Below are positions 1-58,911 of a DNA stretch of 58,911 nucleotides, piece by piece; the first letter of the stretch is position 1, and each line of letters opens with the position of its first letter. This stretch comes from Anaerolineaceae bacterium (GTDB lineage: Bacteria > Chloroflexota > Anaerolineae > Anaerolineales > Anaerolineaceae). Location: contig JARKPB010000001.1 of NCBI GenBank assembly GCA_029975475.1, forward strand, positions 1-58,911. The letters run 5' to 3'. The notes under the pieces are model-generated. The model had not been told where the DNA came from. It was given only the letters and a program-made list of their open reading frames with translations, and did not search any database. The position numbers were made by a program, and so were the translations under genes.

Positions 1-1010
<1,010 letters not shown>

Positions 1011-1086
1011 CGTGGTGCGGGGAACTCGATACTTTTTTACCTAACACATACTATTCTTCGGTACCCTTAACATCGTAAAAAGAGTC

Positions 1087-1204
1087 TCTTGGTGATTGGA
1101 GCGACGGTGGTACACCCGGCAACATCCCGAACCCGGTCGTTAAGGCCGTTAGCGCCGATGGTACTTGGGGGGCGACCCCCTGGGAGAGTAGGTCATTGCC
1201 AAGA
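1087..1204 (+). rRNA. rrf: 5S ribosomal RNA
   Basis: About 118 nt with the usual 5S layout: terminal helix formed by TCTTGGTG at the start and CCAAGA at the end, an ACACCCG..CATCCCGAAC loop B/C region, and GGGAGAGTAGGTC near the 3' end. It lies about 75 nt after 23S, the common bacterial order. The end of the terminal helix runs into a T tract, so the operon probably ends here. Confidence 0.95.
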
Positions 1205-1213
1205 GACTTTTTT
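1196..1213 (+). terminator. Terminator of the rRNA operon
   Basis: The 5S terminal helix is extended by flanking AGTCTC / GAGACT pairing and is followed directly by six T residues at 1208-1213. This gives an intrinsic terminator that shares its stem with the 5S helix. Confidence 0.7.
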
Positions 1214-1267
1214 ATTTTAAATTACCACCCCTGCCTGTCCTCCCTACCAATTTGGACAGAACAGCGG

Positions 1268-1273
1268 TATAAT
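1268..1273 (+). promoter_or_regulatory. Candidate -10 box for the rpsU-infA transcript
   Basis: A perfect TATAAT lies about 180 nt upstream of rpsU. The -35 position at 17-nt spacing is poor (TACCAA), so this is a tentative call. The implied leader contains a CCCGGC (1386-1391) / GCCGGG (1409-1414) hairpin followed by TATTTTAT, which could be a weak attenuator or autoregulatory structure. No protein gene is seen in the leader. Confidence 0.4.
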
Positions 1274-1455
1274 TTTAGTGTTCGCTGCTTCGCGCTTACT
1301 GTTCTTTTTTACTCGGTTTAAAAAATATCTGGAGGTTTCGTCTGGATGCTGCTGTTGGAAAGTCTGGTTTTCACCTGCTTCTGCTCCCGGCGCTGTCTTT
1401 ACGAAACCGCCGGGTATTTTATGCCCATCCCTGACACGAAGGGAGGTGAGATGCC

Positions 1456-1656
1456 ATGACTAGTGTAACCTTGCGCCCAAACGAATCTCAGGATATGCTC
1501 CTGAAGCGCTTTCGCAAGAAAGTCGTTAAGAGCGGTGTGCTCAGCGTTGTCCGCCGCAAGCGCTGGTTCGTTTCAAAAAGCGAGATGCGCCGCGTCGAGA
1601 AGAAAAAGGCCATCCGCCGGATAAAACGCCGTCAGTTCACCCGCGTTTCAGAGTAA
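1456..1656 (+). CDS. rpsU: Small ribosomal subunit protein bS21
   Basis: A 66-residue, very basic protein of typical bS21 size. The N-terminal part carries the family pattern of a short acidic and polar start followed by [12 protein letters not shown], and the C-terminal half is dominated by Lys and Arg ([13 protein letters not shown]). bS21 joins the 30S platform late and affects initiation at the anti-Shine-Dalgarno. A strong Shine-Dalgarno (GGGAGGTGAG, 1441-1450) precedes the ATG. It is followed 29 nt later by infA, so two translation-initiation genes are co-directional just downstream of the rRNA operon. Confidence 0.95.
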
Positions 1657-1685
1657 TTCGCAGTTCGCCATTTTGGAGGTGCCTC

Positions 1686-1940
1686 TTGGCGAAAGAAGAA
1701 GGAAAAATCCAGGTCGAAGGAACCATCGTGGAGGCCCTGCCTGCCACCCAGTTCCGCGTCAAACTTGATAACGGCCATGAAGTGCTCGCCTATCTTTCCG
1801 GTAGAATGCGCAAGTACTATATCCGCATTCTATTGGGCGACCGGGTGCGTGTTGAAATGTCGCCGTATGACCTGACTCGCGGGCGGATTGTCTACCGCGC
1901 GCGCAAGCCAAACGACCCCGCCATTGGCGAAAACCTCTGA
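1686..1940 (+). CDS. infA: Translation initiation factor IF-1
   Basis: An 84-residue single OB-fold protein. The family core is clear: [33 protein letters not shown], then [24 protein letters not shown]. It is slightly longer than the usual 72 residues, because of an extended N-terminus and a C-terminal tail ([11 protein letters not shown]). The start is a TTG at 1686, supported by GGAGGT at 1675-1680 five bases upstream. IF-1 binds the 30S A site during initiation. It closes a short rpsU-infA unit with a clear terminator behind it. Confidence 0.96.
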
Positions 1941-1962
1941 ATCATTGCCCAGAAAATAACGT

Positions 1963-1997
1963 CAGCCCCGCAGATACCTGCGGGGCTGCTGCTTTTT
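1963..1997 (+). terminator. Intrinsic terminator after infA
   Basis: An 11-bp perfect stem, CAGCCCCGCAG (1963-1973) and CTGCGGGGCTG (1978-1988), with a 4-nt loop, then GCTTTTT. It separates infA from the convergent DHOD-like gene, which ends at 2016. Confidence 0.9.
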
Positions 1998-2015
1998 CCA
2001 TCCTGCGGTTTGAGT

Positions 2016-3026
2016 CTACAAACCGCGCATGCGGTTGTCAAAACTGCTGAGCACTTTCATGTAGTTCGCGCGCTCAAATACAGCCGGTTCGGCTACCGCT
2101 TTCTGACTCATCGAACCCAGCATTTGTTTGATGGAGTCATACTCATATTCTTCCATCCACTGCTTTATTTCTTCCAGCATTTCAGCCGCCTTTCCAGGCC
2201 CGTTGGCGATGAATGCGGAGGCGGCCATGCTGACGCTCGCGCCGGCCATGGCGGCTTTGATCACATCCCGGCCGGAATGCACCCCGCTGGTCAGGGCAAG
2301 GTCGGCTTGAACGCGCCCATACAGCATGGCGATCCAGCGCAGCGGCAGGCGCAGTTCATCCGGGCTGCTCAATACCAGGTTGGGGACGACTTCCAGGGTT
2401 TCGATATCCAGGTCGGGCTGATAGAAACGGTTAAACAACACCAGCCCGTTCGCGCCAGCCTGTACCAGGCGGCGGGCAAATTGCGGCAGAGCGGTGAAAT
2501 AAGGGCTGAGCTTAACCGCCAGCGGGATGTGAATCTGCCTGCGCACGTCCGCGACCAGATCAACATACGTCTGTTCCAATTCCTGGCTGCTGATATCCAA
2601 GCTGGCGGGAATGAAGTAGATGTTTAATTCCAGCGCGTCCGCGCCCGCCTGTTCGATTTTGCGGGCGTAATCCACCCATCCGCCACTGGATATGCCGTTC
2701 AGGCTGCCGATCACCGGGATGCTCACCGCGGCCTTGATCTTCTGAATCAATTCCAGATAACTTTCCGGGCCCACGTTGTAATGATCCAGGTCCGGGAAGT
2801 AGGTTAACGCTTCAGCGAAGGATTCCGTTCCCTGGGAAAGGAAGTGGTCCAGCGCGAGGCTTTCATGCACAATTTGTTCTTCAAAAAGCGAATACATCAC
2901 GACCGCGCTGACGCCGGCATCTTCCAGCTTGCGAATTGTGTCCACTTTTTTGCTGAAAGGGGAAGCGCTCACCACCAGCGGATTTTTTAGCTGCAGGCCA
3001 AGATACGTTGTGCTCAGATCTACCAT
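2016..3026 (-). CDS. Dihydroorotate dehydrogenase-like flavoprotein (nifJ-linked type)
   Basis: A 336-residue FMN-binding TIM-barrel protein of the DHOD superfamily. It begins with the family's [21 protein letters not shown] motif region and has barrel motifs [21 protein letters not shown] and [14 protein letters not shown], the last being the phosphate-binding part. This subfamily is commonly found next to pyruvate:ferredoxin oxidoreductase genes, as here (71 nt downstream of nifJ on the same strand), rather than in pyrimidine operons; its substrate is not established. I therefore give no pyrD symbol. An AAGGAGGAG Shine-Dalgarno precedes the ATG. Confidence 0.85.
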
Positions 3027-3097
3027 CTTTCTCCTCCTTTTATTGTTCCCGGCCGCCTGTTCGAGCGGGCATCAGGCGGCCAGGGATGGAGCGGGTT

Positions 3098-6000
3098 CTA
3101 TTTCTGGTCGCCGCCGTTTTCGGGGTTCCGCATATTGTATTCAATCGCCGCCATCTGCCGGTAGAGCTCCCAGCGCTTCTTGACATCTTCGCGGGCAGCT
3201 TTCATCAAGGCTTCGGCTCTGGCTTCATCGCTTTGCAGTAACATGCGGTAGCGGTTCTCTTTATACGCGTACTCTTCCAGCGGGATGGTCGGCTCTTTGC
3301 TGTCAATGATCAGCGGGTTTTTGCCCTCGTCAATCAACGCTGGGTTGTAACGATAAAGCGGCCAGAAACCGGACTGGACCGCCAGTTTCTGCTGTTCCAG
3401 GCCTTTCTGCATGTCAATGCCGTGGTTGATGCAGTGGCTGTAAGCGATTATTAATGAAGGACCTTCATACGCGTCTGCTTCAAGGAAAGCCCGCAGGGTT
3501 TGCTGATCTGAAGCGCCCATGGCGACTTTGGCAATATAGACGTAACCGTATGCCATGGCGATCATCCCCAGATCTTTCTTGGGCAGCCCCTTGCCTTTCG
3601 CGGCGAATTTTGCCACCGCAGCCCGCGGGGTGGATTTCGAGGACTGGCCGCCGGTGTTTGAGTAAACCTCGGTGTCCAGCACCAGCACGTTCACATTTCG
3701 TCCGGACGCGAGGACGTGATCCAGACCGCCGTAGCCAATGTCATAGGCCCAGCCGTCGCCGCCGATGATCCAGACACTCTTTTTCACCAGCGCGTCCGCG
3801 ATCGTCAGCAAGGTCCGCGCGCGCGGCTCTTTCTTCTCCAGGGCGGTTAACTTCTTCTTGAGCGCTTCAACCCTTTCGCGCTGGGCGCGAATACCGGCGT
3901 CATTGCTCTGGTCCGCTTTGAGCAGCCCCTCGACCAGCACATCGCCCAGCTGCGGAGCCAGCGCGTTGACCAGTTCAACCGCATACTCTTGCTGTTTGTC
4001 CAGGGTCAGGCGCATGCCCAGCCCAAATTCAGCATTGTCCTCAAACAATGAGTTCGCCCAGGCCGGGCCGCGGCCTTCGTGGTTCACAGCCCAGGGTGTG
4101 GTGGGCAGGTTGCCGCCGTAGATTGAAGAACAGCCGGTGGCGTTGGCCACAATCGTGCGGTCGCCGAAGAGTTGAGAAACGAGTTTGACATACGGGGTTT
4201 CGCCGCAGCCGGAGCAGGCGCCGGAAAACTCAAAGAGCGGGCGCAGCAGCTGAGAATTCTTGACCGTGGTTGGCTCAAACAGGCTGCGGTCAGCATCGGG
4301 CAGGGTGAGGAAGAACTCCCAGTTTTTGCTTTCCGCCGCGCGCAGCGGAGGTTGCGGCGCCATGTTAATCGCCTTGCGGCCAACCTGGGTTTTATCTTTT
4401 GCCGGGCAGGCTTCAACGCACAGCGCGCAGCCGGTGCAGTCTTCCGGGGCGACCTGAATGGTGAAGCGCATACCCGGTATTTCTTTGAATTTCGCCTCGG
4501 TTGACTTGAAGGTCTCTGGCGCGCCGGCCAGCAGTTTGGGATCATACACTTTCTGGCGGATGACCGCATGCGGGCATACAAAGGAGCACTTGCCGCACTG
4601 GATGCACAAATCCGGTTCCCAAACCGGAATTTCCAGGGCAATATTGCGTTTCTCCCACTGGGTGGTGGCGGTCGGGAAAGTGCCGTCCACCGGCAGTTTG
4701 CTGACCGGCAAATCATCACCCTGATTGGCGATCATACCGCCCAGCACTTCGCGCACAAATTCAGGCGCATTGGCTGGAACCGCGTCGCGCATGCGGATGG
4801 TTGAGGTTACCGCGGCAGGCACTTTGACCTCGTGCAGGTTGGCCAGGGTGTGATCAACGGCTTCAAAATTCTTTTGAACCACAGCTTCGCCGCGTTTGCC
4901 GTAGGTTTTCTTAATCGAGTACTTGATTTGTTCGATGGCTTCTTCGCGCGGCAGGACGCCGGAAATGGCGAAGAAGCAGGTCTGCATAATCGTATTGATC
5001 CGCCCGCCCATGCCGGTTTTAGCGGCCACCTCGTAGGCGTCAATCACATAAAACTTCAATTTCTTGGCAATAATTTGCTGCTGCACTTCGCGCGGGAGAT
5101 GATCCCAGACTTCTTCGGGGCCGTACATGCTGTTGAGCAGGAAGACCGCCCCTTCAGCCGCGTACTTAAGCACATCCAGCCGCTCAAGGAAGGTGAACTG
5201 ATGGCAGCCAACAAACTGGGCGTCGCCCTGACCGATTAAGTACGGCGCGCGCACCGGGTCGGGGCCGAAGCGCAGGTGAGAGATGGTTACCGAGCCAGAC
5301 TTCTTGGAGTCATAGACAAAATAGCCCTGGGCATAGTTGTTGGTCTCTTCACCGATAATTTTGATCGAGTTTTTGTTCGCGCCGACGGTCCCATCCGCGC
5401 CAAGGCCGAAGAAAACGCAGCGCACTGTTTTGGGGTTGGCAATCGAGAAAGCCGGATCGTAGGTCAGGCTGGTGGCGCTCAGGTCGTCGTGGATGCCGAC
5501 GGTGAAATGGGAACGCGGCTGGGGCGCTGCCATTTCATCAAAGACGGCTTTGGCCATCGCCGGGGTAAATTCCTTGGAAGAAAGGCCGTAACGCCCGCAG
5601 GTAATGCTCGGGGCGGTCTTGAATGGAGCAAAACCGCCGCTGACGGCTTCATTGATCGCGGTGACCACGTCTTTGTAGAGCGGTTCGCCGGCTGCGCCGG
5701 GTTCTTTGGTGCGGTCCAGCACGGTGATGTGTTTTACTGTGGCGGGCAGCGCCTTGACCAGCGCCCTGGCGTCGAAGGGTCGGTAAAGATGGACGGTAAC
5801 CACGCCCAGTTTTTCACCGCGCGCATTCAGGAATTTGGCGGTTTCTTCGGCGGTCTCGGCGCCAGAGCCCATCAAGATGATCACCCGCTCCGCATCCGCG
5901 GCGCCGGCGTAATCAAAGAGATGGTACTGGCGGCCGGTCAACCTGGCAAATTCATCCATCACCTGTTGAACGATGCCCGGGCAGGCGTTGTAATAAGGAT

Positions 6001-6697
6001 TGCAGGTTTCTCGCGCCTGGAAGAAGACATCCGGGTTTTGCGCGGTACCGCGCACAACGGGATGATCGGGCGAGAGCGCGCGGGCGCGGTGTTCAGCGAT
6101 GGCTTTTTCATCCATCAGCGCCAGCATATCTTCAACCGTCAACTGTTCAATTTTATTGACCTCGTGCGAGGTGCGGAAGCCATCAAAGAAATGCAGGAAA
6201 GGAATACGCGACCGCACGGTAGCGGCATGCGCAATTAAAGCCATATCCTGGGCTTCCTGCACCGAGCGGGAAGCCAGCAGGGCGAAGCCCGTCTGGCGGG
6301 TGGCCATCACATCTGAATGATCGCCGAAGATCGAGAGAGCGTGGGTGGCAACAGTGCGGGCGGTGACATGCAATACAGCCGGGGTGAGTTCGCCGGCGAT
6401 CTTGTACATATTGGGGATCATCAGCAGCAAGCCCTGTGAGGCGGTGAAGGTCGTGGTCAGCGCGCCGGTCTGAATCGCCCCGTGGACCGCGCCGGCTGCG
6501 CCGCCTTCTGATTGCATTTCCATCACAGTTGGAACCGTTCCCCAGGCGTTCGGGATATTGGCGGCAGACCAGGCATCGGAAAGCTCACCCATCCCCGATG
6601 AGGGGGTGATTGGATAGATGGCAATCACTTCACTCAATCGGTAGGCCACATAGGCGGTAGCCTCATTGGCGTCAATCGTAACCATTTCTCTAGGCAT
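3098..6697 (-). CDS. nifJ: Pyruvate:ferredoxin (flavodoxin) oxidoreductase
   Basis: A 1199-residue single-chain PFOR, the normal length for the homodimeric enzyme that converts pyruvate and CoA to acetyl-CoA and CO2 and passes two electrons to ferredoxin. Domain I begins with YPITPSSGMGEL near residue 29. Two ferredoxin-type clusters are present around residues 690-760 (CIQCGKCSFVCP and CTGCALCVEACP). The cysteines of the proximal cluster follow in GACSGCGETPYVKL and in NATGCSSIYGG. The ThDP/Mg site is GGDGWAYDIGYGG with a later DTEVYSNTGGQ near residues 980-1020. The start ATG has GGAG seven bases upstream. No internal disruption is seen. Confidence 0.97.
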   Translation of the reverse strand: MPREMVTIDANEATAYVAYRLSEVIAIYPITPSSGMGELSDAWSAANIPNAWGTVPTVMEMQSEGGAAGAVHGAIQTGALTTTFTASQGLLLMIPNMYKIAGELTPAVLHVTARTVATHALSIFGDHSDVMATRQTGFALLASRSVQEAQDMALIAHAATVRSRIPFLHFFDGFRTSHEVNKIEQLTVEDMLALMDEKAIAEHRARALSPDHPVVRGTAQNPDVFFQARETCNPYYNACPGIVQQVMDEFARLTGRQYHLFDYAGAADAERVIILMGSGAETAEETAKFLNARGEKLGVVTVHLYRPFDARALVKALPATVKHITVLDRTKEPGAAGEPLYKDVVTAINEAVSGGFAPFKTAPSITCGRYGLSSKEFTPAMAKAVFDEMAAPQPRSHFTVGIHDDLSATSLTYDPAFSIANPKTVRCVFFGLGADGTVGANKNSIKIIGEETNNYAQGYFVYDSKKSGSVTISHLRFGPDPVRAPYLIGQGDAQFVGCHQFTFLERLDVLKYAAEGAVFLLNSMYGPEEVWDHLPREVQQQIIAKKLKFYVIDAYEVAAKTGMGGRINTIMQTCFFAISGVLPREEAIEQIKYSIKKTYGKRGEAVVQKNFEAVDHTLANLHEVKVPAAVTSTIRMRDAVPANAPEFVREVLGGMIANQGDDLPVSKLPVDGTFPTATTQWEKRNIALEIPVWEPDLCIQCGKCSFVCPHAVIRQKVYDPKLLAGAPETFKSTEAKFKEIPGMRFTIQVAPEDCTGCALCVEACPAKDKTQVGRKAINMAPQPPLRAAESKNWEFFLTLPDADRSLFEPTTVKNSQLLRPLFEFSGACSGCGETPYVKLVSQLFGDRTIVANATGCSSIYGGNLPTTPWAVNHEGRGPAWANSLFEDNAEFGLGMRLTLDKQQEYAVELVNALAPQLGDVLVEGLLKADQSNDAGIRAQRERVEALKKKLTALEKKEPRARTLLTIADALVKKSVWIIGGDGWAYDIGYGGLDHVLASGRNVNVLVLDTEVYSNTGGQSSKSTPRAAVAKFAAKGKGLPKKDLGMIAMAYGYVYIAKVAMGASDQQTLRAFLEADAYEGPSLIIAYSHCINHGIDMQKGLEQQKLAVQSGFWPLYRYNPALIDEGKNPLIIDSKEPTIPLEEYAYKENRYRMLLQSDEARAEALMKAAREDVKKRWELYRQMAAIEYNMRNPENGGDQK

Positions 6698-6765
6698 TGG
6701 AAACTCCGTGAATAAGAAGATCTCAAAAGCACTTTGCGGGCGCTTTTGTTGGTTTTAAGAAATGC

Positions 6766-6779
6766 GGACAAACATGTCC
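6766..6779. promoter_or_regulatory. Inverted repeat upstream of nifJ, possible operator
   Basis: GGACA-AACA-TGTCC lies about 70 nt upstream of the nifJ start. Next to it are two copies of CAATTG six bases apart (6786-6791 and 6798-6803), and in the 5' leader a CAAAAGC (6724-6730) / GCTTTTG (6742-6748) hairpin. No convincing -35/-10 pair was found. A regulatory role is inferred only from symmetry and position. Confidence 0.3.
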
Positions 6780-6880
6780 AACTTACAATTGTATAGGCAA
6801 TTGATTGCGAACAGAAGTAATATTGGTCACTAGAATTTGTGGCGCCCTGTCATAAAATCTGAGTAAGCGTGGCGAATTGG

Positions 6881-7426
6881 TCAGAAACCTTCGGGATTGA
6901 CCCCTAAATGGGGCATCGCCAGGAGCAGCGAAGCCAGGCTTTTTGAGTCCCGCAATTCACCCCGCCGGGCCATCGCGTAGGCTTCTTTTACCGGGATTTT
7001 AATCACCTGCAGAAACTCGTCTTCATCCTGCGCCAGAGGGTCATCATATAATCCGCGCGCCAGGTAAACAAACATCCGCTCGCTGGAATAGCCGGGCGCC
7101 AGGTAGAAATCTCCCAGCAGGATCAATTCCCTCGCCGCCATGCCCGTCTCTTCGCGCACCTCGCGGGCAGCGCAGTCCAGCGGGCCTTCGCCGGCGGGTT
7201 TGGTCCCGGCGGGCAATTCCAGCAGTTCATCCAGAACACCCAGCCGGTATTGACGGATAAAAAGCAAATTGCCTTCATCATCCACCGGCACAATCGAAAC
7301 CGAACCGGTGTGTTCCACCAGGTTGTAAACCGCCTGGCCGCCGTTCGGAAGCCGGACGGTAATATCCTCAACTGAAAATGCGCGCCCCTGGTAACGAACG
7401 ATGCGATCAAGGATCTCAAATTTCAT
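6881..7426 (-). CDS. Nudix hydrolase, ADP-ribose pyrophosphatase-like
   Basis: A 181-residue protein with a perfect Nudix box at about residues 74-96: G, five residues, E, seven residues, then REVREETGM. Upstream of the box is the ELLELPAGT segment typical of ADP-ribose pyrophosphatases (NudF-like), and IVPVDDEGNLLFIRQYR forms the preceding strands. Such enzymes hydrolyse ADP-ribose or related nucleotide sugars to AMP and a sugar phosphate. Substrate cannot be fixed from sequence. It lies 90 nt downstream of a LysM lipoprotein gene on the same strand. Confidence 0.88.
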   Translation of the reverse strand: MKFEILDRIVRYQGRAFSVEDITVRLPNGGQAVYNLVEHTGSVSIVPVDDEGNLLFIRQYRLGVLDELLELPAGTKPAGEGPLDCAAREVREETGMAARELILLGDFYLAPGYSSERMFVYLARGLYDDPLAQDEDEFLQVIKIPVKEAYAMARRGELRDSKSLASLLLAMPHLGVNPEGF

Positions 7427-7516
7427 AACGGGTTCCTGATTTAGATGGGTTGGCAGAAAAAACGGGCGGTAAATCCCTCCGCCCGCGCTGATTACCGGCA
7501 GGAGAGCGAGGTTGCT

Positions 7517-8134
7517 TCACGGGATCTGCAAAGACATCCCGGCTGTAAGTTCAGACTCGCCAATCCCGTTTTTTGCCAGAATAGCCTCAGGCAAGACATC
7601 GCCAAATTTGCAGGCGATGCTGTTGATCGTTTCGCCGGCCTGTACCGTGTAAGTCGCCGGATGGCTGCGCAGCGAGCGGTCGCCGGGGAAAGAACCGCCC
7701 GAGGGGAGTTTCAGGCTCGTGCCAACCACCAGCGTTTCCGGCCAGGCGCCAAAACCGTTCAGCGAAGCCAGTTCGTTGGGGTTGAGGTTGTACCGCCGGG
7801 CGATACACAGGAAGTGATCGCCTTTTTTGACCGTGTAAGCAGCCGGCCGCCCTTCGGTGGGCATGGGTTTTTCGGGTTTGGGCTGGCTGGTCGGTTGGGG
7901 TTCGGGTGTGTTGACTGGTTTCTGCGCGCCGGGCGTCGGGCTGTTTAACACCGCCGCCGCGGTCTGCGTGCCGCGGATTATTTCGTCTAAAATTTGCGGG
8001 GTATTCATCACCGGAAAGGGGACATCTGGCGTGGCGGTCGGCAGCGGGGCGACGGATGCCGGGCGGCTGCAGGCTGCCAGGGCGAGAATAAGCAGCATGC
8101 TGAGTACAATCCATTTCAGGTGAATGGTCTTCAT
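7517..8134 (-). CDS. LysM-domain lipoprotein
   Basis: A 205-residue exported protein. The N-terminus has two Lys residues near the start, a hydrophobic stretch and the lipobox LAAC at about residues 19-22, followed by a Thr/Pro-rich linker (PTPGAQKPVNTPEPQPT). Two LysM modules follow: YTVKKGDHFLCIARRYNLNP at about 99-140 and YTVQAGETINSIACKFG at about 162 to the end. LysM binds peptidoglycan or other N-acetylglucosamine polymers, so it probably tethers to the cell wall. There is no catalytic domain. Each LysM contains one Cys, a possible disulfide. Confidence 0.85.
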   Translation of the reverse strand: MKTIHLKWIVLSMLLILALAACSRPASVAPLPTATPDVPFPVMNTPQILDEIIRGTQTAAAVLNSPTPGAQKPVNTPEPQPTSQPKPEKPMPTEGRPAAYTVKKGDHFLCIARRYNLNPNELASLNGFGAWPETLVVGTSLKLPSGGSFPGDRSLRSHPATYTVQAGETINSIACKFGDVLPEAILAKNGIGESELTAGMSLQIP

Positions 8135-8291
8135 CGGGTTCGATCTCCTCTCCGTCTGTCAGGTGGGCAGGCGGTTCTCCCTCGTACAAATTTTCTCTTT
8201 TTGATAGTAGCACAGGCACCGGAATGCGTCAAGAACTACCGCGCCGTCAAAGCCGGGCTGTTCACAGCCAGGGCGCAGCGTTTGCCCGGCG

Positions 8292-8912
8292 TCATCCGGT
8301 TTCATCTGCCGGGTACAGCCCCAGATCAGCAGGGCTGAAGTTTTGGCCGGAAAGTTCCTCAAATGTCAGATTCGTGGCGGCGAGCTTTTTTTTCTCTTTT
8401 AGGCGGTAGAAAAGACCCAGATAGGAGTCGTTTGAACGCGCGTCCCAGTCCAGGCCGAGTTTCAGGGCAGCCTGGCGAATGCTTTCCTCGCACGGGCCTT
8501 CGATTTCACTGAAATTGCCAATTGGCAGTTCATCCACCGTGACCAGGACGTCGTCCAGGCGGTAGGTGGTGCGCCATTTTTCGTAGATTACCACGACAGA
8601 ATAGCCCAGCCCTTCCAGCAGGCGGTGCGCGGCGGCGAAGTCGTCCACGCGTACTTCGATTTCCTGGCGGATGCTGACCGACCGGTCCGCCTGGGCCGGT
8701 CCTTTAAAGGTCAAGACGGCGTGTTCATCCTGCCGCAGCCGCAGGACGATGCGCTCGCGCATCAGGCGGCCGTCCGCGCTGTCAAAACGCAGATTGACCT
8801 CTTTAACCCGCGGGGCGGCGAGCTGCGCGCCCTGCTCGTGCAGTTTCAGGATCAACCTGTGCGGCGTCATGATTAAGAATTTCGCTTCAATTTCCTGATC
8901 GTTAGCGGTCAT
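8292..8912 (-). CDS. CYTH-domain protein (triphosphate tunnel metalloenzyme family)
   Basis: A 206-residue protein that starts with the hallmark EIEAKF (ExExK) at residues 7-12 and continues with alternating charged strands (VNLRFDSADGRLMRERIVLRLRQDE, then SIRQEIEVRV), as in CYTH/ThTPase/class IV adenylate cyclase proteins. These form a tunnel that binds a triphosphate and metal. Specific activity (tripolyphosphatase, thiamine triphosphatase, adenylyl cyclase) is not decidable here. It lies 9 nt downstream of the 137-residue membrane protein gene and is probably in the same transcript. Confidence 0.85.
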   Translation of the reverse strand: MTANDQEIEAKFLIMTPHRLILKLHEQGAQLAAPRVKEVNLRFDSADGRLMRERIVLRLRQDEHAVLTFKGPAQADRSVSIRQEIEVRVDDFAAAHRLLEGLGYSVVVIYEKWRTTYRLDDVLVTVDELPIGNFSEIEGPCEESIRQAALKLGLDWDARSNDSYLGLFYRLKEKKKLAATNLTFEELSGQNFSPADLGLYPADETG

Positions 8913-8921
8913 GCTGCACCT

Positions 8922-9335
8922 TTATTGAAACCCGTAGGGACCCTTTGCCAGGGTGGCCAGAATTAACCCGGCCCAGACCAGGCCAAAGAGGGTGATAAAT
9001 ACCGCGAATGCGGTTCCCGGCCCGGGCGAGCTGGCCACAAAGAGCCGGTCTGCCCAGTACCAGACACTAAAAGCCAGCACGGCGGCACCGCAAAAGAGGA
9101 TCGCCCAGCGCCGCCGCAGCCATAACCCCACCGCGCTGATCAGCGCGGCCAGAGCGGTGATCGCGCCGGTCAACACCAGGTAGAGCGGCCCGGGACGAAT
9201 GCCGACTTCCAGCAGAAAATCCCATTGCCGCAGGGCAAGGATGGCGCGCACCAGCCCGCTGGCGGAGAAAAGCAATAGCACCCCGCAAAGAATGTAGAGG
9301 AGAAATGGCCGGCGCGGAACAGGCGTGGTTTTCAT
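8922..9335 (-). CDS. Small membrane protein of unknown function
   Basis: A 137-residue protein with about four hydrophobic segments (LLYILCGVLLLFSASGLV, YLVLTGAITALAALISAVGL, AILFCGAAVLAFSVWYWA, FAVFITLFGLVWAGLILATL). No family was recognised. Its ATG overlaps the stop of the upstream glycosyltransferase-like gene by four bases, so the two are translationally coupled and may work together in the membrane. Confidence 0.75.
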   Translation of the reverse strand: MKTTPVPRRPFLLYILCGVLLLFSASGLVRAILALRQWDFLLEVGIRPGPLYLVLTGAITALAALISAVGLWLRRRWAILFCGAAVLAFSVWYWADRLFVASSPGPGTAFAVFITLFGLVWAGLILATLAKGPYGFQ

Positions 9336-11578
9336 CGGATTAATGTTATCTCCCAGACATGGACGTGAGCAGGTTCGCCGTCATTGACGCTGCGGACCGA
9401 GACCTGCAGGCTGACCAGGTTGAAGGTCTGACCAAACTCAATGCGCATATCTTTGGGGTCCGGGGTTCCCTCTGCCTGCTGCGCAAAGGTGCGGCTTTCG
9501 CCTTCAACCGTTTCGAGGGTGATTTCGATCCGGGTGGGGACCCCGCCCACGCGCACGGTTACGCCGCTGGCTGTCTGCGGTTGGTCAAAACTCAGGATCA
9601 CCTGCATCGGGTTGGCTTCCAGGGTGCGCATGAGCGTCTTAAGGTCGCCGTCAAATAGATTTTCAATCTGCCCCATGTCTTCCCGCGAATAGCGTACCAG
9701 GGCGCTGCTGCCGTCCGGCAAACGAACGTATTTTTCCAGCAGGGCTTTCCGCGCCTGGCGTTCCCGCGCCAGAATGGCTTCGATGTTATCGGCGTAAGTC
9801 AGGCGGGTGAAGATAAAGCCCGGCTTTCCGTTGGGGTACGGGATGGTCATCAAGATTTCGGGCGGTTTAAATTTGCCGCTCTCTTTGACCTGTTCAAGTT
9901 CCTCCGGCATCAACACAAAGATGGTGCCGTCTGAAATCGGCTTGACTTCATTGAGGTAGGTTTCTATCCCCGCCAGTTCAAAGCGGTCCTGACCGTCCAT
10001 GAAGAAGCGCGCGACCACATCGGTGCCGTTGCTCCAGGCGGGGGAAAGGATCACCCTGGCTTTGGGATTCTCCTCCAGGTATTGCCGGATCGCCGGGAAG
10101 ACCTTTCCGGCGCCAAATTGCAGCCCGCCGAGGCCGTAATCCTGGTACCAGGTCGGGCCGTTGCGCAGCGCGTCCGCCAGCATTCCAAAGTTATAAGCGC
10201 CGAGGGCGAGAAAAACCGCCAGTCCAACAGCCGCAGCCGGCAGTTTCAGGCGTTCTAACCAGCGTATCACCTGGGCAGCTCCCAGAGCGGTGAGCAGCGC
10301 TGCCGGGATTACCATGACCAGCAGGCGGGTGATGCCCGGGGCGACCAGGGCCGCTCCGCTTGGGCCGGCCAGCAGGGCGATCAGCACGGCGCGGTTTTCG
10401 GAATGGCGGATACCGCGCAGGGCTAACCCCAGTCCGATCAGCGCCAGCGGCAGGGTCCAGCGCAGCAAATGCCCGTAGCCCTTCATCAGGTGGCGGGCCA
10501 GGTCTTGAGAATTGGGCAGATACCAGTAGAACGGGTTGATCCCGCCCAGATAGTTATCCAGATAAATGCGCAATTTTTCGCCGGTTGATATCTCGCGCAG
10601 CCAGTAAGAATCCAGAATCTGCAGGTGTTTAAGGTTCTCATCCGGGTGGGCGATCAGGAAGCGCACATAGGGCAGGGCCAGCAGCGCGGTCAGGCCAAAA
10701 ACCGCCAGAACCGTTTTACGCTGCTGCCAGTGGTAGCGCAGGTCAGAGAAGAACAATCCCAACGCGGTCACTGCCACAACCAGCTGGGCCGGGCTGTAAG
10801 AATAAAAAGTCAGCGCCCCAAAGGCGGCCGCGGCGAACAACCAGCGCGGGGAACGGGTGCGGTAGAGGAGATAGCAGTACAGAAAAGCGGCGTAAAAACT
10901 GACCGCCAGAACGGTCTCAAAGGCGGTCCGCGAGTGCAGAAACCAGGCCGGGGTGATAGAAAGGAAGAGCGCGCCCAGCCAGTAATGGCGCAGCCCGAAA
11001 ATATCTTTCAGCAGCAGCGAAACCGAGATCACCGCCAGCAGAGAAACCAGCACAGATACCCCGCGGGTAACCCAGATGGACTTATCGAAGAGCAGGTAGG
11101 GCAGCACCTGCAGATAAACCGACACGCTCAGGTTGTACTGGTTACCATTGACAAAATACGTCGGGAAGAGTTCTTTATCGTAACTGCGAAAACCGTCGCG
11201 CACGAAATCGGCGGCCAGAACCGTCTGAACGGCTTCGTCGGTGAAAAAGTAGATAGGAAAGACATCCAGACTGATCAGGCGGGTGAGCAGGTAGATGAAC
11301 AGGGAGAGGCCGAAGAGCAGGCTGGCGGTGTTGGCTCTGGCCCAGGCGAGTGCGCGTGGAAAGCCGTTCCGGGAGAAGTCTGGGGCGGTCAGGGTACTGG
11401 CGGTCAGGCCCGCCCCGCCAGCGCGGAAGCGCACTTCGCGGCGCTCCACCACCTTGCCGGTCTCGTCTTTGATCTCCACCTGCACGGTCAGGCGCTGTCC
11501 GGGGGGCAGCTGGGCGCGCAGCACCACCCGCGACTCGCCCGCCGCGATCTCGTGCTCCAGCGGCTCTTTTTCCTTCAT
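9332..11578 (-). CDS. Dolichyl-phosphate-mannose-type glycosyltransferase-like membrane protein
   Basis: A 748-residue polytopic protein. Residues 1 to about 80 form a soluble N-terminal domain (a beta-rich segment with many charged residues). About ten transmembrane segments follow. After the first is FFTDEAVQTVLA with an Asp-Glu pair at about residues 114-115, the placement of the catalytic acidic pair in PMT/ArnT-like GT-C enzymes; a C-terminal soluble part of roughly 250 residues looks beta-rich. GT-C enzymes move a sugar from a lipid-phosphate donor to an external acceptor. Donor and acceptor are unknown. The family assignment is mainly topological. Confidence 0.75.
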   Translation of the reverse strand: MKEKEPLEHEIAAGESRVVLRAQLPPGQRLTVQVEIKDETGKVVERREVRFRAGGAGLTASTLTAPDFSRNGFPRALAWARANTASLLFGLSLFIYLLTRLISLDVFPIYFFTDEAVQTVLAADFVRDGFRSYDKELFPTYFVNGNQYNLSVSVYLQVLPYLLFDKSIWVTRGVSVLVSLLAVISVSLLLKDIFGLRHYWLGALFLSITPAWFLHSRTAFETVLAVSFYAAFLYCYLLYRTRSPRWLFAAAAFGALTFYSYSPAQLVVAVTALGLFFSDLRYHWQQRKTVLAVFGLTALLALPYVRFLIAHPDENLKHLQILDSYWLREISTGEKLRIYLDNYLGGINPFYWYLPNSQDLARHLMKGYGHLLRWTLPLALIGLGLALRGIRHSENRAVLIALLAGPSGAALVAPGITRLLVMVIPAALLTALGAAQVIRWLERLKLPAAAVGLAVFLALGAYNFGMLADALRNGPTWYQDYGLGGLQFGAGKVFPAIRQYLEENPKARVILSPAWSNGTDVVARFFMDGQDRFELAGIETYLNEVKPISDGTIFVLMPEELEQVKESGKFKPPEILMTIPYPNGKPGFIFTRLTYADNIEAILARERQARKALLEKYVRLPDGSSALVRYSREDMGQIENLFDGDLKTLMRTLEANPMQVILSFDQPQTASGVTVRVGGVPTRIEITLETVEGESRTFAQQAEGTPDPKDMRIEFGQTFNLVSLQVSVRSVNDGEPAHVHVWEITLIR

Positions 11579-11617
11579 GCGGTGATTATAGCACGGGCAG
11601 CCCGCCGCGCTTTCGGC

Positions 11618-13330
11618 TCATCCGCTCAGGTCTTTGAGGATGTCTTCCGTGCTGCGCTCGCTCAGGCTGCGCCTGCCCAGCAGCTCCTGCCAGAAGCGCT
11701 CGTCATAGCGCCGCGAGCGCACCATCATCGGCATGGGTACGCCCCAGCCGAGCAGCAGAACCTCTTCCCGCGGCTGCAGGCGCGCCAGCATGCCGCGCAG
11801 CGCGTCCCTTTCAGCCAGGCCAGAAAGCACCGCCTGGATGTCGCTGTCATCGCCCAGCCAGCCGGAGATCCGCGTGCCGAGCTGCGACATGACCTCGTCG
11901 TAGATTTGCGAAGGGCGCTGGTCAATCACCAGCAGGGTGACGTAATACTTGCGCATTTCGCGCGCGATCGTGCTGAAGGTGGTCTGGGCAGCGATCTCGC
12001 GGTTGAGCAGCTTGTGGGCTTCTTCCACCGCGATCACCAGCGGACGCGGCTCGGGGCCGCTGTGCCCGCGGAACTGGTTGGTCAGCTCTTCCCACTTTTC
12101 GCGGATGCGGCGGGTGAGCAGGTTGGTAACCAGCAGGTAATCCAGGTCGGATTCATAGTTGCCAAAGGACAGCACGATGTGCTTGCCAGCCTGAAGACTG
12201 CGGATGATCTCGTTCAGCGCGTCGCCCTCGGCTTTTTCCACCACGTATGCGCGGTTCTTGACCCGCTGCAGCTTGCTGTGCAGTGCGCTGGCGGCCATGG
12301 CGTTTACACCCGCTTCCGCGGCCCAGGCTTCCACGCTGTCCGGCGCGGGTACTTTCTTGCCGTCCTCGTTATCCACCACCGCGCCGGGGCGCAGCTGCAT
12401 GAACTCGATAAACCAGCGCTCGCGCCCAAAGGAATGCACCAGGGCATCCAGGGTGGTGGGGGTGGTCTCTTTGAGGTTTAACTCGCGCGAGAGCATCTCG
12501 ATGTCCGCCGGGGTGATTTCGTTCATCCCGATTTCGAGGTAAAAATCGGGCACCTGGTCGGTGCGGATGCTGCCGCGCCCCAGCCCTACCACGCGCACCC
12601 GGTCAGGGAACTTGGTGCGCAGCCCGGTGACGCGTTTTTTGGTGTCCGAGGCGACGTCGTCAAAGCCGTACTCGTTATGCATGTCAAAGATGAGAATCGA
12701 GGCGGCGTTGTAGTGGATCAACCCGGCCAGAAGGATGCGCGTCAGGAAGGATTTACCCGTGCCGGTGGCGCCGAAGATGCCTGAGGAGCGCTGGATGAAC
12801 TTTTCCAGGTTGAGGCAAACCGGGTGGCCCTGTTCGCGCGTGGCGCCGATGACAAAGTTCCCTTTTTCTTCCGGATTGCCAAAGATTTCAGCCACATCCG
12901 CCGCGCCGGCCAGATAAACCGGAGCGTGATGCAGCGGGATGGTTTTCACCGGGATGAGCGGCGGGTTGGGGTTTGCCTTACGCCAGGCGGGGTATTCCGG
13001 GCTGCCCAGGTCGGGTCCCTGATCCTGCATCAGGGCGGGCAGCACTTCCAGGTTGGCATAGAGGGTTTGCCCGTGCAGGAGCCCGGCCAGCCCGGCTGGC
13101 AGGCGGGCTTCGGTCTGCTCATCGGCAAAACGCGGGTCAGTGCTGCCCAGCTGCAGGTCGGTGACCAGGCCGTAAAAACAGTAACCGCCCGAGCGCACCA
13201 GCACAAAAGCGCCTTCCTGAATCTGCTGGGGCGGCACAGTCAGTCGCACGCGAAAATTTTCTTTCAGCCCGCCGCCGACAATATACCCGATCGGCTGGTC
13301 GGGGGTTGGGGAAAGGGGATTGGCGTTCAT
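11618..13330 (-). CDS. herA: HerA-like DNA translocase/helicase
   Basis: A 570-residue HerA/FtsK-superfamily ATPase. Residues about 10-95 resemble a HAS barrel (IGYIVGGG...FYGLVTDLQL). Walker A is GATGTGKS at about residue 188. Walker B is LVIAVEEAHKLLN at about 437 with the paired Glu typical of HerA. REMRKYYVTLLVIDQRPSQI follows, carrying the conserved Gln/Arg region. HerA forms a hexameric ring that moves DNA into the NurA nuclease during end resection. Its ATG overlaps the upstream gene's stop in an ATGA, and nurA lies one gene upstream, which strongly supports the assignment. Confidence 0.9.
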   Translation of the reverse strand: MNANPLSPTPDQPIGYIVGGGLKENFRVRLTVPPQQIQEGAFVLVRSGGYCFYGLVTDLQLGSTDPRFADEQTEARLPAGLAGLLHGQTLYANLEVLPALMQDQGPDLGSPEYPAWRKANPNPPLIPVKTIPLHHAPVYLAGAADVAEIFGNPEEKGNFVIGATREQGHPVCLNLEKFIQRSSGIFGATGTGKSFLTRILLAGLIHYNAASILIFDMHNEYGFDDVASDTKKRVTGLRTKFPDRVRVVGLGRGSIRTDQVPDFYLEIGMNEITPADIEMLSRELNLKETTPTTLDALVHSFGRERWFIEFMQLRPGAVVDNEDGKKVPAPDSVEAWAAEAGVNAMAASALHSKLQRVKNRAYVVEKAEGDALNEIIRSLQAGKHIVLSFGNYESDLDYLLVTNLLTRRIREKWEELTNQFRGHSGPEPRPLVIAVEEAHKLLNREIAAQTTFSTIAREMRKYYVTLLVIDQRPSQIYDEVMSQLGTRISGWLGDDSDIQAVLSGLAERDALRGMLARLQPREEVLLLGWGVPMPMMVRSRRYDERFWQELLGRRSLSERSTEDILKDLSG

Positions 13331-13950
13331 ACATCCTCCTTGGGGCTGTAAAGGCGGGTATCCGCCAGCGCGCCCAGCACGCTGATCAGCAGGTTGTAAT
13401 CGTCGCGCAGCAGGATAATCAATTCCTGGCTGATCGCGTCCACCCAGGCCTGGTTGCCAGCCCGCGCCTGCGCCTGGCCGGCCTGACGGATATGCGCGGC
13501 GAGCAGCTCGCCGGCGGGCAGGTCCTGGCTGCGCAGGATGTGGCGCAGGTAACCAAACCGCCCGGTCGAGGTGAACTGACAGACCTCCTGCTCGCTGCAG
13601 GCATAGATCGCGTCCAGCGAGAGCGGCGGGCGCGGGGGCAGCAGGTGATAGATGCGTTCCGCCTGGCGGTAACCGATGAACAGCACGCTCATTTCCACCG
13701 GCACGTTGCGGTTCACCCGGTTGTCAGCGATGACCTCATCCGCCACCCCGTCGCTGATGACCAGCTGGCGCACCAGACCGTCGTCATCAATATGGATGTC
13801 ATAAACCAGACCGTATGCGCAGGTGCCGTCGTTCAGCGGAATTTTCACCATCCCGCCAAACTCCGGCGTATCCTGCTGCGAAACCCGGCAGCCAATCACG
13901 CAGCCCTGCGTGCTGGCTCTCAGCAAGCGTCCCAGTTCAATTGGCTTCAT
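13327..13950 (-). CDS. Stand-alone HAS-barrel-like protein between nurA and herA
   Basis: A 207-residue protein of no recognised named family. The start is the ATG at 13950, chosen because it overlaps the nurA stop (ATGA) and because upstream in-frame residues only mirror nurA. Residues about 10-90 (TQGCVIGCRVSQ ... CAYGLVYDIHIDDDGLV) resemble the N-terminal HAS barrel of the HerA encoded next door, which has FYGLVTDLQL at the matching place. The C-terminal half is mostly helical (LRHILRSQDLPAGELLAAHI, ISQELIILLRDDYNLLISVL) and lacks Walker motifs. It may be an adaptor between nuclease and translocase. Function is inferred from position only. Confidence 0.7.
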   Translation of the reverse strand: MKPIELGRLLRASTQGCVIGCRVSQQDTPEFGGMVKIPLNDGTCAYGLVYDIHIDDDGLVRQLVISDGVADEVIADNRVNRNVPVEMSVLFIGYRQAERIYHLLPPRPPLSLDAIYACSEQEVCQFTSTGRFGYLRHILRSQDLPAGELLAAHIRQAGQAQARAGNQAWVDAISQELIILLRDDYNLLISVLGALADTRLYSPKEDV

Positions 13951-15116
13951 TTTCCGTACCTCGTGCGGCCCGGCAGGTCCTTTTTGGCCTGCTTGGGTGA
14001 TTTTTGCGGCAGATCGTGCTGGTGGCGGCCGATTTCCATGCTGAGCATGCTTTCCAGTTTCTGCCGTTCTTCCAGGCGCACCACGGCCACCTCGTGCGCG
14101 CGGTGCAGGATATAGGGATAAGGGTGCGCGCCCGTCAGACGGCACTGTCTGACCAGCTGGGCATGCAGACTGTCCAGGCGGTCAGAGGATTCGGCTGCCC
14201 AGAGCGGCAGTTCAACCCGCGCGATCTGCGGGTTTTTCTCGCGGCCGACATTCAGGTAGAAGAAGGTTAACCCCAACGCTCCTGTAAAGATTTCCCGGCT
14301 GCTCGATTCGATCCGAAAGACTGCCGAGCGTTCTCCCGGGGCGAGCAGACGGCTGTACAGGTCAAGATCGCTCAACCCCAGCAAAGGGCGCGGCGGTTCC
14401 TTGCCAGCCAGTTCGGCCGGGTTGATCGCCATCAATTCCAGCAGGCGCACCACCAGGTCGGCGCGCGGCTTGTCTACATAGCCGGCGGTCAGCACGGCCA
14501 TATCCGCCAGGGCTTTTAAGACCTGCAGGTATTCTTGCAGCGCGCTGGAAAATTCATCATTCTCCTTCGGCTCGCGAAAGAGCTCCAGCGGTCCGTCGGT
14601 CAGGGTGATGCAGCGGCCGGTTTCTGCGGTGGCCAGCTCCATCAAGAGACTGCGTTCGCGCAGGTCGCGGCGCAGCGCCAGGATTTCTTCCGGTATGCGC
14701 CGGTTGTTGACATACAGGTCGTCGCCGTAAAGCAGCAGGCTGCGCACAAAAGTCCGCGGAGTCTCCCCGCTGGCAAAGCGCACAGCCCCCAGGTTGATCA
14801 CCCCGAACTCAACCGCGTCATGCCGGGAGGGGTTGATCTGCGAGCCGTCGGCTGCCAGCAGCACGGCATCCGCGGCGTTCGCCGGAAGGGGAAAACTGGC
14901 GTTGAGCGCACCGCCCAGCGGTCTGGCGCAGCGCAGGTTGCGGGTGACGGCCAGGGCTTCATCCACGCGCCGGTTCAATGCGTCCGGGCTGGCGGCGTAT
15001 TTCGCCAGCAGGTTTTCAGCCTGCGAGAGTTTTTCGCTGCGCTCGCGCAGGCGGTCCGGAAGTTTTGCGCCCAGTTCGCGAATCTGGGTTTGAATCTGCT
15101 GATAATCAACCGGCAT
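13947..15116 (-). CDS. nurA: NurA-like 5'-3' nuclease
   Basis: A 389-residue NurA-domain protein. The first conserved acidic motif is [15 protein letters not shown] at about residues 85-99, with the metal-binding Asp of ADGS; a second is [11 protein letters not shown] at about residue 170. A helical N-terminal segment ([17 protein letters not shown]) precedes it. NurA works with the HerA ring on DNA ends, and the herA gene is in the same overlapping operon. The C-terminus ends in a basic stretch ([18 protein letters not shown]). It is divergent from the thiolase gene. Confidence 0.87.
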
Positions 15117-15240
15117 GGCAGCTCCCCGCTTTCAGAACATTTATTCGGATTATACCGAAGAATCCAATCGCGGGCAACCGGGCGGCAGCAGGGTATCGGT
15201 GGTAGAATTTTGCCAGCAGATATTTTCCGGGAGGTCTGGA

Positions 15241-16461
15241 ATGACAGATGTGGTCATCGTGGATGGCGGGCGAACCCCGATTGGCGCGCTGGGCGGCAGC
15301 CTGGCGGCGGTTCGGCCGGATGATCTGGCTGCTCTGGTGCTGCGCACCCTGGTTGAGCGCGGCGGGCTGCCGGTGCATGAGATTGAAGAAGTTTACCTGG
15401 GCTGTGCCAATCAGGCCGGTGAAGATAACCGGAATGTGGCCCGCATGGCCGCGCTGCTGGCCGGGCTGCCGGTGGAAGTGCCGGCGGTGACCTTCAACCG
15501 CCTGTGCGCGTCCGGTTTGACCGCGGTGGCTGCCGCGGCCCGCGCCATTCGCGCCGGCGAGGGCGATCTGTACCTGGCGGGCGGGGTGGAAAGCATGTCG
15601 CGCGCGCCGTACGCGCTGCCTAAGGCAGAACAGGGTTACCCCTTCGGCAACTTAACCGCGTACGACACCGCTCTGGGCTGGCGTTTCCCGAACCCGAAGA
15701 TGGCAGAACTGTACGGCACGGAAGCGATGGGCGAGACAGCTGAAAATATCGCCGATCTCACCGGCATCACCCGCGCTGAACAGGACGCATTCGCCGCGCG
15801 AAGCCATCAACGCGCCGTCGCGGCGATGGACGCCGGGAGGTTTTTGGAAGAAATAATTCCCGTGCCGGTGCCGCAAAAAAAAGGCGAACCGCTGCTGGTC
15901 AGTCAGGATGAACGCCCGCGGCGGGACACCACGCCAGAATCGCTGGCAAAATTACGCCCGGCTTTCCGCAAAGACGGCACGGTCACCGCTGGAAATTCCT
16001 CGGGGTTAAATGACGGGGCGGCCGCGCTGGTCTTGATGTCGGCGCAAAAGGCAGCCGAACTGGGCAAGAAGCCGCTGCTGCGCGTACTGGGCAGCGGTTC
16101 CGCCGGAGTGGCTCCGCGGGTGATGGGACTTGGCCCGGTAGAAGCAGCGCGCAAGGCGCTGCGCCGCTCCGGGATCGCGACCAGTGATCTGGGACTGGTG
16201 GAGTTAAATGAAGCTTTCGCCGTGCAGGCGCTGGCGGTGATCCGCGCGCTGGACCTGCCGGAAGATATGGTCAATGTAAACGGCGGCGCGATTGCCCTGG
16301 GGCATCCGCTGGGCTGCTCCGGCGCGCGCATCCTCACGACCCTGATGTATGAAATAAAACGCCGCGCTGCTTCAATGCCGCGCCCATTTTACGGGCTGGC
16401 AATGCTCTGCGTCGGAGTCGGGCAGGGCGAAGCGCTGGTGGTTGAATGGATCGGAGATTGA
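15241..16461 (+). CDS. Acetyl-CoA acetyltransferase (thiolase)
   Basis: A 406-residue thiolase. The nucleophilic cysteine is in NRLCASGL at about residue 90, the catalytic His in [16 protein letters not shown] at about 356, and the second Cys in [12 protein letters not shown] at about 387. It condenses two acetyl-CoA or cleaves a 3-ketoacyl-CoA. The ATG at 15241 is chosen over longer in-frame starts because GGGAGG sits at 15229-15234 and the family begins with [14 protein letters not shown]. The next gene starts 4 nt after its stop. Confidence 0.93.
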
Positions 16462-16465
16462 GGGC

Positions 16466-17455
16466 ATGCGCATCCTGGTAACGGGCGCAAGCGGGTTTAT
16501 CGGCGCAGCCCTCTGCAGGGTTTTGTGCGCCCGCGGCCACGAGGTCAGCGCGTTTCACCGCCCCACCAGCAATCTGAAACTGCTGGAAGATCTGCCGGTT
16601 GCGCATGTGCTCGGTGATCTGACCCAGCCGGCCAGCCTGGAAAGCGCTGTGGCCGGGATGGACGCAATATTTCATGCCGGGGCGCAGCTGGGCAGCGCGC
16701 CAACCGCGCGGATGTATGCGGTGACTGTGGAAGGGACGCGCGCCTTGCTGCAGGCCGCTCTGGAAGCCCGGGTGAGCCGTTTTATCCACACCAGTTCGGC
16801 GGCCGCTCTTGGGGTGCCCGCCGCGGAAGTGGAAGGCCGGCGCATGTTGATGGATGAGACTCACGCCTGGAATTACCGCCCGGATTACTGGCCGTACGGC
16901 TATGCCAAATACCTCGCGGAGCTGGAAGTGCAAAAAGCGGTTGCCCGCGGGCTGGAGGCGGTGATCGTCAACCCCTCCGTGGTATTAGGCGCCGGTGATA
17001 TCTACCGCCAGACCAGTTCTATCGTGGTGCAAACCGCGCGGCGGCGCATCCCGGTGATGATCGAAGGCGGGCTGAACGTTGTCCATCTGGAGGATGTGGT
17101 AGCCGGCCACCTCGCCGCCTGGGAGCGCGGCCGGCCGGGAGAACGCTACCTGCTGACCGGTGAGAATCTCAGTGTGCCGGATTTTATTCGTAAAATCGCT
17201 GCGGTCGCCGGCGTGCCTGCGCCGACGCTTTACTTCCCGGCCGGGTTGGCCCGCCGGGCGGCCGGACTGCTTAAGCTGCTTAAACCCTATCTGCACCTGG
17301 CGGTTACCCCTGAGCAGCTGCGTCAGGCCGGCCAGTACTTCTACTTTGACAACCGCTGGAGTCGCAAAACCCTGGACCTGCCCGATCCGCGGCCGGCGGA
17401 AGAGGCTATTCAGGCGGCTTACGCCTGGTTTAAATCCAGCGGAGCAATCCCCTGA
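16466..17455 (+). CDS. NAD-dependent epimerase/dehydratase (extended SDR)
   Basis: A 329-residue extended short-chain dehydrogenase. The Rossmann motif TGASGFIG is at about residues 6-13 and the active-site YxxxK is in YWPYGYAKYLAEL near residue 153, with the Ser of HTSSAA upstream. The second half (LTGENLSVPDFIRKIAAVAG, then PAGLARRAAGLLKLL) fits the NAD-dependent epimerase group that includes dihydroflavonol-reductase-like proteins. The start at 16466 has GGAG nine bases upstream, inside the thiolase gene end, so the two are probably coupled. Substrate unknown. Confidence 0.85.
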   Translation: MRILVTGASGFIGAALCRVLCARGHEVSAFHRPTSNLKLLEDLPVAHVLGDLTQPASLESAVAGMDAIFHAGAQLGSAPTARMYAVTVEGTRALLQAALEARVSRFIHTSSAAALGVPAAEVEGRRMLMDETHAWNYRPDYWPYGYAKYLAELEVQKAVARGLEAVIVNPSVVLGAGDIYRQTSSIVVQTARRRIPVMIEGGLNVVHLEDVVAGHLAAWERGRPGERYLLTGENLSVPDFIRKIAAVAGVPAPTLYFPAGLARRAAGLLKLLKPYLHLAVTPEQLRQAGQYFYFDNRWSRKTLDLPDPRPAEEAIQAAYAWFKSSGAIP

Positions 17456-17797
17456 AGGCTGGTTTTGCGAACCTGACGGATCCGTGTGGTTCTTCCGTTC
17501 GCCGGTTCGCGTGTTTCATCTGCATTATCGGCTAAAGGGCAGCCGGGGGTTGAAAGTCCATCCCGGCTGCTGATTGGTTGTTAATCCAGAGGTTTGCTTG
17601 GGCGGGTGTTCTCCATCACGCCCTCATCGCGGGTCATCAACCCGGATGCGGCGGTCTGGATTCGCAAGGATGATTGTATAGATGCCGGTATGATGGTTGA
17701 CACTATGCCCGCGTTTCAATCAATACGATAATCATACCTAGACCGAGTATCGCACCGAATTTGTCCACTTTCTCGGAACCAATTTCAGGAGGTCTGA
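17456..17797 (+). other. 342-nt intergenic region with a terminator-like hairpin
   Basis: A perfect 9-bp stem, GCAGCCGGG (17539-17547) and CCCGGCTGC (17562-17570), follows the epimerase gene; it lacks a strong T tract. A TTGACA at 17697-17702 could be a -35 box for the ferredoxin-oxidoreductase operon, but no good -10 lies at the right distance. AGGAGG precedes the next ATG. No gene is seen. Confidence 0.5.
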
Positions 17798-18037
17798 ATG
17801 CCCCCAAAGGGACGAATTGAAGTCAATGAGCTGCTGTGCAAGGGCTGCGAGCTGTGCGTGGGCGCCTGCCCGCAGAAAGTGATCGCCCTGGACATGGACC
17901 GCATCACTCCGAAGGGTTACCATCCGGCTTCGCTCATCTCGGATGGCTGCACCGGCTGCGGGATTTGCGCGGTGGTCTGCCCTGAAGCAGCCATCACCGT
18001 CTTCCGCGAAACGATCAAAGTTCGGGCGAATCAATAG
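17798..18037 (+). CDS. 2-oxoacid:ferredoxin oxidoreductase, delta (ferredoxin) subunit
   Basis: A 79-residue 2x[4Fe-4S] protein with CKGCELCVGACP at about residues 15-26 and CTGCGICAVVCP at about 50-61. Size, cluster spacing and position directly before alpha, beta and gamma subunit genes match the delta subunit of KorDABC/Vor-type enzymes. It should carry electrons from the ThDP subunit to external ferredoxin. It is 9 nt upstream of the alpha subunit gene. Confidence 0.9.
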   Translation: MPPKGRIEVNELLCKGCELCVGACPQKVIALDMDRITPKGYHPASLISDGCTGCGICAVVCPEAAITVFRETIKVRANQ

Positions 18038-18046
18038 GAGGGCGGG

Positions 18047-19159
18047 ATGGCTCGTGAACTATGGAAGGGCAACGAAGCAATCGCGGAAGCGGCGGTTCGC
18101 GCCGGGTGTCAGGCGTATTTTGGGTATCCGATCACCCCTCAGACCGAACTGCTCGAATATATGTCCCGCCGCATGCCGGAGCTGGGCCGCGCATTTGTGC
18201 AGGCGGAAAGTGAACTGGGCGCGGTCAACATGGTGTACGGCGCGGCCTGCACAGGTGTGCGGGTCATGTCTTCCTCTTCAAGTCCGGGCGTCAGCCTGAT
18301 GATGGAGGGCATCTCGTACATCGCCGGTACGGAGGTTCCGGCCGTGCTGGTGGATGTGATGCGCGGCGGACCGGGCCTGGGAAATATTGCCCCGGCGCAG
18401 GCGGATTACAACCAGATCGTCCACGGCGGCGGGCACGGCGATTATTACCCGATCGTGCTGGCCCCGGCCAGTGTGCAGGAAGCGGTGGATTTGACCGTGC
18501 TGGCATTCGACCTGGCTGAAAAATATCGTTCGGTTACGGTGGTGCTGCTGGATGGCAGCCTGGGGCAGATGATGGAGCCCGCCGAAATGCCGCCGATGCA
18601 GCCTTTGAAAAAAGAATTTCCAGCCTGGGCCACCCGCGGCGCGGAGAACCGCGAGCGGCGCATGCTCAGCTCGATTTACCTCAATCCCCCCGATCAGGAA
18701 GTCACTAACCTGCGTCTGCTGCGCCGCTGGAAAGAGGTGGAAGCCAACGAAGTGCGTTTCAAGACCTATTATCTTGAGGATGCCGAATATGTTGTTATGG
18801 GCTTTGGTTCCGCCGGACGCGTGGCGCTGTCCGCGGTTCGCGCCGCGCGGGCTGAAGGCATCAAAGTCGGGCTGCTGCGGCCGATTACCGTCAGCCCGTT
18901 CCCGGTCCAGGCGGTGGATGCGGCGGTGCGCCAGTGCAAGGCCGGTCTGGTGGTCGAGATGAACGCCGGCCAGATGCTGGAGGATGTGCTGCGGGTAAAT
19001 AACAACCGCATCCCCTTTGAATTCTTCGCCCGCATGGGCGGGATCGTTCCCTTCCCGGACGAAATTTTGGCCGAGATCCGCCGACTGGCGCAGGGCAAGG
19101 CCAGCCTGGAAGGGCATCCGCGTGACCGCTGGCTGGAACGCGTCGCCGCGCAGGCATAA
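18047..19159 (+). CDS. 2-oxoacid:ferredoxin oxidoreductase, alpha subunit (KorA/VorB type)
   Basis: A 370-residue subunit beginning [30 protein letters not shown], the start of the pyrimidine-type domain in KorA/VorB proteins, with the [22 protein letters not shown] and [19 protein letters not shown] segments typical of the family. Family members oxidise 2-oxoglutarate or branched-chain 2-oxoacids to acyl-CoA with ferredoxin as acceptor. The sequence does not settle which. GGAGGG lies six bases before the ATG. Confidence 0.9.
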
Positions 19160-19169
19160 GGAGCGAAGC

Positions 19170-19955
19170 ATGACCACAACACTGGATCCTGAACTGGAAC
19201 AACTGGTTTACGAACGCCCGGATTCGTTGGTAGACTGCGCCACCCATTATTGCCCGGGTTGTACGCACGGTGTGGCGCACCGCCTGATCGCCGAAGTGAT
19301 CGACGAGATGGGCATCCGCGAAAAGACCATCGGCGTGGCTTCGGTAGGCTGTTCGGTGTTTGCCTATAACTACTTCAATTTTGATTTTGTCCAGGCGCCC
19401 CACGGCCGCGCCCCGGCCATGGCTACCGGCGTGAAACGGGTGCTGCCCGACCGCTTCGTCATCACCTACCAGGGCGACGGCGATATGGCTTCGATCGGCA
19501 TGGCCGAAGTGGTTCACGCCGCCGCGCGCGGGGAAAATATCTGCGTCTTTTTCATTAACAACGCCAATTACGGCATGACCGGCGGTCAAATGGCTCCGAC
19601 CACCCTGCCGGGGCAGAAAACCTCCTCTTCCCCTTCCGGCAGGGATATCGAAACCCAGGGCTACCCGATTCGGGCGGCCGAGCTGCTGGCCACGCTTGAC
19701 GGCGCTTCGTATGTCGTCCGCCGCAGCCTGCATGATCCCAAGAACATCCGCCTGGCGAAGAAAGCCATTCGCACCGCCTTTGAAGTTCAGGCGCGCGGGC
19801 TGGGTTTTTCGATGGTCGAGATGCTTTCCATCTGCCCGACCAACTGGGGTATGACCCCGCTGCAATCCCTGCAGTGGCTGGAAGAAAAAATGGTGCCGTA
19901 TTACGCGTTGAACGATTTTAAAGTCCATCCGGCCGTGGCCGAGATACGCATTTAG
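19170..19955 (+). CDS. 2-oxoacid:ferredoxin oxidoreductase, beta (ThDP) subunit
   Basis: A 261-residue ThDP-binding subunit. [14 protein letters not shown] supplies two cluster cysteines and [13 protein letters not shown] a further conserved Cys. The ThDP/Mg motif is [11 protein letters not shown] with the downstream Asn in [19 protein letters not shown]. The ATG at 19170 is chosen because AAGGAG precedes it; an in-frame upstream start lies inside the alpha gene. It follows alpha by 10 nt and precedes gamma by 11 nt. Confidence 0.92.
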
Positions 19956-19966
19956 GGAGCGCGAGC

Positions 19967-20506
19967 ATGCAAACGGATATCATCATTGCTGGGTTTGGTG
20001 GTCAGGGTGTGCTGTTTGCCGGCCAGCTGCTGGCATACGCCGGGCTGGGAGAGGGCAAGGAAGTGACCTGGATTCCTTCCTACGGTCCCGAAATGCGCGG
20101 CGGCACGGCCAACTGCACCGTGATTATTGCGGATGAAGAGATCGGCTCGCCGATGGTTCGCAACCCTCAGGCGGTGATTGCGATGAACCGCCCCTCCCTG
20201 GATAAATACGAACCGTTGATGCGCCCCGGCGGCCTGCTGGTGGTGAACGCTTCAATGGTGGACCGCAAGGTCAAGCGGACTGATTTGCGGGTGGTTGAAG
20301 TGCCGGCCAATGAGATTGCGGAAAGCCTGGGGGATAAACGTATGACCAATATGGTCTTGCTGGGGTCTCTGATCGCCAATTTGCCAATCATTCAGCTGAC
20401 TTCGATTGAGACCGCGCTGAAAGAACATCTCCCTGAGCGCCACCACCGCCTGCTGCCGCAAAACTATCAGGCGCTGGCGAAAGGGGCGGAGCTCCTGGCT
20501 GCCTAG
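19967..20506 (+). CDS. 2-oxoacid:ferredoxin oxidoreductase, gamma subunit
   Basis: A 179-residue subunit of the pyruvate/ketoisovalerate oxidoreductase gamma family, recognised by IIIAGFGGQGVLFAGQLLAYAG at the start and SYGPEMRGGTANCTVII. It contributes to the CoA-binding side of the complex. It is the last gene of the delta-alpha-beta-gamma operon and is followed by a hairpin. The pattern delta first and gamma last matches Kor/Vor operons. Confidence 0.92.
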   Translation: MQTDIIIAGFGGQGVLFAGQLLAYAGLGEGKEVTWIPSYGPEMRGGTANCTVIIADEEIGSPMVRNPQAVIAMNRPSLDKYEPLMRPGGLLVVNASMVDRKVKRTDLRVVEVPANEIAESLGDKRMTNMVLLGSLIANLPIIQLTSIETALKEHLPERHHRLLPQNYQALAKGAELLAA

Positions 20507-20531
20507 CCGCAGGTAAATCATCGAACCCGTA

Positions 20532-20556
20532 TCAAGCCGCTGATCAAGCGGCTTGA
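20532..20556 (+). terminator. Hairpin after the oxidoreductase operon
   Basis: A perfect 10-bp stem TCAAGCCGCT (20532-20541) / AGCGGCTTGA (20547-20556) with a 5-nt loop. The following sequence has only short T runs, so termination strength is uncertain. The rest of the 308-nt gap to the next gene holds a promoter and leader but no gene. Confidence 0.6.
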
Positions 20557-20633
20557 ACTGTTTAAGAATATATTTTTAAACGGATAAATGATTGAATTTC
20601 GACCAATCGGGCGCTTTTGGTGGTGTTTTTAAG

Positions 20634-20661
20634 TTGAAAATTAAAAAATGGATGATAAAAT
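20634..20661 (+). promoter_or_regulatory. Promoter of the repeat lipoprotein gene
   Basis: TTGAAA (20634-20639), 16-nt spacer, TAAAAT (20656-20661). It implies a leader of about 147 nt before the ATG at 20815. The leader shows no riboswitch class I recognise. Confidence 0.55.
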
Positions 20662-20814
20662 ATTAAAACAGTTTTTAGCCATCGTTTCGATGGGTTTGGG
20701 GACAGCGGTAAATGTGCGGTAGCGCAGCGGACAAGCATTTATTTTCGACCGGGCTGCATACTTTTGCTGGAGGGAAACGCTTTTCGGCGTTCTCATGAAT
20801 CGAGGAGAAGTTTT

Positions 20815-22356
20815 ATGCGGGGTCTTCGACGACTGGGTTTCCTGCTCACTCTGACAGCCATGATATTTCTTGGGCTGTCGGGCTGTGTTAAGCCGGAAAG
20901 CCCCGAGGGAAAGACTTTCGCGACCGGCACCTATTCGGTTGACCCGTTGTTCACTCAGTTTTATACCAGTCTTGGCGGTGAAGACCTGTTTGGTATGGCC
21001 ATTTCGCGGCGCTTCAGCTACAACGCGATCGAATGCCAGTACCTCCAGAATGCCTTGATGTGTTACGACCCGGCTCAGCCGGATATGGCCCGCTTTACCT
21101 TCTACCCCCTCGGCCTGACCTTCCAGCTTCAGGATGAGCCGGACGATCTGGCTGCCTCGAAGGATGCCTTTGTGGTAGACGGGTACCAGGTCTATTCTGA
21201 ATTTGTACCCCTGTACGAGCAGCTGCTCGGTCAGCGCTATGTTGGCAAACCTCTGACCCGCACGCGGGTCAATTATGAACAGCGCCGCATTGAACAATAT
21301 TTTGAAAACATGGGGTTTTACCGCCGTTTTGACGACCCGCCCGGCGCTGTGCGCCTGCTTTCTTACGGTTCTTACGCCTGCGCGGACCGCTGTCCTTTCG
21401 CACCGGCCGAAGGCAGCGCGATCCTGCAGCCCAACGCTGCGGTGATGGAACAGCCCTTTACCAATTTACTGGCCACAACCCGCAATCTGGATACGGTAGG
21501 CCAACCCATTACCGGGCCCCAGCCTGCGGCCGACGGCGGGGTTGAGCAGGTGTATGTCTGCGCGGCGCTGTATTCTCCGGACGGCACGGCAGGCAATGCG
21601 CGGCTGCGGCCGCTACCCTCTTTGCTGGGGATGACCCGCATGGACCCTGCCCCGCAGGTCTACAACGAACAGAACGGGGTAACATTCTATCCTGTGAACG
21701 GCGCCCTGGGCTATCATGTTCCCCTGGTATTTCATCAGTACATCCTCGACCACGGCGGTTACGCTTTCAGCGGGCGCCCGATCGCTGAGGTAATGCAATT
21801 TCAGCCGCATCTATACCGCCAGTGTTTTGAATATGTCTGTCTTGATTTTGATCCTTCTCAGCCGGAAGGGCAAAAGGTCAGCCTTGCCCCGCTGGGACGC
21901 GAGTACCTGGTCTTAATCAGCAGCCCGACGCGCACACCGCCACCGCAGACCTCCGGGGACAGCGCTCAGCCCTCCGCCGTCCATACGTCGGAACCGATCG
22001 TCCAGCCAACCCGCCAGCCGGCTCAGCCGTCCGGGCGGGTTGAACTGCGCGTGAGCGAGTCGCGCCCTCACCTTTCTGCCAGCGATCAGCAGACAATAAA
22101 TCTTCTGGCGTTTTACACTCAGGACGGCAGCCCGGCGGTTGGCGCCGGTGCGGTTCTCCGCGTGATCCTCCCGGACGGCAGCGAATATCGCGCCGACTTC
22201 CCTCCGGCAGACGAACAGGGCCAGGCCGCGCTGGCTGTTCCCGGGATGCCCGGGCTGGAAAACGGGACCGTGCTGACCTACGAAGTGTGTCTGACCGTCC
22301 CCGGCCAGGAAAACACCTGCGTCCGCGACGGCTATCTGATCTGGAACCCGCGCTGA
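20815..22356 (+). CDS. Lipoprotein with four degenerate 'GG-x-FG-x-P' repeats and an Ig-like C-terminus
   Basis: A 513-residue predicted lipoprotein: basic start (MRGLRRLGF), hydrophobic stretch, lipobox LSGC near residue 24. Four weak repeats follow, each with an aromatic helix, a Gly-rich turn and an aromatic strand: FYTSLGGEDLFGMAISRRF with CQYLQNALMCY; FVPLYEQLLGQRYVGKPLTR with IEQYFENMGFY; FTNLLATTRNLDTVGQPITG; and FHQYILDHGGYAFSGRPIAE with YRQCFEYVCLDF. A Thr/Pro-rich linker (TRTPPPQTSG to PTRQPAQPSG) leads to a C-terminal beta-rich domain of about 100 residues resembling bacterial Ig-like modules. Such repeats occur in Chloroflexota surface proteins. Function unknown. GAGGAG precedes the chosen ATG. 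Confidence 0.75.
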   Translation: MRGLRRLGFLLTLTAMIFLGLSGCVKPESPEGKTFATGTYSVDPLFTQFYTSLGGEDLFGMAISRRFSYNAIECQYLQNALMCYDPAQPDMARFTFYPLGLTFQLQDEPDDLAASKDAFVVDGYQVYSEFVPLYEQLLGQRYVGKPLTRTRVNYEQRRIEQYFENMGFYRRFDDPPGAVRLLSYGSYACADRCPFAPAEGSAILQPNAAVMEQPFTNLLATTRNLDTVGQPITGPQPAADGGVEQVYVCAALYSPDGTAGNARLRPLPSLLGMTRMDPAPQVYNEQNGVTFYPVNGALGYHVPLVFHQYILDHGGYAFSGRPIAEVMQFQPHLYRQCFEYVCLDFDPSQPEGQKVSLAPLGREYLVLISSPTRTPPPQTSGDSAQPSAVHTSEPIVQPTRQPAQPSGRVELRVSESRPHLSASDQQTINLLAFYTQDGSPAVGAGAVLRVILPDGSEYRADFPPADEQGQAALAVPGMPGLENGTVLTYEVCLTVPGQENTCVRDGYLIWNPR

Positions 22357-23313
22357 TCAGGGGCGGGCTTCCGCGAATACTTCCACCCGCTCAATTTTTC
22401 CCGCCAGGCTGTAGACAGAAAAACGAATTTCTAATTCCCCGCTCAGCGGGGCATTCTTACTGCCCATTTCCTTGCGGCGCACGCCCACAACGTCTCCCTC
22501 CGAATCGTAGGCAATGGCGGCCAGCCAGACCCGGCTGGCCTGCGCGTCCGCGGGCAGGCGAACCAGCGCGTCGATGCGGGCGGAACGTCCGCCCGGGTCA
22601 ATTTCCACCCCACGGGTTTCCAGATTGACACTGAGATAGCGGGTGTCTCCCTCGGCTAGCGGGAGGGCTGCGCTGAGGCGGGCGGCGGCGCGAAAATCGC
22701 CTGGCTGGGGCGGGGGGAAATAGGCTGCCAGCGGCAGGCTGACCCCGGGCGGGATCAGGTTGAGCAGACTGTATGCGTTTAGAATTTGAGCTGAGCTGCC
22801 GTCCGCCGCGGCGATCTGAATTTCTGCGCTGACGCTCTCCAGCGGCCGCTCCTGGTTGTTCGTAACCGGCAGGAAACACCAGATGCCCCCATCGCGGGCA
22901 GCGTAACAGGTCAATTTCCCGCTGGGGAGATCCATGGGGGTGGGTTGCGGCGTGGGGGTGAAGGACGGATCGCCTTTTGTCGGCGGGATGATAATTTCCT
23001 TGCCGGGCGGCAGGATGTTGCGGTCAAGGCCGGGATTGGCGGCCAGGATCTCATCCACGCTGACCCCGTAGAACAGGGAGAGGCCAAAGAGCGTGTCGCT
23101 GCTGCGCAGGGTATAGGTGCGCGGGACCGGTGTGGCCGTCGGCAGCGGCGTGGGGCTGGGTCCCGGAGTCGGGCTGGCGGTGCCGGGCAGGCGGGTTTGG
23201 TAAGGCTGAAGGTTGACGGGCGGCAGGGTGGGAAGCACCTCAGGCTGCTCCGGCGCGGCGCAGCCGGCCAGGGCTACCAGGAGAGCCAGGGTGAAAAGCG
23301 GCTTTAATCTCAT
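22357..23313 (-). CDS. LysM-domain lipoprotein
   Basis: A 318-residue lipoprotein. The start MRLKPLFTLALLVALAGC gives a clean signal with lipobox LAGC; the longer in-frame start would bury it and is rejected. A Pro/Thr-rich linker (LPGTASPTPGPSPTPLPTAT) precedes one LysM (YTLRSSDTLFGLSLFYGVSV ... PPGKEIIIPP, residues about 85-130). The C-terminal 180 residues look like two beta-sandwich modules. Its stop codon directly abuts the stop of the convergent lipoprotein gene, with no spacer. It probably anchors in the envelope. Confidence 0.82.
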   Translation of the reverse strand: MRLKPLFTLALLVALAGCAAPEQPEVLPTLPPVNLQPYQTRLPGTASPTPGPSPTPLPTATPVPRTYTLRSSDTLFGLSLFYGVSVDEILAANPGLDRNILPPGKEIIIPPTKGDPSFTPTPQPTPMDLPSGKLTCYAARDGGIWCFLPVTNNQERPLESVSAEIQIAAADGSSAQILNAYSLLNLIPPGVSLPLAAYFPPPQPGDFRAAARLSAALPLAEGDTRYLSVNLETRGVEIDPGGRSARIDALVRLPADAQASRVWLAAIAYDSEGDVVGVRRKEMGSKNAPLSGELEIRFSVYSLAGKIERVEVFAEARP

Positions 23314-23367
23314 GCAGGGAATTATAAACGCAATCTTGCCGCAGGCGCGGAAGGAATACATTCTCCC

Positions 23368-23395
23368 TTGACATAATAAATAAACACTGTATAAT
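23368..23395 (+). promoter_or_regulatory. Near-consensus promoter of the TetR-epimerase operon
   Basis: A perfect TTGACA (23368-23373) and a perfect TATAAT (23390-23395) with a 16-nt spacer. The expected transcription start is near 23402, 28 nt upstream of the TetR gene. It is the best consensus promoter on the plus strand of this window. Confidence 0.85.
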
Positions 23396-23415
23396 AAATT
23401 TAACGCTGTAAATTT
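23396..23415. promoter_or_regulatory. Palindromic operator candidate for TetR autoregulation
   Basis: AAATTTA (23396-23402) and TAAATTT (23409-23415), a perfect 7-6-7 inverted repeat lying directly downstream of the -10 box and over the predicted start site. A repressor bound here would block its own strong promoter, which is how many TetR regulators act. The link to this particular protein is inferred. Confidence 0.5.
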
Positions 23416-23429
23416 TATAAGAGGTCTGT

Positions 23430-24134
23430 ATGGTGCGAACTCGCAAAGCGCAGCAATTTCAGCAAATGACCGATGAGATTAAAGCAGCCGCCCGCGAAGA
23501 GATCCGCGAGCGCGGCACGGCTGGCATCTCCCTGCGCGCGCTGGCGCGGCGCTTAAACATCACCGCTCCCGCGGTTTATCATTACTTTCCCTCGCTGGAT
23601 GATTTGATTACCGCTTTGCTGGTGGATGCCTTTAACGCCCTTGCGGATGCGATGCAGATGGCCGGTGAAGCCCTCCCCCCCGGCGCCCCCGAACTGGACC
23701 GCGCCCGTGCGCAGGTGCTGGCCTACCGCCGCTGGGCGCTGGAACACCCGGAGGAGTTTCAACTGATTTATGGAAATCCCATTCCCGGCTACAGCGCCCC
23801 GCCGGAAATCACCCTGCCGCTGGCTGCCCGTCCGTTCTACCTGCTGCTGGCCTCTTTCGGAGCGGCCATCCAGTGCGGAGAGGCCTGCCTGCCGCCAGAA
23901 TATCGTCAGGTACCGTCAGAAATTCAACCGTATCTTGAAAGCCTGCGCGCCGCGCGCGGTTTCACCCAGCCAGTGGAATTGCTGTATTTTCTGACTGCTG
24001 GATGGGCGCGCTTTCACGGCATGGTCATGCTGGAACTTTTCCATCACACCCAGGGTGTCATCGGCCAACCGGAAGTCTTATATCAGCGTGAATTGGACAA
24101 CTTAATAACGAGTATGAGAGATCAAAATGAATAA
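23430..24134 (+). CDS. TetR/AcrR-family transcriptional regulator
   Basis: A 234-residue regulator. The N-terminal HTH spans about residues 12-60: IKAAAREEIRERGTAGISLRALARRLNITAPAVYHYFPSLDDLITALL, with the family's YHYFPS. The C-terminal ligand domain (RAQVLAYRRWALEHPEEFQLIYGNPIPGY) matches the WHG-type TetR C-terminal domain. It is probably a repressor of its own operon, which includes the epimerase gene that overlaps its end by 8 nt. Ligand unknown. Confidence 0.88.
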   Translation: MVRTRKAQQFQQMTDEIKAAAREEIRERGTAGISLRALARRLNITAPAVYHYFPSLDDLITALLVDAFNALADAMQMAGEALPPGAPELDRARAQVLAYRRWALEHPEEFQLIYGNPIPGYSAPPEITLPLAARPFYLLLASFGAAIQCGEACLPPEYRQVPSEIQPYLESLRAARGFTQPVELLYFLTAGWARFHGMVMLELFHHTQGVIGQPEVLYQRELDNLITSMRDQNE

Positions 24135-25074
24135 CAGTTTTTCACAGGTGGTGTTGGGCAGCGGCCCGGTCGGGCGCAGTATTGCGGAAACGCTGAGCGC
24201 CCGCGGTGAGGCGGTGCGGGTGGTTAACCGCTCGGGAAAGATGGCCGAAGCCCCGGCGGGGGTGGAAGTGGTCGCTGGCGATCTATACAATCCGGAGGCG
24301 GTTCGGACGCTGACGCGCGGCGCAAAGGTGGTCTACCAGGCCGCACAGCCGGCTTATTCTGAATGGGTGCAGAAATTCCCGCGCCTGCAGCAGGCCATCC
24401 TTGAGGGGTTAAGCGGCAGCGGCGCAAAGCTTGTGCTGGTTGAAAACCTGTATCTGTACGGAGCGGTCAGCGGCGGGGAGATGACGGAGGACCTGCCCCA
24501 TGCCGCCCGTACCCGCAAGGGCAAAACCCGTGCGGAGATGAGCGCGGCCGCTTTTTCGGTTCACCGCGCCGGGAACCTGCGCGTTACCGCCGGGCGGGCT
24601 TCAGATTTCTTTGGGCCTTGGGCGCTGGGCAGCACAATGGGCGAGCGGGTATTCTATCCGCTGCTGGCGGGAAAACCGGCACAGCTGACCGGACGCCCCG
24701 ATTTGCCCCACACCCACACCTTTGTGGCTGACTTTGGGCGCGCGCTGGTGCTGCTTGGCGACCGGGACGAAGCGGATGGCCAGGCCTGGCACGTGCCCAA
24801 TGACCGACCGCGGATTACCCAGGCGGAGCTGGTTCAACTGGCAGCCGAAATCGCCGGGGTGCCGCCGCGGTACAGCGCCATGGGCAGGCTGATGATGGCT
24901 CTCGGCGGCCTGTTCATCCCGGAAGCGCGCGAAACGGTGGAGATGATGTACGAATTTGAACGGCCTTTTGTGGTCGACTCGAGCAAATTTGAGCGCACCT
25001 TCGGTATGCGCGCCACACCGCTGGAGGAAGCGCTGCGGGCAACCATTGACTGGTTCCGCAGTCATCCCCAATAG
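24127..25074 (+). CDS. NAD-dependent epimerase/dehydratase family protein
   Basis: A 315-residue atypical SDR. The N-terminal nucleotide motif is GSGPVG (degenerate GxxGxxG), followed by VRVVNRSGKM. The central part (VLVENLYLYGAVSG, then GRASDFFGPW) and the C-terminal helix region fit the epimerase family that acts on nucleotide sugars or small quinone-like substrates. The usual YxxxK is not obvious, as the region reads KGKTRAEMS, so it may be a redox sensor or atypical reductase. It starts inside the TetR gene end and should be controlled by that regulator. Confidence 0.78.
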   Translation: MNNSFSQVVLGSGPVGRSIAETLSARGEAVRVVNRSGKMAEAPAGVEVVAGDLYNPEAVRTLTRGAKVVYQAAQPAYSEWVQKFPRLQQAILEGLSGSGAKLVLVENLYLYGAVSGGEMTEDLPHAARTRKGKTRAEMSAAAFSVHRAGNLRVTAGRASDFFGPWALGSTMGERVFYPLLAGKPAQLTGRPDLPHTHTFVADFGRALVLLGDRDEADGQAWHVPNDRPRITQAELVQLAAEIAGVPPRYSAMGRLMMALGGLFIPEARETVEMMYEFERPFVVDSSKFERTFGMRATPLEEALRATIDWFRSHPQ

Positions 25075-25095
25075 GATCATTTTTCTGGTTAATGA

Positions 25096-25132
25096 ACCGC
25101 CGGGCCGTTCGAAAACGGTCCGGCGGTCTTTT
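25096..25132 (+). terminator. Terminator of the TetR-epimerase operon
   Basis: A 14-bp stem with one G-U pair, ACCGCCGGGCCGTT (25096-25109) and AACGGTCCGGCGGT (25114-25127), loop CGAA, then CTTTTATCC. Its tail overlaps the 3' end of the convergent nitroreductase gene. Confidence 0.9.
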
Positions 25133-25922
25133 ATCCAGGCTCTCCCTCGCGCCAGCGCGCCAGCATGGCGCGGACCGAACGGCTCATTTCCCGGCTGAAA
25201 TCAGCGGTGAACTTGCGCAGGTACAGCACCTGCCCGTAGTTTTCGGCTTGCAGGGGATAGTTGCCGTCCGGGTAATAGCGCTCGGTATGCGCCTGATACA
25301 GGGCATCCACATCCTCGGGTTGAATGCGCCGGTAGCGGTTCTGCTGAACGACCGCTTCACGCGGCAGGCGCGGCTGCTGTCTGCGCTGGGGTTCATCGGC
25401 TGGCGGGCGGCCGAAACACAGCATACAGATCGGCGCGGCGTACGGCGGCAGGTTGAGCAGCTCGCAGTGCGTCTCATAATTTTCCAGAATGTCGCCAATG
25501 TAACACGAGCCGATACCCAGCGACTCTGCCGCGATGACCGCGTTCTGCGCGGCAATCAGTGCGTCGCAGGCGGCCAGCACCAGGTCGCCTTCTTCCGGCC
25601 GGCGCGGATTCAGTCCCAGCGCGCGGGCGCGCTCTTCAGCCTTTCCGATGACCCAGGTGTCCCACCAGCGCTGATAATCAGCCAGGAAGATCAGCACCAG
25701 CGGCGCAGTGGCGATAAACGGCTGGTTGTCGCAGGTAACCGCCAGCCGGTCTTTGATTGCCTGATCGGTGATTTCCAGGATGGTGTACAGCATCATATTG
25801 CCGGCCGTGGGCGCGGAGCGCGCGGCATCCAGAATGGCGTTTTTTTCCTCCACGCTCAGCGGAGTGGGGTCGTAGCGGCGCAGCGAACGGCGCCTGGCGA
25901 TGATTTCCAGAGTCTGTTTCAA
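25131..25922 (-). CDS. Nitroreductase family protein
   Basis: A 263-residue FMN-dependent nitroreductase-fold protein: ARRRSLRRYDPTPLSVEEKNAILDAARSAPTAGNMMLYTIL near the start is the phosphate and flavin-binding region, and ESLGIGSCYIGDIL near residue 130 is the second flavin-contacting motif. It probably reduces quinones, nitro compounds or flavins using NAD(P)H. The C-terminal 60 residues are an extra helical part (MSRSVRAMLARWREGEPG at the end). The start is TTG, supported by AAGGAG about eight bases upstream. Confidence 0.87.
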   Translation of the reverse strand: MKQTLEIIARRRSLRRYDPTPLSVEEKNAILDAARSAPTAGNMMLYTILEITDQAIKDRLAVTCDNQPFIATAPLVLIFLADYQRWWDTWVIGKAEERARALGLNPRRPEEGDLVLAACDALIAAQNAVIAAESLGIGSCYIGDILENYETHCELLNLPPYAAPICMLCFGRPPADEPQRRQQPRLPREAVVQQNRYRRIQPEDVDALYQAHTERYYPDGNYPLQAENYGQVLYLRKFTADFSREMSRSVRAMLARWREGEPG

Positions 25923-26055
25923 TGTGTTCTCCTTCTACAAACGGGCAATCTCTTTCAAGTAATGGATCGGATTGAATTGCTGTTTTTGCCGCCCGGCTGG
26001 CATCGGGCGATCTGCGGTGCCGGCCCGCGGTTGGTCAAATTTTGTAATTTTCAGG

Positions 26056-26061
26056 TATGAT
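26056..26061 (+). promoter_or_regulatory. -10 box of a probable leaderless promoter
   Basis: TATGAT ends six bases before the ATG at 26068, with TTGGTC at 26031-26036 as a possible -35 (19-nt spacer). No Shine-Dalgarno lies before the ATG. The transcript would start at or beside the start codon. Confidence 0.45.
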
Positions 26062-26067
26062 ACAACC

Positions 26068-27075
26068 ATGGCGCGATTTCGACCAGCCTTGCTCCTGCTT
26101 GCTTTTGTGTTTCTCGGCGGCTGTCTGCCCGCCGCCCCTGCCGGGCTGCCGGTTGCCAGCCTGACCCCGCCAGCCCGGACAGTCAGCCCGGCTTCAACCG
26201 CCAGCCAGGTCCCGACGGCCAGCCCGACCGACGCGCCGCTCCCCGCTTTTGCCTTCGCGGTGGCCGGCGATGTGCGCCTTTACGCCGGTCCGCGCATGCA
26301 CCGGCCCGAACTGTTCCGCGGCGCAGTCGAAGGGATTGCGGCCTACGGTGCGACCGCTTTTCTCATCTCCCCGGGCGATATGGATCCGCCCGAAAGCGCC
26401 CGCTGGACGATTGATCAAATCCTGGGGCCAGAGTACGCCTGGATCCCGGTGGTGGGAAACCACGAGCTGCCTGGCCAGGGCGAAGAGGATGAATGGGGTG
26501 AAAATCTGCGCTGGATTCAGGCTTACCCGCTGCCTTTTCCGGTCAAGCCGGGCCCGCCAGAATGCCAGAACACCACCTTTTCCTTTGATTATCAACAGGC
26601 GCATTTTGTGGTGTTAAATGTCTACTGCGGGACCGGCGGACCGGCCGCCACAACCGGCGACATTCCAGATCTGCTCTACAACTGGCTGGCGGCCGATCTG
26701 GCGGCGGCCAGCCAGCCGTTGATTTTTGTGATTGGACACGAACCGGCCTATCCCCAGCCGGACGAGCAAACCGGCCAGACCCGCTACCTGGGTGAAGCCC
26801 TGGACGCTTACCCGGCCAACCGCGATCGCTTCTGGGCGCTGCTGGCCAGCCGCGGGGTGACGGCTTATATCTGCGGCCATACCCATCTCTACAGCGCGGC
26901 GCAGATTGACGGCGTCTGGCAGATCGAAGCCGGCCACGCGCGCGGCGAAGCCGATCAAATCGCCCCGAGCACATTCTTGATCTTTGAGATCCAGGGCGAG
27001 CGGGTCAGGCTGCTGCCATTTCGAGCCGAAATCGGTCAACCTTACCGCGCGCTGCCGGCGCGCAGCCTGCGCTAG
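26068..27075 (+). CDS. Lipoprotein metallophosphoesterase
   Basis: A 335-residue protein. [19 protein letters not shown] gives a signal with lipobox LGGC; the longer in-frame start is rejected because it destroys the signal and the ATG at 26068 sits right after a -10 box. A Pro/Thr/Ser linker is followed by calcineurin-like motifs in order: [32 protein letters not shown] and CGHTHLY. These bind two metal ions and cleave phosphoesters outside the membrane. A Tyr replaces the usual His of the first GDxH motif. Substrate unknown. Confidence 0.85.
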
Positions 27076-28541
27076 AACTTTCGGGACCACTCTTTCGGCC
27101 AGCGTTCCACCACGACCTTCTTTTGTGTGAAGAATTCGACCGCGTCAATACCCTGGCCGTGCAAATCGCCAAAGAAGCTGTCCTTCCAGCCGCTGAAGGG
27201 AAAGAACGCCATCGGCGCGGCCACGCCGATGTTGATGCCGATGTTGCCCGCTTCGGCTTCGTAGCGGAACTTGCGCGCCGCTGCGCCGCTGGCGGTAAAC
27301 AGGCTGGCCTGATTTCCGTATGGGCTGCGGTTAAGCAGCGCTATCGCCTCGTCCAGGCTGTCCACATGCATGACGCCCAGCACCGGCCCGAAGATTTCCG
27401 TTCGCGCGATTTCGCTTTCCGGGGGTAAATCTAACAGCACGGTCGGGCGCACAAAGGTTCCCTTTTCATACCCGGGGATAACGGTGTTGCGGCCGTCCAC
27501 CGCCAGGCCAGCCCCTTCTGCCGCGCCGCGAGCGATCAGGCTTTCAATGCGCGACTTGCTGGCCGGGTTAATCACCGCGCCCATCTGGACGCCCTCCTCC
27601 AGGCCGTAGCCAACCCGCCGGCTGGCAGCCGCGTCGCAAATCCCTTCCGTGAAGGTCTGGCGCGCTTCGCCAACCGTCAGCGCCAGAGACGTGGCAAGAC
27701 AGCGCTGCCCGGCGCAGCCAAAAGCGGAGTCCGCGGTGATGCGCACCGCCATTTCCATGTCTGCGTCCGGAAGAATGACCACCGGGTTCTTGGCGCCCCC
27801 CTGCGCCTGAACGCGCTTTCCGTTTTCCGCCGCGCGTTGATAGATATAGCGCGCGACAGCGGACGAGCCAACAAAAGTGATGGCGCGGATGGCGGGGTGA
27901 TCCAGGATCGCGTCCACCGCTTCGCGCCCCCCGTTGACCAGATTGACCACACCGGCGGGCAGGTTAATTTCTTCCAGCAGGCTAAAAATCTGCTGCATGG
28001 TCAGGGGCACCTTTTCCGAGGGTTTAAGGATGTAGGTGTTCCCGCAGGCCAGCGCGTAGGGCAGATACCAGAAAGGAATCATGCCCGGAAAATTAAACGG
28101 CGCGATCGTGGCGCAGACGCCGACCGGCTGGCGCAGCAGAATCTCATCCACACCGGGAGCAATATCTTCAGCGATTTCACCCTTGGAAAGCATCGGGATA
28201 CCGCAGGCTACCTCAACATTTTCGATCGCCCGGCGCATCTCTCCGCGGGCTTCATCCAGAGTCTTGCCGCATTCCATGGTGATGGTGCGGGCAATCTCGT
28301 CCAGATGTCCTTCCAGCAGGGTTTTGAGGCGGAAGAGGAACTGAATGCGGTCCTGGGCGGGGGTGCGCCGCCAGGCGGGCAGTGCCCGCGCGGCAGCCTG
28401 AGCCGCCGCCGCGACATCGGCGGGGCCGCTGAAGGGAACAAGCGCCAGCGTTTCGCCCGTGGCGGGGTTAACCACCGGTTGACTCTGGTCGGCGCTGGCA
28501 GGCTGCCAGACGCCGTTAATGAAATTCGGCAGGATGTTCAT
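27072..28541 (-). CDS. mmsA: Methylmalonate-semialdehyde dehydrogenase (CoA-acylating), MmsA/IolA type
   Basis: A 489-residue aldehyde dehydrogenase of the CoA-acylating MMSDH class. Diagnostic parts are FINGVWQPA at the start, [28 protein letters not shown] and the active Cys in [11 protein letters not shown] at about residue 285. It converts methylmalonate or malonate semialdehyde to propionyl- or acetyl-CoA, the last step of valine and inositol breakdown. It is divergent from an IclR regulator and sits beside an IolD-like operon, which favours a sugar or cyclitol role. Its stop codon and that of the convergent phosphoesterase share the four bases CTAG. Confidence 0.9.
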
Positions 28542-28573
28542 GGGAGACCTCGTGCAAAAAAGACCACCAGGAT

Positions 28574-28610
28574 ATTGCTAATTATACAACATAGTTGTAT
28601 AATTAGCAAT
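28574..28610. promoter_or_regulatory. Perfect 17-3-17 palindrome with two face-to-face promoters
   Basis: Arms ATTGCTAATTATACAAC (28574-28590) and its exact complement (28594-28610) flank ATA. On the plus strand TTGCTA (28575-28580), 17 nt, TATAAT (28598-28603) forms a promoter for iclR. By symmetry the minus strand has the same promoter for mmsA: TTGCTA 28609-28604, 17 nt, TATAAT 28586-28581. The two promoters occupy the same 37 bp. The plus transcript would start close to the iclR ATG at 28612, so iclR may be leaderless; the mmsA leader would be about 33 nt. Confidence 0.8.
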
Positions 28611-28611
28611 C

Positions 28612-29352
28612 ATGAGCGAAATTCAATCTTTAGCCCGCGGGCTGCGGATCCTTAACCTGCTTGGCCAGACCCCTGAAGGAATCAGTATTACCGAACTGGC
28701 TGATCACCTGGGTGTGGACAAAGGCAGCGCTTCGCGCCTGGTGGCCACCCTGGCCGCCCAGGGGTTTGTGGAAAAAGATGAGGTCAGCCGGCGTTACCGC
28801 CTCGGCCCGCAGGTGGTCAGCCTGAGCCGCAGCGTCCTGACCCGCCTGTCGCTGCGCGAAGCGGCCAAGCCCTATTTGCGTCAATTAATGGAACGCAGCG
28901 GCGAGTGCGCCCATCTGGCGGTGGCGGCGCAGGGGAAAGCGCTGTACATTGACCAGGTCGAATCTCCGGCCACCCTGCGGGTGAACGCCCAGGTCGGCAC
29001 GATGAATCCCCTGCACTGCACCTCGCTGGGCAAAGTACTGCTGGCATTTGGCGCGGCCGAGTTTCCTGATGCGCTGGAAGCCTACACACCGCGCACCATC
29101 ACCGATCCGGTCATGCTGCGCGCGCATCTGGACCAGGTCCGTCAGGCGGGGTATGCCCTGGATGATGAAGAATTTGATCTGGGCGTGCGCTGCCTGGCAG
29201 CGCCGGTGTTTGATTTTCGCGGTAAGGTGATCGGCGCAATCGGTATTTCCGGCCCGGCCACGCGGATGTCTCTGGAACGAATTCCCGAACTGGCCGCCGG
29301 GGTGGTGGATACCGCCCGCGCGCTTTCCGAACGCATGATCTCTTCGCGTTAA
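28612..29352 (+). CDS. IclR-family transcriptional regulator
   Basis: A 246-residue IclR protein. The winged HTH covers about residues 5-65 (RGLRILNLLGQTPEGISITELADHLGVDKGSASRLVATLAAQGFVEKD). The effector domain follows with ECAHLAVAAQGKALYIDQVESPATLRVNAQVG, then LHCTSLGKVLLAF and FRGKVIGAIGISGPATRM, which are family hallmarks. It should bind the palindrome just upstream and control itself, mmsA and the downstream sugar operon. Effector unknown, likely an intermediate of the pathway. Confidence 0.92.
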   Translation: MSEIQSLARGLRILNLLGQTPEGISITELADHLGVDKGSASRLVATLAAQGFVEKDEVSRRYRLGPQVVSLSRSVLTRLSLREAAKPYLRQLMERSGECAHLAVAAQGKALYIDQVESPATLRVNAQVGTMNPLHCTSLGKVLLAFGAAEFPDALEAYTPRTITDPVMLRAHLDQVRQAGYALDDEEFDLGVRCLAAPVFDFRGKVIGAIGISGPATRMSLERIPELAAGVVDTARALSERMISSR

Positions 29353-29356
29353 TCTG

Positions 29357-29385
29357 CGTCCGCGGTGCTTTCGCGGGCGTTTTTT
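29357..29385 (+). terminator. Terminator after iclR
   Basis: CGTCCGCG (29357-29364) / CGCGGGCG (29372-29379), an 8-bp stem with one wobble pair, followed by six T. It separates iclR transcription from the operon that begins at 29438. Confidence 0.8.
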
Positions 29386-29399
29386 GCGGGCATGGTAAG

Positions 29400-29424
29400 A
29401 CAACAATGTTGCGTAATACGCAAC
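29400..29424. promoter_or_regulatory. Tandem CAAC/GTTG operator before the IolD-like operon
   Basis: ACAAC-AAT-GTTG (29400-29411) is followed without gap by a perfect 8-1-8 palindrome GTTGCGTA-A-TACGCAAC (29408-29424). The ACAAC-N3-GTTG core also forms the centre of the mmsA/iclR palindrome (ACAAC-ATA-GTTGT, 28586-28598). A shared site for the same IclR regulator is the simplest reading. No clear -35/-10 pair was found here. Confidence 0.55.
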
Positions 29425-29437
29425 AAAAGGCGGTGAA

Positions 29438-31291
29438 ATGTCCCTAAAGCCCTCTCCTTCTCAACTGGCCGCCCAACGCGCTGAACACGCCGCCGCTTTG
29501 CGGGACGGCAGCCTGCCGCGCCGGCTGGATTTGACCCTTTCCGAAGCGCTGGTGATAGGTCTGCTGCGTCAGGGTGTGCGCACCTTTTTTACCGTTTTTG
29601 GACATGGCTCAACCGAAATTGGCGAAGTGCTGCGGATTTACGCCCAGAGCGGTTTGCTGCGCGTGTTTGGCCTGCGCAGTGAAATTGAAGCCTCGCACGC
29701 GGCGGCAGCGCTGCGCTGGGTGCGGGGGGAGAAAGCCGCTGTGGTAACCTCGATCGGCCCCGGCGCGCTGCAAGCCCTGGCCGCCTCGCTGGCGCCTGCG
29801 TCAGACGGCCTGGGGGTCTGGTACCTGTTTGGTGACGAGACCAGCGAAGATGAAGGCTACAATATGCAGCAAATTCCGCGCGCCGAACAGGGACTGTTTC
29901 TGCGGCTGGCGGCCAGTATGGGCAGCGCCTACAGTCTGCACACGCCGCTGGCGCTTGCCGCCGCCCTTGCGCGCGGCGCGCAGGCTGTGGATCACCCCTA
30001 CCGTCCATCGCCTTTCTATCTCCTGCTGCCGATGAACACCCAGGCTGCCTGGCTGGAGGACTTTAACCTTGACGAACTGCCGGAATGCCAGGTCCTGCGC
30101 CCGGGTCCGGCCAGCGGTGATTACCGGCAGGCAGCCGAGTGGATCCAGTCAGCCCGCCGCGTGCTGGTCAAAGTTGGCGGCGGGGGCCGCGGCGCCGGCA
30201 GGCAGCTCGCAACCCTGCTGGAGCGTTCCGGCGGTGTGCTGGTGCACACGCCGCTGGCCAGCGGCTGCATTCCATACAGCCACCCCCGCAACATGACGGT
30301 CGGGGGTTCTAAAGGGTCACTTCCCGGAAATTTCGCTATGGAAAACGCCGACCTGCTGATCGCTGTCGGCACGCGCGCGGTCTGCCAGTCGGATTGTTCG
30401 CGCACCGGTTACCCGCACGTTGAGCGGGTGATCAATCTGAATGCTGATCCTGCCGATGCGCTGCATTACAACCGCACGCTGGCGCTGCTCGGCGACATCG
30501 AAGCAACCCTGGAACAGTTAAATCAGGTTCTATCCGCGCCCGCCGCTGCCAAAGAAGCCTGGCTGGCAGACTGTGCCCGAGTTAAAGAGGAATGGCAGAC
30601 GTTCAAAGCGGAACGCGCTTCTAATCCGACTTTGTATGATCCCTACTGGGGCACGGAAGTATTAACGCAGCCGGCTGCCATCCTGACCGCTTCGGCCTGG
30701 GCGCGCCAGACAGGCGCGGTCAGTTTCTTTGACGCCGGGGATGTGCAGGCCAACGGTTTTCAAATTGTCGAGGATGATACCCCTTACCAGACCTTTACCG
30801 AGAGCGGGGCATCTTATATGGGGTTCGCGGTATCCGCCTTGCTGGCCAGCGCGGCGGCCAGCCAGCCATTTTACGGCCTGGCGTTCACCGGGGACGGTTC
30901 GTTTACCATGAATCCGCAAATCTTGATCGACGGGGTTGAACACGGCGCGCGCGGTTGTATTCTCCTGCTGGATAACGGGCGCATGAGCGCGATCAGCGGT
31001 TTGCAGCAGGCACAGTACGGCCAGGAATTCGCCACCTGGAACACGTTGAAGATCGATTACCTCTCCTGGGCGCGCGGTGTGCCTGGCGTGTTGGCGCTGG
31101 ACGGCGGGCGAACGCCGCATTCGCTGCGAGCGGCTCTGGATCAGGCTTTTGCCCATCCCGGCCTGTCGCTCATCCATCTGCCGGTCTATTACGGGCCGCA
31201 TCCGCTGGGAGGCATGGGGGTGTACGGGCGCTGGAATGTGGGCAACTGGTGTGATGATGTTCAGACGCTGCGGCATCAAATTGGGCTCTAA
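29438..31291 (+). CDS. IolD-like ThDP-dependent C-C hydrolase
   Basis: A 617-residue ThDP enzyme related to 3D-trihydroxycyclohexane-1,2-dione acylhydrolase (IolD). Matches to IolD are TVFGHGSTEIGEVL near residue 50, the cofactor-activating Glu in GLRSEIEASHAAAAL, TSIGPGALQALAASLA, VGGGGRGAGRQLATL in the middle domain, and the ThDP/Mg motif GDGSFTMNP with the Asn in LLLDNGRMS near residues 487-515. Its end (GVYGRWNVGNW) also resembles IolD. IolD opens a cyclic 1,2-diketone ring. The real substrate may differ because iolB, iolC, iolE and iolJ are absent nearby. First gene of a six-gene operon. Confidence 0.8.
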   Translation: MSLKPSPSQLAAQRAEHAAALRDGSLPRRLDLTLSEALVIGLLRQGVRTFFTVFGHGSTEIGEVLRIYAQSGLLRVFGLRSEIEASHAAAALRWVRGEKAAVVTSIGPGALQALAASLAPASDGLGVWYLFGDETSEDEGYNMQQIPRAEQGLFLRLAASMGSAYSLHTPLALAAALARGAQAVDHPYRPSPFYLLLPMNTQAAWLEDFNLDELPECQVLRPGPASGDYRQAAEWIQSARRVLVKVGGGGRGAGRQLATLLERSGGVLVHTPLASGCIPYSHPRNMTVGGSKGSLPGNFAMENADLLIAVGTRAVCQSDCSRTGYPHVERVINLNADPADALHYNRTLALLGDIEATLEQLNQVLSAPAAAKEAWLADCARVKEEWQTFKAERASNPTLYDPYWGTEVLTQPAAILTASAWARQTGAVSFFDAGDVQANGFQIVEDDTPYQTFTESGASYMGFAVSALLASAAASQPFYGLAFTGDGSFTMNPQILIDGVEHGARGCILLLDNGRMSAISGLQQAQYGQEFATWNTLKIDYLSWARGVPGVLALDGGRTPHSLRAALDQAFAHPGLSLIHLPVYYGPHPLGGMGVYGRWNVGNWCDDVQTLRHQIGL

Positions 31292-31320
31292 GCCAGGCTG
31301 CGGCAAAAAAGCGAGGTGAA

Positions 31321-32163
31321 ATGAAAATATTGACTCCTGAAGAAATCAGCCGGTTAGAAGAAATCGCGCGCCAGCTGCGCGCGGACAGCCTGCGCCTGAT
31401 CCACCGACGCGGGGCGGGGCACCCCGGCGGCGCGCTTTCGGCAGCCGAGATCATGGCCGCGCTATATTTTCAGGTCCTGCGGGTTGATCCGCAGCGCCCG
31501 GACTGGCCGGAGCGGGACCGCTTTATCCTCTCGAAAGGGCACGCTTCGGCGGTGCTGTATGCCGCTCTGGCGCGGCGCGGTTTCTTTAACCTGGCCGAAC
31601 TGGATAACTGGGGCGAAGTGGATTGCCCGCACCAGGGTCATCCGGACCGCTTCAAAACCCCCGGCGTGGAGATGACCAGCGGAATCCTTGGCCATGGTGT
31701 GGCTGTCGGGGCGGGTCTGGCATTGGCAGCCCGGCTGGATCATGCCGCCTGGCGCACCTATGTGCTGCTGGGCGACGGCGAATGCCAGGCCGGGCTGGTC
31801 TGGGAGGGCGCCGCGGCAGCGGCAAAGTACAGACTGTCCACTCTGACCGCGCTGGTGGATTACAACGATGTCCAGCTGGACGGGCCGGTGCATGAAGTGA
31901 TGCCGGTTGAACCGCTGGCAGCAAAATGGCGCGCCTGGGGCTGGCATGTCCTGGAGATCAACGGGCACAATGTCCGTCAGGTGGTCGAGGGGCTGCAAAC
32001 CGCCGCTGAGATCCACGATCGGCCGACCGTGCTGATCTGCCACACGACCAAAGGCAAAGGTGTATCGTATATGGAAAATCAATCCTACTGGCACGGCAAT
32101 GTTCCCAACGCCGATCAGCTGCGCCAGGCGCTGGTTGAACTGGGGGAGGTGCAGAATGGCTGA
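31321..32163 (+). CDS. Transketolase, N-terminal subunit
   Basis: A 280-residue protein equal to the ThDP-binding first third of transketolase: HRRGAGHPGGALSAAEIMAALYF, RDRFILSKGHASAVLYAAL, GILGHGVAVGAGLALAARL and the ThDP/Mg motif GDGECQAGLVWEGAAAAAKY with the later NDVQLDG. Split transketolases of this kind are common in anaerobes and in specialised sugar pathways. The next gene encodes the remaining two domains and overlaps it by 8 nt, so the subunits are made together. GAGG lies just before the ATG. Confidence 0.92.
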   Translation: MKILTPEEISRLEEIARQLRADSLRLIHRRGAGHPGGALSAAEIMAALYFQVLRVDPQRPDWPERDRFILSKGHASAVLYAALARRGFFNLAELDNWGEVDCPHQGHPDRFKTPGVEMTSGILGHGVAVGAGLALAARLDHAAWRTYVLLGDGECQAGLVWEGAAAAAKYRLSTLTALVDYNDVQLDGPVHEVMPVEPLAAKWRAWGWHVLEINGHNVRQVVEGLQTAAEIHDRPTVLICHTTKGKGVSYMENQSYWHGNVPNADQLRQALVELGEVQNG

Positions 32164-33112
32164 ACTTTCCATGCGTGAAGCGTACGGCCGCGCTCTGGCA
32201 GAATACGGCGCGCAAAATGAGCGGGTGGTCGCCGTGGATGTGGATACCGCCGCTTCGACTCTCTCCATCTTTTTTGCCCAGAAATACCCCGATCGCTTTT
32301 TTAATGTCGGTATTGCCGAACCCTGCATGGTTGATATTGGCGTGGGGCTGGCGCTGGGAGGGTATATCCCGTTTATTAATGGGTTCGCTTCCCTCCTTTC
32401 GCTGCGCGCGCTGGAACAGATCCGCACAGCGGTTTGTTACGCGCGCACCAACGTCAAGATCGCGGCCAGTTACGCCGGGCTTTCGGATTTCAAAGACGGC
32501 GCCACGCACTACTCGATCACCGATCTGGCCAACCTGCGCGCCCTGCCGGAGATGACGGTTATCGTTCCGGCTGACGCTGCCCAGTCGGCGGCCTGGGTGC
32601 CGCTGGCTGCCGCGTTTGAAGGTCCGCTGTATTTGCGCCTGAACCGCGCCGGGGCGCTGCCGGCCTATCAACCGGGCATGCCCCTGCAAATTGGTAAAGG
32701 CCTGACCCATCGCCCTGGCCGCGATTTAACCCTGGCCGCCTGCGGGGCGATGGTGGGGCGCAGCCTGCTGGCCGCCGAACAGCTGGCTTCGCAGGGAATT
32801 GACGCGCGGGTGATTGAACTGCACACGCTCAAGCCGCTGGACCGCGAATTGATTGCTCAGGCCGCGGAAGAGACCGGCGCGCTGGTTACCGCTGAGGAGC
32901 ACTCGATCATCGGCGGCCTGGGCAGCGCGGTGGCTGAAGCGCTGGCCGAGACCTGCCCGGTTCCGCTCGAACGGGTCGGAATTCGAGATCATTTCTGCCC
33001 GACCGGCCGCGACCCGGACCGGCTGATGGACGCCTGCGGGCTGGCTGTGGCGGATATCACCGCCGCCGCGCAGCGCGTCCTGCGGCGTAAACAATCCGGG
33101 ATGAAACAATAA
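32156..33112 (+). CDS. Transketolase, C-terminal subunit
   Basis: A 318-residue protein with the pyrimidine-binding and C-terminal domains of transketolase: SMREAYGRALAEYG, FFNVGIAEPCMVDIGVGLALGGYIPFINGF (with the catalytic Glu of IAE), DGATHYSITDLANLRALPEMTV, then VTAEEHSIIGGLGSAVAEAL. The ATG at 32156 is supported by GGGGAGGT upstream and by the overlap with the N-terminal subunit. The pair moves a two-carbon ketol unit between sugar phosphates or analogues. Pathway role is inferred from neighbours. Confidence 0.92.
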   Translation: MAELSMREAYGRALAEYGAQNERVVAVDVDTAASTLSIFFAQKYPDRFFNVGIAEPCMVDIGVGLALGGYIPFINGFASLLSLRALEQIRTAVCYARTNVKIAASYAGLSDFKDGATHYSITDLANLRALPEMTVIVPADAAQSAAWVPLAAAFEGPLYLRLNRAGALPAYQPGMPLQIGKGLTHRPGRDLTLAACGAMVGRSLLAAEQLASQGIDARVIELHTLKPLDRELIAQAAEETGALVTAEEHSIIGGLGSAVAEALAETCPVPLERVGIRDHFCPTGRDPDRLMDACGLAVADITAAAQRVLRRKQSGMKQ

Positions 33113-33121
33113 GGAGGCTGC

Positions 33122-33748
33122 ATGAAAATCGCTGTGATCAACGAGATCTCCGCCGCCGACCGCAACGCGGATATCCTGCGGGCGCTGGAAGGACGCGGAC
33201 ACGAGCTGTTCAACCTGGGAAACACGTCCTCCGGCGATTCCCCCGCGCTGCTGTATATCCACACCGGGTTGATGGCCGCCCTCTCGCTTGACCTGGGCCT
33301 TGTTGATTTTGTGGTTGGCGGCTGCGGTACCGGTCAGGGATTCTTGAACGCGGTCATGCAGTATCCCGGGGTGTGCTGCGGGCATCTGCTCACCCCGCTG
33401 GACGCTTTCCTCTTCGCGCGGATTAACGCTGGCAACTGCGTCTCGCTGGCGCTCAATCAGGGATACGGGTGGGCTGGAGAGGTAAATTTGCGCCTGATTT
33501 TTGATCAGCTCTTTTCTCCTGAAACCGGCGCCGGCTACCCGCCTACCCGGGCTGAGCCCCAGCGCCAGGGGCGCGAACTGCTGGGGCAGATTTCAACCGC
33601 GGCTCACCGCCCCTTCTCTGAAATTCTTTTCGCGCTGCCAGAGGCGGTCTCGCGCCCGGCGCTGACCTTCCCGGCTTTTCGCGCTGTTCTTGAAACCAGC
33701 CTTCAGAACCGGGCTGATTTACGGGCCTGGCTGTCCAACCTGATCTGA
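33122..33748 (+). CDS. RpiB/LacA/LacB-family sugar(-phosphate) isomerase
   Basis: A 208-residue isomerase. MKIAVINEIS starts the Rossmann-like fold and VDFVVGGCGTGQGFLNAVMQYPGVCCGHLLTPLDA contains the RpiB-type GCGTGxG loop with a Cys where the catalytic Cys of RpiB sits. It is longer than ribose-5-phosphate isomerase B (about 150 residues), because of an extra C-terminal region of roughly 60 residues, and belongs to the longer subfamily found in specialised sugar operons. Substrate is not known. It is 9 nt after the transketolase C-terminal subunit gene. Confidence 0.85.
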   Translation: MKIAVINEISAADRNADILRALEGRGHELFNLGNTSSGDSPALLYIHTGLMAALSLDLGLVDFVVGGCGTGQGFLNAVMQYPGVCCGHLLTPLDAFLFARINAGNCVSLALNQGYGWAGEVNLRLIFDQLFSPETGAGYPPTRAEPQRQGRELLGQISTAAHRPFSEILFALPEAVSRPALTFPAFRAVLETSLQNRADLRAWLSNLI

Positions 33749-33762
33749 GAGGAGACTACCGA

Positions 33763-35127
33763 ATGGCCACATCATCGGGTAAGTTGCGTACGCGTACCAA
33801 GATTTTTTACGGGATTGGCGACCTTGGCAACGCGGTTGTAAATTCAGCGGTCCAGTTTTTTCTGATGAAGTTTTACACCGACGCGGCTCTGGTGCTGCCG
33901 TCACTGGCTGGCAACGCCCTGCTGATCGGCAAACTGTGGGATGCGGTCAATGACCCGCTCTTCGGCTGGTTCACCGACCGCACCAATTCGCGTTTTGGCA
34001 AACGGCGCGTTTTTATGCTGTTCGGAGCAGTACCGCTGGGGATTTCGGTTGCTCTGCTCTGGTTTGTCCCGCCCGCCGACCGCATCTTAACGTTTATCTG
34101 GATCGCTTTCACTTTCATCCTGTTTGATACCATCTGGACCCTGACCAACGTCCCGTATTACGCGCTGACCTCGGAGCTGACCGATGATTACGATGAGCGC
34201 TCCAGCCTGACCACCTACCGCATGGTAATGGCCGTGCCCGCTTATCTGATCGGCGCCGCGCTCACCCCGGCCATCGTTGGCCTGTTCGCCGTGCAGCGCA
34301 GCGGTTATGGGTTCATTGGAATCGCCTACGGCGTTCTGGCCGCCGCTGCCCTGCTCATCTCGGCATCCGGGCTGCGCGAGCGGCAGGGGCGGGCGGTAGC
34401 CGCGCCCGAGCCTTCGCCGTTCAAGTCCCTGGGTGTCGCGCTGAAGAATAAGCCCTTTGTGCGCCTGTGCATCCTGTACTTCACCCTGAATATTTCCTTC
34501 GCTTTCTGCAAAATCTTGATGGCTTATTATGTCGAGTACCACCTCTTGATGAAAGAACAGATCTCGCTGGCGATGGGTTTAATGCTTATCTGCGTGACCA
34601 TCTCGCTGCCCTTCTGGCAGTGGCTGGGCCGCAAGATGGACAAAGGCCCGGTGTACGCTATTGGGATGGGCATCGGCGCGGTAGCGGTGCTGATCACCTT
34701 CTTTCTGCCCCATCAGCCGACCAATTTTCTTTTCGTCCTCTTTGCCCTGGTTGGTTTTGGTTTCGCGGTGAACTGGATTTATCCCTGGGCGATGGTAGCG
34801 GACGTGGCAGATTACGACCGCGCCGAGACCGGCCAGCAGCGCAGCGGCATGTATTACGGGGTGTGGGGTCTGGCCACGAAAATTTCTGAAGCCCTTGCCC
34901 TGGCTGCGGTTGGCTGGATCCTGACGGCTTTCAATTATGTGCCCAATGTGGCTCAAAGCGAACACACGCTGCTTGGCATTCGCCTGTTCTTTGGGCTGGT
35001 GCCGGCCGTGTGCATCTTTATCACCCTGCCGTTTTTGTTTACCTATCCGATCACACGCCAGCGTCACGCTGAAGTGCGCGCCAGGCTGGACGCGATGGAT
35101 GCGGCGGCAGGCGCCGTTGAAAAATAA
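33763..35127 (+). CDS. GPH-family sugar:cation symporter (MFS)
   Basis: A 454-residue protein with about 12 membrane segments. GNALLIGKLWDAVNDPLFGWFTDRTNSRFGKRRVFMLFGAVPLG is the hallmark of glycoside-pentoside-hexuronide:cation symporters (with the conserved Asp of WDAVNDP and the FGKRR loop), and TSELTDDYDERSSLTTYRM is a second family motif. It should import the substrate of this operon, driven by H+ or Na+. GAGAGGAGAC precedes the ATG. Confidence 0.9.
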   Translation: MATSSGKLRTRTKIFYGIGDLGNAVVNSAVQFFLMKFYTDAALVLPSLAGNALLIGKLWDAVNDPLFGWFTDRTNSRFGKRRVFMLFGAVPLGISVALLWFVPPADRILTFIWIAFTFILFDTIWTLTNVPYYALTSELTDDYDERSSLTTYRMVMAVPAYLIGAALTPAIVGLFAVQRSGYGFIGIAYGVLAAAALLISASGLRERQGRAVAAPEPSPFKSLGVALKNKPFVRLCILYFTLNISFAFCKILMAYYVEYHLLMKEQISLAMGLMLICVTISLPFWQWLGRKMDKGPVYAIGMGIGAVAVLITFFLPHQPTNFLFVLFALVGFGFAVNWIYPWAMVADVADYDRAETGQQRSGMYYGVWGLATKISEALALAAVGWILTAFNYVPNVAQSEHTLLGIRLFFGLVPAVCIFITLPFLFTYPITRQRHAEVRARLDAMDAAAGAVEK

Positions 35128-35145
35128 AACCGCGGGAGGGATTTA

Positions 35146-36225
35146 ATGAAACCAATTCGGGCTGCAATTGTTGGCTGCGGGCGCATCGCCGACCTGCACC
35201 AGCTGGGATACCAGGGGCGGGAAGACGCGGTCATCGCCGCGGTGTGCGATACCAACCAAAGCCTGGCAAAGAAACGGGCTAAATCCTGGGGGGTGGAAAA
35301 GGTTTACACCGATTACGCTCAGGTGCTGGAGGATAAAGAAATTGATCTGGTTGAGCTGCTTACCCCCCATCATCTGCATTGTCCGATGACGGTGCAGGCA
35401 GCGGCGGCCGGCAAGCATATCTCGGTTCAAAAACCGATGGCGTTAAGCGCTGCGGAAGCGGACGCGATGATCTCCGCCGCGGATAAAGCCGGTGTGATCC
35501 TGCGGGTATATGAAAATTTTGTGTATTACGCCCCGGCTGTGCGCGCGCGGCAGATGATTGAAGCCGGTGAAATTGGCGACGTGCGCGCGGTGCGCCTGCA
35601 TGTCTCCACTGGCACCGCCGATACCTCCTGGGATGTGCCGCTATCCGCCTGGCTGTGGCGCATGAATGAAAAGCAGTGCGGCGGCGGTCCGCTTGTTTTC
35701 GACCACGGTTATCACCTCTTCTCTGTGGCGTATTACCTGGGCGGCCCGGTCGAGCGGGTTTATGCCTGGATTGACAAGACGCCCCTGCAGCAGACGGCCG
35801 GGCTGCTGCATATTGACGCCCCGGCCGTGATTATGTTCCAGTACAAGGCGGAACGCAGCTACGGCGTGCTGGATATTGAGCACACCCCGAAAATGCGCAT
35901 CTACTCGCAGTATTACGCCGATGACGACCGCATCGAGGTGATCGGCGAAAAAGGTATCCTGTTTATCAACCGTTATACCGCCCGCACCGTGGATTTACCC
36001 GAGCTCATGCTGTTTAAGGACGGCAAGACCACGCCGATACCGGTTGAGGGTGTGGAATGGCACGACAGTTTTATCGCTGCCACGCGCGATTGCTTTGAAA
36101 AAATTCAGGCCGGCCAGCAGCCGCGCCTGGACGGCCCCACCGGAAAAGCGGTCCTGCAGTTTGCCCTGGCTGCGCTGCAGTCCGCGGCTCAGGGGCGTGA
36201 AATCCGCCCGGCGGAGGTCGAATAG
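35146..36225 (+). CDS. Gfo/Idh/MocA-family oxidoreductase
   Basis: A 359-residue NAD(P)-dependent sugar or cyclitol dehydrogenase. RAAIVGCGRIADLH is the dinucleotide-binding motif at residues about 4-17. The family EKP motif reads QKP (SVQKPMALSAAEAD), keeping the Lys. GGPLVFDHGYHLFSVAYYLGG holds the conserved Asp and His of the active site. Members oxidise inositols, glucose, 1,5-anhydro sugars and others; inositol dehydrogenase (IolG) is in this family, so it could catalyse a first oxidation. Last gene of the operon. Confidence 0.87.
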   Translation: MKPIRAAIVGCGRIADLHQLGYQGREDAVIAAVCDTNQSLAKKRAKSWGVEKVYTDYAQVLEDKEIDLVELLTPHHLHCPMTVQAAAAGKHISVQKPMALSAAEADAMISAADKAGVILRVYENFVYYAPAVRARQMIEAGEIGDVRAVRLHVSTGTADTSWDVPLSAWLWRMNEKQCGGGPLVFDHGYHLFSVAYYLGGPVERVYAWIDKTPLQQTAGLLHIDAPAVIMFQYKAERSYGVLDIEHTPKMRIYSQYYADDDRIEVIGEKGILFINRYTARTVDLPELMLFKDGKTTPIPVEGVEWHDSFIAATRDCFEKIQAGQQPRLDGPTGKAVLQFALAALQSAAQGREIRPAEVE

Positions 36226-36237
36226 GTCCATCCAATC

Positions 36238-36265
36238 AGCGCCCGCAAGGGCGCTTTTCTTTTCC
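36238..36265 (+). terminator. Terminator of the IolD-like operon
   Basis: AGCGCCC (36238-36244), loop GCAA, GGGCGCT (36249-36255), followed by TTTCTTTTCC. A strong GNRA-loop intrinsic terminator directly after the Gfo/Idh/MocA gene. Confidence 0.9.
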
Positions 36266-36306
36266 CATCTTTCTGGTAATGCTAAAATCAGATCAGAGGG
36301 AAGGGT

Positions 36307-38088
36307 ATGAGCCTGCAGGAATGGATTATCTTTGCAATTCTGCTGGCCGCGCTGGCTTTATTTATCAGCGGGCGCTGGCGTTACGATGTGGTGGCTCTGC
36401 TGGCATTACTGACGGCCGTATTAACCGGCCTGGTGCCCGCCGGCCGCGCATTTAGCGGCTTTAGTAACCCGGCGGTGATCACCGTGGCGGCGGTGCTGGT
36501 CTTAAGCCGCGGATTGCAGAATTCCGGGATTGTGGAAAGGATCAGCCAGCTGCTGGGACGATTAAAAGGCGGGCTGACCATCCAGCTGGGAGCGTTAACC
36601 GGTCTGGTAGCGCTGCTCTCGGCTTTCATGAACAATGTTGGCGCGCTGGCTTTATTTCTGCCTGTCGCGCTGGAAGTCGCGCGGAAAAAGAACCTCCCCG
36701 CTTCCGCCCTGTTGATGCCAATGGCTTTTGCTTCGCTGCTGGGCGGGATGACTACCCTGATCGGCACGCCCCCCAATATCATCGCGTCATCCTTCCGCCA
36801 ACAGGTGAGCGGCCAGCCCTTTGCGATGTTTGATTTTACACCCGTCGGTTTTGGAGTCGCACTGGCCGGCTTGCTGTTCATTACTCTGATTGGCTGGCGG
36901 CTCATCCCAGCGCGGCGCAGCGCTGCGCTGGGCGGCTCGATCTTTGAAATTGAAAATTACGTTACCGAAGCCCGCCTGCGATCCGATTCACCCCTTGCGG
37001 GAAAGCGGCTGCGAGAAATCGCCGCTTTCAGCGAGGCGCAAACAGTGATTATCGGGCTGGTGCGCGGCCGCGAACGGCGCATGGATCCCTCGGCCCGCAC
37101 GGTGTTACAACCGGGGGACACGCTGATTCTCTCATCCGATACCCTTGGCTTGCAGAAACTGATCGAATCGGCGGGACTGGAGCTGGTGGGCAGCAAACGG
37201 ATTGAGAAGCCGCAGCTGGAAAGCGAAGATGTCGCCATGAGTGAGGTGGTCATCGCCCCCGACTCGTTGATGATCGGCGCCACGGCGCGCAGCCTGAATT
37301 TGCGCGCCGAATATGGGATCAACCTGCTGGCCGTGTCCCGCCAGGGAGAGGTGCTGCGCAGCCGGCTTGACCGCATCCGTTTTCGCAGCGGCGATGTGCT
37401 CTTGCTGCAAAGTCATGTCGAGACGCTCAAAGAAACGCTGGGGATTCTGGGCTGTCTGCCGCTGGCCAGCCGTCCGCTGCGCATCGGCCAGCCGCGCCGT
37501 TTGCTGCTGGGATTGGCGATCTTCGCAGCGGCGCTGTTGATCACCGCGCTGGGATGGCTTTCCGCGCCGATCGCTTTCACCGCCGGAGCGGTCGGGATGG
37601 TCCTGGCCCGCGTGGTTAACCTGCGGGAGGCGTATGAGAGCATTGACTGGCCGATCTTAATCCTGCTCGGCGCGATGATCCCAGTGGGTGATGCGCTCGA
37701 AACCAGCGGCGGCGCCCAGCGGGTGGCTGGCTTTCTGCTGACCTTTTCTGATGCTGTTTCACCGGCCTGGACTTTGCTGATCCTGCTGGTGGCGACCATG
37801 TTCCTTTCGGACCTGGTCAACAACGCGGCCGCGGTGGTGCTGATGGCGCCAATTGGCATTCGCCTGGCGCAAGGGATGGCTGTGTCGGTGGATCCATTTT
37901 TAATGGCGATCACCATTGGCGCGTCCTGCGCTTTTCTGACGCCCATCGGCCACCAATCCAACACCCTGGTGATGGGTCCCGGGGGGTATCGTTTTGGCGA
38001 TTACTGGCGGGTTGGCCTTTTACTGGAAGGAATAGTGGCCGCGGTAGCCATTCCCCTGCTGCTAACGATCTGGCCGTTCTTCCCCTGA
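36307..38088 (+). CDS. SLC13/DASS-type permease with two RCK-C (TrkA-C) domains
   Basis: A 593-residue transporter. Two membrane halves (residues 1-205 and about 395-593) each carry the DASS ion/substrate loop, AFMNNVGALALFLPVA and LVNNAAAVVLMAPI, and MTTLIGTPPNIIASS. Between them are two RCK-C domains (LRSDSPLAGKRLREIAAFSEAQTVIIGLVR and APDSLMIGATARSLNLRAEYGINLLAVSR). This organisation is typical of bacterial SLC13-like permeases for dicarboxylates, sulfate or other anions. Substrate cannot be read. It is preceded by a candidate -10 (TAAAAT, 36283-36288) and GAGGGAAGG. Confidence 0.87.
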   Translation: MSLQEWIIFAILLAALALFISGRWRYDVVALLALLTAVLTGLVPAGRAFSGFSNPAVITVAAVLVLSRGLQNSGIVERISQLLGRLKGGLTIQLGALTGLVALLSAFMNNVGALALFLPVALEVARKKNLPASALLMPMAFASLLGGMTTLIGTPPNIIASSFRQQVSGQPFAMFDFTPVGFGVALAGLLFITLIGWRLIPARRSAALGGSIFEIENYVTEARLRSDSPLAGKRLREIAAFSEAQTVIIGLVRGRERRMDPSARTVLQPGDTLILSSDTLGLQKLIESAGLELVGSKRIEKPQLESEDVAMSEVVIAPDSLMIGATARSLNLRAEYGINLLAVSRQGEVLRSRLDRIRFRSGDVLLLQSHVETLKETLGILGCLPLASRPLRIGQPRRLLLGLAIFAAALLITALGWLSAPIAFTAGAVGMVLARVVNLREAYESIDWPILILLGAMIPVGDALETSGGAQRVAGFLLTFSDAVSPAWTLLILLVATMFLSDLVNNAAAVVLMAPIGIRLAQGMAVSVDPFLMAITIGASCAFLTPIGHQSNTLVMGPGGYRFGDYWRVGLLLEGIVAAVAIPLLLTIWPFFP

Positions 38089-38091
38089 TGA

Positions 38092-39207
38092 TCAGTCTGG
38101 AATCCTCTTTTCGTAAACCCGGTAACGGCGGCACAGCTTTGCGCCGAGTTTAACCACAGCGTTGTTCATCGGGTAATTATCTTCAAGAATATAGTTGATC
38201 TCCATACGCCGGATACGGCCAATCATGTTTTCATATACTTTGCGGTAAAGCAGGGGATCAACCGCTTTCCCGTGGTATTCCGGAATCACCCCCAGTGCCC
38301 ACATGCGATAATCCTGAATTTTCGGCACGCCGGTGAGCAGCCGGTACCACCCAAAAGGCAGCAGGCGGCCATTCATTCCCCTTAAGACCTGGTTGATGTC
38401 CGGCAGCGCCATGGCAAACCCGACTGGCCGGCCAGAAGGATCTTCGGCGATTAGCAATCCGTCCGGGTTGACGATTTGTTTCAAATCCCGCGCCATTGCC
38501 CGGCCTTCCGCTTCAGTCACCGGGTAAAAGCCCCAGTTCTCCGAGATCGAGCGGTTTGCCAGCGTCACCATGGTCACCACTTCTTCTTCCAGGTTCTTCA
38601 GGTTGACCGAGCGGATCTGTATCCCATAGCGTTTCTGCACAATATCCGTCAGGGTCAGAATACGCTCGGGGATGGCGTAATCTTCGCGAGTGTCAATGTA
38701 GTAAACGAGGAGATCTTTTGCCTTCTGCAGTCCGAAGGCGGTCAGGTAGTGGTTATATACCGGGGGGTTGTACGGTGCCAGGATCACCGGCGGCGGCGAA
38801 AAGCCTTCCACCACGGTGCCCCATTCCTGGCTGGCAAAACTCCACGGTCCGCGCATGATGTGCATCCCGCGCGCAGCCAGCCAGTCCTGGGCGGTCTGCA
38901 GCAGCAGCGCCGCGCCTTCCGCGCTGCTGGCTTCGAATGAGCCAAACAAACCGATCGGCTGCTGCCAGTGTTCCAGCGCCAGGCTGTCGGTAAAGGCTGA
39001 AATGCGCCCGGTGATCTGACCGTTCTCTTCCAGCAGGAAGAGCTGGTATGTGCAGTGATCCAGCATTGGGTTGCGCGCCGGGATGAACTGGCTGGCCTGT
39101 TCGCTGCGCAGCGGCGCCACCCAGTTAGGGTCGTCCCGGTACAGGCGGTAGGGCAGATCGAGAAAGGCTTGCAATTCGCGGCGGGTTTTAACAGCAAGGA
39201 TGCGCAT
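38092..39207 (-). CDS. GNAT-like N-acetyltransferase family protein
   Basis: A 371-residue soluble protein. The N-terminal part begins MRILAVKTRRELQAFLDLPYRLYRDDPNWVAPL, a pattern I know from bacterial proteins annotated as GNAT-related, and the C-terminal half contains GFAMALPDINQVL and MWALGVIPEYHGKAVDPLLYRKVYENM, which resembles the acetyl-CoA-binding region of GNAT enzymes. The start at 39207 is supported by AGGAGATT eight bases upstream; an upstream in-frame start is rejected. Its stop is 3 nt from the stop of the convergent permease gene. Substrate unknown. Confidence 0.72.
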   Translation of the reverse strand: MRILAVKTRRELQAFLDLPYRLYRDDPNWVAPLRSEQASQFIPARNPMLDHCTYQLFLLEENGQITGRISAFTDSLALEHWQQPIGLFGSFEASSAEGAALLLQTAQDWLAARGMHIMRGPWSFASQEWGTVVEGFSPPPVILAPYNPPVYNHYLTAFGLQKAKDLLVYYIDTREDYAIPERILTLTDIVQKRYGIQIRSVNLKNLEEEVVTMVTLANRSISENWGFYPVTEAEGRAMARDLKQIVNPDGLLIAEDPSGRPVGFAMALPDINQVLRGMNGRLLPFGWYRLLTGVPKIQDYRMWALGVIPEYHGKAVDPLLYRKVYENMIGRIRRMEINYILEDNYPMNNAVVKLGAKLCRRYRVYEKRIPD

Positions 39208-39223
39208 GGGAATCTCCTCTCGA

Positions 39224-40522
39224 TCAATCTTCGCTGTCTTCCTCACCGGGGCGGGAAAGGCCGATGCCCTGGCGGTCAGCTTCGCGCGCTTCGTCGCGGT
39301 CGTCCTGATCGGCAAAGCTGCGTTGAATGGATTTATCCACCCGGTGGAGCTGGTCTTGAACTGCCGAGCGGCGCACGGCGGGTAAAATTTCTTCCAGGTC
39401 CATCAGCAGCGCGCGCAGGCGGCGCATCACCTGCAGCGAGCCCGCGCCGTAGTAACGGATCTCATCCACCGCAAGCCCAAGGAAATCTTCCCAATCCGGA
39501 ACCGGGAAAACCAGACGCGGTTTTCCGCGTCTGTCGCGGAGAAGACCGGGGCCCAGCCTGCGCTGGCCCACCCGGCGCAGCAGGTCGTCCAGCTGGTCGA
39601 TGGCCTGCACGGCGGTGGTCGGGTCGTTGACCGCCGGGGAGAGGGCTTTGATGGCGATGTCCACGATCAGGCGCAGGGCATACTTGGGATCCTGTTCGAT
39701 GGTGCGTTGATAACCAAGGACGACGCAGCCGCGCAGGCTGGCATCCGCCAGCTTCTGGTGCGCGCCGCGCAGGCGCAGCAGCACGCCGCCATCCGGCACG
39801 GTGTCTCCCACGGCGTAGTTCACCTCAATCACGCCGCCAGCGCGCTGCGCCAGACTGACCAGACGCGGAAGGTTGAGCTCTAATACTGCGGCCGGACCGC
39901 CGCGGTGGTGAAGGCACTGAGTGACCGGAATTTTTTCCAGCTCGGGCAGCTCGCCTGCCTGATCGTTATCCTTGCCCAGGGCGTGGGGGTAGAGTTCTTC
40001 AATCACCTGCCGCCCCTGGCGCCCGATGCGGTGCAGCACATTGGTCACCTGAAGAACGGTCAGGCGCTGGATCAGCGCCAGGAACATCGCCAGGCTGGCC
40101 AGCACCAGCAGGATCGCGGTCAGCACGGTGATATCCGGTACGCGCGCCGAGGTGGTGGTCGGGTCAACTTCCACCTGGGCGATCAGCGCAAAGACGAAAG
40201 AGGCAGAAAACACCCCCAGCGAATGTTCCACCACCGGGTCATGCAGGAAGATGGCCGCCAGGCGCGGGGAATAGGCGCTAGAACCAAACTGCACCATTAC
40301 AATCGCCATCGAAAAGACAAAGCCTGTGAAGACGATCATCCCCGACGATATCGCGGAAAGCAGGGCGGCGGCGGACCCGGGGGAGAACAGCCTGAACGGC
40401 AGCGGGAAGGCGCGGTCGAGCATGGGCAGTAACCGCCCCAGCAAAATCGCGGTGAAAATATAAACAGCCGGGATCAACCAGACGCGCGCCTGACGGCGGA
40501 AACGGGGCGAAATGGGTGCCAT
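39224..40522 (-). CDS. DUF2254-family membrane protein
   Basis: A 432-residue protein. The first half has four hydrophobic segments and matches DUF2254: AISSGMIVFTGFVFSMAIVMVQFGSSAYSPRL and FLHDPVVEHSLGVFSASFVFALIA. The soluble C-terminal part carries DIAIKALSPAVNDPTTAVQAIDQLDDLLRRVG, also typical. Function is not known. The tail is highly charged (DDRDEAREADRQGIGLSRPGEEDSED). It ends 16 nt upstream of the acetyltransferase-like gene on the same strand. Confidence 0.85.
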   Translation of the reverse strand: MAPISPRFRRQARVWLIPAVYIFTAILLGRLLPMLDRAFPLPFRLFSPGSAAALLSAISSGMIVFTGFVFSMAIVMVQFGSSAYSPRLAAIFLHDPVVEHSLGVFSASFVFALIAQVEVDPTTTSARVPDITVLTAILLVLASLAMFLALIQRLTVLQVTNVLHRIGRQGRQVIEELYPHALGKDNDQAGELPELEKIPVTQCLHHRGGPAAVLELNLPRLVSLAQRAGGVIEVNYAVGDTVPDGGVLLRLRGAHQKLADASLRGCVVLGYQRTIEQDPKYALRLIVDIAIKALSPAVNDPTTAVQAIDQLDDLLRRVGQRRLGPGLLRDRRGKPRLVFPVPDWEDFLGLAVDEIRYYGAGSLQVMRRLRALLMDLEEILPAVRRSAVQDQLHRVDKSIQRSFADQDDRDEAREADRQGIGLSRPGEEDSED

Positions 40523-40601
40523 ACGGGTACTCCAGGTGGTCTGGTATTGATTGTATGCCTTTTTTTGCCCGGCGGTTCCCCAATTCCCCTATTAAACCAG
40601 A

Positions 40602-40626
40602 CAGGCAGCCCGACGGCGGCTGCCTG
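40602..40626 (-). terminator. Hairpin between the ABC exporter and DUF2254 genes
   Basis: A perfect 9-bp stem CAGGCAGCC (40602-40610) / GGCTGCCTG (40618-40626). A second hairpin, GAGAGGA (40672-40678) / TCCTCTC (40688-40694), lies closer to the ABC permease gene. Neither has a strong T tract. They probably end the ABC operon transcript, but this is weak evidence. Confidence 0.4.
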
Positions 40627-40755
40627 CTGTACTACCTGTAAACCTTACCCAATCAACTTTTTGGAGAGAAGGAGAGGATGTTTCTACTCCTCTCTGAATA
40701 TAACCGGTCTGAATTAAAAAACCCTGAAGTTAATGTTAGCGATTCGTTAATGTTT

Positions 40756-41532
40756 TTAAATCGGAAGATCGCGCCGGTCAAAACGCAGGACGGCTGCCAG
40801 CCCCAGCAGGAATGTCCCGGCGGCCAGCACCAGGGCACTGCTGCTGGTGGCGTCGTGAATCAGCGGGTCGGCGCCGGCGTAATAGTAAAACGGCGAAAGC
40901 GGGCGAAGGGCGGCGATTTCGTTAATGAAATCTGGCAGCAGATCAGCCAGGAAAAACAAGCCCATCATGATCAGGGCGAGGTCGCGGCTAAACGTAACCC
41001 GGCCAAAATGGCAGCCGAACAAGGCGGCTAATCCGCCAAAAAAGAATGCCAGCATGGTCAGGTTTCCGCAAATCTGCGCCAGTTTGCCGTAAGGCAGGCC
41101 CCCGAGGAAGGCCGCGTTCCATAAGAACAGCAGCCCCAGGACGGACGCGGCCAGGACAGCGCAGGAAATCAACAGAGCCGCCAGCCGTTCCAGAATTAAA
41201 CGGCGGCGCGTGATCGGGCCGGCCAGCAGCAGCGCCAGCGCGCCGCTTTCTTCATCTGCGGCGGTCAGGCGGCTGCCGGCCTGAATGGCAAAGAGGCTCA
41301 TCCCCAGCGGCAGGAACCATTCAAACAGCAGAATATTCAACCAGCCGGCGGTTGAGCCGGGCCGCAGGGTATGGACCTGCAGACCGCCCAGCCAGCCCGC
41401 GGCAGCCGGTATGCGCGTCAGCAGGCTGTACAGCAAGCACAGCGCCAGCGTTCCGCCGCCGACGATCATTAACCAGCGCAGTAAAACTGGCCGCTGGGTT
41501 TTCAGAGTCAGGGCCAGAAGATTAAGCCGCAC
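40756..41532 (-). CDS. ABC-2-type transporter permease
   Basis: A 258-residue protein with about six membrane segments (LRWLMIVGGGTLALCLLYSLL near the start, SALVLAAGTFLLGLAAVLRF near the end). The charged loop AADEESGALALLLAGPITRRRLILERL is typical of ABC-2 export permeases. It overlaps the ATPase gene by 11 nt. It would form the membrane part of an exporter of unknown substrate, with the preceding ATPase. Confidence 0.82.
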   Translation of the reverse strand: MRLNLLALTLKTQRPVLLRWLMIVGGGTLALCLLYSLLTRIPAAAGWLGGLQVHTLRPGSTAGWLNILLFEWFLPLGMSLFAIQAGSRLTAADEESGALALLLAGPITRRRLILERLAALLISCAVLAASVLGLLFLWNAAFLGGLPYGKLAQICGNLTMLAFFFGGLAALFGCHFGRVTFSRDLALIMMGLFFLADLLPDFINEIAALRPLSPFYYYAGADPLIHDATSSSALVLAAGTFLLGLAAVLRFDRRDLPI

Positions 41533-42424
41533 AGGCGCTCACCCCGTAGAAGCGCGCATAGACTTCATCCAGGCTGGGCTGCTGGCTGATAAAATCTGTT
41601 ACCCGGAACTGGCTGGCCGCTTTAATCAGCGCGTCCGCGTCGCCAAACAACGTGCAGCGCAGTTTATAATCTTCCAGACGCAGATCAGCCAGGTTGGGCA
41701 GGCGGGTGAACACCTGGGGGTCGATTTGCGCGGCAAAGCGCATTTCAACTTTGCGCAGCGCGCGCTGGCGCAGCTTGACCCCACGTTCCACCGCCAGCAG
41801 GCGACCGTTGTGGATCACGGCGGCGCGGTCGCAGATGCGCTCCATTTCGCCGATCGAAGCCGAAGCGAAGAAAATGGACTGCCCTTCAGCCCGGGCTTCA
41901 CCCAGCAGCTGATAAAAGGCATCCAGCGCGGGGCCGTCCAGGTCGCGGGTGGGTTCATCTAACAAAATGAGTTCGGGACGGTGCATAAAGGCCTGCACCA
42001 GGCCGATGCGGCGCAGCTCTGAACGCGAACAGCAGGTAAGCGGTTTTTCCAGAGACAGGTCCAGGCGCGCTGCCAGACTGCGGGTATAGTCTTCATCCCA
42101 GCTGGCGCGCAGCGCTCCCAGAGAACGCAGAAAGTCTATTCCAGTGAGGCGCGGCTGAGCAGGAAATTCCGCGCCTAAATACCCCACTTCGCGCCGGATT
42201 TGCGCGCCGTGTTTCCGGCTGTCTTTTCCAAGGATCCAGGCGCTGCCGCTGCTCGGTCGGATGAAGTCCAGCAGCAGCCGGATGGTGGTGGTTTTGCCCG
42301 CGCCTTGCGGGCCGAGAAAACCGTAAACTTCACCGGGTTCGATCTCTAAGGTGAGATCTTCGATGGCGGTCTGGCGGCCGAAATTTTTGGCCAGATTTTG
42401 GGTATGCACAACCAGATAGCGCAT
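41522..42424 (-). CDS. ABC transporter ATP-binding protein with altered signature and H-loop
   Basis: A 300-residue ATPase. Walker A is GPQGAGKTTT near residue 40 and Walker B is LILLDEPTRDLDG near residue 160. Odd points are the signature region, CCSRSELRR in place of LSGGQ or YSxGM, and the H-loop, FFASASIGEME, where the usual SSH has Ser in place of His. The DLDG after Walker B is close to the D-loop. The C-terminal domain resembles drug and lantibiotic exporter ATPases. The ATG at 42424 has GGAGG directly upstream and is chosen over longer starts, which would run into a leader with its own small ORF. Confidence 0.85.
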   Translation of the reverse strand: MRYLVVHTQNLAKNFGRQTAIEDLTLEIEPGEVYGFLGPQGAGKTTTIRLLLDFIRPSSGSAWILGKDSRKHGAQIRREVGYLGAEFPAQPRLTGIDFLRSLGALRASWDEDYTRSLAARLDLSLEKPLTCCSRSELRRIGLVQAFMHRPELILLDEPTRDLDGPALDAFYQLLGEARAEGQSIFFASASIGEMERICDRAAVIHNGRLLAVERGVKLRQRALRKVEMRFAAQIDPQVFTRLPNLADLRLEDYKLRCTLFGDADALIKAASQFRVTDFISQQPSLDEVYARFYGVSACAA

Positions 42425-42464
42425 CGCAGCCTCCTTGTCCAGAATCTCATCCGTGAAAACAGAG

Positions 42465-42555
42465 CGCCGGCTGATACGAGAGGTACCAGCCGGCGGAATG
42501 ACCATACCGGAAGCAAGGCAGGCCGCAGCGCGCAGCCTAAGCGGGTACCTCCCGC
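42465..42555 (-). promoter_or_regulatory. Attenuator-like RNA leader of the ABC exporter
   Basis: Read on the minus strand, hairpin A is GCGGG-AGGTA-CCCGC (42555-42541) and hairpin B is CGCCGGCTG / CAGCCGGCG (42495-42487 and 42473-42465), followed by CTCTGTTTTC. Hairpin A contains GAGGTACC and hairpin B contains the complementary GGTACCTC, so the two can pair with each other instead of folding separately. Hairpin A lies on the last codons of the small upstream ORF, so translation would open it. This is the layout of ribosome-mediated attenuation. No experimental support. Confidence 0.5.
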
Positions 42556-42719
42556 AGAGATGCGGTCTTCCGCAACCTGGCCCGCCCACCTGAAGCGGTC
42601 CGGCCAAAGAAGCGGTTTAAGCGCGTCTCTATATTATGAATGATCCGGGACGACAGATAGGAGCCACGTCTAAGAGGTGGCACACTATCGGAACTGCCGT
42701 CCTTCTCTTCGCAAACCAT
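42537..42719 (-). CDS. Small leader ORF upstream of the ABC exporter
   Basis: A 60-codon ORF beginning MVCEEKDGSSDSV and ending in RKTASLREVPA. It is preceded by AAGGAG seven bases before the ATG and by a strong promoter (TTGACA-N17-TACAAT). No family was recognised. The central SSRIIHNIETRLNRFFG looks like an amphipathic helix. It ends 112 nt before the ABC ATPase start and overlaps the attenuator hairpin, so it may act as a leader peptide rather than as a free protein. It could also be a small transporter-linked protein. Confidence 0.45.
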   Translation of the reverse strand: MVCEEKDGSSDSVPPLRRGSYLSSRIIHNIETRLNRFFGRTASGGRARLRKTASLREVPA

Positions 42720-42770
42720 AAAATTGCTCCTTATCACGGTAAAAACCGATTGGCTTTTTCAGCCTTCTTG

Positions 42771-42799
42771 ATTGTATTCAACGGCGGGCAGCTTGTCAA
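42771..42799 (-). promoter_or_regulatory. Promoter of the ABC exporter leader
   Basis: On the minus strand, a perfect TTGACA (42799-42794), 17-nt spacer and TACAAT (42776-42771). The start site would be near 42764, 45 nt before the small ORF and about 340 nt before the ATPase gene. It is back to back with the LuxR-Kelch promoter about 75 bp away. Confidence 0.8.
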
Positions 42800-42848
42800 T
42801 GGATTTCAGCGCGGCAACCCGGGGAATATTTCCTCTCCGGCAATGGCA

Positions 42849-42854
42849 TATAAT
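42849..42854 (+). promoter_or_regulatory. -10 box of a probable leaderless promoter for the LuxR-Kelch gene
   Basis: A perfect TATAAT ends six bases before the ATG at 42861. There is no Shine-Dalgarno. The -35 position has no clear match. This is the same arrangement as at 26056-26068. Confidence 0.5.
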
Positions 42855-42860
42855 TCAAAT

Positions 42861-44078
42861 ATGGACGCTGACTCTCATTTGAGCGAACGCGAGCGAGAAA
42901 TTTTGCGACTTGCGGCCACTGGCGCCAGCAACAAGGAAATTGCCGCGCGCCTGGGCATTTCCCAGTTCACGGTCAAGACCCACCTCAGTCATATTTTTGA
43001 AAAACTGGGAGTCAGCACGCGCACGGAAGCGGTCAGCCGGGTCTATTTGCCGGCCGCGCCGCCGGAGGACCTTGCGCCGAATGTGACAGCCGTTCCCCGA
43101 AGCAAAATCCGGCTGGCTGCCGGGCTGCTCGCGGGGCTGGGACTGCTGGCGTTGTTTATAACAATGCTGCTGCCGTTGTTGCGGCCCGGGCAGGATGCGC
43201 CGATCGCCGCTGCGGAAGTCCCGCGCTGGCAGACCGCTCCCGAATTGCCCGCTGCCCAGGATGCGCCGGCGGCGGTCACTTATGACAGCGCGATTTACCT
43301 TTTTGGCAGCGGGGTATGGCGCTATCTGCCGCTAGCCGAGCGCTGGGAAGTTCTGACCGCGCCGCCTGTGGACCTGAGCGGGGCGCAGGCGGCCGTGCTC
43401 GGAGGTGAGGTCTATCTGGCCGGAAGCTGCGCCGCGCCGGGTCAGGTGTGGGCGTATTCGCCGCCGGAAAACGCCTGGCGCCAGGCTGCCAGCCTGCCGG
43501 TTCAGCTGTGCGATTCAGCCCTTGCCGCGCTGGATGGATGGCTTTATGTGCTTGGCGGCTGGGATGGCCAGAACGAAAGCGCCGCGGTATGGCGCTTTCA
43601 CCCATCGGAAGGCCGCTGGGAGAAGGCGGATAGCCTGCCGCGGGCTCTGCGGGGCGCGCGCGCCGTATCACTGGACGGAAAATTGATCTTAATCGGCGGG
43701 AGCAGCGCGGACGCGCCCAGCGCAAACGTCTGGCAGTACGACCCGCAAAGCGAGCGCCAGACCGGGGCTGCCTGGGAACCCCGCGCCGATTTGCCCCAGC
43801 CGCGCAGCGGGTCGGCCGCCGCTGTGCTTGCCGGGCAGGTGTACCTGTTCGGCGGCAGCCTGAAGGACGGCAGCCCGGCTCCCGCGCTGCAGTACTCCCC
43901 GGCCCAGAACCGCTGGTCGCCGGTCGACGCGCCGCCGGACTGGCAGGGCGGTACACCCGGCCTGGCAGCAGTGGAAACCGATCTGCACCTGCTGGGCGGG
44001 CTGCGCGGCGGGCAGCCCAGCAGCAGCCATTTCGTTTCACGCGCGGTCTATATTATCCTGGTACCCCTGATTCCCTGA
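42861..44078 (+). CDS. Membrane-anchored LuxR-type HTH regulator with extracytoplasmic Kelch domain
   Basis: A 405-residue protein with three parts: a LuxR/FixJ HTH at about residues 6-62 (LSEREREILRLAATGASNKEIAARLGISQFTVKTHLSHIF), one transmembrane segment at about 85-107 (LAAGLLAGLGLLALFITMLLPLL), and a Kelch beta-propeller from about residue 135 onward with motifs such as LYVLGGWDGQ, LILIGGSSAD and VYLFGGSLKDG, each followed by a Trp-centred strand. The topology puts DNA binding inside and the propeller outside, like CadC or ToxR. It probably senses an envelope or extracellular signal. Divergent from the ABC exporter and 99 nt upstream of a secreted repeat protein. Confidence 0.85.
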   Translation: MDADSHLSEREREILRLAATGASNKEIAARLGISQFTVKTHLSHIFEKLGVSTRTEAVSRVYLPAAPPEDLAPNVTAVPRSKIRLAAGLLAGLGLLALFITMLLPLLRPGQDAPIAAAEVPRWQTAPELPAAQDAPAAVTYDSAIYLFGSGVWRYLPLAERWEVLTAPPVDLSGAQAAVLGGEVYLAGSCAAPGQVWAYSPPENAWRQAASLPVQLCDSALAALDGWLYVLGGWDGQNESAAVWRFHPSEGRWEKADSLPRALRGARAVSLDGKLILIGGSSADAPSANVWQYDPQSERQTGAAWEPRADLPQPRSGSAAAVLAGQVYLFGGSLKDGSPAPALQYSPAQNRWSPVDAPPDWQGGTPGLAAVETDLHLLGGLRGGQPSSSHFVSRAVYIILVPLIP

Positions 44079-44099
44079 AAAATACTCCAAATGGGTGAT

Positions 44100-44119
44100 T
44101 GCCAGCCTGGCAGCTTTTT
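44100..44119 (+). terminator. Weak terminator after the LuxR-Kelch gene
   Basis: TGCCA-GCC-TGGCA (44100-44112) followed by GC and six T. The stem is only 5 bp, so read-through into the next gene is likely. Confidence 0.45.
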
Positions 44120-44177
44120 TGGTATGCTCATGGTTGGCAATGATTGGTTTTTGGTTGAATTTGAAGGAGTCGAATGG

Positions 44178-45671
44178 ATGAAAAAATTGGCCGCTCTCAT
44201 CTTCATGCTTGTCCTGACCGCCGGCCTGGCGGCGCCTTCCGCCTACGGTTCCAGTCCCGCGAACTGGCAGTCCAGCATCGTGCTGGCCAACCCCAACGGC
44301 GGCGGCGCAGGGAATTCCGGGGTCAGCGTGTCCGTCAATTTTTACGGCGCCAACGCACCTGTTCTGGCTGAGGAGACGATCAATGCGTTCGGTTCGCTGG
44401 AATTAAATTACGGTGTGACCGACAACTTCAAAGGCTCGGCCGAAATCAGCGCCAACCAGCCGGTCGCGGCGGTCTACCGCCAGTTCCCCGGCGGCGCTGA
44501 TCAAAGTTATGCGCCGATTCTTTACACTGCCTTCAGCGCTGACCAGGCTGGCGCAACGTATTACATCCCGACCTTCGTGCGGCGCGCGGATGTTTCCAGC
44601 CTGATCGGGATCCAGAATATTGACGCCTCGATCGCCTCTTTGAACCTGAAATTTTATAAGACCGGCAATACGACCGGCAGTCCCGATTACGTGCTTGAAA
44701 ATTATCTGGTGGACCCGTTCAGCAGCCGCCAGCTGGGCGGGGCTGGTTCAACCGATCTGCCGAATTTCCCCGCCAATTTTGACGGCAGCCTGGTGATCAG
44801 CCTTCAAGATCCTGAATGCACGAGCTGCGGCAAGCGTATCGTGGTCGCCGCCCAGGAAATTCCCAACAGCGGGCGGCGCGCCTATGCCTTTGAAGGCCGC
44901 CCGCAGGGGAGTATGTTCGCCTACATGCCCAGCGCGATGTGCAAGGTCGGAACGACCCAGCAGACCACCTATTACGCGGTGCAAAACGCCGGGTCTGGTG
45001 ACACTTACGTGATTGTGGATTATTACGATAACAACGGCAAGAAAATCGCAACGCAAAAATCCGGCAGGGTGAAGCCGGGCGCGAAGGTTTCGATCAACAC
45101 CTGTTTGGCGCGCGGCATGGGCGGCAAGAGCGGTTCAGCGGTGATTTACGCTGACAACGACGGTAAAACCACGCTAAACGCGGTTACCAGGAAATATGAG
45201 TACGCCGCTGATGGCAATATCGTCGCGATGGGCAAGGTGGTATCCACCGACGGCCTGGCCACCGCCTTTACCGCTCCCGGCAGCGGTTCCAGGCTGCTTT
45301 CCCTGCCGTATATTCCCTGGGGCGCATCTACATATGATTACCGCGCGTATATTGCGGTGTTCAACCCTTCCAGTACCCAAACCGCCAACGTTGAAATCAC
45401 CTATTACACCCGCGAAGGCTGCGGTCCTTCCGGCGCGCCGCCGGTGGATGGCTGCCAGTCAAAGCGGCACCGCCTGACGGTCAAACCGCTGGGTAAGGGA
45501 AATTCCACGCCAATGCTGGGCAGCGCGCTGATCAGCGGAAGTTTCATCGGCTCGGCGGTGGTAAGCAGTGATCAGCCGGTGGTGGTGCTGGTGCGCGTTC
45601 AAAAAACCACCAAAGTCAAGGGGTTTACCACCCTTGGCGAAGATTACACCGGGGTAGAACTGGCGCGTTGA
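44178..45671 (+). CDS. Secreted protein of about four tandem beta-sandwich-like repeats
   Basis: A 497-residue exported protein. MKKLAALIFMLVLTAGLAAPSAYGSS is a clear signal peptide with a probable cut after AYG. The mature part can be read as four units of about 115 residues, each starting with a strand carrying N (SSIVLANPN, SLIGIQNID, TYYAVQNAG, AYIAVFNPS), then an aromatic strand (VSVNFYGAN, LNLKFYKTG, VIVDYYDNN, VEITYYTRE), and ending with a GSAxI or GSLVI strand and a hydrophobic VVA-type strand. There is no catalytic motif and no membrane anchor. Probable surface or matrix protein. AAGGAG precedes the start at 44178. Confidence 0.75.
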   Translation: MKKLAALIFMLVLTAGLAAPSAYGSSPANWQSSIVLANPNGGGAGNSGVSVSVNFYGANAPVLAEETINAFGSLELNYGVTDNFKGSAEISANQPVAAVYRQFPGGADQSYAPILYTAFSADQAGATYYIPTFVRRADVSSLIGIQNIDASIASLNLKFYKTGNTTGSPDYVLENYLVDPFSSRQLGGAGSTDLPNFPANFDGSLVISLQDPECTSCGKRIVVAAQEIPNSGRRAYAFEGRPQGSMFAYMPSAMCKVGTTQQTTYYAVQNAGSGDTYVIVDYYDNNGKKIATQKSGRVKPGAKVSINTCLARGMGGKSGSAVIYADNDGKTTLNAVTRKYEYAADGNIVAMGKVVSTDGLATAFTAPGSGSRLLSLPYIPWGASTYDYRAYIAVFNPSSTQTANVEITYYTREGCGPSGAPPVDGCQSKRHRLTVKPLGKGNSTPMLGSALISGSFIGSAVVSSDQPVVVLVRVQKTTKVKGFTTLGEDYTGVELAR

Positions 45672-45691
45672 TTGCTGAAAGTGCGAGGATG

Positions 45692-45735
45692 AATCTGGCG
45701 GACGGGCTTACGGCTGGTCCGCCAGATTGTTTTTT
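45692..45735 (+). terminator. Strong intrinsic terminator
   Basis: AATCTGGCGGAC (45692-45703) pairs perfectly with GTCCGCCAGATT (45717-45728), then GTTTTTTCC. The stop codon of the convergent hydrolase gene lies in the loop (45708-45710) and the right arm encodes its last residues. On the opposite strand there is no T tract. Confidence 0.92.
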
Positions 45736-46799
45736 CCTGCCAGCACATCCTGGCGCAGGATTTGGCGCAAGCGCTGCGGCTCTTCAAAAAGCGGGCTGTG
45801 AGCCGAATTTTCAAAGGTGTAAAACCCTTTGAGCGGCGCTTTCAGTTGATCCAGATAGGCTTGTGCCAGCTCATACGAGCAGGTGTAGTCATACCGGCCG
45901 TGCAGGAAATACACCGGCAGGTCCAGAGAAGGCACGACCGCCCGCAGGTCAGTGGAGAACATCGAATCGCGCAAAGCGCGCTGAGAAAGCGCTTTGCCGC
46001 GCCAGAGATTTATTTTTTCTTGCAGGGTGTATTCGGGGTGCAGCCAGGAAGGCAGGAAGATGCCGGTGATGACCGATTTCATCGCGCGGGTGGTGCCGAC
46101 CCCAGCGCGGTGCATGGTCTCGTCCCGCAGGCGCAGGTAGGCATCCGGGAGGGGTACGCTCGCCGTTGGCGGGGCGGCTCGCAAACGTTCCACCATCTTT
46201 TGATCTCCCTGCTGGCGGTAAGCATCCAGCAGGGAGTTGTACGCCAGCTGTTCCGATTCGAGTTGATCGGTCATCTGGCCTATACCGATATAGGCATCGT
46301 AGCGATCTGGCGCGCGCTGGGCAGCCTGGAGTCCGATAAAACTGCCGCCGGAATGAGCCATCAGATAGATTTTCTCCACGCCAAACCGCTGGCGCAGATA
46401 ATCGGTGACCGCGATGGTGTCAGCGACCAGCTGCTCGACGGTCAGGCTCTCCGGCTGGATTTCCGGGCTGTAAGACAGGCCTGCCCCGCGCTGTTCCCAC
46501 CAGACGACCACAAAATCTTCTTCCAGACCGGTCGGGTACTGCCGGGTGAGAAAGTACTCCGGCATCCCTGGCCCACCGTGTAAAAAGAGCAGGACTGGAT
46601 GGCGCTTATCGCTGCCTTTGATGAACATCCCCTGCTGCGCGCCGTTGATGGGCACAAAGATTTTTTCGGAGATGCTGTTCGCCAGTTGCTCACCGTCCGG
46701 GCCGCTCAGGGGTTGGACCTTTCCGGGGCTGAGCAGCCAGAGCGCTGCCGCAAGCATAAGGACCAGGGTTAGTCCGCCGGCAAGGACGGTCAGGATCAT
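45708..46799 (-). CDS. Alpha/beta hydrolase (prolyl aminopeptidase-like), membrane-anchored
   Basis: A 363-residue alpha/beta hydrolase. An N-terminal hydrophobic segment (residues 2-22) makes it membrane-anchored or exported. The HGGPG oxyanion motif is at about residue 74, WWEQRGAGLS follows, the nucleophile is in MAHSGGSFIG near residue 148, the acid probably in HGRYDYT near 300 and the His in ENSAHSPLFEEP near 332. The HGGPG and AHSGGS pattern fits the prolyl iminopeptidase group, but substrates vary widely. The ATG is supported by AGGCAGGA upstream. Confidence 0.85.
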   Translation of the reverse strand: MILTVLAGGLTLVLMLAAALWLLSPGKVQPLSGPDGEQLANSISEKIFVPINGAQQGMFIKGSDKRHPVLLFLHGGPGMPEYFLTRQYPTGLEEDFVVVWWEQRGAGLSYSPEIQPESLTVEQLVADTIAVTDYLRQRFGVEKIYLMAHSGGSFIGLQAAQRAPDRYDAYIGIGQMTDQLESEQLAYNSLLDAYRQQGDQKMVERLRAAPPTASVPLPDAYLRLRDETMHRAGVGTTRAMKSVITGIFLPSWLHPEYTLQEKINLWRGKALSQRALRDSMFSTDLRAVVPSLDLPVYFLHGRYDYTCSYELAQAYLDQLKAPLKGFYTFENSAHSPLFEEPQRLRQILRQDVLAGKNNLADQP

Positions 46800-47036
46800 T
46801 TTCCTGCCTTTCCAGACCGGCGTCCGGGCAGTATCGGATTACGAAAAGCAGGCATGGTTCTCCTTCTCGGCGCTTTGATTTCAGGTTCATGGTGGAATCC
46901 AGTGGTTTGGCTGTACAGGTATTATAGAAGATAATCGCTGAGAGGCGCGAATCGCAGACCCCCGCCCACTATCCCAAACATCGCTTCGCAATTACAATCA
47001 AGAGGAACAGATAAAACAATCACAAGGCATACCCTT

Positions 47037-48479
47037 ATGGATGAGCAAATTTCACCGATCCAACCTCCTCTGGAAGATTTACCCGAAGCGCGCCTGGCGG
47101 ACCTGCCGGAGAATTTACGCAAAGGAGCGGCTCTGGCAGGCTGGAAAGAGTTGATGCCGGTGCAGGCCAGAGCGCTGCCGTACCTGTTTTCTGGCCGCGA
47201 TATGATGATCCAGTCGCGCACCGGCAGCGGCAAAACCGGCGCTTACCTGCTGCCTTTGCTGGAACTGGTCAACCCGCTGGACAACGCGGCCCAGGCTTTG
47301 ATCCTGGTGCCAACCCGCGAACTGGCTTCACAGGTGCTCGGTGAAGCGGAGCTGCTTGGCCAGGCTACCGGCGTGCGCGCCGCGGCGGTGTACGGCGGGG
47401 TGGGCTACCGCGCCCAGATGGACGCTTTCAAAGCCGGGGCACAGATCGTCATCGGCACCCCGGGTCGCATCCTCGACCACCTGCTGCGGCGCTCGCTTTC
47501 ACTGAAGCATTTGAAGTACCTGGTATTTGATGAAGCCGACCGCATGCTCTCGATGGGTTTTTACCCGGATATGCGCCGGCTGCAGGCTTATCTGCCGGAG
47601 CAGGCGATCAGCACGTTTATGTTCTCAGCCACCTTTCCTCCCCAGGTGATGCGCCTGACCGGCCAGTTCCTGCGCCAGCCGGGCTTTATTAACCTGAGCA
47701 GCGACCACATCCACGTCAGCGAAACCGAGCATGTTTTTTATAAAGTTCCCGGCATGGACAAAGACCGCAGTCTGGTGCGCATTATCGAGGTGGAAAACCC
47801 GCTCTCAGCCATCATCTTCTGCAACACCCGGGTGCGCGTGGAATACGTCGCCACGGTGTTGCAGCGCTTCGGCTATGACGCGGACATGCTCACTTCCGAT
47901 CTCTCCCAGGCCGCCCGGGAAAAGGTGCTGACCCGCGTCCGTCAGGGGACGCTGCGTTTCCTGGTAGCCACGGATGTGGCCGCGCGCGGTATCGATCTGC
48001 CGGAGCTTTCGCATGTGATTCAGTACGAACCGCCGGAGGATCCCGAGTCTTACATTCACCGCGCCGGGCGCACCGGTCGGGCGGGCGGCAGCGGCACGGC
48101 TATCACCCTGGTTAATCCGGCCGAACGCACCGGCCTGCTCTCGATTGCCAGGCGTTTCAGCATCCCGCTGGAAGAGCGTCCGCTGCCGGATGATGCCGCG
48201 GTGGAGAAAGTGGTGGCCGAGCGGGCAATCGCCCTGCTGGAAGCGCGCCTGCGCGCCCGCGATCAACTGCAAAGCGAGCGCATGCGCCGCTTTATCCCGC
48301 TGGCCCGCGCGCTGAACGAAACAGATGAGGATACCGGTTTGCTGGCGATGCTGCTGGACGATTTCTACCAGGAAACCTTCCACGCCCCGGCCGTGCCGCC
48401 GGCCGATGAGGAACAGCCAGCGCGCAGGCCGGGCGCTCCCCAGCGCCGCCCGGGCGGGCGCAGCCGAAGGCGGCGATAA
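47037..48479 (+). CDS. DEAD-box ATP-dependent RNA helicase
   Basis: A 480-residue DEAD-box helicase with all core motifs: Q motif (GWKELMPVQARALPYL), motif I SRTGSGKT, Ia PTRELA, Ib TPGR, II DEAD (VFDEADRML), III SAT, IV IIFCNT, V ATDVAARGIDLPEL and VI HRAGRTGRAG. The last 40 residues form a basic, Arg-rich tail (RRPGAPQRRPGGRSRRRR) suited to RNA binding. It unwinds RNA in ribosome assembly or mRNA turnover. No strong Shine-Dalgarno is seen before the ATG. Confidence 0.94.
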   Translation: MDEQISPIQPPLEDLPEARLADLPENLRKGAALAGWKELMPVQARALPYLFSGRDMMIQSRTGSGKTGAYLLPLLELVNPLDNAAQALILVPTRELASQVLGEAELLGQATGVRAAAVYGGVGYRAQMDAFKAGAQIVIGTPGRILDHLLRRSLSLKHLKYLVFDEADRMLSMGFYPDMRRLQAYLPEQAISTFMFSATFPPQVMRLTGQFLRQPGFINLSSDHIHVSETEHVFYKVPGMDKDRSLVRIIEVENPLSAIIFCNTRVRVEYVATVLQRFGYDADMLTSDLSQAAREKVLTRVRQGTLRFLVATDVAARGIDLPELSHVIQYEPPEDPESYIHRAGRTGRAGGSGTAITLVNPAERTGLLSIARRFSIPLEERPLPDDAAVEKVVAERAIALLEARLRARDQLQSERMRRFIPLARALNETDEDTGLLAMLLDDFYQETFHAPAVPPADEEQPARRPGAPQRRPGGRSRRRR

Positions 48480-48495
48480 GGTTATTATGGAATCA

Positions 48496-48527
48496 CCCCC
48501 AACGCTGATGGGTTGGGGGTTTGCTTT
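48496..48527 (+). terminator. Terminator after the helicase gene
   Basis: CCCCCAAC (48496-48503) and GTTGGGGG (48512-48519), 8-bp perfect stem, 8-nt loop, then TTTGCTTT. Confidence 0.85.
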
Positions 48528-48621
48528 GACACAGGGGGTCCTGCCGTTTGCCGCTGGCAGGGGCGGAAAAATCCACTGCCGCCGCAGCTGCGGCGCGCGG
48601 ATCAAAAAATTGCGCCCGGTG

Positions 48622-49749
48622 CTACCGCTGCTGGGCCGGATGGACGGGAGGCGCGGCGTGGCTGCGCAGGAGCGAACCGTTCGCGATGCCGGCCAGGGTT
48701 CGCCCGGTGATGATCAGCCAGAGCAGGATTAAACCGGTCAGGGCGGCCAGCCCGACCCAGAGGAAGAGCGGGTATTCCAGCGCCTGATAGAGAACGCCGC
48801 TGGCCACGCTGAACGCGCCGGTGGGAAAGACGAACGCCCACCAGCTTAAAGCAAACGGCAGCGCGGTGCTTCTGCGCTGTCCGAGCAGCACCAGCAGCGA
48901 GAGCAGCAGCCAGAAGAATGCGAAACCCCACAGGGCAACGGCGCTGATCAGGCTAATGACCGACAGACTTTCTGCGGTTTGCGGGCTGAAACCGAAGACC
49001 GCCTGGGCGGGCTTCGTCAACCGGATCAGGATGATGGTTAAGAGCGATGTAGGCGCCATACCAATCGCCAGCGGAGGTTCCAGGTGCGCGGGCGGCGGGG
49101 CGTGAAAGATGTACCGCGAGAAGACCAGTGCCATCACCAGGAGAAAAAGCAGGCTGCCAGCGCCGGTAAATGCCAGGCTGAGCACCAATATCAGCCCTCC
49201 CCAGGCTGTCCCCGCGTAATGGCTGGCCAGGCTGAAACCCAGCACAGGCACAAGCAGCGCAGAAACAGCAGGAATGAGCCAGCCCAGGGTGGCTGTCTCC
49301 GGCCTGACCTCGGGCTGTTGGAAGAAATTGCGGATAATGATCAGCGCGAAGGCCAGAATACCGGCGGAACCAGTCAGCCACAAACCCAGCAAAACTGGCC
49401 AAAGCGTTGTTTCTGGCAGAAACGGCAGACTGGTTTTTTCCAGCGCGATACCCAGGATTAATATCGATATGGGCATGGTTGGGAAAAAGGCGGCGGAAAC
49501 CGGGTGCGCCAGGTCCTGCAGCGCGGCGGAAGGGAACAGAACCCAGCGGGCCGTCCAGGGGATCAGAAGTATCACAAAAGCGATTACGGCCAGGGCAAGG
49601 AAAAACACCTGCAGCGAAGCAGCCGGCGTGAGGACGGGGCGAAAGGGGGTGAGCGCGATCGCGATCACACCGGTGCCCATAACCGCGGCGTACCAGCCTG
49701 GCGCGAAGGATTGGATCATTTCTTTCAGGGAAAATTGATTGTTCGGCAT
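48622..49749 (-). CDS. TDT-family transporter (TehA/SLAC1-like)
   Basis: A 375-residue protein with about ten membrane segments. SFAPGWYAAVMGTGVIAIAL at the start and LAHPVSAAFFPTMPISILILG are typical of the tellurite-resistance/dicarboxylate transporter family, which includes TehA, malate permease Mae1 and the SLAC1 anion channels. It probably passes a small anion. It is convergent with the helicase gene and stands alone. Confidence 0.88.
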   Translation of the reverse strand: MPNNQFSLKEMIQSFAPGWYAAVMGTGVIAIALTPFRPVLTPAASLQVFFLALAVIAFVILLIPWTARWVLFPSAALQDLAHPVSAAFFPTMPISILILGIALEKTSLPFLPETTLWPVLLGLWLTGSAGILAFALIIIRNFFQQPEVRPETATLGWLIPAVSALLVPVLGFSLASHYAGTAWGGLILVLSLAFTGAGSLLFLLVMALVFSRYIFHAPPPAHLEPPLAIGMAPTSLLTIILIRLTKPAQAVFGFSPQTAESLSVISLISAVALWGFAFFWLLLSLLVLLGQRRSTALPFALSWWAFVFPTGAFSVASGVLYQALEYPLFLWVGLAALTGLILLWLIITGRTLAGIANGSLLRSHAAPPVHPAQQR

Positions 49750-50240
49750 GTTTACCTCATCACTTACAGTGTACCCATTGGATGAATAAAATGGATCGAA
49801 GTTACAAAAATGCGCTTCGGATGCCCTTTAATGAGTGAATTTACACTGCCAGGTTTCGACTGGAACTTAACGCCGCCCGATTGAATGAAAAACCGGTTAA
49901 TGCGGCTGCCGGTGAACGGCCGGGTAAATCAGCCCCCTTCTTCTATCCGGAAAAAAGACAGATAGCCTGAGGATGTCCAGGCGAGAATGAAAAACGCCAG
50001 GGCAGATGGCGGTTTAGAATGACGTAAACCCGTCCCGCCTTGTAAGGCATTCTCTGATCCAAGATGAGGATCCATTTTTGCCAAAAACCCCTTTGGCTTT
50101 GGTTGACCGCGCGCGTGATATAACGTTTTCTAGCCCTGAGCGGCTGAAGTTGTTTGCAAAAATGATAAATCAATTTACTGAAGAACCGGCTAAAATATGA
50201 TTGTCCGGCTAAGATTTTTCCATACAGGCACTACCCCGCC
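49750..50240. other. 491-nt intergenic region, no gene seen
   Basis: It lies between the divergent TDT transporter and the diguanylate cyclase. TAAAAT at about 50190 could be a -10 for the latter. A TTGACC and a TATAAC near 50103-50124 are only 10 nt apart and cannot form a standard promoter. No RNA family was recognised. Confidence 0.5.
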
Positions 50241-50403
50241 ATGCCAGTTTATTCATTCACACCGGCAGCTATCAGTTATTTAACCCAGTTTCTGCTTTCG
50301 CTGTCCATCAGCGTTTTTCTGATTTTTTTTCGCCCGCTGGCAGCGCACAAAACAGCTGACCCTGCTGCTGATTTTCTTTACGCTGATTACCGTTTTTATC
50401 GGC
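50241..50403 (+). pseudogene. 5' fragment of the diguanylate cyclase gene, out of frame with the rest
   Basis: The ATG at 50241 opens MPVYSFTPAAISYLTQFLLS and continues as a membrane helix (ISVFLIFF), then loses hydrophobicity and sense after a run of eight T at 50323-50330. Removing one T joins this to the frame used from 50404: the join reads LIFFARWQRTKQLTLLL and continues into further membrane helices. The frame used downstream has a stop at 50320-50322 and would need an unusual TTG start. So this is very likely the true N-terminus of the following gene. Confidence 0.75.
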
Positions 50404-52557
50404 TTGCTGCTGCTCGAAGCGGGGCTGACTCCTTTCTACCGCCTGCTGGCAGTCTATTCGCAAAACTATGTGCTGGCGCTGGCGCTGGTGTTTCTGATAC
50501 AGTTCGCTTACAACTTTCCGCGCAGTTATCCGCAGCACCGTCTGGAAGCCCGTGCAACTCTTTTCCTCAGCCTGGCATACTTTGGCTGGGAATTCTGGTT
50601 TGCGCTGAACCGCTATATCGCCCTGTTTTCGTCTGACCACGTGTATTTTCGACCGGTCTACGCGGGCTATTTTATGGCTGCGGTTCTGCTGATAGCGCCC
50701 GTGGCTTTTCTTCGCCAGACGATCGCGACCGATTCGCGCGATGTGAGCTGGTGGCGAAAACTCTGGAATCCCCAGGGCCGGGAAGCGCGCGGCGCTCGGG
50801 CATTCGTCGGTGTGTTCGGTATATTGTTCCTCCTTGGCCTGATGAATGTGGGCCTGGATTATCGTTTGCCCCCCATTTTCTACTATGCGGCCATGTCTTT
50901 TGGGATCCTGATCGCGCTGTGGTGGTTTGCGATTAACTATATCAATTTCATCCCGGTCGGGATCAGTGTTCAGGTGAAAATCTCGGTTTTATCGCTCACC
51001 CTGTTTCTCGCCTTGCTGGGTTCAACCGGCTGGTTTATCGCTCCCCCGTACAGCGCCATCTTTCAACCTGCGCTGCAAGACCGCCAGACCCTGCGTTTCA
51101 CCCCCGCAGGTGCGGGTGGATACACCGCGGAAGAAGTGGGCTTCAATTTTGAGGAAGATCTCGGTGAAAAATTGGTTCTGAGCGTGGATGACGCGCAACG
51201 TTTTCAGAAGGTGGACTTCCCATTTTCCTTCCTGGGAACCCAGTACAAGGAACTTTACATCGGAAACGCGGGCATCATAAGCATCGGGACGAACTTCTCC
51301 CTGCCCAATTTACAGGCGGAACATATTCATCACCCCATCATTGTCCCCCTGCTGGTGGATCTGGATCCCCAGCGTGCGGCTGACTCAGGCGGCGTATTTA
51401 TGCGCGTAGACGAATCCAATCAGCGCTTGATTGTTACCTGGTATAACGTGCCGGCCCTGTATTTTCCATCGAAACGCTACACCTTTCAGGCGGTGTTATA
51501 TCAAAACGGCGTTTTCGAATTCACCTATAACGGTCTTCCAGCCCCTTATGCCTACAGCGCTGATAATGCCCCTCAGGCAATGCCGTGGTTTCGCGGGTTT
51601 GTTTCCGGTCAATCCGGCAGTATTCATGCTGGCGGCTGCAGCCTGCCCGGCAGCTGTCTGCCTGGCCGGCAGACGGTCGTTCAAAATTATTATTGGGAAT
51701 TTCGACAGCACCTTAATCAGCTGATGCTGCCGCTTGCCACAATTATTGTCGGCGGCAGCCTGATTTTGTTAATTGGCCTGCCGCTTTTATTAAACTACTC
51801 GATTAACCGCCCGCTAAAAACCTTGACCAGAGGGGTCAACGCGATGGAAGATGGAAACCTCTCCATCGAACTGACCGTTCAACAGAACGATGAAATCGGA
51901 TACCTGACAAGCGCGTTTAACAAGATGGCCGCCCGGCTGAACATGTTGGTCTCCGATCTGGAAAACCAGGTTGAAAAACGCACCGATGAGCTGGCTCAGG
52001 CCAATGAAAAATTACAGAAGCAGTTGTGGGAAATTGAAATCCTCCAGGCGGAGTTAAAAGAGCAGGCTGTCCGCGATCCCCTGACCAATGCTTATAACCG
52101 CCGCTTTTTTTATGAAATTCTCTCCCGCGAAATCCACAAGATGGAAAGGGAGGCTGCCCCGCTTTCCATCATTATGATTGATATTGATCATTTTAAGGCG
52201 GTCAATGACCGCTACGGTCATGCTGCCGGGGATATGGTTTTGGTTGGCCTGGTCAGGATGATTCAACAGCAGATCAGAAGGAGCGATGTGCTTTGTCGTT
52301 ACGGCGGGGAAGAATTTGTTTTGCTCTTGCCAGGAATGGGATTGCAAGATGCCTACCGCCGCGCTGAAGTGCTGCGCACCGCGTGCGAAAATATGGCCTT
52401 CATGGATGATGATCTTACCGTTCAGGTAACCATTTCAATTGGCGTGGTAACCTATCAAGAAGATACCCCGGATATGGAAAAACTGCTGCGTAAAGTGGAC
52501 CGGGCGGTGTACGACGCCAAGAATTGCGGCCGGAACTGCACGATCGTGTTAGAGTAG
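50404..52557 (+). CDS. Receptor-type diguanylate cyclase (7TM-like, nidogen-like, HAMP, GGDEF), frameshifted
   Basis: At least 717 residues. Several membrane helices are followed by an extracytoplasmic domain at about 225-430 whose core, FPFSFLGTQYKELYIGNAGIISIGTNF then TFQAVLYQNGVFEFTYNG, resembles a nidogen-like or DUF-type beta module. Next come a membrane helix at about 440-460, a HAMP domain (NRPLKTLTRGVNAMEDGNLS), a coiled coil and a GGDEF domain. The active site is RYGGEEF at about 632 and the inhibitory site RRSD five residues before GGEEF is intact, so it should make cyclic di-GMP with feedback control. The true start is probably 50241; a T8 tract breaks the frame. Confidence 0.85.
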   Translation: MLLLEAGLTPFYRLLAVYSQNYVLALALVFLIQFAYNFPRSYPQHRLEARATLFLSLAYFGWEFWFALNRYIALFSSDHVYFRPVYAGYFMAAVLLIAPVAFLRQTIATDSRDVSWWRKLWNPQGREARGARAFVGVFGILFLLGLMNVGLDYRLPPIFYYAAMSFGILIALWWFAINYINFIPVGISVQVKISVLSLTLFLALLGSTGWFIAPPYSAIFQPALQDRQTLRFTPAGAGGYTAEEVGFNFEEDLGEKLVLSVDDAQRFQKVDFPFSFLGTQYKELYIGNAGIISIGTNFSLPNLQAEHIHHPIIVPLLVDLDPQRAADSGGVFMRVDESNQRLIVTWYNVPALYFPSKRYTFQAVLYQNGVFEFTYNGLPAPYAYSADNAPQAMPWFRGFVSGQSGSIHAGGCSLPGSCLPGRQTVVQNYYWEFRQHLNQLMLPLATIIVGGSLILLIGLPLLLNYSINRPLKTLTRGVNAMEDGNLSIELTVQQNDEIGYLTSAFNKMAARLNMLVSDLENQVEKRTDELAQANEKLQKQLWEIEILQAELKEQAVRDPLTNAYNRRFFYEILSREIHKMEREAAPLSIIMIDIDHFKAVNDRYGHAAGDMVLVGLVRMIQQQIRRSDVLCRYGGEEFVLLLPGMGLQDAYRRAEVLRTACENMAFMDDDLTVQVTISIGVVTYQEDTPDMEKLLRKVDRAVYDAKNCGRNCTIVLE

Positions 52558-52653
52558 GCGGTTCGGCGTAACCGCTGTTTTAATGGGGTTGATTCCCGGC
52601 GAGTGAAGATCCTTCGGATGGCTCTTTCCCGCTGAGGTAATCCGCAATCCGCA

Positions 52654-53223
52654 TTAAACCCGCAGACAGCCGCGGAAGCCCCGCGAGGCATAATACGATG
52701 AAGCCCCGTTGTGGTACATAAAAACATGGTTGTAGCGGCGGTCGCCGAAGATCGCCCCGCCCAGCCTGCGGATCTCATCCGGCGTTTTTAGCCAGCTTGA
52801 TGTTTTCAGGTCAAATTCGCCGACTTTTTGCAGCGCCCGGTATTGCTCCTCGCTTAAAATCTCGATTCCCATCGCCGCGGCCATATCCAGAGCGCTGTTG
52901 GCAGGCTTGAATTCCTTGCGTTCATTCAACGCCTGGCGGTCGTAACACAGATTGCGGCGGCCGGACGGGCTTTCTGGGGAGCAGTCAAAAAATAAAATTT
53001 CACCCGTTTTCTCGTCCATGCCAACCACGTCCGGTTCACCACCGCTGGCTTCCATTTCGTGCAGCGACCATAGTTTTTCCGGCCTGGCTGCCAGGCGGTC
53101 CGCTATCTGCGCCCACTCCATTCCCGGGTGGCGGTGCATATTTTGCTCAAAACGCGACTTCAAAGCCGCCAGCAGACCTTCGCGCTGGGAGGCAGATAGA
53201 ACGATTTGCTCGGGTAGGGCCAT
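52654..53223 (-). CDS. DUF4256-family protein
   Basis: A 189-residue soluble protein matching DUF4256: SLHEMEASGGEPDVVGMDEKTGEILFFDCSPESPSGRRNLCYD and RRYNHVFMYHNGASSYYASRGFRGCLRV. The family is widespread and has no known function; several conserved charged and aromatic residues suggest an enzyme. The start at 53223 is chosen for AAGGA upstream; an in-frame ATG ten codons earlier is possible. Confidence 0.85.
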   Translation of the reverse strand: MALPEQIVLSASQREGLLAALKSRFEQNMHRHPGMEWAQIADRLAARPEKLWSLHEMEASGGEPDVVGMDEKTGEILFFDCSPESPSGRRNLCYDRQALNERKEFKPANSALDMAAAMGIEILSEEQYRALQKVGEFDLKTSSWLKTPDEIRRLGGAIFGDRRYNHVFMYHNGASSYYASRGFRGCLRV

Positions 53224-53260
53224 CAGAGTCCTTCTTTCCCTTGAATGATTCATTTCAGCG

Positions 53261-53289
53261 TTGATTCAAAGAACGCTTCAAGGTATATT
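53261..53289 (+). promoter_or_regulatory. Candidate promoter of the PNPOx-like gene
   Basis: TTGATT (53261-53266), 17-nt spacer, TATATT (53284-53289). It gives a leader of about 120 nt before the ATG at 53419. The region between the two divergent genes is AT-rich, so competing boxes exist. Confidence 0.45.
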
Positions 53290-53418
53290 TAAGATAAATA
53301 TTATCACATATTGGCCTGCTGGGCGATTGGTTTTTGTTCGCCTATATTTAGGATATTTCATGAATTTTCGGCCGTCTTGATCTCCATCTAAAGGAGTTCA
53401 GGTCGAACGGAGGCAAAA

Positions 53419-53940
53419 ATGACCGGCCGCAGCCCGATCGAAATTAAGAATCTGGATATTTACGGCAACGAACCAATTCCCTGGAGCCGGCCGCGCGAGG
53501 AGCTGGAATCCGGAGTCTTTTTTGGGCGCCCCTCCTTTCTTGGCACGCTGCGGCCCGATGGGCGGCCTCACGCAGCGGCTGTCGCGACCATGTGGCTGGA
53601 CGGCGATATCTTTTTCACCAGCGGCCCCGAAACCCGCAAGGCGCGCAATCTGGCGGCAAACCCTGCCTGCACGGTCGCCTGCAGCCTCGCGACACTCGAT
53701 CTTGTTTTTGAAGGTCAGGCTTTCCGGGAAAGCGATCCCGCCACGCTCGAGCGGCTGGCTGCCCGCTGCCGCGAAAGCGGGTGGCCGGTGGAGGTTGAAG
53801 ACGGCGCCTTTTTCGGACCTTTTAGCGCGCCTTCAGCCGGCCCGCCGCCCTGGTATCTCTACCGCTTTATCTACCATACCGTGATCGGCAACGCCACCGC
53901 GGCGCCGCATGGCGCGACCCGCTGGCGCTTTGGTCGTTAA
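53419..53940 (+). CDS. Pyridoxamine 5'-phosphate oxidase-like flavoprotein
   Basis: A 173-residue split-barrel protein. SFLGTLRPDGRPHAAAVATMWLDGDIFFTSGPETRKARNLAANPACTVACSL is the standard FMN-binding first half of PNPOx-like proteins, and VFEGQAF starts the second barrel strands. Such proteins bind FMN or F420. The final part (GNATAAPHGATRWRFGR) is unlike the pyridoxine oxidase end, so it is probably a general reductase. GGAGG precedes the ATG. Confidence 0.85.
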   Translation: MTGRSPIEIKNLDIYGNEPIPWSRPREELESGVFFGRPSFLGTLRPDGRPHAAAVATMWLDGDIFFTSGPETRKARNLAANPACTVACSLATLDLVFEGQAFRESDPATLERLAARCRESGWPVEVEDGAFFGPFSAPSAGPPPWYLYRFIYHTVIGNATAAPHGATRWRFGR

Positions 53941-53964
53941 TCCAGCGGGCGGGCGGTGACGTTT

Positions 53965-54624
53965 TCAGCGCGCGACCAGGCGCAGCCGGTGAAGCAGCAT
54001 GGCCATATACTTGCTGTCCCGGTCGGTGTGCCAGGAATATGGGAAGGGAATATCGCGGAGCGGATGGATGCTGATTCGTTCCAGGGGCTTCACTGTCTCT
54101 GTAGTGATCCATTCACCACCCCCCAGAACCTGACCGTAGGTAAGTTTTTCAACCACGCTCTGCCCGGTTTTTGATTGATGAAAATCTGCTTTTGAGCAGA
54201 TAAATAAAAATGGGGAAGGGATGCGAGCGAGGAGGCCCGCATCGATCAGCGCCCGGTTGACTGAAAGAAACGTAAATGAAGCGGTTTTACCGCCCGGATG
54301 CCTAATCGTGAATACGCTGCCCCAGAACGGCCTGCGGCAATTTGCCGTCAACCCCGAATTTCTCACCGCTTTATTCAAACCGATGCTGACCGCGATCAAT
54401 AGATTGTTGGTTGCGTATAAGAGCGGGGTTTTTCCGCTCAGAGATCGGGGTTCCAGTACTTCGACATCCGCATCGCTGCCGTGGTAGACGACCGGAATGT
54501 CTCGCAATTCGAAACGGATCAGCCCGCCGCCGGGAGCGGCCAGTCCGGGCGGTTCTGCCGATTCGGAATTCTGCAGCGGTGGAAACAGGCAGCGGATCAG
54601 AAGTTTTACGGCCGGCGCGATCAT
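53965..54624 (-). CDS. Protein of unknown function, 219 residues
   Basis: No family was recognised. It contains a beta-rich centre (RFELRDIPVVYHGSDADVEVLE, then FWGSVFTIRHPGGKTASFTFLSVNRALIDAGLL) and a basic C-terminus. No signal peptide is clear, although the first 14 residues are hydrophobic with basic ends (MIAPAVKLLIRCLF). It is convergent with the PNPOx-like gene, with 24 nt between stops. Confidence 0.6.
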   Translation of the reverse strand: MIAPAVKLLIRCLFPPLQNSESAEPPGLAAPGGGLIRFELRDIPVVYHGSDADVEVLEPRSLSGKTPLLYATNNLLIAVSIGLNKAVRNSGLTANCRRPFWGSVFTIRHPGGKTASFTFLSVNRALIDAGLLARIPSPFLFICSKADFHQSKTGQSVVEKLTYGQVLGGGEWITTETVKPLERISIHPLRDIPFPYSWHTDRDSKYMAMLLHRLRLVAR

Positions 54625-54745
54625 GAAAGCATTTTATCTTGTCTTTGCAAAACTGTGGGGCGGGTGCATCCGGCTCAACCCCGTCCGGTCAGAGCTGAAC
54701 CTTTGTTGGAATATTACTTAAAAAGCAGCCTCCGCCGCGGGCGGT

Positions 54746-55708
54746 TCAGGCAAGGACTCTCTGAAGCGCGTCCAGGGCATCAATGGGGTCGCCTTCACGC
54801 ACGATTCGGCGAATTTCTTCCCGGCCAATTTTTTCAACCACCTGCCCGGCCCACATCAGGCTGCGAAAAGTGGCTGAATTGGTCTTTACCGCATCCAGTC
54901 GAAACGGTGCGACATCCGAGGTCATCCAGCCCTGGTAGCCGAACTCCTGCAGATAAAACATGACTTCAACCAGGTCCCAGACGTTAATCGAACCGGGGAT
55001 CATATCCCAGTCCCAGTTGCGGTAGTTGTCGTTCACATGCACCAGAAAGAGTTTGCCCGCCTGCGCCAGGAGAGCGGCTGCCCAGGCGGTGCCTTCTCCA
55101 GCAAGCAGCGCGTGCCCCATATCCATGGTCACCCCGATGTTGGGTAAGCCGATTTGCAGACAGGCCGCCAGGGTGGTTCCGGCGTTGGGGATGATGACTT
55201 TGTGGCGGGGTTCGGATTGTTTATATTCCAGGCATACGCGCACATCCGCGCGGTATGCGGCTGCTTCCCCGATCCCGTCCAAAAACCACCGCCAGGCCTG
55301 GCGGTAATCCGTCTCGAAGGCGTAATCATAGCCGTCAGACAGCGGGCAGCAGGTGATCATGTGGGTGCCGATCCTGGCTGAAATGTCCATACCATTCTTC
55401 AGGTATTGAACCGCTTCTCTGCGAATTCCGCTGTCCTTGCTGGTCAGCGCGCCCAGCTGAAAACGCGCTTCGGCTTTGATGTTTACATTTACAGTGGAAC
55501 ACGCCAGCCCGTATTGATGAAGCAGCCGGCTGGTTTCGCTGAGGTCTGCAAAATCGGTGGGATAGACCAGTTCAAGTCCTTGAATTCCTTCAATTTGCGC
55601 TGCGGCCTGGAACTTGCCAGCCAGATCTCGCTCTTCTCCATAACTGCTGAACCGATCCTTTAGCCGGCCCAAAAATCCAAGAATAACGGCGTATTTCCAG
55701 GTTTTCAT
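54746..55708 (-). CDS. Sugar phosphate isomerase/epimerase (xylose-isomerase-like TIM barrel)
   Basis: A 320-residue TIM-barrel protein of the AP endonuclease 2/xylose isomerase-like fold. Candidate metal ligands are the Glu in VCLEYKQSEPR, the Asp and His in GVTMDMGHALLAG and the His in LFLVHVNDNYRNWDWDMIPG. Family members isomerise or epimerise ketoses, act in inositol pathways (IolE, IolH, IolI) or dehydrate sugar acids. It lies 32 nt after a D-lyxose-isomerase-like gene and forms a sugar cluster with it and the BKACE gene. Confidence 0.85.
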   Translation of the reverse strand: MKTWKYAVILGFLGRLKDRFSSYGEERDLAGKFQAAAQIEGIQGLELVYPTDFADLSETSRLLHQYGLACSTVNVNIKAEARFQLGALTSKDSGIRREAVQYLKNGMDISARIGTHMITCCPLSDGYDYAFETDYRQAWRWFLDGIGEAAAYRADVRVCLEYKQSEPRHKVIIPNAGTTLAACLQIGLPNIGVTMDMGHALLAGEGTAWAAALLAQAGKLFLVHVNDNYRNWDWDMIPGSINVWDLVEVMFYLQEFGYQGWMTSDVAPFRLDAVKTNSATFRSLMWAGQVVEKIGREEIRRIVREGDPIDALDALQRVLA

Positions 55709-55740
55709 CGCTTTTCCCTTTGCTGGTTACAATTTGATCC

Positions 55741-56289
55741 TTAATCTTCAATAATTACCGTAACCCGCTGAACCTCAGGGTCGGTAAAAACATCCGCGGT
55801 ATCAACAACTTTGGTGGAGAAGCTCCACAGCACACATCCCTGTTCCCCGGCCTGAAACCAGTGCGGCGTGCCGGGTTGGAAGGTGATTTGATCGCCCGGC
55901 AGCAGATGATATTCTTTCCACACGGTATAGGTCTTCCTGCGGTGCTGCGGGGGGTGTCCGCGGGGATGGGGGGTGGGTTCGCCCGGTCCGTAAAGGAACA
56001 GTTCGCCCCATTCACAGCGGATGGTTTCTTCTTTACCGGCGTAGGCACCAATCTGCGGATGAACATGTTCCGGTTCGGTCTGGTGGGGGAAGAGCGTCAG
56101 GAGTTTAACCGCGATTTTTTCCGTATCCACCAGGGTTAGAATTTGCACACCGCTTTGGTCCAGTTCAGAAAGTCCCATGTCTGCTACTTCAATGCGCTTC
56201 AGTTCATCCTCTTTGAGGGCGATCCTGGTTTTGCGCAGTAAATCGGCTGCTCGCTGCTGGGCTGAGGCATACTGTCTGCGGGAAATCAT
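55741..56289 (-). CDS. D-lyxose ketol-isomerase-like cupin enzyme
   Basis: A 182-residue cupin of the D-lyxose isomerase family (DUF1498). Family features in order are SRRQYASAQQRAADLLRKT, KRIEVADMGLSELDQSGVQILTLVDTEKIAVKLLTLFPHQTEPEHVHP (two metal His in EHVHP), KEETIRCEWGELFLYGPGEP and PGDQITFQPGTPHWFQAG with a further His, then STKVVDTADVFTDPEVQR. It is shorter than the 220-plus residues of typical D-lyxose isomerases. The ATG at 56289 has GGAG seven bases upstream. It interconverts aldose and ketose forms; the actual sugar is unknown. Confidence 0.87.
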   Translation of the reverse strand: MISRRQYASAQQRAADLLRKTRIALKEDELKRIEVADMGLSELDQSGVQILTLVDTEKIAVKLLTLFPHQTEPEHVHPQIGAYAGKEETIRCEWGELFLYGPGEPTPHPRGHPPQHRRKTYTVWKEYHLLPGDQITFQPGTPHWFQAGEQGCVLWSFSTKVVDTADVFTDPEVQRVTVIIED

Positions 56290-56381
56290 TGCCAGTCTCC
56301 ATCCCGCCAATCAGGCGGAAGAAAAGCGTTTTGCTCGGGTCGGGCGGCGTTTACGTACGGTTGGCGTGATGGCGGCCGCAT

Positions 56382-57221
56382 TTACCCGGGGTTTTCAACG
56401 GAACAGGCGCGCAGCCGGAGCATTTCTCTGGCCCGCTGCGGGGATGCCGGTTCGCGGCCCAACTGACGCGCGGCTGCGACCACGCGTTCGATCAGCTGTG
56501 CGTTGCTGACTGCCGGCTCGCCGTCCTGGAAATAGGGGTTATCTTCAAAGCCGGCCCGCACGTGGCCGCCGAGGGTGAGGGATAAAACATTAAAGCGAAA
56601 ATCCTGTCCGTCGTGAGCGGCGGTCATAAAGAAGGCGTCCGCCGGGAGCAGTTCACTTAAGAAGAACAGGTTTTTCGGCGTCGCCGGTAAAGCGCCGTGC
56701 TGGCCGAGAACAAAGGTAAAGAGGAGCGGGTGAGTCAGCAGGTTGTGCTCGACCAGCGCCAGCGTGTTGGCGATCATCCCGGGTTCAAAAACCGCGTTGT
56801 CAGCCTTGATGCCGCGTTGTTTCATTTCGGCTGCCCAGTAGCGAATGTCATCCGGTGAGTTGATATACACCCCGGCGTCGTAATTTACCGAGCCGGGGTT
56901 GAGAGAGGCCATCTCGACATCTGCCTGAAGAGAGACGCAGCGTTCAGCCGCGGACAGGGAATTGATCCCCCCTGTGGATCCTTCGATGATGATATCGCAT
57001 TGCTCGCGGATCAGGCGAATGGTTTCTCGGAACGCGCTCAGGTCAGTGGTGGGGTTCCCGCGCTCATCCCACACATGCAAATGCGCGATATTGGCGCCGG
57101 CGTGATGCGCGCGCACCACTTCCTGCGCGATTGCCCGGGGAGAAAGATCCAGCCCCGGGAGATTTCTGGCCATATACGGTGGAATGGACGGGGCGACCAT
57201 GACAAGCAGATCAGCGGTCAT
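56382..57221 (-). CDS. BKACE-family enzyme (3-keto-5-aminohexanoate cleavage-like)
   Basis: A 279-residue TIM-barrel enzyme of the beta-keto acid cleavage family. The zinc-binding HxH is in NIAHLHVWD at about residue 47, EGSTGG at about 80 is the next barrel motif, and GGHVRAGFEDNPYF at about 225 is the family's C-terminal motif. BKACE enzymes condense a beta-keto acid with acetyl-CoA to give acetoacetate and a CoA ester. The Trp in HVWD replaces the usual Arg (HVRD), which may change the substrate. It is first in a likely BKACE, lyxose isomerase, TIM-barrel transcript. Confidence 0.88.
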   Translation of the reverse strand: MTADLLVMVAPSIPPYMARNLPGLDLSPRAIAQEVVRAHHAGANIAHLHVWDERGNPTTDLSAFRETIRLIREQCDIIIEGSTGGINSLSAAERCVSLQADVEMASLNPGSVNYDAGVYINSPDDIRYWAAEMKQRGIKADNAVFEPGMIANTLALVEHNLLTHPLLFTFVLGQHGALPATPKNLFFLSELLPADAFFMTAAHDGQDFRFNVLSLTLGGHVRAGFEDNPYFQDGEPAVSNAQLIERVVAAARQLGREPASPQRAREMLRLRACSVENPG

Positions 57222-57252
57222 TTTCTGTTCCTGGTGAAGCGCAAATTTTATT

Positions 57253-57321
57253 CAATCATTAACAATCATAATTTTACTATAAACCATCAATAAAATTCAC
57301 AAAAAATCATAACCAATCATA
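57253..57321. repeat. Two pairs of CAATCATA-type repeats with helical phasing
   Basis: CAATCATT at 57253-57260, CAATCATA at 57263-57270, AAATCATA at 57304-57311 and CAATCATA at 57314-57321. Within each pair the spacing is 10 bp and between pairs it is 51 bp, about five helical turns. Read on the minus strand they flank the predicted BKACE promoter. They look like binding sites for a cooperative regulator that is not encoded next door. Confidence 0.6.
57276..57302 (-). promoter_or_regulatory. Candidate promoter of the BKACE gene
   Basis: On the minus strand TTGTGA (57302-57297) and TATAGT (57281-57276) with a 15-nt spacer, or TTTGTG one base upstream with 16. The start would be near 57269, inside the downstream repeat pair. 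Spacing is short, so confidence is moderate. Confidence 0.4.
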
Positions 57322-57730
57322 TTGTAACAAGAAATCCCTGGAATACAAGGCCGGGGTTTTTCTCCTGCGCGGTCAGGTCCTGCGTGAGGTTCACCATCCA
57401 GCACGGATGCGCCGCATTTCCCGCCTTACTGGATTGATTCATCCGAGCATGATGCTGCGCAAAGGGCAGCCCGCTGGCTGATAAGAAAACCCCGCCCTGG
57501 TTTCGAGTCAGGGCGGGGTCGGTAAAACCTCGATCGCGGTCTTGCTGGCCTGGCTTTAGCCGGCCGCTGGAAGGTACCTGCACCGATCTACGCAACACCG
57601 TCCGCAGGGCAGCGGAATACGCAAAATCAAACGGCATGCGCTTGATCTGCTCGGCGCGGCGGCGTTATACGCAAGCGCAATATTGGCGTTTGCGTGCTGC
57701 GCCAGATTCAGCATCTGTAAAGTGCCAGCA
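57322..57730. other. 409-nt region without a recognisable gene
   Basis: Open frames here are short, Arg/Pro/Cys-rich and unlike any family. It contains a terminator hairpin for the neighbouring gene and an imperfect inverted repeat around ACGCAAGCGC (about 57670-57679). Sequence composition is GC-rich on the left of the AT-rich gene that follows. It may be a decayed junction. Confidence 0.4.
57489..57519 (-). terminator. Terminator downstream of the DUF998 gene
   Basis: On the minus strand, an 11-bp perfect stem ACCCCGCCCTG (57519-57509) / CAGGGCGGGGT (57499-57489), 9-nt loop, then TTTCTTAT. It lies about 210 nt past the DUF998 stop. The TTCGAGTC in the loop looks like a tRNA arm, but there is no tRNA around it. 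Confidence 0.7.
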
Positions 57731-58372
57731 TTACGCTGGAGATATCTGAGGATTTTTGTAGGTAAAACCAAAAACACCCAGCAATGCCGTATAAATTACA
57801 ACACTAAAAACACTGAAACGCTCAAATACGCCAAAGTATTCTTTTGGGGCAACACCTGTTCCAATCGATCCCACAAACATGGATAGCAGTGTGATGAGTC
57901 CCAGAATGGCGATAATCTTTGTTTCCTTGTCTTTCCGTCCACCGATGAAGATTAGTACCAGGGAAACTATGGACAGGAGTACAACAGAAATTGTTACCAC
58001 ATAGAAATGCATAATGTCTTGAAAAGTGCCTTGAAAGCCTTTGCTGCTCAGCGGGAACAAGGTGTAACCGACACTTGATATCCACATCATGATGGTGTAA
58101 AGATAGATGCCAAGCCTAAAGGTATTGTTGATCTGGTTAGAGACGATCAAGCAAAGAGCTGTGCAACAAAGGACAGAAAACATTGAATACAGAGCAGAAA
58201 ACCTTGAAGCAATCATAAAGGATGGTGCATCTGTTGCAGTGAGATCGCTCACAGCTTGGCTAAAACTGTTGTAATTGGGATAGTTGAGTGTGCCGTAATA
58301 TACGTGAAGGAAATAGAATACAGCTGCTACGATGCCCGAAAGACTGAGTAGGCGAACCAACTTAGAGTTCAT
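57731..58372 (-). CDS. DUF998-family membrane protein, AT-rich
   Basis: A 213-residue protein with about six membrane segments. SLSGIVAAVFYFLHVYYGTLNYPNYNSFSQAVSDLTA is the DUF998 start, and FPLSSKGFQGTFQDIMHF the second conserved part. Function unknown. Its base composition is far more AT-rich than the rest of the window and it uses many AT-ending codons, a sign of recent acquisition. The start is at 58372, where GGAG lies six bases upstream, rather than the ATG four codons before. Confidence 0.85.
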   Translation of the reverse strand: MNSKLVRLLSLSGIVAAVFYFLHVYYGTLNYPNYNSFSQAVSDLTATDAPSFMIASRFSALYSMFSVLCCTALCLIVSNQINNTFRLGIYLYTIMMWISSVGYTLFPLSSKGFQGTFQDIMHFYVVTISVVLLSIVSLVLIFIGGRKDKETKIIAILGLITLLSMFVGSIGTGVAPKEYFGVFERFSVFSVVIYTALLGVFGFTYKNPQISPA

Positions 58373-58384
58373 TTTTTTCTCCAT

Positions 58385-58911
58385 TTTGAAAGAAGCGGAA
58401 CCTTTTATGAGTCAGCAGCTTGGGCGAGCTTTTTAGAAGATCGAATTTTCGAAAAATTCCTTTGGCTCTTGATGCACTACAATTTTACTGTATGACCACG
58501 AAGTTAAGTAAATTATCCTGTGGTTGTAATTGACTTATAAAACTACCCATTTCGTCAAAATCTTAAAACCGGAGCCATAAGTTTCTTGGAGACCTGGTAA
58601 AAGATGGAATTCCACCTGGCCCCATCGAAAACCAGGCGCTCAATGCCTTGCTGTTTCTCTAACGGAACATACTGCAAATGGCTCTCCAATTCCACTCAAT
58701 GCGCTGCTTGCCAAACATTTGTAACGCCTGATTTGATAAGGACAATGATTTTGAGCGATCTCAGATCATTGGTGAGAAAGGAAAGGGCGAAAAAACCGCG
58801 CTACCCTGCTGCTGTCCGGCCTTGCCCCCTTAAGGAGCAAATTACCCGGCGCCGTAAAATCGGCGGCGAAGTTGGCGAGATTTGACCAACCTTCCAGTCC
58901 GCAACCTTCCG
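58385..58911. other. 527-nt right end, no recognisable gene
   Basis: Composition changes from AT-rich back toward GC-rich along the stretch. An imperfect palindrome GAATTTTCGAAAAATTC lies near 58443-58459, and TTACTT-N18-TAAAAT may be a minus-strand promoter for the DUF998 gene. A 93-codon open frame at 58604-58885 on the plus strand matches nothing I know and is not called. Confidence 0.4.

Follow-up and report, generated by a model that had tools for sequence, protein, structure and literature searches.

The gap between the divergently transcribed genes mmsA and iclR of this Anaerolineaceae bacterium contains a perfect palindrome of 37 bp (positions 28574–28610). It is likely that this element serves the IclR-family regulator next to it as a tandem operator, placed over two fully overlapping divergent promoters of the σ70 type, and that one tetramer of the regulator represses both iclR and mmsA. 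As a kind, an IclR-family tandem operator over overlapping divergent promoters is already known, and the present one is probably functional; unusual is the exactness with which the geometries of operator and promoter coincide. In the following, the window is the whole stretch of 58,911 nucleotides that was analysed.

A palindrome with a promoter match on each strand

The palindrome consists of two arms of 17 nt each (28574–28590 and 28594–28610), which are 100% complementary and enclose a loop of 3 nt. The original prediction of a perfect 17-3-17 repeat in the gap between mmsA and iclR was thus correct, including its coordinates. Among inverted repeats with an arm of at least 10 nt and a loop of at most 20 nt, it is the longest perfect one of the 58.9-kb window; the runner-up has an arm of 12 nt. 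The same value of 12 nt was the maximum in 20 dinucleotide shuffles of the whole window, four of which contained no arm of 10 nt; when the 70-bp intergenic stretch was shuffled 5000 times, no arm exceeded 11 nt. The palindrome exceeds chance. An exact-match scan of a genome contig collection, in which the own genome is perhaps absent, gave no match to the inner 35 bp. A looser double-unit pattern with at most three mismatches matched the own genome at the palindrome only.

The hexamer pair TTGCTA-17-TATAAT that had been proposed for both strands was found on each of them, in agreement with the consensus at 10 of 12 positions. For iclR, the predicted −35 and −10 hexamers occupy 28575–28580 and 28598–28603 of the plus strand, which places the predicted start of transcription at 28610–28612. 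For mmsA, the corresponding predicted hexamers on the minus strand are located at 28604–28609 (−35) and 28581–28586 (−10), with a predicted start at about 28574. Both −35 hexamers are consensus matches that are weak beyond TTG (four of six letters). In 50 shuffles of a 600-bp region the mean number of such promoter matches was 0.2, and the list for the 600 bp surrounding the palindrome contains no further σ70-like match. Upstream of a tetR-like gene at 23430 stands a standard promoter match, TTGACA-16-TATAAT; hexamers of the σ70 type therefore make sense in this genome. The second match of the palindrome results from the symmetry of the first one and is therefore no separate evidence.

Judged by consensus matching, hexamers of the σ70 type are thus present on both strands of one stretch, as is the case in overlapping divergent promoters. 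The two promoters had been described as standing face to face. Each −35 hexamer is located beyond the −10 hexamer of the other promoter, however, and the predicted starts diverge; the promoters are fully overlapping and divergent. Their −10 hexamers are separate, with 11 bp between them, and the predicted starts lie about 36 bp apart. This geometry rules out a bidirectional promoter with a shared −10 hexamer. The additional proposal that only one polymerase can use the site at a time is sterically plausible, but at five bidirectional promoters of E. coli the basal activity was reported to be too low for polymerase competition (PMC12825309). Exclusion between polymerases therefore need not matter in use.

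The regulator (246 aa; 28612–29352, plus strand) belongs to the IclR family, as its domains HTH_IclR (63.5 bits, cut-off 22) and IclR_C (166.7 bits, cut-off 24) both exceed the Pfam cut-offs. All of the following NCBIfam models were matched below their cut-offs: BhcR, which is the best one (216 versus 350), PcaR/PcaU (176.6 versus 284.75), IclR sensu stricto (161.2 versus 380), KdgR (138.2 versus 275), and AllR (113.3 versus 406). The PcaR/PcaU/PobR model covers activators. On the other side of the palindrome, mmsA (27072–28541, minus strand) codes for a dehydrogenase of the CoA-acylating methylmalonate-semialdehyde type and scores over the cut-off of TIGR01722. Downstream of iclR, a gene for an IolD-like ThDP enzyme (29438–31291, plus strand) is the first of a run that reaches to about 36225 and further comprises a split transketolase, an RpiB-like protein (NF006753, over the cut-off), an MFS_2 transporter, and a GFO/IDH oxidoreductase. 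The name iolD was rejected for the ThDP gene, because the score for the IolD equivalog TIGR04377 (147.1 bits) is far below the cut-off of 715 bits. The run presumably constitutes a catabolic pathway.

The ATG of iclR (28612) follows the −10 hexamer after 8 nt. The first T of TATAAT stands 14 bp before this ATG, an in-frame TAA (28600–28602) is located inside the hexamer, and no Shine-Dalgarno sequence was seen upstream. This is the signature of leaderless genes, namely a TANNNT motif about 10–12 bp upstream combined with a missing Shine-Dalgarno sequence. From its sequence context, the iclR mRNA is probably leaderless or nearly so. TA-signals at about 12 bp upstream of the start have been taken as a mark of leaderless genes; such signals were reported for 4 of 12 Chloroflexi genomes and for 4.7% of genes on average, and hence for a minority (PMC3160421). 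In contrast, mmsA possesses a likely ribosome site, GAGG at 28551–28548, 6 nt before its ATG, and the predicted leader of its mRNA comprises about 33 nt. The exact hexamer TATAAT occurs 11 times in the window. Besides that of iclR, three copies are followed after 6–7 nt by the initial ATG of an ORF, at 11578 (minus strand, 748 aa), 23313 (minus strand, 318 aa), and 42861 (plus strand, 405 aa). These ORFs are likely leaderless; that of 405 aa has a further in-frame ATG 225 nt upstream.

Candidate operator units in the palindrome and in related loci

The palindrome can be read as two pseudo-palindromes of 15 bp with the form TTGnnnAnTnnnCAA, whose centres at 28582 and 28602 are 20 bp apart. The left candidate operator unit TTGCTAATTATACAA (28575–28589) has counterparts in relatives, and the right one, TTGTATAATTAGCAA (28595–28609), is identical to the 15-mer at the same place in the related locus L033. 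With the operator matrix described below, each unit scores 15.3 bits. Among all spacings from 15 to 60 bp, 20 bp is the best one for the own pair, and it falls into the range of 18–22 nt between unit centres that characterizes tandem sites of the IclR family. For 94 ortholog groups, tandem sites with this spacing have been published and attributed to tetramers, and the TtgV–DNA structure 2XRO was cited for them (Suvorova and Gelfand 2021, PMC8222616).

A third candidate unit, TTGCGTAATACGCAA, is located between iclR and the IolD-like gene (29409–29423), 14 nt before the ATG of the latter, and scores 23.0 bits. In a comparison by eye with the group 1 consensus GKTYCRYW3-4RYGRAMC, it matches at 15 of 17 positions, and the right unit of the palindrome at 11 of 17. 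The pattern TTGNNTAATNNNCAA has four matches in the 3.15-Mb genome, and three of these lie inside one 850-bp stretch here. Since the backward control of the pattern gave three matches, the count alone indicates no enrichment; what matters is that the matches cluster within 850 bp.

A strict double-site pattern matched only the own genome and one other (G053) among 400 genomes of the order. As it was too strict, a matrix was used in its place, for which 14 seed units were picked by eye from the own genome and from relatives. Of 28 matching genomes, 25 yielded a locus. The relative set comprised 42 rows, i.e. the own regulator (L003) and 41 relatives, after removal of the duplicates L004, L007, L125, and L126 (of L034, L035, L036, and L033, respectively); L015 and L039 were excluded from it. 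Distant IclR homologs were represented by 97 loci (L015–L032, L039–L112, and L114–L118), 93 of which had a match.

An upstream unit of more than 16 bits was found in 26 of the 42 rows, or in 25 of 41 if L131 with only 69 bp of upstream sequence is omitted. The own and related loci that supplied the seeds have partly circular scores; among the non-seed relatives (L127–L152), 15 of 26 exceeded 16 bits. With 15.3 bits per unit, the palindrome is below this line and the own genome is therefore among the 16 rows that were missed. In the distant homologs, only one of 93 loci had such a unit, namely L015, which is itself a matrix seed. The difference between 26 of 42 relatives and 1 of 93 distant homologs ties the unit to the lineage of this regulator. 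A counterpart of the third unit (more than 16 bits, 797–802 nt after the iclR start) is present in five of the 42 rows: the own locus, L033, L133, L134, and L142.

A pair of more than 15 bits was found in 24 rows, and in 11 of these, including the own one, the best pair is spaced by exactly 20 bp. These 11 rows form a single clade of the IclR tree with moderate support (85/81). In the other 31 of the 42 rows there are single units, pairs that are spaced differently, weak pairs at 20 bp, or none of these. Since the 15-bp units are kept in relatives and the overall symmetry is not fully kept, a single indivisible operator of 37 bp is ruled out. The assumption that one IclR target could shut both promoters holds insofar as the putative target overlaps the promoter match on each strand; the target, however, consists of two 15-bp units 20 bp apart.

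The related loci L136–L145 contain a quasi-palindrome of 35 bp about 98–126 bp upstream of iclR, before a divergent gene. One strand carries a match resembling TTGACA-17-TATNTT, or TACTTT, and the other strand one resembling TTGCYN-17-TATNAT. The divergent gene of L136, the only one tested, codes for a solute-binding protein according to Pfam, and the N-termini are similar in the rest of these loci. This is perhaps another overlapping divergent promoter pair; it was not counted as support because of its low matrix score as a pair.

The recurrence of the units also bears on the idea that the palindrome works at the RNA level, as a hairpin in front of iclR that causes attenuation or hides the start codon, and not as a DNA operator. 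The full stem of 17 bp ends one base before the ATG and has a folding energy of −19.1 kcal/mol, and 9–14 of the 18 symmetric pairs are kept in the ten other rows of the clade, although much of this follows from the presence of two units. Full pairing, however, is restricted to this genome, whereas the 15-bp units recur, and single units are also found elsewhere, including the position before the IolD-like gene. Moreover, the search revealed no site resembling a terminator. We regard an RNA element as highly improbable.

Conservation of the two predicted −10 hexamers

For a pair of units 20 bp apart, the distance between the hexamers amounts to 20 + 3 − 6 = 17 bp on either strand. Given this motif, the operator spacing makes the 17-bp spacer automatic, and the promoter matches therefore depend both on one another and on the operator. 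The expectation for an operator without promoter function was determined by drawing units from a matrix of 28 units outside the own genome. The operator letters alone yielded a near −10 hexamer (at least five of six letters, with A2 and T6) with a probability of 0.254 on one strand and of 0.064 on both; the probability of an exact TATAAT on both strands was 0.004.

On the iclR side, a −10 hexamer of this quality is kept in all 11 rows of the clade and is exact in eight of them. Its distance to the ATG of iclR is 6–8 nt in nine of the 11 rows. On the basis of both observations, this hexamer looks constrained as a promoter element. In L034, another plus-strand promoter match scored slightly higher. 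The mmsA-side hexamer behaves differently: an exact TATAAT in register occurs in only two of the 11 rows, the own one and L127. Exactly these two have a divergent mmsA at a short distance, 70 bp in the own genome and 77 bp in L127, where mmsA is 71% identical. In the eight other members with a visible neighbour, mmsA is absent from the at least 1.5 kb that are visible upstream; L131 was left out of this comparison, because its contig ends 69 bp upstream and hides the neighbour. The in-register hexamer is thus present in two of two members with mmsA at no more than 80 bp and in none of eight others. Fisher's test gave a value of about 0.022 (1 in 45), which ignores relatedness and was calculated after the pattern had been seen; counting L131 as a member that lacks mmsA (2/2 versus 0/9) gave 0.018. 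The clade comprises few rows, which are related to one another. In the tree, L127 and L014 sit on long branches, and mmsA may have been a neighbour already in the ancestor or have become one twice.

Several loci deviate from a simple correlation. L012 has CATAAT in register on the minus strand despite a divergent gene at a distance of 392 bp. L009 and L010 have a divergent mmsA and CATAAT in register, plus a separate TTGACA-18-TATAAT upstream of iclR. A minus-strand TATAAT is found in a different register in L005 and L006, and at a spacer of 19 in L033.

These data have to be weighed against the possibility of a real operator with a single working promoter, that on the iclR side. The match on the mmsA side would then be a by-product of symmetry, and mmsA would start elsewhere, e.g. 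within 28542–28573. The frequency at which operator letters alone give near −10 hexamers is compatible with this scenario, and so is the fact that the in-register minus-strand hexamer falls below the standard of five letters with A2 and T6 in nine of the 11 rows. What argues against it is L127: only 13 of its 18 symmetric pairs are kept, and nevertheless TATAAT is exact on both strands, next to mmsA. Both −10 hexamers can thus be present without full symmetry, and their joint exactness is the case expected in only 0.004 of the drawn pairs. In addition, the surrounding 600 bp offered no alternative σ70-like match among those listed. A promoter for iclR alone is accordingly quite doubtful in our opinion. 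The constancy of the iclR-side hexamer and the coincidence of the mmsA-side hexamer with a divergent mmsA indicate that, as far as sequence comparison can tell, both promoters are probably real, which would make the iclR mRNA leaderless.

The perfect symmetry could also be a mutational product, i.e. template switching would have copied one arm (quasi-palindrome correction) without selection for a second promoter. The right unit does not differ from that of L033 at any of its 15 positions, whereas in the left unit four adjoining bases deviate from the counterpart in L033; in this genome, the left unit is exactly complementary to the right one. Homogenisation of arms has been reported in yeast (PMC8604942). 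On the other hand, the IclR protein of L033 is only 72% identical, which leaves room for many steps, and L127 carries both −10 hexamers without having perfect arms. We consider this origin without selection unlikely. It would account for the emergence of the symmetry and not for its use, and is compatible with a tandem operator over two promoters. Either selection for the mmsA promoter or arm copying by template switching could have generated the perfect symmetry.

Putative mechanism and relation to known systems

For the tandem operator, we propose that one IclR dimer binds to each 15-bp unit and that the centre distance of 20 bp brings two dimers to the same face of the DNA, where they would act as a tetramer. 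In a unit of the form TTG-nnnAnT-nnnCAA, the letters TTG-TATAAT are possible. A −35 hexamer would then begin with the TTG of one unit, and the central letters of its partner would form the −10 hexamer, on both strands at the optimal spacer of 17 bp. Once bound, IclR would mask all four hexamers and thereby silence iclR together with mmsA; a putative effector from a sugar or acyloin pathway would release it. The symmetric promoters would feed two modes of translation, with a leaderless iclR mRNA and an mmsA mRNA that is translated from its GAGG ribosome site. By means of the single unit before the IolD-like gene, control is probably extended to the catabolic genes downstream. That IclR would act as a repressor and not as an activator is deduced only from the overlap of operator and promoter. 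The original prediction had contrasted a compact switch with an ordinary operator next to a promoter. This contrast does not exist, because an operator that overlaps the promoter is the ordinary working mode of such repressors.

Overlapping divergent promoters under one regulator are represented by tetR/tetA of Tn10. On plasmid pLS20, the regulator RcoLS20 and its target genes likewise diverge from overlapping promoters and one protein can control both; there, the two promoters are of unequal strength and the switch also involves looping (PMC4207663), whereas the promoter cores here are identical by symmetry. Bidirectional promoters with a shared −10 hexamer resemble the palindrome in that a short symmetric DNA allows the polymerase to bind either way, but their starts are mostly 18 bp (also 10 or 23 bp) apart instead of about 36 bp (Warman et al. 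2026, PMC12825309). A further parallel is given by the tandem operators of the IclR family, which have in common with the palindrome an IclR-family protein, palindromic units with a centre distance of 20 bp, and the location near the start of the regulator gene. The tetramer of two dimers on one face was proposed there and is putative here; in contrast to those operators, the unit has the form TTGnnnAnTnnnCAA and not the exact group 1 consensus, and the pair is a perfect palindrome enclosing one promoter match per strand (PMC8222616). In the open-licence library that was searched, and with the words used, we found no report of a Chloroflexi IclR regulon for myo-inositol and none of an IclR-family operator at overlapping divergent promoters.

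The regulatory design is ordinary for autoregulators of the IclR family. Here the geometries of repressor and promoter coincide cleanly, such that a single tetramer could shut a divergent pair of promoters; in addition, a leaderless regulator mRNA is predicted opposite an enzyme mRNA with a Shine-Dalgarno sequence. As a tentative and rather speculative extension, a TTG-TATAAT-nnnCAA tandem operator at the 20-bp spacing of the tetramer might be a ready-made bidirectional promoter. A few changes, or a single arm-copying event, might then suffice to draw a divergent newcomer gene into the regulon, as seems to have happened with mmsA here and in L127. The clade members with and without a divergent mmsA constitute a natural comparison, by which one can test whether a gene was recruited to an operator that was already in place.
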